Source: a virus. Taken from it: a DNA stretch of 31,463 nt. The stretch covers positions 1-31,463 of IMG/VR virus record IMGVR_UViG_3300009432_000029. One strand, written 5' to 3'. A model generated the notes under the pieces. The model saw only the letters and a program-made list of their open reading frames with translations, was not told the DNA's origin and made no database searches. The position numbers and the translations under genes are program-made. Positions 1 through 31,463 of this stretch are shown piece after piece (position 1 is the stretch's first letter; each line of letters begins with the position of its first letter).

Positions 1-57
1 GACCCCGACGCCCTAGTTATTGGGTATACAGTAGGTGCGGACAACAGAATGCTATGC

Positions 58-95
58 GTTATTTAAAAAGAACTAATCAATTCTTTTTAAATAAC
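58..95. terminator. Perfect AT-rich hairpin closing the leftward operon
   Basis: Two 15-base arms (58-72 and 81-95) are exact reverse complements around an 8-base loop. The hairpin lies 11 bases past the stop of the last minus-strand gene. A/T-rich arms give runs of A and T on both strands, so it could terminate transcription from either side. There is no GC-rich stem core, so termination strength is uncertain. Positions 1-57 show no gene I can support. Confidence 0.7.
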
Positions 96-106
96 CCACA
101 AGGGAG

Positions 107-379
107 TTATCGGTAGGTTTTCAGCGAGAAGTCCATAGTTTTGCCGCTAGCCTTGCGGTCTAAGTACCGTTGGTATCTAGCCGCATCTGGTTCGGTCACC
201 ATACCCTTGGTACATCTTGGGCAGTTCTGCTTGTATAGGGTTAACCTACCACTGCCCTTGCACTTCTTGCAGGTGTAAGGTGTGAATGTAGCAACTTTTG
301 CTACAGGTGTTTTTACACTTTCGCTGCCTAAATCAACAGCGGTTCTTGCTCTAAGTATTGCTTCTTGCATTAATGTCAT
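107..379 (-). CDS. Small zinc-ribbon protein, unknown function
   Basis: A 90-residue protein. The middle carries a CKKCKGSGR...CPRC pattern, a four-cysteine zinc-ribbon arrangement resembling the cysteine-rich repeat of DnaJ. The start is set at ATG 379 because AGGAG lies about 8 bases upstream; the longer reading frame to 442 runs back through a hairpin and lacks a good ribosome binding site. It is the last gene of the leftward operon, separated from the gene before it by a 10-bp stem hairpin and followed by the 58-95 hairpin. The zinc site suggests nucleic-acid or protein binding, but no function can be named. Confidence 0.75.
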   Translation of the reverse strand: MTLMQEAILRARTAVDLGSESVKTPVAKVATFTPYTCKKCKGSGRLTLYKQNCPRCTKGMVTEPDAARYQRYLDRKASGKTMDFSLKTYR

Positions 380-412
380 AGTTGTTCTCCTGAGTGTTAA
401 GAAATATCCATA

Positions 413-436
413 AAGGGTACTCAACTGAGTACCCTT
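413..436 (-). other. Intergenic 10-bp hairpin
   Basis: Arms 413-422 and 427-436 pair perfectly around a 4-base loop (AGTT on the minus strand). It sits between the stop of the 452-1564 gene and the ribosome binding site of the 107-379 gene. No T-tract follows, so an RNA processing or stabilising hairpin, or a weak attenuator, is likelier than a full terminator. Confidence 0.7.
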
Positions 437-451
437 GAGCATAACTCTTAC

Positions 452-1564
452 TTACGCTATCGCTTCGAGTTCAGTTTTAGCTGCGGCTGCTGCTTTAACT
501 AATTCCTCGTACAAGCTCTGTGTGCTTTTCTTACCATCACGGTTGCTACTTTCGTAACGTTCCATTTTGGTCAGCGCCGCTTCTAGGTCTTCTATTTTGT
601 CCTCATCAGTCTTTTCAGGGGGCACTTTGTTCAAGATGATTTTTGCATACATATCATTCGGCACATAAGACCAATGTTGAATCACATTCCAAAGGTCTAT
701 GTTGTCGAAAAGGCGCTCTGCATACGGTGCCAATAGTTCGTATTGACACAACTTATGCTCAAGCGCCTCTACTTCGTCTTGGTCAGCGATTAGGTACTGA
801 CCAACTTCCCACTGTTCGTCAGCACATTTGTTGAGCGCAGCATTGAGTTTCGCTCTTTTCAGGTCAACGTAAGCTGAGAAAGACCAAATAGACCCATCTT
901 CTTTTACTTCTGTCTTATGGTGTGACTTGTATGCCAAACCAAGCCAGAAGACAGCACCCATTATGGAACCTTGCTTCAGTTTCCCTTGCTTGTCTCGCTG
1001 AATGACTTTAGAGCATATAAAGTCATTATCTATTACCTTACTCGCAAGGGCTTCGTCAACCACGAGCCCCATTTGAGCCATGATGTGTCGCCCAGCCTCA
1101 AAGGCCATAGTCTCTTTGGTGAGACTATTATTGAGATACTCATCTAATTCCGCAGGTTCATGGTAGCCTTTCGTGGTTCCACTAACGCCGCTTTCATCGC
1201 GTATCCAACGCGTTAGTAGGCTGATTTGTGGCGTTGCGTGCAGCGGCGTCCCATATCTACCATTCTTTATGGCTTTAGTGTCCTCAACACTTGACCAAAG
1301 GCTACCTAGGTAGTCGAGCTCTAACTGTGTCACCTCTTTGGCGGCATATAGGCTCTTACTCAGACCCTTGAATACTTCGCCTAATACGTCTAAACCACCA
1401 CCGGTAGCCACAAGCACCGAAGCGGTGACCATGCTTTCACCGAAATGCGCTTTACACGCTTTTTCGTGATCCCAAACCAGACCACTTGTGGTCCATTTGA
1501 CATTGCTCTGCACATTGAATGAACGAGGCGCGTTTTTCTTTAATAAATCGTCGATATGTTTGAT
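452..1564 (-). CDS. Hypothetical protein, probable ATC start
   Basis: I do not recognise this protein. The longest frame from a standard start (GTG at 1513) gives 353 residues, but that GTG has no ribosome binding site. The open frame continues upstream for 17 codons with a natural-looking sequence (KHIDDLLKKNAPRSFN) to an ATC at 1562-1564, preceded at 6 bases by AAGGGG that overlaps the stop of the gene before it. I therefore propose initiation at ATC, giving 370 residues. The C-terminal third is rich in charged helix-forming residues (EDKIEDLEAALTKMER), suggesting a coiled coil. There is no signal peptide and no clear membrane segment. It may be co-translated with the 1575-2273 gene. If ATC is not used, the GTG form is the fallback. 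Confidence 0.7.
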   Translation of the reverse strand: MKHIDDLLKKNAPRSFNVQSNVKWTTSGLVWDHEKACKAHFGESMVTASVLVATGGGLDVLGEVFKGLSKSLYAAKEVTQLELDYLGSLWSSVEDTKAIKNGRYGTPLHATPQISLLTRWIRDESGVSGTTKGYHEPAELDEYLNNSLTKETMAFEAGRHIMAQMGLVVDEALASKVIDNDFICSKVIQRDKQGKLKQGSIMGAVFWLGLAYKSHHKTEVKEDGSIWSFSAYVDLKRAKLNAALNKCADEQWEVGQYLIADQDEVEALEHKLCQYELLAPYAERLFDNIDLWNVIQHWSYVPNDMYAKIILNKVPPEKTDEDKIEDLEAALTKMERYESSNRDGKKSTQSLYEELVKAAAAAKTELEAIA

Positions 1565-1574
1565 AAATTTCCCC

Positions 1575-2273
1575 TTATAGGAATCTAGTTAGGTTGGCTA
1601 CTTCTTTAACTTCGGCAGGCTTTTTAGCCATGAAGTCTCGGACGTATTTATTGATCTGTTGCTCTGTGAACACAGAAGGGCTGATGCCCCTTGCGCTGCA
1701 CACTTGCAACAAACTGCTAAGTGCGGCCCCTTGTTGTGGAGACCACGAGGTGAACTCGCGTCCAGTTTCACCGTGATCTTTTGGCTCAATGGTCAACGTG
1801 TAACCTCTTGATTCAGCTATTTGCTGAGTTTTAAGGTCTTCGTTGTCATCGAAGTGCATACCAGGCTTGGTAGGCCACCCATGAATCGGAGCGTGTGGGA
1901 CTTCAACACCACCCTCATGACGCGTGTCATACGGCATGTTAAAATCGCAAGTCCAACCTGCGTCATTCATACCGACGCCTTTCGGAGCTGAGCTATCCCC
2001 AACGGTGTAACCTCTCTTATCACCTATTGAGTATTCTTTCATACGATCAAAGGCTTTTTTGCCTATGACAGTAAGAGCGAGTAATTCGCCCGATATACCC
2101 GCGATTGCTTCCAGTCTTAGACGGGTTGCAAGATCTGCTTTCGCTTTTGCGATAGCTTGTACTTCTTTATCTAACCATGTAGTATTTGGCACGGTGCTTT
2201 CCTTTGTGTTGATTGGGTGTACTAGCGTGATGGCAGCTGCAACTGCCGTTGCGTGTTCTTTAGCTAAGTTCAT
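1575..2273 (-). CDS. Hypothetical protein with two possible starts
   Basis: A 232-residue protein of unknown function. ATG 2273 has a GGAGAG site 7 bases upstream and overlaps the stop of the 40-residue gene (ATGA), so translation is probably coupled. A second in-frame start, GTG at 2190-2192 (residue 28), has its own AAGGA about 7 bases upstream. Two isoforms are possible, differing by an alanine-rich N-terminus (MNLAKEHATAVAAAITLV). The central region is rich in Gly, Pro, His and Asp with a DAGWTCDFNMP stretch; the C-terminus is helical. The stop TAA overlaps the presumed ribosome binding site of the next gene. Confidence 0.75.
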   Translation of the reverse strand: MNLAKEHATAVAAAITLVHPINTKESTVPNTTWLDKEVQAIAKAKADLATRLRLEAIAGISGELLALTVIGKKAFDRMKEYSIGDKRGYTVGDSSAPKGVGMNDAGWTCDFNMPYDTRHEGGVEVPHAPIHGWPTKPGMHFDDNEDLKTQQIAESRGYTLTIEPKDHGETGREFTSWSPQQGAALSSLLQVCSARGISPSVFTEQQINKYVRDFMAKKPAEVKEVANLTRFL

Positions 2274-2392
2274 AGCTCACTCTCCTCTATTAGGGCCCTA
2301 ACTCTGGCCGCTTCTACAATATCTCCACAGACTACTGCCGTGAAGAAAGCTTTTAACAATGCACTTCGGACGTTCTTTGTTCTATAGACCAT
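2270..2392 (-). CDS. 40-residue small protein
   Basis: A short gene: ATG at 2390-2392, TGA at 2270-2272, 40 residues beginning MVYRTKNVRSALLKAFFTAV and ending VRALIEESEL. AAGGGG lies 6 bases before the start. The stop overlaps the next start as ATGA, a classic coupling junction. The composition suggests a basic N-terminus, one amphipathic or weakly hydrophobic helix and an acidic end. It is the first gene downstream of hammerhead ribozyme 1, so it would be the first open frame on the RNA released by cleavage. Function is unknown. Confidence 0.75.
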   Translation of the reverse strand: MVYRTKNVRSALLKAFFTAVVCGDIVEAARVRALIEESEL

Positions 2393-2429
2393 GATGGTCC
2401 CCTTTATGTGAGTTAATGTGAGTGAATCT

Positions 2430-2482
2430 GCCTCATCAGTGCCATGGGATTAGTCATGACAGACACCCGTAGGTGTTTCGGC
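2430..2482 (-). ncRNA. Type II hammerhead ribozyme 1
   Basis: Read on the minus strand from 2482 to 2430. Stem II 3' strand GCC (2482-2480); core GAA (2479-2477); stem III ACACC/GGUGU (2476-2472 with 2467-2463), including the required A15.1-U16.1 pair, capped by UACG; C17 at 2462; stem I UGUCAUG/CAUGGCA (2461-2455 with 2446-2440), 7 pairs including one G-U, with an 8-base loop; core CUGAUGA (2439-2433); stem II 5' strand GGC (2432-2430). Predicted cleavage is between 2462 and 2461. Stem II is open, making it type II, and only 3 bp long before an A-A mismatch. It begins 6 bases after the stop of the 2489-2713 gene. A second copy lies at 2742-2798. Confidence 0.92.
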
Positions 2483-2488
2483 TAGGGA

Positions 2489-2713
2489 CTAAAAGCCAAA
2501 CTCAAGGATGTACTCAACAGATGTACCGTCAGACTTATCGCAAATATAAGAGTTGTAACGAAAAGCGACATCGTTGACCTCACCACCAGACGCGACACAA
2601 TCGGCTGCGAAAGACTCAGTAGGTGAGTCGAAGAAGAAAGGGCGAATGTTGATAAGTACGATGATGACTGCAAATGCTGCAAATGCTGCGAATGGTGCTT
2701 TGTAATCTTCCAT
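2489..2713 (-). CDS. Small single-TM membrane protein
   Basis: A 74-residue protein. Residues about 8-27 (FAAFAAFAVIIVLINIRPFF) form one hydrophobic membrane segment; the remainder is acidic and polar with two cysteines (DCVASG and YICDK) that could form a disulfide if exported. It has no signal-peptidase site I can support. AAGGA lies 8 bases before the ATG. The gene sits between the two hammerhead ribozymes, so double cleavage would release it as a single-gene mRNA. Function is unknown; small phage membrane proteins often act in superinfection exclusion or lysis, but nothing here decides this. Confidence 0.75.
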   Translation of the reverse strand: MEDYKAPFAAFAAFAVIIVLINIRPFFFDSPTESFAADCVASGGEVNDVAFRYNSYICDKSDGTSVEYILEFGF

Positions 2714-2741
2714 AGTGTGTTCCTTTGTATTGAGTGAAGCT

Positions 2742-2798
2742 GCCTCATCAGTGCCATGCGCTTAGTCATGACAGACACCTATTTCTAGGTGTTTCGGC
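2742..2798 (-). ncRNA. Type II hammerhead ribozyme 2
   Basis: Read on the minus strand from 2798 to 2742. GCC (2798-2796), core GAA (2795-2793), stem III ACACCUA/UAGGUGU (2792-2786 with 2781-2775) capped by a GAAA tetraloop, C17 at 2774, stem I UGUCAUG/CAUGGCA (2773-2767 with 2758-2752) with an 8-base loop, core CUGAUGA (2751-2745), and GGC (2744-2742) closing stem II. All conserved catalytic-core positions are present. Predicted cleavage is between 2774 and 2773. It begins 5 bases after the stop of the 2804-3067 gene and ends about 28 bases before the next start. Stem III has 7 pairs, two more than in copy 1. Confidence 0.93.
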
Positions 2799-2803
2799 TG
2801 GTG

Positions 2804-3067
2804 TTAGTTTGCATACATCGCTTGCCACATTCGCAGTAGCTCCCGGAAGGTAGCCATGTGGTTGTGCAACAATGCGTACTGCATCTTCAAGGACACGGTG
2901 TCCTTGAACCCGTGCTCCTCAACCATGCTCTTTCGCAGCACGGAGCTGTCGAAGTAGCAAACACCGGAGTACATGGTCACGATAACGCTGTGCTCCATAA
3001 CTCTGATGTGCGGACGGCCTATGCCGTACTTGTTTCCCGATACGCCTGTGTAGACTGATGAAGTCAT
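2804..3067 (-). CDS. Hypothetical protein, paralogue A
   Basis: An 87-residue protein starting MTSSVYTGVSG, chosen because GAGGAG lies 6 bases upstream of ATG 3067. It is a diverged paralogue of the protein at 3165-3440: both share MTSS.YTG..G.KYGI.RPH.R near the start, HGFKD in the middle and MYA at the end. No known domain is recognised. It follows two strong hairpins (3105-3158) and is itself followed within 5 bases by hammerhead ribozyme 2. An in-frame upstream ATG (MFEENS) exists in both paralogues, but its codons are the ribosome binding site, so it is unlikely to be used. Confidence 0.75.
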   Translation of the reverse strand: MTSSVYTGVSGNKYGIGRPHIRVMEHSVIVTMYSGVCYFDSSVLRKSMVEEHGFKDTVSLKMQYALLHNHMATFRELLRMWQAMYAN

Positions 3068-3104
3068 ACTGTTCTCCTCGAACATGGAACAGATGCGAAA
3101 GTGC

Positions 3105-3158
3105 ATCACAATACACACCACATAGGTATGTATTGTGATACCCACTCGCTAGTGGGTA
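3105..3158 (-). other. Tandem intergenic hairpins
   Basis: Two adjacent inverted repeats fill the gap between the paralogues. One has 15-base arms (3105-3119 and 3125-3139, one G-U pair in RNA) and a 5-base loop. The other has 8-base arms (3139-3146 and 3151-3158) with the 4-base loop AGCG on the minus strand. No U-tract follows. They could be RNase III-type processing sites or stabilise the mRNA end of the upstream gene. No hammerhead core is present here. Confidence 0.65.
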
Positions 3159-3164
3159 GGTGGG

Positions 3165-3440
3165 CTATGCGTACATAGCATCGTATATAGGCTTATTGCT
3201 CTCGAACGTATACGTGTCGCCTTGCGTCAACGCGTATTCTAGTTCTAATGCGAATGCATCCTTGAAGCCGTGCTTTCTAATATCGCGTCTGCTCAACACT
3301 GCACTATGGACTTTCTCCAACTCACCATCTGAGTCGGTGGTCACCATAGTCATGATGACGCACCACTTGTTGTAGCGTACATGTGGACGGTCGATGCCGT
3401 ACTTAGAACCGTGAACGCCTGTGTAGATTGATGAAGTCAT
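3165..3440 (-). CDS. Hypothetical protein, paralogue B
   Basis: A 91-residue protein beginning MTSSIYTGVHG at ATG 3440, with GAGGAG 6 bases upstream. It is probably the first gene of the leftward operon. It is a paralogue of the 2804-3067 protein, more similar at the N-terminus (KYGI.RPH.R) than in the middle. The leader and first codons of the two genes are nearly identical over about 45 bases, including the ribosome binding site, so the duplication included the translation start region. Function is unknown. Confidence 0.75.
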   Translation of the reverse strand: MTSSIYTGVHGSKYGIDRPHVRYNKWCVIMTMVTTDSDGELEKVHSAVLSRRDIRKHGFKDAFALELEYALTQGDTYTFESNKPIYDAMYA

Positions 3441-3673
3441 ACTGTTCTCCTCGAACATGAAAGGGACCCAAAGTAGGTTCAATGGGCTAAACTGCAACGA
3501 CTCTCTCCAGGATTGGAAACGAACCGAGGGTGCCACTGACGAGCGACACATACATAACAATCACTCAGTAATGTTCCCAAAACGGACGGAAAACGTTTTT
3601 CCACTTTCAATTTTTTTTATTTTTTATTAGAACAGTGTTACTATTGACATACTCCAACAGTAGGAAACACTCA
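3441..3673. promoter_or_regulatory. Divergent control region between leftward and rightward operons
   Basis: A 233-base gap with no supported gene. It should hold the promoter of the leftward operon and the first promoter of the rightward packaging block. Visible elements are a near-palindrome GGAAAACGTTTTTCC at 3588-3602, a T-rich tract at about 3611-3627, and a copy of the recurrent AACAGT motif at 3631-3645. On the minus strand a weak TTGGGA box with a TTATGT box 17 bases downstream lies near 3580-3555; this promoter call is tentative. Confidence 0.5.
3631..3645 (+). promoter_or_regulatory. AACAGT motif copy 1
   Basis: AACAGT-GTT-ACTATT followed by GACAT, 28 bases before the small terminase start. 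It is one of five related intergenic copies (also 5910, 10486, 17311 and 24684). One base departs from a perfect inverted repeat. It may be a phage promoter element or operator. Confidence 0.5.
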
Positions 3674-4177
3674 ATGACCCAACAAACATTGGCTGGACTC
3701 AGCGGGCAATACTCAGCTCTCGGCATCCAACGACTATCGATTCAGGAAGAAGTCTATGTCCAAAGACGAACGCAAGGACTCAACCCATTAGCTGCTGCTC
3801 GTGCTGCATCCTATGAAAAACCCGCTAAAGCAGTTGCTCTTCTTTCAGAGAGAGAGGACGTTAATTTATGCATCTCTTACATGCGTGAAATGTCCAGACA
3901 AGTTGCTATAAATTCCGGTGCAATAGATTTCACTAAAGACGATGCAACCTGCTTGTATTTAGAGGCGCATTCGACTAGCGAAACATCAGCAGAGAAGATT
4001 CGAGCGGTAGACTCACTGGTTAAACTGCACGGTCTTGCTACACCTGAGAAGGTAGAAATTAACGTGACTAACAGAGGTCAGATGGATCAGCTTGATGATG
4101 AAGCGTTACTTAAATTATCAGGACAGGATATCCAACTATCTCCGGACGATTACATGGTGATAGAAAATGATAACTAG
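3674..4177 (+). CDS. terS: Terminase small subunit
   Basis: A 167-residue protein directly ahead of, and overlapping by 11 bases, the large terminase gene. The N-terminal half (IQEEVYVQRRTQGLNPLAAA followed by ASYEKPAKAV) reads as a helix-turn-helix DNA-binding region typical of small terminases. The middle contains a helical segment (EKIRAVDSLVKLHGL) seen in the oligomerisation part of many family members; the C-terminus is acidic. The protein is expected to recognise the packaging site and regulate the large subunit. The start is ATG 3674, with TAGGA about 9 bases upstream. The assignment rests on architecture and position, not on catalytic residues. Confidence 0.85.
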   Translation: MTQQTLAGLSGQYSALGIQRLSIQEEVYVQRRTQGLNPLAAARAASYEKPAKAVALLSEREDVNLCISYMREMSRQVAINSGAIDFTKDDATCLYLEAHSTSETSAEKIRAVDSLVKLHGLATPEKVEINVTNRGQMDQLDDEALLKLSGQDIQLSPDDYMVIENDN

Positions 4178-5891
4178 AGTATGTGATGAGTGTAGAAAGA
4201 CCGTTGATAGGTTTCTTATGTATGACTCCGACCATTGTATGGAATGTGCTAAAGACCTAGACCTGTTTGTTCAGCCTGATAATCGCCAAAAGGTTTCTAA
4301 CATTGAGAAAGAGCAAGAGCGCGTCGCTGAAGAGAATGAAGAAGCGTTTAACAAGCAAGCTGAAGCAAAGAAAGAACTGGCGGAAAGAGCTTTATCACGA
4401 AGACGATTGCTCCCATTTATTAAGCGCGTAAATCCTGATTACATACCAGGGTGGGTTCATGCAGATATATGTGAACGATTAGAACGTTTCGCTATTGCCA
4501 TAGAAAATGGTGAGTCACCTAGGCTCATGATCACGATGCCCCCAAGACACGGCAAAAGTGAGATAGGCTCGAAAACATTCCCCTCTTGGTATCTCGGACG
4601 TAACCCGAAACATGAAGTGATGGTCTGCTCATACTCAGGAGATTTAGCGAAGGATTTCTCTCGTAAATGTCGTGACTTACTAGAGAACCCTAAGTACCAG
4701 TCGATGTTCAAAACCAGACTGTCAAAAGATAGTAAATCGGTAGAACGTTGGAATACATCAGCACAAGGCGCATTTACCGCAGCAGGTGTTGGTGGACCAA
4801 TAACAGGTCGTGGTTGTTCCCTTGGTATTATTGATGACCCTGTGAAAAACAGGGAAGAGGCAGAGTCAGAAACTACCCGACAAAATGTTAAAGATTGGTA
4901 CTCATCAGCGTTTTATACACGTCTTGCACCAGGAGGCGGGATTTTGGTCATACAAACCCGTTGGCATGATGATGACTTATCGGGGTGGTTACTCAATACA
5001 TTGGATGAAGCTAAGAAAGAAGCCGTGGAAGCAGGTTCACCATTAGACCCTTCAGTGGATAATTGGGAACTTGTTGAGTATCCGGCAATAGCGACACATG
5101 ACGAGAAATACAGACTCAAAGGGGATGCACTTCACGCAGACCGTTACCCAATAGAAGCATTGAATAAGATTAAACGAAACATGATCCCCCGAGATTGGGA
5201 GGCACTCTACCAACAAAAACCTGTGAGCGATGACGGTGACTACTTTACAAAATCGATGTTCAAGTATTACAAGCCCGGAGATTCACCGCCTCTCAATGAG
5301 ATGCGAATATACGCTGCTGCCGATTTGGCTATCTCTACTAAACAGACTGCCGATTACACTGTGTTTACCGTTGTTGGCATTGATAGAGAACAAAATATTT
5401 GGATCATCGATGTTATACGAGGTCGTTGGAATGCTTTGGGTCTTATTGACCGCTTGTTTGGTATACAAGAAAAATACAACCCCGAATTGTTTGGTATTGA
5501 GACAGGACAGATAGAATTAACACTTGAGCCGTTTATTATGAAAGCGGAACAGGAAAGAGGTCTATCGCTTCGCTATGAGAAACTAAGAACACGCGGCGTC
5601 GATAAAGGGACACGCGCTCGACCCATACAAGGCCGAATGGAACAGGGTAAGGTTTACTTCCCCACTGTTGAGTCGGTCCCGTGGATGTCAAGCCTCCAGA
5701 ACGAGTTATTGAAGTTTCCGTTAGGTAAAAACGATGACCAAGTGGATTCATTAAGTTGGATCGGACAAATGATAATGCTCTTCGGTATCCGTAATGAGAA
5801 GAAGGTAAAACCTAAAAAATCATGGAAAGACAAGCTTAAACAATACGGCGGTGGTAACAACGGCAAACATAAAAGTGGCATGGCTGCGTAA
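4167..5891 (+). CDS. terL: Terminase large subunit
   Basis: A 574-residue DNA-packaging motor and headful nuclease. The ATPase half shows the Walker A-type motif MPPRHGKSE (residues 124-132), Walker B LGIIDDP (219-225) and TRWHDDD (264-270) as the coupling segment. The nuclease half starts near ADLAIS with Asp386 as a likely metal ligand, and NDDQVDSLSW near the C-terminus supplies further acidic residues typical of the RNase H-like fold. An extra N-terminal four-cysteine cluster (Cys6, Cys9, Cys24, Cys27) looks like a small zinc finger, unusual for terminases. The start codon lies within the end of the small-subunit gene, so expression is probably coupled. Confidence 0.95.
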   Translation: MITRVCDECRKTVDRFLMYDSDHCMECAKDLDLFVQPDNRQKVSNIEKEQERVAEENEEAFNKQAEAKKELAERALSRRRLLPFIKRVNPDYIPGWVHADICERLERFAIAIENGESPRLMITMPPRHGKSEIGSKTFPSWYLGRNPKHEVMVCSYSGDLAKDFSRKCRDLLENPKYQSMFKTRLSKDSKSVERWNTSAQGAFTAAGVGGPITGRGCSLGIIDDPVKNREEAESETTRQNVKDWYSSAFYTRLAPGGGILVIQTRWHDDDLSGWLLNTLDEAKKEAVEAGSPLDPSVDNWELVEYPAIATHDEKYRLKGDALHADRYPIEALNKIKRNMIPRDWEALYQQKPVSDDGDYFTKSMFKYYKPGDSPPLNEMRIYAAADLAISTKQTADYTVFTVVGIDREQNIWIIDVIRGRWNALGLIDRLFGIQEKYNPELFGIETGQIELTLEPFIMKAEQERGLSLRYEKLRTRGVDKGTRARPIQGRMEQGKVYFPTVESVPWMSSLQNELLKFPLGKNDDQVDSLSWIGQMIMLFGIRNEKKVKPKKSWKDKLKQYGGGNNGKHKSGMAA

Positions 5892-5909
5892 TTTTGATAC
5901 AATCCATAT

Positions 5910-5925
5910 AACAGTAATACTTATT
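5910..5925 (+). promoter_or_regulatory. AACAGT motif copy 2
   Basis: AACAGT-AAT-ACTTATT followed by GACAT, in the 56-base gap after the large terminase gene. It has one extra base relative to copy 1 but keeps the trailing TTGACAT. TTGATA at 5894 and TAATAC 15 bases further could form a weak sigma70 promoter. Confidence 0.45.
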
Positions 5926-5947
5926 GACATTTATAACAGGGTAACTA

Positions 5948-6247
5948 ATGAACTTCAGACGGACTAATGGAGATATTGATTGGGCGGGGTTCAGTGCTAT
6001 TGCGGGGCTAGCCATAACAGTCTTGATTGGGTACACGCATTTAGTGCTAAACCCAGTAATAGAAGATGTTATAGAGAACAAAGCTGACATTAAAACCAAC
6101 AGTGCAGTAGCAAGGCGCGTAGAAATAACAGTAAACCGCGTTGACGTATTAATGACTAAACAGAATGAAACGCTAGGCAACCTTGCTGAGACCATCGATA
6201 AGCTTGCTGACAGAATTGACAATCAATCGAATACTGGGGGTCAGTAA
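5948..6247 (+). CDS. Small single-TM protein with coiled-coil tail
   Basis: A 99-residue protein with one hydrophobic segment at about residues 15-37 (FSAIAGLAITVLIGYTHLVL) and a C-terminal helical region (ETLGNLAETIDKLADRID) with heptad-like spacing. AGGG lies about 6 bases before the ATG. Its stop overlaps the portal start as TAATG. Its position between terminase and portal and its single TM make a holin-like or membrane-anchored role possible, but the endolysin is far away at 24736, so I do not assign a lysis function. Confidence 0.8.
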   Translation: MNFRRTNGDIDWAGFSAIAGLAITVLIGYTHLVLNPVIEDVIENKADIKTNSAVARRVEITVNRVDVLMTKQNETLGNLAETIDKLADRIDNQSNTGGQ

Positions 6248-8349
6248 TGGCAGCAGCAGAGAAAAACCTACAAACGGCTCGTAATAATTTAGACCGATTT
6301 CGTGTTGCAAAAGAAAGAGGCCACGATGAGTTTGTGGCTACCGCTAGTAAAGCTAATAATTTCTACCGAGGCGAACAATGGGACCCATCGGATAAAGCTC
6401 GACTAGAAGCCGAAGGAAGACCTGCCCTCACACTTAACACTATTTTACCCACCATCAACACAATGCTCGGTGAGCAGATGGAACGACGCATTGATATTAC
6501 ATTCAAAGCAGGTCGAGGCGGTACAGAGAACACTGCATTAGCGTTGAACTCAATTACGCGAGCAATACTCGATGATAACCGGTACAACGAGTATGAAGAG
6601 AACGTTTATGCCGATGGTTTGATTACAGGTCGTGGCTTTTTTGACGTTCGGATGGATTTCTCTCAGAACATGCGCGGTGATGTCAAGATTACTGATGAAG
6701 ACCCGGTTGATATTATTATTGACCCGGAAGCGAAGAATGCAGACCCAGCAACTTGGAATGAAGTTTTTATTTCGCGTTGGATGACAATCGATGAGATTGA
6801 AGAAGAGTACGGTGAGAAATTCCGTGACCAGTTAATGACAGCGGCGAGTAATGCTTCAGCAGAAGCGGCAGAAGATACATTCGAATATGAAAATAGCTCA
6901 TTTGGCGACGATGCAGGTGACGAGTTTGTAGATGACAGAGAACGTGGTGCGTTGAAGCGTGTACGTGTTGTTGAACGTCAATATTTCCGTCTACATAACT
7001 GTTTGCACTTCGTTGACTTACAAACTGGCGACTTGCGTCCTGTGCCTTACGGTACGGACGAGAAAGAGGCTCAAACGGTTGCAGAGTCTTATGGCTTAGG
7101 TTTGAGCAAACAACGCCGTAGACGCGTCCGTATGACCACCTCAGTGTCCGAGGTTCTGCTCTATGATGACTGGTCGATATACCGATCATTCACTATCGTC
7201 CCCTACTTCCCGTACTTTAGACGCGGTAAGCCATTTGGTGTTGTAGAGAATTTGTTTGATTCTCAAAACTTACTGAATAAAACAAGCTCTCAAGAACTCC
7301 ATATTGTTAACACAACTGCAAACAGTGGTTGGGTAGTACAAGAAGACTCCTTGGTTGATATGGAAACGTCTGACTTGGAAGAACGCGGTGCTGAAACGGG
7401 TCTTGTGCTTACGTATAAACGTGGCTATGAGAAACCTGACAAGATTACACCGAATTCAATTCCTACAGGTATAGATCGCATCAGTCAGAAAGCAGCGGTA
7501 ACTATTCGTGACATTTCTGCGGTAAACAGCTCGATGCTTGGTTCAGTTAGAGCCGATCAGTCGGGTACTGCACAAGACAAACAGGTCGCACGCGGTCAAG
7601 TGGCGATGAACGTTGTTTTAGGCAATTTACGTAAAGCTCAAAACATTGTTGTGATGAAAGTGCTTGAGTTAGTCCAGGATTTCTACGATGAGACCCGCTA
7701 TTTCAAATTAGTCGATAACACTATGTTTGCTATCGAGAACGAGCAAGAAGTCGGCATCAACGAAGTCGGTGATGACGGCAATATAATTAACGACGTAACA
7801 ATCGGTAAATACTCTATTGATATCGGTCATACACCAGCGGGGTCTACTGCTAGAGAATCAGAGTTTAATGAAGCTCTTAGATTACGTGATATGGGTGTCG
7901 CAATACCAGACCACGTTATCGTTACAACGAGTAGCTTAACCAAACGTGCAGAGATTGCAGCATTCTTACGTGACTCGCAAGGTTTTGGTGAGCCGTCGGA
8001 AGAAGAGCAACAGTTATCTGAAATGCAGGTCGAACATCAGATCCACTTGATGAAACTTGACCTTGAAGAAAAAGATGCTGACATAGAGCTTAAAGTAGCT
8101 AATGCTCGCGCGGCTATGGCCAAAGCAACATCACTTGAAGGTTACAATCAAGCAGAGTCCGAAATACTTAAATTAAACCAAGATCGTGACTTGCATCAGC
8201 AAGACATATCACTTCGCATCGCATTAGCAGCCAGAGGACATCAGAACAGCAGTTCAATGAACGATAAACGAGTAACTTCAAATATTGCAATGAAAGCCAT
8301 GGATCAGGCAATTGCTAAACAAACTAAACCAACTGAAAAGGCAAAATAG
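6247..8349 (+). CDS. Portal protein, P22-like
   Basis: A 700-residue protein matching the P22-type portal family in length and opening layout: a helical N-terminus, then NNFYRGEQWDP, then RPALTLNTILPTINTMLGEQ, followed by a wing/stem region with many acidic residues (DEDPVDIIIDPEAK). It forms the ring at one capsid vertex through which DNA enters and leaves. The C-terminal about 120 residues are strongly helical (EEEQQLSEMQVEHQIHLMKL), consistent with a barrel. It follows the preceding gene through TAATG and precedes the scaffold-like gene by one base. Confidence 0.92.
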   Translation: MAAAEKNLQTARNNLDRFRVAKERGHDEFVATASKANNFYRGEQWDPSDKARLEAEGRPALTLNTILPTINTMLGEQMERRIDITFKAGRGGTENTALALNSITRAILDDNRYNEYEENVYADGLITGRGFFDVRMDFSQNMRGDVKITDEDPVDIIIDPEAKNADPATWNEVFISRWMTIDEIEEEYGEKFRDQLMTAASNASAEAAEDTFEYENSSFGDDAGDEFVDDRERGALKRVRVVERQYFRLHNCLHFVDLQTGDLRPVPYGTDEKEAQTVAESYGLGLSKQRRRRVRMTTSVSEVLLYDDWSIYRSFTIVPYFPYFRRGKPFGVVENLFDSQNLLNKTSSQELHIVNTTANSGWVVQEDSLVDMETSDLEERGAETGLVLTYKRGYEKPDKITPNSIPTGIDRISQKAAVTIRDISAVNSSMLGSVRADQSGTAQDKQVARGQVAMNVVLGNLRKAQNIVVMKVLELVQDFYDETRYFKLVDNTMFAIENEQEVGINEVGDDGNIINDVTIGKYSIDIGHTPAGSTARESEFNEALRLRDMGVAIPDHVIVTTSSLTKRAEIAAFLRDSQGFGEPSEEEQQLSEMQVEHQIHLMKLDLEEKDADIELKVANARAAMAKATSLEGYNQAESEILKLNQDRDLHQQDISLRIALAARGHQNSSSMNDKRVTSNIAMKAMDQAIAKQTKPTEKAK

Positions 8350-8350
8350 T

Positions 8351-9397
8351 ATGAGTAACCCCAACAACGAATCACTTGATATTAACTTAGAAGATTTAGG
8401 CGGTACAGATGATTGGGGCGATGACGATCTAGCCTCGGTTGACGATTTAGAGTTTGGCGATGAAGTCGCTGACGATGTTGACGACGATGACGGCTCTCCG
8501 GTAGTCGAACCGGATGAAGAAACCGAAGAAGAAACCGAAGAAGAAACTGCGGAGGAAGCTGAGGATGAAACTGAAGAAGAAACTGAAGATACTCAAGAAG
8601 TCGAACCAACGGCTGATGAAGGGGAAGAAGAAGAGGAAACTGATGAGGTTGAGTCTAAAAAAAGCGACAATCGCGTTCCGCTGTCTCGACTCAATAAAGA
8701 AGTTGATAAACGTCGTGCTCTTGAAGCACGAATTATGGAACTCGAAAAGAGTCCAGGCAAACAGACTTCTGCGAATGAAGTACCTGCCGTAGAGCCAGAA
8801 GCTCCCGCTTTTACGCTTGATGATTTCAAAGCAATGTCAGAAGCTATCTTAGATGGTGATGATGCTAAAGCGTTAGAGAAGTTCTCTTCCATGACCCAAG
8901 CACAGGTTGACAGAGCTATTAAAAGCGTTAAAGACAGCTCTCGCAATGATGCGCGTAATGAAATACAAGCGGACAAAGATACGACTGATTTACAGACAAC
9001 GGCTGTGAGTATTACTGAACAGTATCCAGAGTTTGACAGTTCATCTGAAATGGCGGATAAAGCGCTGATTGAAGAGGTCTTAGACCTTAGAGATGCATTC
9101 GAGAATAAGGGGCTTTCACCAGCTAACGCATTAGCTAAAGCAAGTCGCTTGGTAGCGATGGATAATGAACTTAGCGACCGTTCGTCTAAGAGCATTGATG
9201 ATACAAAAGGTAAGAAAGGTGTTAAACCCTCTGATGTTAAAAAGAAGATTAAATTGGCATCAAAAGAAAAAGGTAAGTTACAAGGTGCGGCGAATCGTTC
9301 GCGTAAGCTAGCTAAACCGTTAGCAGATCTATCAGACGAAGAATTCAACGACGCGAGCGAAGATGCTCTAGCACGCGCCCGTGGCGACTTCGTATAG
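8351..9397 (+). CDS. Acidic scaffolding-type protein
   Basis: A 348-residue protein beginning MSNPNNESLDINLEDLGG at ATG 8351, one base after the portal stop, with AAAGG inside the portal end. Residues about 15-105 are extremely acidic, with repeated EETEE blocks; the C-terminal part is basic (KGKKGVKPSDVKKKIKLASK) and then mixed. An acidic, coiled N-terminus with a basic helix near the C-terminus is the usual layout of phage scaffolding proteins, and the position between portal and major capsid genes agrees. No protease motif is seen. A long antisense frame here reflects codon composition, not a gene. Confidence 0.8.
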   Translation: MSNPNNESLDINLEDLGGTDDWGDDDLASVDDLEFGDEVADDVDDDDGSPVVEPDEETEEETEEETAEEAEDETEEETEDTQEVEPTADEGEEEEETDEVESKKSDNRVPLSRLNKEVDKRRALEARIMELEKSPGKQTSANEVPAVEPEAPAFTLDDFKAMSEAILDGDDAKALEKFSSMTQAQVDRAIKSVKDSSRNDARNEIQADKDTTDLQTTAVSITEQYPEFDSSSEMADKALIEEVLDLRDAFENKGLSPANALAKASRLVAMDNELSDRSSKSIDDTKGKKGVKPSDVKKKIKLASKEKGKLQGAANRSRKLAKPLADLSDEEFNDASEDALARARGDFV

Positions 9398-9433
9398 ACC
9401 TAGTAACTAACTAACTTAAAAGAAGGAATGACC

Positions 9434-10483
9434 GTGCTTAATAACTCACAATTAGAATGCCCTCGTTGCCACTCACTAATGAGATTAAGATCGAGTTTTG
9501 CGGGTAAACGTAGAGCGAAATGTGAAGGGTGCGGTTATTTCCCTTTTGCTGAAAAGTGTATAAAGAAAGATGCTGGGTATGTGGAAACTTCAGTCCAAGC
9601 GTCAGTCAACGTATTAACGCAAGATAAACAAGCGAAAATAGCGGACGTAACTGTTCGTGCTGACATCGATGTGTTTTCTATCGAAACGACTGTTGGTGAG
9701 GTGGCTGATGGTTGCAGCCACTACTTTATACCTGATCTACAGTGTCGTGATGATGAAGACCTCGCTTACTGCTCCTGGATAGGCGGTCACATAGCTGATG
9801 TTAAACCTGATGTGATTATAAACATTGGCGATCATGCTGATATGGCGTCGTTATCATACTACGATAAAGGCACGGCAAAAGGCGAAGGTCGTAGAGTATG
9901 TGCGGATATTGAGTCGGCTATTGAGGGTATGAACCGTCTTCTTAGACCTATTTATGATATTCAGCAAGCTGAGTTAAAAGAACACGGTGAGATTATTTAT
10001 AAGCCGCGTATGATTTTAACCCTCGGTAATCACGAGCATCGTATTAATCGCCATGTAGAGTCTAACCCGGCACTTGTCGGCTTTTTGAGCACTGATTCGC
10101 TTAGATACAAAGATTTTGGTTGGGAAGTGTATGACTTTCTAGTACCTGCCATGGCTAATGGCGTTGCTTATGCCCACTTCTTTGCTAACCCATTAACGGG
10201 TCGCCCTTACGGCGGTACAATAATGAATGTGCTTAAAAACGTAGGTGAGTCGTTTAGTATGGGCCATGTCCAGAAGTTTGATATGCACATGCGTTATCTA
10301 CCGGCTACGGGTCGAAGACAAATGGCATTGGTTTGCGGTGCAGCTTACCCGCACGATGAAGACTACAAAGGACCACAAGGTAATCACCACTTCCGAGGAA
10401 CGATTGTTAAGACTAACGTTTCCCAAGGTGGGTATGACATTGCCCTGTCTTCTTTATCGACGTTGAAAGAACTGTATGGCTAA
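9434..10483 (+). CDS. Calcineurin-like metallophosphoesterase with zinc ribbon
   Basis: About 349 residues. The N-terminus carries a zinc ribbon, CPRC followed by CEGC. The body holds the two-metal phosphoesterase motifs: PDLQ (about residue 99, normally D-x-H), IGDHADM (about 131), LGNHEH (about 197) and MGHVQKFDMH (about 276). A glutamine replaces the usual histidine in the first motif. I choose GTG 9434 because AGAAGGA directly abuts the ATG at 9428 and cannot serve it, but lies 6 bases before the GTG. The enzyme should hydrolyse phosphoesters, nucleic acid or nucleotides; the substrate is unknown. Its place between scaffold and major capsid genes is odd for an enzyme and suggests late expression. 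Confidence 0.85.
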   Translation: MLNNSQLECPRCHSLMRLRSSFAGKRRAKCEGCGYFPFAEKCIKKDAGYVETSVQASVNVLTQDKQAKIADVTVRADIDVFSIETTVGEVADGCSHYFIPDLQCRDDEDLAYCSWIGGHIADVKPDVIINIGDHADMASLSYYDKGTAKGEGRRVCADIESAIEGMNRLLRPIYDIQQAELKEHGEIIYKPRMILTLGNHEHRINRHVESNPALVGFLSTDSLRYKDFGWEVYDFLVPAMANGVAYAHFFANPLTGRPYGGTIMNVLKNVGESFSMGHVQKFDMHMRYLPATGRRQMALVCGAAYPHDEDYKGPQGNHHFRGTIVKTNVSQGGYDIALSSLSTLKELYG

Positions 10484-10485
10484 AT

Positions 10486-10500
10486 AACAGTAACACTGTT
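10486..10500 (+). promoter_or_regulatory. AACAGT motif copy 3 (perfect palindrome)
   Basis: AACAGT-AAC-ACTGTT is an exact inverted repeat with a 3-base spacer, followed by GAC as in copies 1 and 2. It begins three bases after the stop of the phosphoesterase gene and about 208 bases before the major capsid start. The dyad symmetry fits a dimeric regulator's operator. Confidence 0.55.
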
Positions 10501-10641
10501 GACTTGCGGCAGTGGCTCTGCTACTGTTCGCTTATCATCGTGATAATGCCACGTTAAACCAGTTCTGCTCCACATGCAGTGAATGTGCTTTCGCTAGACC
10601 CTCGTAACGGGACGACACTCAAAAAACTTAATGACTTAACC

Positions 10642-10675
10642 GTCCTTAGTTTGTCGTTTCGCGTAGACAAAGGAC
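10642..10675 (+). other. Hairpin just upstream of the capsid ribosome binding site
   Basis: GTCC (10642-10645) pairs with GGAC (10672-10675) and TTTGTC (10650-10655) with GACAAA (10666-10671), leaving a 4-base bulge TTAG and a 10-base loop. It ends four bases before the ACGGAG ribosome binding site, so it may keep that site exposed or protect the mRNA end. Confidence 0.55.
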
Positions 10676-10693
10676 TAACGGAGATACACTAAA

Positions 10694-11821
10694 ATGGCTA
10701 ACACCAATTTTGCAGCACTAGACGACCATAGTAAAAAAGTATGGTCACGCACAGTTTGGAAACAAGCTCGTGAGAAAATGTTCACTTCTAAATTCATGGG
10801 TACTTCTCCTGAATCTTTAATCTATCGCATCACTGAATTAACTAAAAGCGAAAAAGGCACTCAAGCTGTCGTTCCATTAGTTCCAGATTTAGAAGGTGAC
10901 GGTATCACAGGTGATAACACACTTGAAGGCAACGAAGAGGCCATGAAAGCGGTCCAAGACACTGTTCAAATCGATCAGTTGCGTCACGCTGTTGCTAACA
11001 CTGGTCGCATTACTGACCAAAAATCTGTAGTTCAATTCCGTAAGACTGGCTTAAATCAGTTAACTTACTGGCTTGCTGATCGCTGTGACCAAATGGCTTT
11101 CTTAACATTAGCTGGTATGTCTTATACTCGTCATAACGATGGTCGTACTCGCCCTGTTAACGCTTCTGGCGGTAACTTAGGTGATTTATCATTCGCGGGT
11201 GATGTTACTGCTCCTTCAAGTGAACGTTACTTACAAGTTTCAGGTGATGAGCTTGTATCTGGTGATAACACTAACTTAACCGCTACTGATACTTTGGGCT
11301 ACAAGCACATCGTTAAGTTACAAGCATTAGCTAAAACACGTTATATGCGCGGTATTCGCGGTAATGGCGGTTCTGAAGCTTATCACTTGTTCTTACACCC
11401 TTTAGCAATGGCTAAGTTAAAACTTGACCCAGACTTTAAAGAGAATGCTCGTCACGCTTCAGTACGTGGTTCTGGTAACTCTGTATGGAAAGGTGGAGAT
11501 TCTTTCGTAGTCGATGGTGTTCACATCCATGAATTCCGTCACGTACCAACTACTTTTGGTGCTGCTGCATCAAGTAAATGGGGCGCATCTGGAACTGTAG
11601 ATGGTTGTCGCGCATTGTTATGTGGTGCTCAAGCACTAGCGGTAGTTGACCTTGGTGGTGGCTACTGGGACGAAGATGAATTCGATTACAACAACCGTGG
11701 CGGCATCGCATACGGCAAAATGTTCGGATTCAAGAAGCCTACTTTCAAGTTCGCTAAAACTTCTGCTGATAGCTCAGTGAAGCAAGATTACGGTGTAATT
11801 ACAATCGACATCGCAATCTAA
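10694..11821 (+). CDS. Major capsid protein, N4-gp56 family
   Basis: A 375-residue protein beginning MANTNFAALDDHSKKVWSRT. The opening, the SPESLIYRITELTKSEKG and VVPLVPDLEGDG segments and the TGRITDQKSV region are characteristic of the N4 gp56 type major capsid family (HK97 fold). It forms the capsid shell. Codon use is visibly more biased than in neighbouring genes (many GCT, GGT, TTA and CGT codons), as expected for the most abundant virion protein. It has its own motif and leader upstream and a GC-rich hairpin right after the stop, so it may be transcribed as a short strong unit with partial readthrough. Confidence 0.92.
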   Translation: MANTNFAALDDHSKKVWSRTVWKQAREKMFTSKFMGTSPESLIYRITELTKSEKGTQAVVPLVPDLEGDGITGDNTLEGNEEAMKAVQDTVQIDQLRHAVANTGRITDQKSVVQFRKTGLNQLTYWLADRCDQMAFLTLAGMSYTRHNDGRTRPVNASGGNLGDLSFAGDVTAPSSERYLQVSGDELVSGDNTNLTATDTLGYKHIVKLQALAKTRYMRGIRGNGGSEAYHLFLHPLAMAKLKLDPDFKENARHASVRGSGNSVWKGGDSFVVDGVHIHEFRHVPTTFGAAASSKWGASGTVDGCRALLCGAQALAVVDLGGGYWDEDEFDYNNRGGIAYGKMFGFKKPTFKFAKTSADSSVKQDYGVITIDIAI

Positions 11822-11830
11822 ACTGTTGTT

Positions 11831-11862
11831 GGGGTTGCTGCCACGGATGGTGGCACTTCCCC
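11831..11862 (+). terminator. Attenuator-like hairpin after the capsid gene
   Basis: TGCCAC (11839-11844) pairs with GTGGCA (11850-11855), and outer GGGG (11831-11834) with CCCC (11859-11862), separated by a small internal loop. It begins 10 bases after the capsid stop. No long T-run follows, so I read it as a partial terminator or 3'-end stabiliser that keeps downstream genes at lower levels. Confidence 0.6.
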
Positions 11863-11891
11863 GATTCTATAACTATTTTGAGAAGCCCAAC

Positions 11892-12200
11892 ATGTTAATC
11901 AAAAATTTCAAACGCAAAGAGATCGTAATTCAAACCCTTATGGGTAATTCGGTTCGTTTCGCACCGGGTGTAGAGGTTGATGTCCCTGAGTCGTTAATCG
12001 ATGAATGTTTAAAGCAAGGTTTAATGCCTAGCGATGATTTTAAACAAGCCGTCAAAGATGCTGCTGTAGAAGAAGCGGTCACATTGGCGAAGGAAAAAGC
12101 TGCGACAAATTTCGCAGATGAAGCTGTTGCGCAAAAACGTGCGGCTGCTGTCAAGAAAGGCGCGGCTACGAAAGCTGCTAACAAATTAAAGAAACGATAG
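11892..12200 (+). CDS. Small Lys/Ala-rich protein, unknown
   Basis: A 102-residue protein. The start is ATG 11892 (MLIKNFKRKE) because the upstream frame runs through the post-capsid hairpin and has only a TTG start. GAGAAG lies 6 bases upstream. The N-terminal 40 residues (FAPGVEVDVPESLIDECLKQ) look like a small beta/helix module; the rest is a Lys/Ala-rich helix. Its position between capsid and connector genes suggests a capsid accessory or head-completion role, but nothing in the sequence fixes it. Confidence 0.75.
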   Translation: MLIKNFKRKEIVIQTLMGNSVRFAPGVEVDVPESLIDECLKQGLMPSDDFKQAVKDAAVEEAVTLAKEKAATNFADEAVAQKRAAAVKKGAATKAANKLKKR

Positions 12201-12209
12201 GAGACTCTG

Positions 12210-12878
12210 ATGTCGCTAAGTGTTGGTAGTGTTATAACCGATAAAGTTCGCGTACTACTACGTGATACTGACGAGGGCGGCATTTTGTGGCTCGACAGTG
12301 AGTTAATTGAATGGCTCAACGAAGCGTGTTTAGAAATAGCTAGAATGAGACCCGCTTCTTCAGCGAGTACACTAGATTTCAGCCCTACTGCGGGTGCGTT
12401 GCAGACTTTACCAACACAAGCTATCTTGCTCCTTGAGGCTATATGTAATCAAACATCTGGTGTTGAAGGAAGAGCGGTAAGGCGTGTTGAACGTAAAGAT
12501 TTAGATAATGAACAGCCAAATTGGCGTAGTTCAACTAAAACAGACATGGTTATGCGTTATGCATCGTCTTCGACTGACCCTCGCACTTTCCATGTATACC
12601 CGCCATCGACAGGTTCTGCCAACGCGGGATTAGTTCTGGTTATGGGTGTAACCCCTACGGTGGCTACGGCATTGACCGATGACTTCCCGCTAGATGATAT
12701 TTTTGCTCCAACGGCAGCTAACTACGTGCTATACAGAGCTTTTCACAAGCAGTTAGAGAGTCAAGCTTCACAGCAACGTGCAGGTGATTTCTTAGCTATG
12801 TTTAACGCACAAATGGGTTCGACGGATAGCACACTTGAAAACCGTGGTGCAGAACAACGTCAACCTACTCCGAGGTAA
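12210..12878 (+). CDS. Head-tail adaptor, DUF6682-like
   Basis: A 222-residue protein. The opening pattern (KVRVLLRDTDEGG then LWLDSELIEWLNEACLEI) is typical of the DUF6682 phage proteins, found at the head-tail junction of short-tailed phages, and the following QTLPTQAILLLEAI and HVYPPS segments fit the same family. It probably binds below the portal to start the tail. GGAGA lies about 7 bases before the ATG. It is followed three bases later by a second connector gene. Confidence 0.75.
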   Translation: MSLSVGSVITDKVRVLLRDTDEGGILWLDSELIEWLNEACLEIARMRPASSASTLDFSPTAGALQTLPTQAILLLEAICNQTSGVEGRAVRRVERKDLDNEQPNWRSSTKTDMVMRYASSSTDPRTFHVYPPSTGSANAGLVLVMGVTPTVATALTDDFPLDDIFAPTAANYVLYRAFHKQLESQASQQRAGDFLAMFNAQMGSTDSTLENRGAEQRQPTPR

Positions 12879-12881
12879 TAG

Positions 12882-13502
12882 ATGGCTAATGTCCAAGACT
12901 GGGTTGACGATTTAAACGTCGAAGTCCCTTCATGTTTAGAACTTACTATTGAAAGAGCGGTAAGATTCTCTATTCAAGAATTTTTCAGTAGGTCTGAAGC
13001 GTGGGCATACGAGGCTTCTGTTTCGCTAGTTGAGGGGGTTGTCCAGTACACCCTCCCTATTCCGGCGAATACGTCTATCCTGGCTAACAAGTATGTAAAG
13101 GTCAGATATGACAACCATACGGAGTCGCTGACAAGTACGTTGGTAAAAGATCTAAACTTGAACGTCACAGGCAAACCATCGAGCTTTGCGAGTAAAGGTT
13201 CGGTTATGTTTATTGATAACGTGGAAAAAGACGTTACATGTGATGTCGGTTTTACGTTAAAGCCCAACCGTAGTGTTGACGAAGTGCCTGATGATTTAGC
13301 GGACGATTACTTTGAATCTATACGAAGCGGTGCGTTAATGCGGCTCAAGTCAATGGTCGGTAAGGACTGGGAAGACTTGAAAGGTGCGGATAAGCATCAA
13401 TACATTTTTGAAACCGGTGTGGCACTGGCCAAGCGAGAGTCTAAGAAACTTCGTTCTCGCGTCAGAAGACCTGCCAGATTTAATAAAGGTTTCGGGTGGT
13501 AG
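12882..13502 (+). CDS. Second head-tail connector
   Basis: A 206-residue protein. The opening (VPSCLELTIERAVRFSIQEF and a following SEAWAY) matches a common short-tail phage connector layout in which a helix ending in F..S..W precedes beta strands. The C-terminus is basic (KRESKKLRSRVRRPARFN). The position after the DUF6682-like gene supports a tubular or adaptor role. The ATG follows the previous stop by 3 bases, with CGAGG about 7 bases upstream. I cannot name the family with certainty. Confidence 0.65.
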   Translation: MANVQDWVDDLNVEVPSCLELTIERAVRFSIQEFFSRSEAWAYEASVSLVEGVVQYTLPIPANTSILANKYVKVRYDNHTESLTSTLVKDLNLNVTGKPSSFASKGSVMFIDNVEKDVTCDVGFTLKPNRSVDEVPDDLADDYFESIRSGALMRLKSMVGKDWEDLKGADKHQYIFETGVALAKRESKKLRSRVRRPARFNKGFGW

Positions 13503-13894
13503 AGGTCTCAGAGCCTCTTAATGTGACCGAGGCACTAGACGTTTTCGAGCTTCTGGTGCCTTATTTTATACGTATTAAGCACAGAGCTGATGGTATAGAA
13601 CCTGACAGAATGAAAGAAATGCTGGGTAATTCAGAAGCTACCTTGCATCCTATAGGGGTTGAGGGCTATATCATAGCGTCGTGGGAAGAAGACGAGATGT
13701 TTGTTATATCGGCAGGGTCGTTCAGTTTGCACTGTTCTGACTTACCTGAAAATATAAGTGCTGCTGTTATGTATGCTAAGAAGCATAACTGTAGTAAAAT
13801 ATCATTTAAGAGTAAACGCCCTGCATGGCGACGAGTAGCCATAGGTTTTGGCTTTGTCCCCACTGGCGAAGATAATTACACTAAGGATTTATAA
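13496..13894 (+). CDS. GNAT-like small protein
   Basis: A 132-residue protein starting at GTG 13496, inside the end of the preceding gene, with AAAGG 6 bases upstream. A C-terminal segment, RPAWRRVAIGFGFVPTGEDN, resembles the last part of GNAT acetyltransferases (helix, then GF-x-x-x strand). Comparable small proteins occur next to ejection-protein genes in T7-like phages (gp13 position). A clear acetyl-CoA binding loop (R/Q-x-x-G-x-G/A) is not visible, so it may be a catalytically dead fold used for virion assembly. Confidence 0.55.
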   Translation: MVEVSEPLNVTEALDVFELLVPYFIRIKHRADGIEPDRMKEMLGNSEATLHPIGVEGYIIASWEEDEMFVISAGSFSLHCSDLPENISAAVMYAKKHNCSKISFKSKRPAWRRVAIGFGFVPTGEDNYTKDL

Positions 13895-14565
13895 TGGGTG
13901 CTGAAAAACAAAAGGTCACACAGGAAGAACGCAACCTAGCGGAGTTCTCCAAAAAAGTCATGGATAAAGGCGCGAGTATGTCTGATGCACATTCTGCCGC
14001 AGCAACCCGTGACATGCTGGCTAAAACTAATGCCTCTGTCGCCTCGCAAACCAGTGCGCAAAGAGCTATAGGCATGAAAATGAATATAGCTAAGAATAGA
14101 CTCAGTGACCAAAGAAATGTGGCGGCAACCACTCCGAATAGCGTTGTTGAGAATACTACGGAATCATTCGGGCTAACGGCAAATGCTAGCAAGAACGACC
14201 TCGATAGAATGGGCAGAGGTGCGCAAGGCGGTGTTCGAGCCGCTGCTCAACTCGGTAAACTCGGAGGCAAGCTCGCATCGAATGCTTATGACGAAGAACA
14301 TGCTCGGTTTGTTAACGGTAATCAGCGTAGGCAAGGTCTTATGGATTTGGGTTCTTTGGCTATTGTCGAGGGTCTAGGTGCTAAGTGGGATAAGGATACG
14401 GCGAATGCGAAGAAAGCTGCTACAGACAACGGTATTGCGAGCGCAGCGGCATCGGCTAAACACCAAACAGCCTTTGACCAATTCGGCGGTAGTGTTTATA
14501 CCCCATACGAAAGCCCAGAAATTACTGATCCATACAAACGCAACTATTTTGGGAGTAGCACATAA
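13894..14565 (+). CDS. Putative internal virion protein 1
   Basis: A 223-residue protein, Ala, Asn and Lys rich and largely helical (SDAHSAAATRDMLAKTNASV), with no signal peptide or clear enzyme motif. It is joined at both ends by TAATG junctions to neighbours of similar type. Composition and position between the connectors and the giant gene match small ejection proteins that leave the capsid with the DNA. The C-terminus (VYTPYESPEI...YKRNYFG) is aromatic. The assignment is by context. Confidence 0.6.
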   Translation: MGAEKQKVTQEERNLAEFSKKVMDKGASMSDAHSAAATRDMLAKTNASVASQTSAQRAIGMKMNIAKNRLSDQRNVAATTPNSVVENTTESFGLTANASKNDLDRMGRGAQGGVRAAAQLGKLGGKLASNAYDEEHARFVNGNQRRQGLMDLGSLAIVEGLGAKWDKDTANAKKAATDNGIASAAASAKHQTAFDQFGGSVYTPYESPEITDPYKRNYFGSST

Positions 14566-15194
14566 TGGGCGGATATTCAGCACGGGCAAGTGAACTAGGT
14601 ACAGGCAATGGCACCTCCGAGATTACGAATGTAACGTCAGGTCCGGTAGACCCGACAAGAGAAATGGCAGACGCTTATAAGCGACAATTACAGGATTTTA
14701 ACACCAATAAAGTGCCGATGATTGATGCACTTGAAGCTTCTCTTGATGATCGCAGTATAAGCGAACGTGGGCAACTGGAAGCTAATCGACTTGAAGGTAA
14801 TTCGCAAGCGATGGCAGCTAGATTAAACAGCGGTCGAGCGAGTGGTCTACTAGCCTCTCAGCAAGCAAACCAGCAGTCTAATATAACCAGAGCCACATCT
14901 TTAGGTTCGGCTAGTATAAACACGATAGCGAAGCGTACAGAGCGCTCTAACCGCATCGCAACTAGACAACAGCTCATGGGTATTAGTGAGCAGTTAACAA
15001 ACACGGGTACAGCATCGATGTCACAAGCAGCAGACCAGCAACGCACGCGTGAAGCGCAGAACAAAGCAGCCAGTGGAGCAGCTTTGTCACAAGGTTTGGC
15101 TATGGTTGGAACAGTCGTTGGTGGGTTTGCAGGTGGGCCAGTTGGCGCAGCAGCAGGTGGTGCAATCGGTGGATTTATCGGAGGACAAGGCTAA
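14565..15194 (+). CDS. Putative internal virion protein 2 with glycine zipper
   Basis: A 209-residue protein. The first 150 residues are polar, Gln/Ser/Arg rich and helical (SGRASGLLASQQANQQSNIT). The C-terminal 33 residues form a glycine zipper (VVGGFAGGPVGAAAGGAIGG), a motif that packs helices in membranes. In T7-like phages the small ejection protein gp14 crosses the outer membrane; this protein has the layout expected for such a pore component. A GGAGG ribosome binding site for the next gene is embedded in its final codons, and TAATG joins the two. Confidence 0.65.
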   Translation: MGGYSARASELGTGNGTSEITNVTSGPVDPTREMADAYKRQLQDFNTNKVPMIDALEASLDDRSISERGQLEANRLEGNSQAMAARLNSGRASGLLASQQANQQSNITRATSLGSASINTIAKRTERSNRIATRQQLMGISEQLTNTGTASMSQAADQQRTREAQNKAASGAALSQGLAMVGTVVGGFAGGPVGAAAGGAIGGFIGGQG

Positions 15195-17299
15195 TGGCTT
15201 ACGGATTTAATAAAAATGGTGCGAGCACAATAATAAGTCTTGTACAAGATTACCGAAACCGCGCTGAAGATAAAGCCAGGCGTGAAGAGGATATTGCGTA
15301 CCGCGATGAACAGAATGTTGAGAACAAACGTAGGTATGAGGACGGTGTTGAGCACCGTGATGAACAGAATATTGAGAACAAACGTCGCTACGAAAATGGG
15401 CTAGCTTATCAAGAAGATCGAGATGAAGCGGCTGATAAGCAGCAGAAGTTCTCTAACGGTATTGCTACAAATAATAACAATATGAAAGTTCAGGAGTTCA
15501 ACCGGGTTAAAACCCTCAGAGCGCGTCAGCAAGAAGCTAAAGCGAATAACATCACTAATCAGCAGACGGAAGCTGATGAGGCGAAACAAGCGTCAATAGC
15601 GCAAAACGATGCAAGACTCCAAAAGGCACAAGACGGTGTAACGGCGGCTCAAGCGTCAGAGGCGGCTATGTCTTTCGGCAATTCTGGTTTAGGTCAGTCT
15701 ATGGAGTTACAGGAAAACAGTGACAACACGCTAACACCTATGGGCGTTGATGGCCAAGGCAATATGCGTGCATTCACGGTAGACCCTAGCGATCCAAATA
15801 GTCCACAAATGAAAGCCAGTAAGGCTGAAATGGGTAAACTTAGGGAGCATGTACAAAATGGTCATGCGGGTTATGTTGAGATGTTCGGTAAAGATGCCGA
15901 CCCAAAGAATATAAGTGCTTTTCTCAGGTCAACGATTCACTCAGATAAAAAAACAGGTATGTCACGAGTAGCTACTCCAGAAGAACAGGAAGCGAACCTC
16001 AAAGAACAAGGCTTGTTGAATAAACCTGAAGCACCTAAAACAGGCGTGACGGGAGACAAAGGTGTTCCGGGCAATCAAATGCCTGACATAAATATGCCGA
16101 GTATGCCAGAATCGGGCGGCAAAGTCGGTGAATACGTTAAGGATAAGTTCAGTGTACCTTCTCCCAGTATGGACAGATACAGTGCCGAGGGCGGTGGAGG
16201 TCATAAACAGATGAAGAGTGATGCGCTAGATTCTCTGGGTGGTTTTTTGACTGACAGTTGGGGAACTGAAAACAACATTGCTACGAGTGTGGTTGCGAAG
16301 TCGGGTCAAGTGCTTGAGGAGTATTTCGGCGGTGAAGCTTGGAATGGTAAAAAAGGAAAGTCACCTGTTAAGGTTGACGAAGATGGTGCGATAAAAATCA
16401 ACGCACGATTCAACATGACCACGGATAAAGAGCAATTAATACAAGGTGTTAAGAACGCTAAGCAAGCGGGTGTTGAACTTAAAGCTAGTAAAGAAAACTT
16501 GGCTATAGCAGAAAAAAGCCATAGTGAGCAGATGAAGGCAATTAACGATAAGCATTCATCGAAAACCCGTGCAAATGGTGTCGCGGCTGAAATGTATGCA
16601 AGTGGTCTTTGGACTGAAGACCAGTTCAAGAACTACGGCGATACAGGTGATATGCGTTACAGTGATCGTGATGTTATCGGGCAAGACCAAGGGGATGAAA
16701 AGCACGGACTCGATGTTCAGAATGTAACTTCGCAAATCCAGAAGCGACAAGCAGAGATTGCTAAACTGAATGGCTACACTAACCCGAAAGAAAAAGCAGC
16801 TTCGATGGAGAAAATCCGCCAAAGCATGAATAAATCAATTAAAGCGAGAGCCATGCAAGCCGCTACTATTGTGTACGGCGGTAAAAAAGGTACAAGTGAC
16901 TTGATTAAGATGAAAGCAGCCAAGCTAGAGTCTATGGTTGCCAAGACTGTTCTTGCCATGAATTTAGATCCTAGCCAAATGGGTGATTTAGGGACAGAAG
17001 TTGCAATGTTTGACGGTATGGAAGCTTATCTTCGTGATGAAGGTGATCTGAAAGGTACTGCGTTCACTCCTTATATGTCTACGTCAATAGGTAGGGGCAG
17101 ACAGACAGAGGTTGCGCAGTCGATTATGAAAGTACACAGGGCTAGACCTAAAGGCTCTACCCTCACCGAGAAGAAATTGCTTGACGCATTTGAAGCTAAA
17201 CTGAAAACAGCACGGAAAGAGTTTCAGAGTAAAAACTTACCTGAGTGGGCGCACCAAGAAATACTTGCTGAGTTTGAATCCGAGCAATCTAACTACTAA
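15194..17299 (+). CDS. Putative internal virion protein 3, coiled coil
   Basis: A 701-residue hydrophilic protein. Residues about 20-90 form a charged coiled coil built on 18-residue repeats (RDEQN-ENKRRYE-G twice, with degenerate copies on both sides). The middle is Gly/Pro rich and probably flexible (residues about 270-330); the C-terminal half is again helical (AKLNGYTNPKEKAASMEKIR). Size, helicity and order match the gp15-like ejection protein of T7-type phages, lying between a gp14-like and a gp16-like gene. No enzymatic motif is seen. A terminator follows within 30 bases of its stop. Confidence 0.6.
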   Translation: MAYGFNKNGASTIISLVQDYRNRAEDKARREEDIAYRDEQNVENKRRYEDGVEHRDEQNIENKRRYENGLAYQEDRDEAADKQQKFSNGIATNNNNMKVQEFNRVKTLRARQQEAKANNITNQQTEADEAKQASIAQNDARLQKAQDGVTAAQASEAAMSFGNSGLGQSMELQENSDNTLTPMGVDGQGNMRAFTVDPSDPNSPQMKASKAEMGKLREHVQNGHAGYVEMFGKDADPKNISAFLRSTIHSDKKTGMSRVATPEEQEANLKEQGLLNKPEAPKTGVTGDKGVPGNQMPDINMPSMPESGGKVGEYVKDKFSVPSPSMDRYSAEGGGGHKQMKSDALDSLGGFLTDSWGTENNIATSVVAKSGQVLEEYFGGEAWNGKKGKSPVKVDEDGAIKINARFNMTTDKEQLIQGVKNAKQAGVELKASKENLAIAEKSHSEQMKAINDKHSSKTRANGVAAEMYASGLWTEDQFKNYGDTGDMRYSDRDVIGQDQGDEKHGLDVQNVTSQIQKRQAEIAKLNGYTNPKEKAASMEKIRQSMNKSIKARAMQAATIVYGGKKGTSDLIKMKAAKLESMVAKTVLAMNLDPSQMGDLGTEVAMFDGMEAYLRDEGDLKGTAFTPYMSTSIGRGRQTEVAQSIMKVHRARPKGSTLTEKKLLDAFEAKLKTARKEFQSKNLPEWAHQEILAEFESEQSNY
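15299..15406 (+). repeat. Tandem 54-base coding repeat
   Basis: Two 54-base units (15299-15352 and 15353-15406) encode 18-residue repeats sharing RDEQN, ENKRRYE and G. Degenerate versions flank them. The DNA copies have diverged mostly at third positions, so the protein repeat is probably maintained by selection as a coiled-coil segment. Confidence 0.7.
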
Positions 17300-17310
17300 C
17301 ACTTACAAAT

Positions 17311-17326
17311 AACTTGTATTACTGTT
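17311..17326 (-). promoter_or_regulatory. AACAGT motif copy 4 (inverted)
   Basis: On the minus strand this reads AACAGTAATACAAGTT, sharing AACAGTAATAC with copy 2. It lies in the 65-base gap between ejection protein 3 and the giant gene, immediately before the terminator. Orientation is opposite to the other copies, and the second arm is poorly conserved. Confidence 0.4.
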
Positions 17327-17327
17327 A

Positions 17328-17361
17328 AAATCCGTATTAGTAACCCTATTACGGATTTTTT
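17328..17361 (+). terminator. Intrinsic terminator abutting the giant gene
   Basis: AAATCCGTA (17328-17336) pairs with TACGGATTT (17350-17358); TAG and CTA extend the stem inward past one T-T mismatch, leaving loop TAACC. Six T residues (17356-17361) end the element. The start codon of the giant gene is only 4 bases later, so the stem includes whatever Shine-Dalgarno (CGGA) that gene has. Confidence 0.8.
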
Positions 17362-17364
17362 ACC

Positions 17365-20300
17365 ATGCTTTCAGAAGAACTTAGGCTAAAACTACAACGC
17401 GCTGCGGCGGCAAACAACTCACCAAATGATACCCGCAAAACGAATGTGGTTCTCGACGATGGCGATAGTGGTAATGAACGTCTTAATTATAACGGCGTTC
17501 GAGCCAAAGGCTTTAACTCCCCTGAAACAGATCACAACGACGGGCGAACAGATGCGCACGCTGACGGAAAGCTGTCCAAAGAACTGTCGGAGAGACTCCA
17601 AAAAGAAGGGGCCTATTTCAAAAGCACAGGTAAACGCGGTACTTACGGTCGTGAACTAGCAGAGTTTAAAGATGGGTCAGGTCGTGACCTGTCTACAGAT
17701 TTAGTCGCATCAGGCATGGCTTGGGCAGATCGCTCAGAAAAAAGTGCAGATGCCGAGTTGTCAGGTATCAAAAGCAGAGCGTTGGGCGATGGTAAAACAG
17801 GAAACGCTACCATAGATGAATTCGCTGCTCGAAAAAGCAAGGAATACTTCGACCCTTTCAGCAAAGCCACTTACGATGGTAACTCTTACGATAGACGCGG
17901 CACATTTAATAAAGCCTTCTCGCGCGGTACAGACCAAACCAAAGCAGCCCTTGGCGGTGTAATTAACTACATTGGCGATGCAACGGGTAACAAAGAGTGG
18001 GTCGCCGATGGTAAGCGCATGACGCGTGACGCTAATGTAGATGCGAAACTAAACCCTAGAGAAATAGAGGATTACACCAAAGCCACTAAGTCTTTGGACA
18101 CCGCATTTACCTACCTTGTTGAATCAGTGGGCGAAATGGCTCCAGGTCTAATCTTTGATGCAATTGCAACGGTCGCTACAGGTGGTATCGGTGCTACTCA
18201 AGCTGTTGCTCGAAGAGCAGGAACAGAAGCAATTAAAGCAGGTTTCAAAAAAGGCTTGATTAGTGGCCCTGCCCTGACAGGTTTTACCCAGAGTTTGGGT
18301 GATATGGAGAACGCACTAGAAGCTCGTGGTAGCGAAGAAAACGGTTTTGCACCTATTGCATCAGGTTTGGTTGGAGCGGCTGTTAATTTAGCCCCTTATG
18401 CAGCCATAGCGGGTGATGTACTTCGTTCTGCGGGACTCGGTGATGATGTAGTTAGATCTGTCACCAAGGCAATGGATAAGGTGGAGAAGAAATCAAAATT
18501 ATCTAGATTAGGGGACGTTGGTAAAGCAGGTGTAAAAGCAGGTGGAACAGAAGGTATCACTGAAACGGCTCAAATGGTTATCGATGAGGTCATCCTAGCT
18601 AATGCGTCAGATACAGGTTTTGATTTAAAGACCCAAGATGCCATAGATGGGGCAATCCGTGCAGTTCTTGGCGGTGGTGCTATGGGTGCAGGAGCATCAG
18701 GTATTGGTAACGCAGCAGGTATTATGAGTGAATATAATGCCGAGCGTGCGCAATTCGATGATGCGGGAAACCGTAAAAACGAAGACGGTCTTCTTGTTGA
18801 TGAGAATGGCGATCCAATAGCAGAAACCAATGAGTACGAAGTCGACACTAACCCATTAGCGCAAGAAGATGAAGATTCAATAGCATGGGCAGTTGAGCAA
18901 GAAATCGATGAAAACTCAGAGATTGACCCTTGGAAAGCATGGGAAGATGTAGTTGGACACGAACTTGCTCCCAGTCCTTTTGGCGAAACGGAGGGGAATC
19001 AAGTAGGTGGAGAGGTTGAAGAATCTTCACGGGCCAGTTACGGGAAAAAAGATGTCCCTAACCTCAAGACAACCCGCTACAACGAAATCAAAGGCATCCT
19101 TGAACCCAACGGTAAGAAAGTCACTCTGAAAGAGCTAAAGACTATAATAGCTAGCGGCACGGTTACGGACAAAGAACTCGCGCAGTACCTAGGCGATGAC
19201 ATGCAGAGTACGGCCAATAGTATCTATGGTAATTTTGACAGAGAGAAAAATGACCGTTTAAAAATACGAGCATTAGATATTACTATAGAAAAAGTACGTG
19301 ATGGCATCGTGAAGGCCTCCGATGAAACAAAAGCCCTACTCGTTAAAGCGCAGGATACATTAACTGTTGGCGACATCAATAAAGCACTTGATGCGGTCAA
19401 CCCCCTTATAAACAGGTTAGCGGGTAAACGTTCGGTTAAATATGATACTCGTGCCATGTGGCAGGAGTACACAGGCGAGTCCACAACGACTAAAGATTCG
19501 GCGAAAGAGTCTTCGGACTTTACGTCGACCGGTGAAACGAATAAGCCCGGTGATAAACGGTTTAACGAGGCTGCCGAAAGTGGCGCGATTAATCGAGATA
19601 AGAATGCAGCAGATATTGCCAGGAACAACGAAGCTAGAGAATCAAAAGAAAGCGACATGGCGACGGATGATGCGGAAGATAATGTCCAGAGCGTTGACCC
19701 TCTAATATTAGATCGCATCGACAATAAGCACGAGCGAGAACGTTTTATTCTGGACGGAATAATCAACTCCGACGGAGAAGATACGAACACAGGTGAAGAG
19801 TCCCAGATAAATGGCACTAAGCGCAGCGTCACCCTAGAACACGGGGGTACGGTTAGGATAGAAAACAGTGCTCGGGCTACAGTCACCGAAGCAGACGGTA
19901 ATGTCTACATCATAAAGTCTGGTACACAAGAAGTTTCTGCGGGCAGCACAGTTACGATGCGCGGTAAGAACCGAAAGAACAAAGGCAAGCACCCTGTTTT
20001 TATTACTCATAATCATTCCGGAGTGACGCAGGATAAAGCTATGGTTGCTGTGAGTGAGTTGGACGAAGTAGATAAGGCCACTAAACTAGGCGACATTAAG
20101 CACCTTGTTAAAGAATACCTTCCAGATGATATGGCCAGTGGGCTTACGGGAGATACCAAATTAGCAATTATTAAGCGTATGTTGAAAAACGAAATATACA
20201 AGAAAGGCAACCCAACGATTGATGTTGATACGCCTAACACGGATTTGCCACCTAAAAAAGAGAATGCACCTAAGAAGCTAGGCACGCTCACTAGGAAAAC

Positions 20301-23300
20301 CGTTAAAGAGGAAGAAGCTGGGTCTAAACGTAAACGTGTCGCTGCGGATAAGAAATTAGCGGAGGACAAAGAACTTTCTCAGGCAGAGTTAGAAGAACGC
20401 AAGCTAGAACGGACCAACACTAGGAAAGCCAAAGAAAAGAAAAAAGCAACAGAACAAGCGGAAACTAATGAAGGAAGATACGCTGATAGTAGAGCGGCGC
20501 TTGAGGCAACGATAGACGCGCAGGTAGAGGCGGCCATTCACAAGTTGGACAACCCTGAATCTGCTACCGATGCGGAAGCGCGGCGCGCGTTGTCTAAAGA
20601 AAAAAGGGAGAACGCCAAAGCGGCAAAAGCCGAGCAATTGGAAGCCGAAAAGAATCGCAAACCCGGCAAACCCGTTATTAAGGTTACGGCGGAGACTATT
20701 GCGAAAAGGAAGTATAAACATTTGGTGCGCGATTTACGCACTATCGTGAGTGCAGCTAAATCAGGCGACCTTGACGCACAAGAATTCCTGAAGACGTTTG
20801 CTAAGTACAGTACCGATCCAAAAGCGCAAGTGGTGCTAAAGCAAGCGGTAAAAGACCAAGCAGAACGTATCCTCACTGACTCGCTTACCGAAGGTAAGAT
20901 GTATGATTTCAACGAGAAAGCCATCGGTGATGAGGAGTCTGGCGACGCAGACGGTTCGGGTCTTAATGTTACTAAGCGTGCTGAAGGTTTTGTGGCTATA
21001 GGCGACGAGATGTCACCTAAAGAAAGATTGGTCAATGAAGCGGGCTTTAAAGCGCAAGTTGCCGACCTCCTGAATCAATTATTTACAGGTGGAATACTGC
21101 AAGTGTCCCCAAAAACGTTGCAGATTTTTGCCTACGAGCTAACTAAGTCAGTCGGCGGTATGAAGAAGCGTGCCGGTGGTAAGGGTGCAGAGAATTCGAT
21201 ACACCCGCTAAATGTGGTTGCTGAGTCCGAGAATGCAAAAGGCGGCAATTTCACCGCGCGTGATAGCGTCGCTAACGGCAGACCTACAAAACTACTTACC
21301 CGAAGAACTATTGATAAGTTAAATAAACTAGTAAATGACGGTAAGTTTGATGAAGCGAAAACACACTTAATCGAGTTAGGCTTATTTGCAGAAGGGTACG
21401 TTGTGGGTGACATGCCTAAAGTGGCATTTGAAACTAGCACTAGGCGTTTGGTTCGTCAGTCGGGTAATGAGCTACACCACGGCACTACAACTATGAATGA
21501 GAATATCGTGGTAAGTAGTGATAACCCAAGGGATAAAGTGGTTAACGCCCAAGGTCTTGTGGAGATAGGGCTTAAAAAGAATCAAATTAACATCGATGAT
21601 ATTATAAACGATGGTAATGGATCGCAAGAAAGTGACACTCACTACCGTAAAGCAATTTTTGAGGGCCTCATCGCAGGTGTTGCAGCTCTCCGCGATATGG
21701 GCATAGACATAGATTGGAACACTATCCCCCAAGAAACTATTCTTTGGAAACTCCCTGATGGGGACAAACGAGCCAATAAGCTTAAAGAATTTACGCTCGG
21801 TGACGCTAGGCAATGGGAAAAAGCCCGTGCGGAGTATGTCAACAGTAAAACTGCGGAGGCTAAAAGCGAAAAGGCTAAAGAGCACGCGGAGACTATTGCC
21901 CGAGAAGAGCATGAAACAAATACCCAACAGGAAGTTAATAAACGGTTTGCTAAATGGCAGAAGACTAGTCGTACAGGCAAAGACCCTAAAGCCGCAGGTT
22001 CGCAGTTCCTACGCATACGAAAACAGGTTGAGGCCTCGCTTAAAGGGGACATTGATACTAGGTTAGCGGAGATTGAGGAAGAGTTTGCCAGTGGCAAGGT
22101 TACTCGTGAAACCAGTAAGTATGGCGACGAAGAGGGAGACATATACAGTGTTGATGAGTTCAGCGAGTATGAGGGCCCTAAAGATGATTACCTCGAAGGC
22201 AATGGACGCGAAAATGAGGGCGTAACGGGTGTCGAAGCCGTAAATCAGGTGGATGTAAAAGGTTTCAACAAACCTAGACCAATCTACAGTACCCCAGATG
22301 TAGCGGGTGGTGTTCTTTCTAATAGGATAGAGGGACAACTGGCGACCGATGAAAAAGACAACGGTCTTAGGGATTCATCGCCTAAAATTGAGGGGGAAAC
22401 AGATTCAGACCGCGATGCACGGTTAGACAGTTCCGATAGGATGAAAGCAGAAGGTACAATAAGAAGCCGCGAAGGGCTTGAGGGAGATAACGTAGTAAGT
22501 GATGTTGCTTCAGCTAAAAAAGTCCTCGACGAACTGGATGCCTACGTACAAGATAAAAAGCAAACGGATAAGGCGCGAGAAGCATTGGGTAACGAGTCTT
22601 CGGACGCTGCAACTAAAAATCGCCGTGACGCTGACCAAGACCAGAAAAAGGCGGACACGGTAGAAGAACCTATTCGCCCCAAGGGCACAATGTCTAAAGA
22701 ACGTGCACGCCTAGAACAAGAGCTAACACCAGAGCAACTTGAGTCCAGGGAAAAAGCAGAGAAGATTCTTGAAGATGCGTTAGAAGTAGCCTTCGTCGAA
22801 TCTGCCGGAGCGCCTAAGTTTTCAAAGGGGCGTAAGCTTCAGCGGGAACGCAAGTTAATCAAAGAAGTCCGTTATAAAAGAGCCGCAGCAAGAAAAGGTA
22901 TATTCAGAATTGTTGAGATGGTGCATACGCGTATTAACCGTATCCATCCAGAACTGGGTGAGTTTGCGCGTAAGTTCCTCAATGACAAGACCGATCAGAC
23001 CGAGTACCTTATATCACGCATGTCTAAACTCGCGGGGGATAAAGACGCGATACAGCGTGGCCACGACGACCTTATCGCAGGGCGTGATACCCAAGATGCT
23101 AAGAACTATTTAGCTTTTCAAGCGGAAGTGGATGCTCATGTCAGTCAATTCGACCCTTCGCATAAAGCAAAGAAAGGCGTTCGTAGCCATTTGGACATTG
23201 CCGCGATTGATAAAGACCGTCAGGGTTTCTTGAAAATATTAGCAGAAGCGGGCATCAAAGATGGCCACAAAATACTTGAGGATGCTTTCGACGGAGAAGG

Positions 23301-24675
23301 TATTCCTGAGTGGGCTATCAATCCTAATGCAAACAAAAGTACGTACAACAAACTCGACAGGTTAGACGGTGTAATGGACGCTTTGCGAGATGGCGGGTTT
23401 CTAGATACCGATGCGCCTCGGCACTTAACCAACTATATTAATGCCGCAGCAACATGGGCGAGTTGGAATAAGCACTCCGCTATTGAGGGAGATTCGCACG
23501 CTAACTTCAACCGTCTTTTCTCAGAAGTTCACCCAAGCAACAAAGGTGAGGCAACACGGTTATTCCACGGGATAACAGGTAAGAACGGTATCAGTACACC
23601 GCCTTGGGTACGTAAATTTAACTCAGCGGTCATGGCGTTTCAGTCGGCTACTATTATGTGGTTCTCGGCTGTTGCAAGTATTCCAGAGTTGGCAGGTATC
23701 TATTCACGAGGTCGAGGAACTATTGATGGTGTGGGATCTGACTTTGCAAAACTTCTCACGGGTAGAGGGCGTGATGAGCTTCGTAAAATAGCTACGGATT
23801 ACGACATAATTTCAGGTGAAGTTACCGAACATGCGTTACAGCGTTTGATGGCTATGGATGATTTAACGACGGGTCGTCTTTCGCAGAAAGTGACTAACAC
23901 AGTATTTAAGATGAACGGCCAAATATGGCTTACTGAGATTAACCGGGCTTTGGCGACTTCAGTGGCTAAACGTTTCTTGGAGCATCATGCTAACAGCAGC
24001 GATCCATCTTCAAAGCGTATGCTAGAAGAGCTAGGTACAGACAGCAAAACGGTCAATGATTACCTTAAATCGGGTGATATAACATCACCGGCGGGTCGTA
24101 ACTATAGAGATGCGGCGCACCGGTTCGTCAATGAGTCAGTCACTAACCCTACCCGTGGTCAAGTCCCGTTGATTGCCTCTGACCCGCGTTTTATGATACT
24201 TAGCACTTTGAAGAAATTCTTTTACGGTTTCTATGATAACGTGCACAAAGGTCTGTACCGTAACTTGAAAGCTTCAAAAGCAGAACAGAAGCAGATGGAA
24301 GCAATTAAAGCGATGCTCATTACAGGCGCGATCATACTACCTTTGGCGGCACTTGCAGAGATTATTAGGGAAGAAATCAAGTATCCACTTGGCAGACCTA
24401 CCGATAAGAAAAAGTCGCTTACCGACCATTTGATTAATGTGGTTGGGGCTTCAGGGGCTTTAGGTCCAATGCAAATGGCACAGAATGCTTCGGAGATGTC
24501 GCAGTATGGTCGCAACCCTGCGGTGGTTTTAGCTGGGCCGATGGTCTCATTCGGTGTGGATGCGGTGAACGGTAAGCTGCGTCCTAGTAACGTTATGCCA
24601 TTAGTCAATCAATTACCTTGGATGGCTACACCAGTCAACAAGACCATTAAGAATATGAGAGGCGAAAAAGAATAG
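17365..24675 (+). CDS. Giant ejection protein with SNase-like domain
   Basis: A 2436-residue protein. Residues about 25-130 resemble staphylococcal nuclease: DDGD (31-34), R46, NSPE (51-54), YGRELA (94-99) and LVASGMAW (113-120). The usual acidic residue of the D-T-P-E motif is Asn51 here. Hydrophobic stretches near 257-275 and 327-353, EGITETAQ (about 396) and a Gly-rich segment (431-452) follow. Residues about 500-1900 are highly charged, mostly helical and low in hydrophobics. The C-terminus has hydrophobic helices near 2086-2112 and 2317-2334. Size, place and membrane segments suggest the large channel-forming ejection protein (gp16-like role), carried in the capsid and injected with DNA; no lysozyme or transglycosylase motif was found. 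Ribosome binding is weak, with a terminator just upstream. Confidence 0.75.
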   Translation: MLSEELRLKLQRAAAANNSPNDTRKTNVVLDDGDSGNERLNYNGVRAKGFNSPETDHNDGRTDAHADGKLSKELSERLQKEGAYFKSTGKRGTYGRELAEFKDGSGRDLSTDLVASGMAWADRSEKSADAELSGIKSRALGDGKTGNATIDEFAARKSKEYFDPFSKATYDGNSYDRRGTFNKAFSRGTDQTKAALGGVINYIGDATGNKEWVADGKRMTRDANVDAKLNPREIEDYTKATKSLDTAFTYLVESVGEMAPGLIFDAIATVATGGIGATQAVARRAGTEAIKAGFKKGLISGPALTGFTQSLGDMENALEARGSEENGFAPIASGLVGAAVNLAPYAAIAGDVLRSAGLGDDVVRSVTKAMDKVEKKSKLSRLGDVGKAGVKAGGTEGITETAQMVIDEVILANASDTGFDLKTQDAIDGAIRAVLGGGAMGAGASGIGNAAGIMSEYNAERAQFDDAGNRKNEDGLLVDENGDPIAETNEYEVDTNPLAQEDEDSIAWAVEQEIDENSEIDPWKAWEDVVGHELAPSPFGETEGNQVGGEVEESSRASYGKKDVPNLKTTRYNEIKGILEPNGKKVTLKELKTIIASGTVTDKELAQYLGDDMQSTANSIYGNFDREKNDRLKIRALDITIEKVRDGIVKASDETKALLVKAQDTLTVGDINKALDAVNPLINRLAGKRSVKYDTRAMWQEYTGESTTTKDSAKESSDFTSTGETNKPGDKRFNEAAESGAINRDKNAADIARNNEARESKESDMATDDAEDNVQSVDPLILDRIDNKHERERFILDGIINSDGEDTNTGEESQINGTKRSVTLEHGGTVRIENSARATVTEADGNVYIIKSGTQEVSAGSTVTMRGKNRKNKGKHPVFITHNHSGVTQDKAMVAVSELDEVDKATKLGDIKHLVKEYLPDDMASGLTGDTKLAIIKRMLKNEIYKKGNPTIDVDTPNTDLPPKKENAPKKLGTLTRKTVKEEEAGSKRKRVAADKKLAEDKELSQAELEERKLERTNTRKAKEKKKATEQAETNEGRYADSRAALEATIDAQVEAAIHKLDNPESATDAEARRALSKEKRENAKAAKAEQLEAEKNRKPGKPVIKVTAETIAKRKYKHLVRDLRTIVSAAKSGDLDAQEFLKTFAKYSTDPKAQVVLKQAVKDQAERILTDSLTEGKMYDFNEKAIGDEESGDADGSGLNVTKRAEGFVAIGDEMSPKERLVNEAGFKAQVADLLNQLFTGGILQVSPKTLQIFAYELTKSVGGMKKRAGGKGAENSIHPLNVVAESENAKGGNFTARDSVANGRPTKLLTRRTIDKLNKLVNDGKFDEAKTHLIELGLFAEGYVVGDMPKVAFETSTRRLVRQSGNELHHGTTTMNENIVVSSDNPRDKVVNAQGLVEIGLKKNQINIDDIINDGNGSQESDTHYRKAIFEGLIAGVAALRDMGIDIDWNTIPQETILWKLPDGDKRANKLKEFTLGDARQWEKARAEYVNSKTAEAKSEKAKEHAETIAREEHETNTQQEVNKRFAKWQKTSRTGKDPKAAGSQFLRIRKQVEASLKGDIDTRLAEIEEEFASGKVTRETSKYGDEEGDIYSVDEFSEYEGPKDDYLEGNGRENEGVTGVEAVNQVDVKGFNKPRPIYSTPDVAGGVLSNRIEGQLATDEKDNGLRDSSPKIEGETDSDRDARLDSSDRMKAEGTIRSREGLEGDNVVSDVASAKKVLDELDAYVQDKKQTDKAREALGNESSDAATKNRRDADQDQKKADTVEEPIRPKGTMSKERARLEQELTPEQLESREKAEKILEDALEVAFVESAGAPKFSKGRKLQRERKLIKEVRYKRAAARKGIFRIVEMVHTRINRIHPELGEFARKFLNDKTDQTEYLISRMSKLAGDKDAIQRGHDDLIAGRDTQDAKNYLAFQAEVDAHVSQFDPSHKAKKGVRSHLDIAAIDKDRQGFLKILAEAGIKDGHKILEDAFDGEGIPEWAINPNANKSTYNKLDRLDGVMDALRDGGFLDTDAPRHLTNYINAAATWASWNKHSAIEGDSHANFNRLFSEVHPSNKGEATRLFHGITGKNGISTPPWVRKFNSAVMAFQSATIMWFSAVASIPELAGIYSRGRGTIDGVGSDFAKLLTGRGRDELRKIATDYDIISGEVTEHALQRLMAMDDLTTGRLSQKVTNTVFKMNGQIWLTEINRALATSVAKRFLEHHANSSDPSSKRMLEELGTDSKTVNDYLKSGDITSPAGRNYRDAAHRFVNESVTNPTRGQVPLIASDPRFMILSTLKKFFYGFYDNVHKGLYRNLKASKAEQKQMEAIKAMLITGAIILPLAALAEIIREEIKYPLGRPTDKKKSLTDHLINVVGASGALGPMQMAQNASEMSQYGRNPAVVLAGPMVSFGVDAVNGKLRPSNVMPLVNQLPWMATPVNKTIKNMRGEKE

Positions 24676-24683
24676 TCGATTAA

Positions 24684-24698
24684 AACAGTAACGCTGTT
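24684..24698 (+). promoter_or_regulatory. AACAGT motif copy 5
   Basis: AACAGT-AAC-GCTGTT, immediately followed by ATAATG so that TATAAT overlaps its end and could be a -10 box. It lies between the giant gene and the endolysin gene. Nearly identical to the perfect copy 3, with one changed base. Confidence 0.55.
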
Positions 24699-24706
24699 AT
24701 AATGCT

Positions 24707-24725
24707 CTATAAGCAAAACTTATAG
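24707..24725 (+). other. Hairpin before the endolysin start
   Basis: CTATAAG and CTTATAG pair around CAAAA. The 3' arm runs into TAGGG, the probable ribosome binding site for the TTG start 11 bases later, so folding could limit endolysin translation. It is a short A/T stem, so the effect is uncertain. Confidence 0.5.
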
Positions 24726-24735
24726 GGTATTATCA

Positions 24736-25107
24736 TTGGAACCAAGTAGCACTAATTTTACTGTTGAGGAGCTTCGATGTAAGTGCCAGCACTGCCTATC
24801 TGAGAAGCCTAACAAAGTCGATCCCGCTGTTCTGGTATTCCTACAAGCTATCCGTGACGAACTTGACGAGCCTATGTCGCTAAGTTCTGCGTATCGCTGT
24901 GAGTTACACAACTCAGAAGCGGTAAAAGTAAGACCTGGCACTCATAACAGAGGTTTAGCTTTTGACATACGCGTGCCTTGGGGCGAAAAGCGAATGAAAA
25001 TCATCGAACTTGCAGTCAAACACGGCTTTAAAGGCTTTGGTTTTGCGAACAGTTTTATACACATCGACATGGGTAGCGACCAATTTCGCTCTTGGGGCTA
25101 CAACTAA
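24736..25107 (+). CDS. Endolysin, M15-family peptidase
   Basis: A 123-residue protein of the peptidase M15 family (D-Ala-D-Ala carboxypeptidase or L-Ala-D-Glu endopeptidase type). Zinc ligands are His70 in GTHNRGLAFDI, Asp77 in the same motif and His109 in FIHIDMG; SAYRCELHN (51-59) is the conserved preceding segment. It should cut peptidoglycan peptides for host lysis or for tail penetration. There is no signal peptide, so release would need a holin or virion delivery. The start is TTG 24736, with AGGG about 8 bases upstream; no ATG near the N-terminus fits. A TAATG junction ties it to the nozzle gene, hinting it may be a virion component. Confidence 0.88.
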   Translation: MEPSSTNFTVEELRCKCQHCLSEKPNKVDPAVLVFLQAIRDELDEPMSLSSAYRCELHNSEAVKVRPGTHNRGLAFDIRVPWGEKRMKIIELAVKHGFKGFGFANSFIHIDMGSDQFRSWGYN

Positions 25108-26855
25108 TGCGTCTATTAATTAATAAATTTAACGGCATGGCACCGTCATTGAGTAAAAGACAACTCGGTGAAGGTTACTCAGCAAACTCTATAAACGCGC
25201 GTTCAGGTCGTGGGATGCTAGAACCATATTACGCGTCTAGCACTGAAGCGACACTGCAAGGCAATGCTGTCTCGTTCAGCCAGTATAGAAACATCTGGTT
25301 TAGTTTTGAAGAGATAACGTTTGTCGCCAAAGCACCGCTGAAGAATGACCCGTGGGACTATGCGATTATATGCGATGAAAATTCCGACCCAAAAATAACG
25401 TATAACCTTATCGCAGAAAGCGGTGTTGGTCCCTACCCTGCGGCTTTACTGCATTTAGGCGTACCTACACCAGTCGCCCCTACTATCACTGGCGTAGCTG
25501 TTGCAGATAACTGGCACAGTGACTCCGAAACAGGTGGGGTAATGCCCGTAGATGAGCCACTTGAAGATGAGTATGATGCGTCGGATGTTATCTACTCTAT
25601 TGTGTATGTGGATGCTTGGGGACGACTAAGTGCGCCTTCCCCGTCGACTGTACGTTCGGCTATCAAAGAATGGCAGTATACAAACACAAATAAAATTGAA
25701 ATAGCCTTACCTGTTATCGCAGATGCTGGTTTTATAGCGACTGATTCGCTTCGAGGCACATCAGCTACTATACGTATATACCGCTCAAACTATACCGCTT
25801 CTGGCGAGTCTGTCTTCCAGTATGTAAACGAAGTACCTTATGGCACAGCAAGTTACATAGACCAAGCGTTTAGTGGTGATTTACAAGAGCCGATCATAAG
25901 CACAGGTTGGTTGCCACCACCAAACACTAATACAGCTTTGTACCCGAATGGCACGATGGAAAAAGTTGTTGTGATGGGTACAGAAACACTGGTTGGCCAC
26001 AACAAAAAACTGGTGTGTTTTGCTGAACCAGACACTCTACACGCTTGGCCTGTTGATTATTACAAAGTATTTGCGGAAGAGATCGTAACGATCCAACCGG
26101 CAGGTGCGGGAATGGTTATCCTTACCGATGGGCACCCCTATGTAATGCAGGGTTCACACCCTGCATCAATGGATGCTATCCGTCTTGCTGACCCAGTGCC
26201 ATGTGCTAATAAGCTAGCGGTAACTGAAGTGTATGATTCAGTGTTCTTTGCAAGTCCTATGGGGCTATACACGATCACAGGCTTTAGCGTTAAGAACGTA
26301 AGCGCACCTTTTGCTACCGAACGCGAATGGAGCGCTCTAGGGCCATCTACGATGGTTCTAGCGAACTACGATGGCAAGGTTTTCATTAGTTGTCCTGACG
26401 TAGGATTCACTTACATGTTCGATCCGGCAAACCCTTCGGATGCACTTCGTAAAGTAGATTTTGCTCCTACGGCATTTAGCCAGTTAGAGAGCACCAACGA
26501 TCTGGTTTACAAAGGTACTGATGGGGAAATTTATAGATTCGACGATCCAATCACTAACGAGTACCGCGCTTTGAATTGGGAGAGTAAAACGTACTCGTTC
26601 TCTGCGGCACACTCGTTCAATGTGATTAAAGTTAGGGCTAATGACTACCCTGTTGTTGTCGTTGTCGAGAATGAAAGACCGGATGGTACGGTTCGCACAG
26701 CGACTAGAACGCTTAATGATGAATTATTCGGTTACTTACCGACTGATTTAGGCGCTTCTAAGCAATGGAGAGTTAAAGTTGTGGCGCAGAATGCTACGAA
26801 CCCAATAACTATACGCGATATCCAGTTGACTCAGGGTCCAGAGGAGCTTGATTAA
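25107..26855 (+). CDS. Tail nozzle-like protein
   Basis: A 582-residue protein starting MRLLINKFNGMAPSLSKRQL at ATG 25107. It is rich in short beta strands with repeated aromatic and Gly-Asp turns (VFFASPMGLYTITG, DGKVFISCPDVGFTYMF, DGEIYRFDDP), a pattern expected of a beta-propeller. Position and composition match the tail nozzle or tubular protein B of short-tailed phages (T7 gp12 / P22 gp10-type roles). It would close the tail tube below the adaptor proteins. TAATG junctions occur on both sides. No enzyme motif is seen. Confidence 0.7.
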   Translation: MRLLINKFNGMAPSLSKRQLGEGYSANSINARSGRGMLEPYYASSTEATLQGNAVSFSQYRNIWFSFEEITFVAKAPLKNDPWDYAIICDENSDPKITYNLIAESGVGPYPAALLHLGVPTPVAPTITGVAVADNWHSDSETGGVMPVDEPLEDEYDASDVIYSIVYVDAWGRLSAPSPSTVRSAIKEWQYTNTNKIEIALPVIADAGFIATDSLRGTSATIRIYRSNYTASGESVFQYVNEVPYGTASYIDQAFSGDLQEPIISTGWLPPPNTNTALYPNGTMEKVVVMGTETLVGHNKKLVCFAEPDTLHAWPVDYYKVFAEEIVTIQPAGAGMVILTDGHPYVMQGSHPASMDAIRLADPVPCANKLAVTEVYDSVFFASPMGLYTITGFSVKNVSAPFATEREWSALGPSTMVLANYDGKVFISCPDVGFTYMFDPANPSDALRKVDFAPTAFSQLESTNDLVYKGTDGEIYRFDDPITNEYRALNWESKTYSFSAAHSFNVIKVRANDYPVVVVVENERPDGTVRTATRTLNDELFGYLPTDLGASKQWRVKVVAQNATNPITIRDIQLTQGPEELD

Positions 26856-29104
26856 TGTCAAATAAAGCGGTTGTCGGTAATGTTCCTCGCGGATTAACAC
26901 CGGAACTTTCGCGTTTCTTGCAGGATATGCGTGAGCAAGTTCAGATCCAAGGTGGTAAAGGCCGAGGCAACTCACTAGATCGCGCTATTACTTATCGTGA
27001 TCTAAAAAAAGATGTGGGTACAACAAGCCTGAAAGGTTTTAAGAGCATTATTGCTAGCCAAAGCACGGGCAATGCCGAGCTTTATGGCGATGCGTTCCCA
27101 AACGCGCCGACAGGTGTTGAGGTTTTACCTACGTTCACCAATGTTTTAGTCAAGTGGGACAGAGTGCCAAACACCTGGTACAAACTTACTGAAGTTTTTC
27201 GGGTTACAGCGTTACTTAACATTGACGATCCAGATAACCCATACCCCTACCTCGAAGGTGGCAGAGTACCTCTCTTTTCAGATGCAGTTCAAATAGCGTC
27301 AACTATTAGTCCGTTTTTTGCGGATGATTTACCACCGGGGTCAACCGCAGTTTATTGGGTTCGTCACCTAAACCGAGATGAACAAGCAGGACCACTACAC
27401 AATGTTGCGGGCACTTGGGGGACAACGCGAAGAACGCCTTTAGAAGTTCTTACCGAATATAGTGCGGAAATCTACCAGACTGATGCGTATGCGTGGCTTC
27501 GATCTGAATTGGGCGAAGTCGATGCGATTAACAGAGCAATGGTCGGTGCAGGTTTTGAGTCAAGCATGGCTAACCTACTGGCTAACGGTGCGAGTATCGA
27601 TGACCTTTTGGCCGAACAATCTATTGCTGCGGCACTAGATAAGCACACTCAACGTTCAGAAATAAAAGCGCAGTTTGGAAAAAACTATGCACGACTAAGC
27701 GGCGGTATTCACGCGGCAGTTAATGCTGATGAAGCATACGTTCAACGAATCAGTGCACTAGAAAGCCAATGGGTTAATGACTTGGGTGACGCGATAGATG
27801 CCAAGGTAGACACGTTTGAGTCGGCGTTAACTAGCCCAACGGGCGCGATTGCAACGAAAGTCACCGAACTAGGAACCTCTGTGGGGTTAACCACTTCGGG
27901 TATTGCTGACTCGCTAGTGACTATGGCGAATACGGATGTAGCACTCGCAGATCGGTCTACGGCACTTGAAGCGGTTATAGATGTTGATGGAGAGTCAGTC
28001 TCTTCTCAAATTGAAACACTAGAAAGTAGCATCGTCGATGCAGAAACAGGTGCGATTGCTTCGCAGATAAGCAACCTCACGGTTAGCTATGAGGGTAATG
28101 ATGTCAGCTTAACAAAGCTTGCTGAGACTGTGGCTACTAATGACACCAACCATGCGCGTTGGGGTGTAAAGACTGACGTAAACGGTAAACGAGGCGGTGT
28201 AGCGTTTAACAACGATGGTGAAATGACGAGCTTTTTAATAGATGCGGATACTTTCGCTATCACTGACGGTAACACGGAGCTTGCACCTTTTGTAGTGAAA
28301 GACGGTCAAGTGGTGATGAAGAAAGCACTTATCGACCATGCGGATATTTTTACACTTATCGCTGACAATGTTACTGCTAAAACTATCGATGCGACAGTTT
28401 CACTTACGTCCCCCGTTATAGATGGCGGCAGTATCTCAGGCACTACGCTCGACATATCAGGTACAGAAGGTAAGAGCATGAGCGTTAATGCCCAAGGCTT
28501 TTTGGAAGCAGAAGGTGCGGAATTTAAGTCGATCACCATTAAAGACGCTACGGGTGACGTCATTATGTCAAGCAGCGGTCTTGCCGATACTTATATCGAA
28601 ACACTGATGGGAGAAGATGCAACCTTTAGCGGAACAGTCTACGCGAATAACATCGAAGGTGATGTTATGGATGCGGTACTTAAAACCTCCACGGTGACAA
28701 ACTCTGGCGATACAGGAGTATTTGGACAAGCTTGCCTAACATTTGCGCTAACGGCTCTCCCGTTCCCTAGGACTATATATGTCCCAGCGATAGCGGTAAG
28801 CGTGCATAACCCAGGGAGGATTATGTTTAACAATTCTTTCGCCATGGTTCTTAGGCGAGCGATCCCCGCAAACGGTCCACTACTGTACAGCGAGGTTGCA
28901 CGCAGTTATGAGAAGACGGGTCGTGACTTAGAATCCGCAGAAACGACGGGTGATTTCACAGCCGTTGGCTACGAGCTTCCTGCAAATGCGGAGGGGTACT
29001 TCGAGTTAGGTATTATCCGAGCTACAGGGACAAAGGGTACGGCCACCACGCTGGTGCAGGACATAGTTATACAGGCATTCAAGAAAGGTTCATCTCTTTC
29101 GTAA
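26855..29104 (+). CDS. Tail fibre with lambda J-like C-terminal region
   Basis: A 749-residue protein. Residues about 1-65 are a possible virion anchor, followed by a fibronectin-like segment (NAPTGVEVLPTFTNVLVKWD). A long Ala/Thr/Ser-rich helical region (about 220-420) follows, then ARWGVKTDVNGKRGGVAFNN and a FAITDG...PFVVKDGQVVMKKA pattern. The latter resembles the DUF1983/central-fibre region of lambda J-type host-specificity proteins. The C-terminus is a beta-rich tip (SVHNPGRIMFNNSFAMVLRR), probably the receptor-binding or trimerisation end. A lambda-J-like module is unusual in a short-tailed phage. Confidence 0.7.
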   Translation: MSNKAVVGNVPRGLTPELSRFLQDMREQVQIQGGKGRGNSLDRAITYRDLKKDVGTTSLKGFKSIIASQSTGNAELYGDAFPNAPTGVEVLPTFTNVLVKWDRVPNTWYKLTEVFRVTALLNIDDPDNPYPYLEGGRVPLFSDAVQIASTISPFFADDLPPGSTAVYWVRHLNRDEQAGPLHNVAGTWGTTRRTPLEVLTEYSAEIYQTDAYAWLRSELGEVDAINRAMVGAGFESSMANLLANGASIDDLLAEQSIAAALDKHTQRSEIKAQFGKNYARLSGGIHAAVNADEAYVQRISALESQWVNDLGDAIDAKVDTFESALTSPTGAIATKVTELGTSVGLTTSGIADSLVTMANTDVALADRSTALEAVIDVDGESVSSQIETLESSIVDAETGAIASQISNLTVSYEGNDVSLTKLAETVATNDTNHARWGVKTDVNGKRGGVAFNNDGEMTSFLIDADTFAITDGNTELAPFVVKDGQVVMKKALIDHADIFTLIADNVTAKTIDATVSLTSPVIDGGSISGTTLDISGTEGKSMSVNAQGFLEAEGAEFKSITIKDATGDVIMSSSGLADTYIETLMGEDATFSGTVYANNIEGDVMDAVLKTSTVTNSGDTGVFGQACLTFALTALPFPRTIYVPAIAVSVHNPGRIMFNNSFAMVLRRAIPANGPLLYSEVARSYEKTGRDLESAETTGDFTAVGYELPANAEGYFELGIIRATGTKGTATTLVQDIVIQAFKKGSSLS

Positions 29105-29124
29105 CTAATTTTAGGAGATACACA

Positions 29125-29499
29125 ATGAGTAAATGGTATAGAACAGGAACAGTAACAGTAACAAATGGCAGCGACCAAGTAACGGGTGTTGCCACCTACT
29201 GGGACAGTGCAGCGGATAAACCTGCGGCAGGTGACATCTTTACCGATAACTCAGGTCTCTACGAAGTTAGCAGTATTGAGTCTGACGGAGCACTTACGCT
29301 CGATAGAGCTTTTGAAGGCTTTACGCAAGTGAATCAGCCTTACGCAATAATCAAAGTTATATCGCAAAACGGTATGACCCGTGTTGCAGGTCAAGTCAGT
29401 GATGTGCTGGCTGAACTCGGTGACAAAATCACAGTGTCAACGTCTGCCCCTGCTTCATCGCAGGGTAAAGATGGTGATATCTGGGTGGTAGTAGCGTAA
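29125..29499 (+). CDS. Short fibre-associated protein
   Basis: A 124-residue beta-rich protein opening MSKWYRTGTVTVTNGSDQVT. The W-Y-R-T-G-T-V-x-V-T-N-G start with a following GDIF segment is shared by small proteins found beside lambda J-like fibres in many prophages and phages. The C-terminus (SAPASSQGKDGDIWVVVA) looks like a chaperone-independent adaptor or domain-end sequence. AGGAG lies 8 bases before the ATG. TAATG joins it to the next gene. The exact role is unknown; probably a baseplate or fibre decoration. Confidence 0.7.
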   Translation: MSKWYRTGTVTVTNGSDQVTGVATYWDSAADKPAAGDIFTDNSGLYEVSSIESDGALTLDRAFEGFTQVNQPYAIIKVISQNGMTRVAGQVSDVLAELGDKITVSTSAPASSQGKDGDIWVVVA

Positions 29500-30134
29500 T
29501 GAGCGCGGCACGTATAAATAAAACGTGGCGGCAGATATCTGCCATAAGGCACAAACAAAATGGTGTTTGGGTCGATCACACAACGCTTTATGCGAAGAGT
29601 GAAAACACCTGGCACGAAGTCGATTTAACTGCTGAACAAAAAGACCCTGCTTACCACGTATGGAAAGCATACGCTGATGATGAATTTGGCACAGGTATTA
29701 GCCTAGAGCCAATGGATAAAGAGTATATCGGCTTTATGACAGGCCAAACATCGGCTGTTGTAGATCTTAGCGATCCTCTTCTCTTCGATTGGTCGCTCAT
29801 AGTAGGCACAAACATAGCGGTGACGGTTGAAAGCTCAAACGGTTTCTTCTTCAAGAACAATACAGGGAATGTGAAAGTTCTTAGCGCAAAGGTCATGCTA
29901 AATGGCAAGCCCTCTACTGATGCTTCCCAATATGAATACAGATGGACAAGTAATGGGCAAGTTATTTTCACCACGGATAACGGTGATTTTATAGGTTTTG
30001 CAGGAGGAGCAGGACTTTATGCGGCAGACGGGACTGACCCTCTAGGTCTCAATTTCGAATCGGTAAATATCGATTCATCGGACGTACAGTTTGACAATAG
30101 TTTAAACCTGTCGTGTGAAGTTTTTAACATATAA
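29499..30134 (+). CDS. Fibre protein with Ig-like domain
   Basis: A 211-residue protein. The N-terminus (ARINKTWRQISAIRHKQNGV) carries a short W/H-rich module often seen in tail proteins (WRQI...VWVDHTTLY). The C-terminal half is an Ig-like domain with GFFFKNNTGNVKVLSAKV and ending SCEVFNI; the same domain, GFIFKNNAGTTKTLTARV ... SCQIS, ends the next gene's product. Shared domains suggest recombination or duplication between neighbouring fibre genes. Function is probably surface display or receptor contact. Confidence 0.7.
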   Translation: MSAARINKTWRQISAIRHKQNGVWVDHTTLYAKSENTWHEVDLTAEQKDPAYHVWKAYADDEFGTGISLEPMDKEYIGFMTGQTSAVVDLSDPLLFDWSLIVGTNIAVTVESSNGFFFKNNTGNVKVLSAKVMLNGKPSTDASQYEYRWTSNGQVIFTTDNGDFIGFAGGAGLYAADGTDPLGLNFESVNIDSSDVQFDNSLNLSCEVFNI

Positions 30135-30148
30135 GTAAGGAATTTAAG

Positions 30149-31180
30149 ATGGCTAGATCAGCAATTGGTGCAGTGTCGATTACGGACGTAAAAGACGGTA
30201 TACACCCAATAAGTATGGTTTTAAGTAACCAATCCCACACATTTGCAGCAGATACAACAGGTGCAGTTACGACTGGAGAAAAAGCTCAATTCTCTTGTGA
30301 ACTATTCGTCTACATTGGGGACACGCGCGCTACATACAGCACCGCAGCAAGCCCAGCTAATGGGACTTACAATGTATCATTAACCAAAACTGATGGCTGG
30401 GATTATGAAACATCGGTTGTCAGCGGCCAGTTAGTTGTAAAAGTTAAGACCGTTCCAACAGGTGTTACCAACAAGACAGGAACTATCACGCTGTCAATAG
30501 TTGTAGAGAATCTAGTCGGCAATTCAACAACAATGGAAGCGGTCATCTCTCTAGCAAAAGCTATCGAGGGTGCTAACGGTGCGATTGTGGAGTTAACTCC
30601 CTCTCGTCAGACGTTTCAGTTTGATGAAGCAAATGATAGTAACGATGGGGATATTACTATTCCAATTCGCGCAATCGGTAACGTTGGTACCTTGTCTGCT
30701 CAGTATTCTCGAAACGGAGCAACGAGCTGGAGTGCATTAGCAGTAGGCACTGCAGCCAACAAAGCTAAAGTTATCGACATTGACGGTGCTAACAATAATG
30801 ACCAAATCGTTATATCAAAAGCAAACTTTGGTACTAGTGATATTTTCACCGTCAAAGTCACAGGCGGAACGGGCGGCTCAGATATTGTCAGTATCATTAA
30901 GATCCAAGACGGTTCTACTGGTCCTGCCTCACTGTTTGTTTCTATCAAGTCTAGCACTCAAGGCTTTATTTTTAAGAACAACGCAGGGACAACGAAAACG
31001 CTTACCGCGCGAGTCTATGATATGAAAGATGGTAGTGAAATTACCAGTGGTGTCACTTATCAATGGTATAAAAACAGCGTTTCGATGTCAGGAAAGACGA
31101 GTAAAACACTTTCGGTTACTGCGTCTGACGTAGTGAACGGAGGCTCGGACGAGTTTTCTTGCCAGATATCTGCAACATAA
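30149..31180 (+). CDS. Fibre protein with Ig-like repeats
   Basis: A 343-residue beta-rich protein. It begins MARSAIGAVSITDVKDG, a tag repeated at the start of the next gene (MSRSAIGTVTISDLKDG). At least two further beta domains follow, and the last (residues about 265-343) is the Ig-like domain shared with the preceding gene, ending in a Cys-containing strand. AAGGA lies 8 bases before the ATG. It is probably a virion surface fibre or decoration protein; the N-terminal tag may be the docking signal. Confidence 0.75.
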   Translation: MARSAIGAVSITDVKDGIHPISMVLSNQSHTFAADTTGAVTTGEKAQFSCELFVYIGDTRATYSTAASPANGTYNVSLTKTDGWDYETSVVSGQLVVKVKTVPTGVTNKTGTITLSIVVENLVGNSTTMEAVISLAKAIEGANGAIVELTPSRQTFQFDEANDSNDGDITIPIRAIGNVGTLSAQYSRNGATSWSALAVGTAANKAKVIDIDGANNNDQIVISKANFGTSDIFTVKVTGGTGGSDIVSIIKIQDGSTGPASLFVSIKSSTQGFIFKNNAGTTKTLTARVYDMKDGSEITSGVTYQWYKNSVSMSGKTSKTLSVTASDVVNGGSDEFSCQISAT

Positions 31181-31206
31181 ATAACTAGAACAAAAGGACT
31201 CTTAGA

Positions 31207-31463
31207 ATGTCAAGAAGCGCAATCGGCACAGTAACAATCTCAGACCTGAAAGACGGTGCAGTAGTTCTGGATTTGGTGACAATTGGTAGCGGAGTCACTG
31301 TTTCTGGCAACTCTGTTACTCGTAATTCAGGCACGATAGGTGACTGGTCCGTTGGCGTACATTCTAACGAGTCTTATACTTCGGGTGCTTTAGCATCTTG
31401 TGTTATCAGTGAAGGTAGTGCAGGTCAAATTAGGTTTATGTTTGGTCTGAACTCAGACCCTGC
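31207..31463 (+). CDS. Fibre protein, cut by the window edge
   Basis: The first 85 codons of a gene starting MSRSAIGTVTISDLKDG, with AAAGGA 8 bases upstream. After the shared tag the sequence diverges into a beta-rich domain (GDWSVGVHSNESYTSGALAS and FMFGLNSDP) of the kind found in phage fibre heads. It is a tandem paralogue of the 30149 gene at its N-terminus only. The gene continues past the window; nothing can be said about its end. Confidence 0.8.
   Translation, partial: MSRSAIGTVTISDLKDGAVVLDLVTIGSGVTVSGNSVTRNSGTIGDWSVGVHSNESYTSGALASCVISEGSAGQIRFMFGLNSDP

What the first reader, a model, noticed from the sequence alone, without database searches (positions are those of the whole stretch)
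2742..2798. Complete type II hammerhead ribozyme directly after a stop codon
Every conserved core position is present on the minus strand: CUGAUGA, GAA, the A-U pair closing stem III, and C at the cleavage site (2774/2773). Stem III has 7 pairs with a GAAA tetraloop, stem I has 7 pairs. It begins 5 bases after the stop of the 2804-3067 gene, inside a probable polycistronic RNA, so it should cut the operon transcript. Hammerheads in phage and bacterial DNA are known; this copy's setting between operon genes is what deserves attention.
Basis: partly seen in the sequence, partly recalled or inferred. Interest (0 to 1): 0.95.

Follow-up and report, generated by a model that had tools for sequence, protein, structure and literature searches.

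The report
Paired hammerhead ribozymes between phage genes
This phage fragment carries not one but two self-cutting RNAs (type II hammerheads), each placed just after one gene's stop codon and just before the next gene's start, where they should cut a long messenger RNA into gene-sized pieces; this is a new example of an arrangement already known in phages.

Summary
Rfam's Hammerhead_II model matches window 2799..2734 (minus strand) at 49.7 bits (E=1.6e-7), and core, stems and cleavage site C2774/U2773 are as stated. A second type II hammerhead lies at 2483..2422 (41.3 bits), and both copies have a 4-bp loop I/3'-tail pseudoknot that differs between them by a compensatory change (AAGC/GCUU versus AAUC/GAUU). 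The copies flank a 74-codon ORF, so double cleavage would release a 312-nt single-gene RNA.

The setting is not peculiar to this phage. Perreault 2011 described clustered hammerheads flanking prophage genes, this pseudoknot, and cleavage in E. coli of one cloned cluster. I surveyed 134 type II hammerheads from viral contigs. In 99, the ribozyme starts within -3..+10 nt of the upstream gene's stop codon (random positions 3.9%; stemless decoys 4/77), and the next start lies about 28 nt after the core. Close phage relatives lack the ribozymes, so they are a lineage-specific feature of a variable gene island.

Most likely function (inferred): co-transcriptional splitting of an operon mRNA, leaving hairpin-capped 5'-OH and 2',3'-cyclic-phosphate ends. 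Cleavage was not tested. New member of a known kind; the stop-abutting rule is the more useful product.

The parts
2734..2799 (-). Type II hammerhead ribozyme, copy 1 (whole Rfam footprint). Stem II 2798-2796/2744-2742; GAA 2795-2793; stem III 2792-2786/2781-2775 with GAAA loop 2785-2782; stem I 2773-2767/2758-2752; CUGAUGA 2751-2745; expected cleavage C2774|U2773
   Evidence: Rfam RF02276 49.7 bits, E=1.6e-7; MFE equals the hammerhead fold, -19.4 kcal/mol
2737..2763 (-). Pseudoknot of copy 1: loop I A2763 A2762 G2761 C2760 with tail U2737 U2738 C2739 G2740
   Evidence: Sequence; compensatory difference from copy 2; class-wide test: 73% of surveyed ribozymes have at least 4 WC pairs here versus 25% with shuffled tails
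2422..2483 (-). Stem III 5 bp with UACG loop, stem I 7 bp, expected cleavage C2462|U2461
   Evidence: Rfam RF02276 41.3 bits, E=2.6e-5; MFE of the isolated strand equals the hammerhead fold; 49-nt repeat 94% identical to copy 1
2425..2451 (-). Pseudoknot of copy 2: loop I A2451 A2450 U2449 C2448 with tail U2425 U2426 A2427 G2428
   Evidence: Sequence
2489..2713 (-). 74-codon ORF (gene B, hydrophobic N-terminus) enclosed between the two ribozymes; SD-like AAGGA at 2725-2721
   Evidence: no Pfam or PHROGs match
2462..2773 (-). Predicted 312-nt RNA released if both ribozymes cut: 5'-OH at U2773, 2',3'-cyclic phosphate at C2462, containing gene B only
   Evidence: Inference from the two cleavage sites
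2804..3067 (-). 87-codon ORF (gene A) upstream of copy 1; TAA at 2806-2804; paralogue of 3165-3440 (45% identity)
2270..2392 (-). 40-codon ORF (gene C) downstream of copy 2; SD-like AAGGGG at 2404-2399
   Evidence: Sequence
107..2273 (-). Rest of the minus-strand operon: ORFs 1575-2273, 452-1513 and 107-379 (DnaJ-like zinc motif), partly syntenic in relatives that lack the ribozymes

Best explanation
Two functional type II hammerhead ribozymes sit in consecutive intergenic gaps of a phage minus-strand operon (gene A - copy 1 - gene B - copy 2 - gene C ...). Each should fold as the transcript emerges, be locked by the loop I/3'-tail pseudoknot, and cut once (C2774|U2773 and C2462|U2461). Because type II has closed stems I and III, each cut leaves a hairpin on both new ends. 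The upstream message ends about 30 nt after its own stop codon in the stem III hairpin with a 2',3'-cyclic phosphate. The downstream message begins with 5'-OH and the stem I hairpin ahead of its Shine-Dalgarno. The operon mRNA is thereby split into gene-sized messages without creating non-stop mRNAs and with ends likely to resist 5'-monophosphate-dependent and 3' exonucleolytic decay, comparable to what RNase III sites do in T7 early mRNA. Shown: sequence, structure, second copy, covariation, position. Inferred: cleavage in the cell, protection of ends, effect on expression.
For: Two Rfam matches above gathering score. Both isolated strands fold as hammerheads. The two copies differ at 3 of 49 positions and two of those are pseudoknot partners changed together. 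Pseudoknot pairing is enriched across the class. Position: 99 of 134 viral type II hammerheads lie -3..+10 nt from an upstream stop versus 3.9% of random positions, and 9/17 structured versus 4/77 stemless decoys in bacterial genomes. Start codon lies a median 27.5 nt after the core. Literature: tandem hammerhead clusters cleave in vitro, and one cloned cluster cleaves in E. coli (PMC3088659).
Against: No cleavage assay or transcript-end data. Close relatives run the same operon without ribozymes, so the cuts are not essential to this phage type. In context, copy 2 has a competing 7-bp hairpin (UUUGGCU/AGCCGAA) and the MFE there is not the ribozyme. Perreault notes 4 of 18 consensus-fitting candidates were inactive.
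Confidence: 0.72

Rival explanations
1. Translation-gated cutting: because the ribozyme's 5' strand starts at the stop codon, a terminating ribosome covers the GCCGAAA strand and blocks folding, so only transcripts not currently being translated to the end of the upstream gene are cut. The ribozyme then reports translation of the upstream gene.
For: Class-wide abutment to, and even overlap with, the stop codon (21 of 134 at gap -1, 20 of them TAG whose G starts stem II). A terminating ribosome's footprint of roughly a dozen nt (general knowledge) would cover the core strand. Copy 2 has a competing hairpin spanning its stop codon.
Against: Tight packing alone could give the same spacing, since the downstream side is also tight. 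No class-wide enrichment of upstream complement to the ribozyme strand. No functional data.
Confidence: 0.2
2. Selfish or drifting intergenic repeats: the ribozyme is a small unit that copies itself between intergenic gaps of a phage and is kept because it is harmless.
For: Within one phage 51% of copy pairs exceed 70% identity in the variable part versus 7% between phages, while the 40 nt upstream are little more alike than between phages. Patchy: absent from close relatives. Flanked genes are of no constant family.
Against: Compensatory change in the window and conserved catalytic core argue for selection on structure. Positioning exactly between stop and SD is not what blind insertion gives. 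No transposition gene or target repeat seen. Not exclusive of the best explanation.
Confidence: 0.2
3. RNA-circle producer: the two cuts free a 312-nt RNA with 5'-OH and 2',3'-cyclic phosphate, the ends an RtcB-type ligase joins, giving a circular gene-B message (retrozyme-like).
For: Two same-strand ribozymes 312 nt apart with compatible ends.
Against: No reverse transcriptase, LTR or repeat unit seen. Perreault looked for circular or spliced products of tandem clusters and found none. Retrozymes use type I or III (PMC7761336).
Confidence: 0.05
4. Chance or decayed motif without activity.
For: Not assayed; in-context fold of copy 2 unfavourable.
Against: E=1.6e-7 and 2.6e-5, two copies, covarying pseudoknot, class-typical position.
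Confidence: 0.05

Closest known systems
Type II hammerhead ribozyme, Rfam RF02276 (Perreault et al. 2011, PMC3088659)
   Same: Core, topology (stems I and III closed, stem II open), loop I/3'-tail pseudoknot, phage setting, clusters flanking single genes
   Different: Nothing structural. Gene neighbours differ; no activity test here
Tandem hammerheads of the Agrobacterium tumefaciens cluster around ardA (PMC3088659)
   Same: Several ribozymes flanking individual genes of one polycistronic RNA; active when transcribed in E. coli
   Different: Two copies rather than three, and different genes
HHphage of haloviruses HF1/HF2 (PMC3088659)
   Same: Ribozyme shortly upstream of a phage gene's start; in HF1/HF2 the mapped transcript 5' end lies within 3 nt of the cleavage site
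   Different: HHphage is a core variant at the first ORF of a polycistronic transcript, not between operon genes
RNase III processing sites of T7 early mRNA (general knowledge)
   Same: Same logic: intergenic cuts producing gene-sized phage mRNAs with hairpin ends
   Different: Protein enzyme; 5'-phosphate/3'-OH ends instead of 5'-OH/cyclic phosphate

Membership tests
Type II hammerhead ribozyme (RF02276) | Covariance-model score above gathering cut-off | tested here: met
   49.7 and 41.3 bits versus 37
Type II hammerhead ribozyme (RF02276) | Invariant core CUGAUGA, GAA, A15.1-U16.1, H17 at cleavage site | tested here: met
   Alignment; sequence
Type II hammerhead ribozyme (RF02276) | Stems I and III closed by loops, stem II open | tested here: met
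   MFE structures
Type II hammerhead ribozyme (RF02276) | Loop I/3'-tail pseudoknot (common, not obligatory) | tested here: met
   4 bp in both copies with one compensatory change; class-wide enrichment
Type II hammerhead ribozyme (RF02276) | Self-cleavage after C17 | not testable with these tools
   Needs in vitro transcription or RNA-end sequencing
Clustered phage hammerheads flanking genes (Perreault 2011, Fig. 3) | Two or more same-strand hammerheads flanking single genes or short gene blocks of a phage operon | tested here: met
   Copies at 2734-2799 and 2422-2483 around ORF 2489-2713
Retrozyme | Type I or III hammerheads in direct repeats or LTRs of a retroelement | tested here: not met
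   Type II; the enclosed unit is a gene; no other hammerhead in the window; no matching repeat structure in 1-4200

The most novel reading that the evidence does not exclude
Phage type II hammerheads as a class are translation-gated: they are built onto the stop codon of the upstream gene so that a terminating ribosome decides whether the operon mRNA is cut, coupling message splitting to translation of the upstream gene. This window's pair, one copy with a competing hairpin across its stop codon, would be an instance.
Probability: 0.18. Interest if true: 0.75.

Novelty: new member of a known kind. Interest (0 to 1): 0.42.

Why it matters
What phage hammerheads do has been open since 2011. The window adds a clean two-copy case with a compensatory change that argues for function. 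The survey behind it gives a quantitative placement rule (stop codon, ribozyme, Shine-Dalgarno, start) that I did not find stated in the papers I could search. That rule makes specific predictions about mRNA ends, and about whether terminating ribosomes control the cut.

Tried and rejected
Anti-ribozyme switch: copy 2 shows a 7-bp hairpin between the end of gene B and the ribozyme's 5' strand, but upstream complement of 7 or more pairs is not clearly enriched across about 130 ribozymes (2.3% versus 1.3%; at 5 or more it is lower than control), so it is not a general feature.

Same ribozyme lineage elsewhere: an exact-pattern scan for the window's stem I/core found nothing. Genes 2804-3067 and 1575-2273 have no relatives in viral contigs at the sensitivity used.

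Ribozymes in relatives: none by Rfam in 17 terminase-bearing loci, and none by relaxed motif search in all loci fetched by terminase.

Type I or III hammerheads in the surveyed type II loci: none found by motif.

Streptomyces phage Samy, found by similarity to a surveyed locus, has no Rfam hammerhead there.

Flanked-gene function: no dominant family among 90 upstream and 83 downstream proteins; a few anti-restriction, replication and transposase genes. A tRNA or tmRNA in the window: none.

Full report
WHAT IS THERE. Scanning the whole 31,463-base window with Rfam 15 gives exactly two RNA-family matches, both Hammerhead_II (RF02276) on the minus strand: 2799..2734 (49.7 bits, E=1.6e-7) and 2483..2422 (41.3 bits, E=2.6e-5); the gathering score is 37. 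Energy folding of the isolated strands returns the hammerhead fold for both copies.

The second copy sits in the next intergenic gap, after the TAG of ORF 2489-2713. The two copies share a 49-nt stretch that is 94% identical, whereas the neighbouring genes do not resemble each other. Of the three differing positions, two are partners: loop I AAGC pairs with tail GCUU in copy 1, and loop I AAUC pairs with tail GAUU in copy 2. This is the loop I/3'-tail pseudoknot of Perreault et al. 2011, which they showed to be needed for fast cleavage (PMC3088659). A two-sided compensatory change between copies in one genome is evidence that the structure is selected. The stem III loops also differ (GAAA and UACG), with stem lengths 7 and 5.

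SURROUNDINGS. The window is a virus record of 31,463 bases. The plus strand carries packaging and structural genes (terminase phrog_38, portal phrog_156). The minus strand carries an operon: paralogous small ORFs 3165-3440 and 2804-3067 (45% identity), ribozyme 1, ORF 2489-2713, ribozyme 2, a 40-codon ORF 2392..2270, ORFs 1575-2273 and 452-1513, and a DnaJ-like zinc-motif ORF. None of the small genes matches Pfam or PHROGs. Relatives with 75-77% identical terminase keep parts of the operon's leader and some of its later genes but have different small genes and no hammerhead. The ribozymes are therefore part of a variable, lineage-specific gene island.

HOW TYPICAL IS THE SETTING. A motif scan of IMG/VR stopped at 120 loci. 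Requiring both closed stems left 134 non-identical type II hammerheads, including the window's two, with up to 7 in one locus. In 99 of 134 the ribozyme lies between -3 and +10 nt from the stop codon of an upstream same-strand ORF of at least 50 codons; the commonest gaps are 0 and -1, and at -1 the G of TAG is the first base of stem II. Random positions in the same loci give 3.9% (binomial p about 1e-108). Counting one ribozyme per locus, 67 of 89 fit. In an independent scan of bacterial genomes, 9 of 17 matches with stems fit, against 4 of 77 matches without stems. The next start codon with an SD-like motif lies a median of 27.5 nt after CUGAUGA, and the whole intergenic region has a median of 85 nt: the gap is essentially ribozyme plus ribosome-binding site. 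Caveats: the sample is truncated, ORFs are mechanical, and for the window's copy 2 the script scored a spurious ORF's TAG at gap -1, although the real gene's TAG at gap 6 also falls in the range.

OTHER CLASS FEATURES. Loop I/tail complementarity of at least 4 Watson-Crick pairs occurs in 73% of the set against 25% with shuffled tails. Copies within one phage are much more alike than copies from different phages (51% versus 7% of pairs above 70% identity) while their upstream flanks are barely so, which suggests that the ribozyme is duplicated or homogenised as a unit without its genes. Flanked genes are of many kinds, with no dominant family.

MECHANISM. Most likely each ribozyme cuts the nascent operon RNA once. 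Type II topology is suited to this: the cut separates stem III from stem I, so the upstream message ends in a closed hairpin with a cyclic phosphate and the downstream message starts with a closed hairpin and 5'-OH. The position just after the stop keeps the upstream reading frame and its stop intact. With both copies active, a 312-nt message (2773..2462) holding only the 74-codon gene is released. The protective role of the ends and any effect on expression are inferred. A more interesting possibility is that a terminating ribosome, which should cover the ribozyme's 5' strand, blocks the cut and couples it to translation; the position fits but is also explained by tight packing, and a search for a general upstream anti-ribozyme sequence was negative. 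Copy 2 does have an idiosyncratic 7-bp competing hairpin across its stop codon, and its in-context minimum-energy fold is not the ribozyme (-24.9 versus -16.0 kcal/mol without the pseudoknot), so copy 2 may be slower or conditional.

COMPARISON AND NOVELTY. Perreault et al. 2011 already report that multiple hammerheads flank individual genes or short gene blocks in prophages, propose processing into gene-length mRNAs, describe this pseudoknot, and show cleavage of tandem clusters in vitro and of one cluster cloned and transcribed in E. coli. The window is a new member of that kind. The stop-codon rule was not found in the papers I could search, but the library lacks most subscription journals, so I do not claim priority.

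VERDICT. Real, very likely functional, and of a known kind; interest moderate.

Noticed in passing
window 3090-3166 (-): The gap between the two paralogous ORFs 3165-3440 and 2804-3067 holds two strong hairpins (-34.5 kcal/mol, z=-5.5), one with a 12-14 bp stem that looks like an RNase III-type site, where the next two gaps have ribozymes instead.
   Followed up: partly
window 50-104 (-): A 17-bp A/T-rich hairpin follows the last minus-strand ORF, probably the operon's 3' end or a bidirectional terminator.
   Followed up: partly
window 3435-3640 (-), with L123, L124, L126: The operon's leader is partly conserved in relatives whose first genes differ, with an invariant TGAACCTACTT block shortly before the first start codon; function unknown.
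   Followed up: partly
window 2480-2503 (-): The end of gene B (UUUGGCU) is complementary over 7 bp to the 5' strand of ribozyme copy 2 (AGCCGAA), with the stop codon in the loop; a possible copy-specific brake on cleavage.
   Followed up: yes
L012, L016, L105, L058: Phage contigs with 5-7 type II hammerheads in successive intergenic gaps, often near-identical while flanking genes differ.
   Followed up: partly
window 17365-24675 (+): A single 2436-codon ORF with a weak N-terminal staphylococcal-nuclease-like match (Pfam E=0.0013, below cut-off), possibly a large internal virion protein.
   Followed up: no
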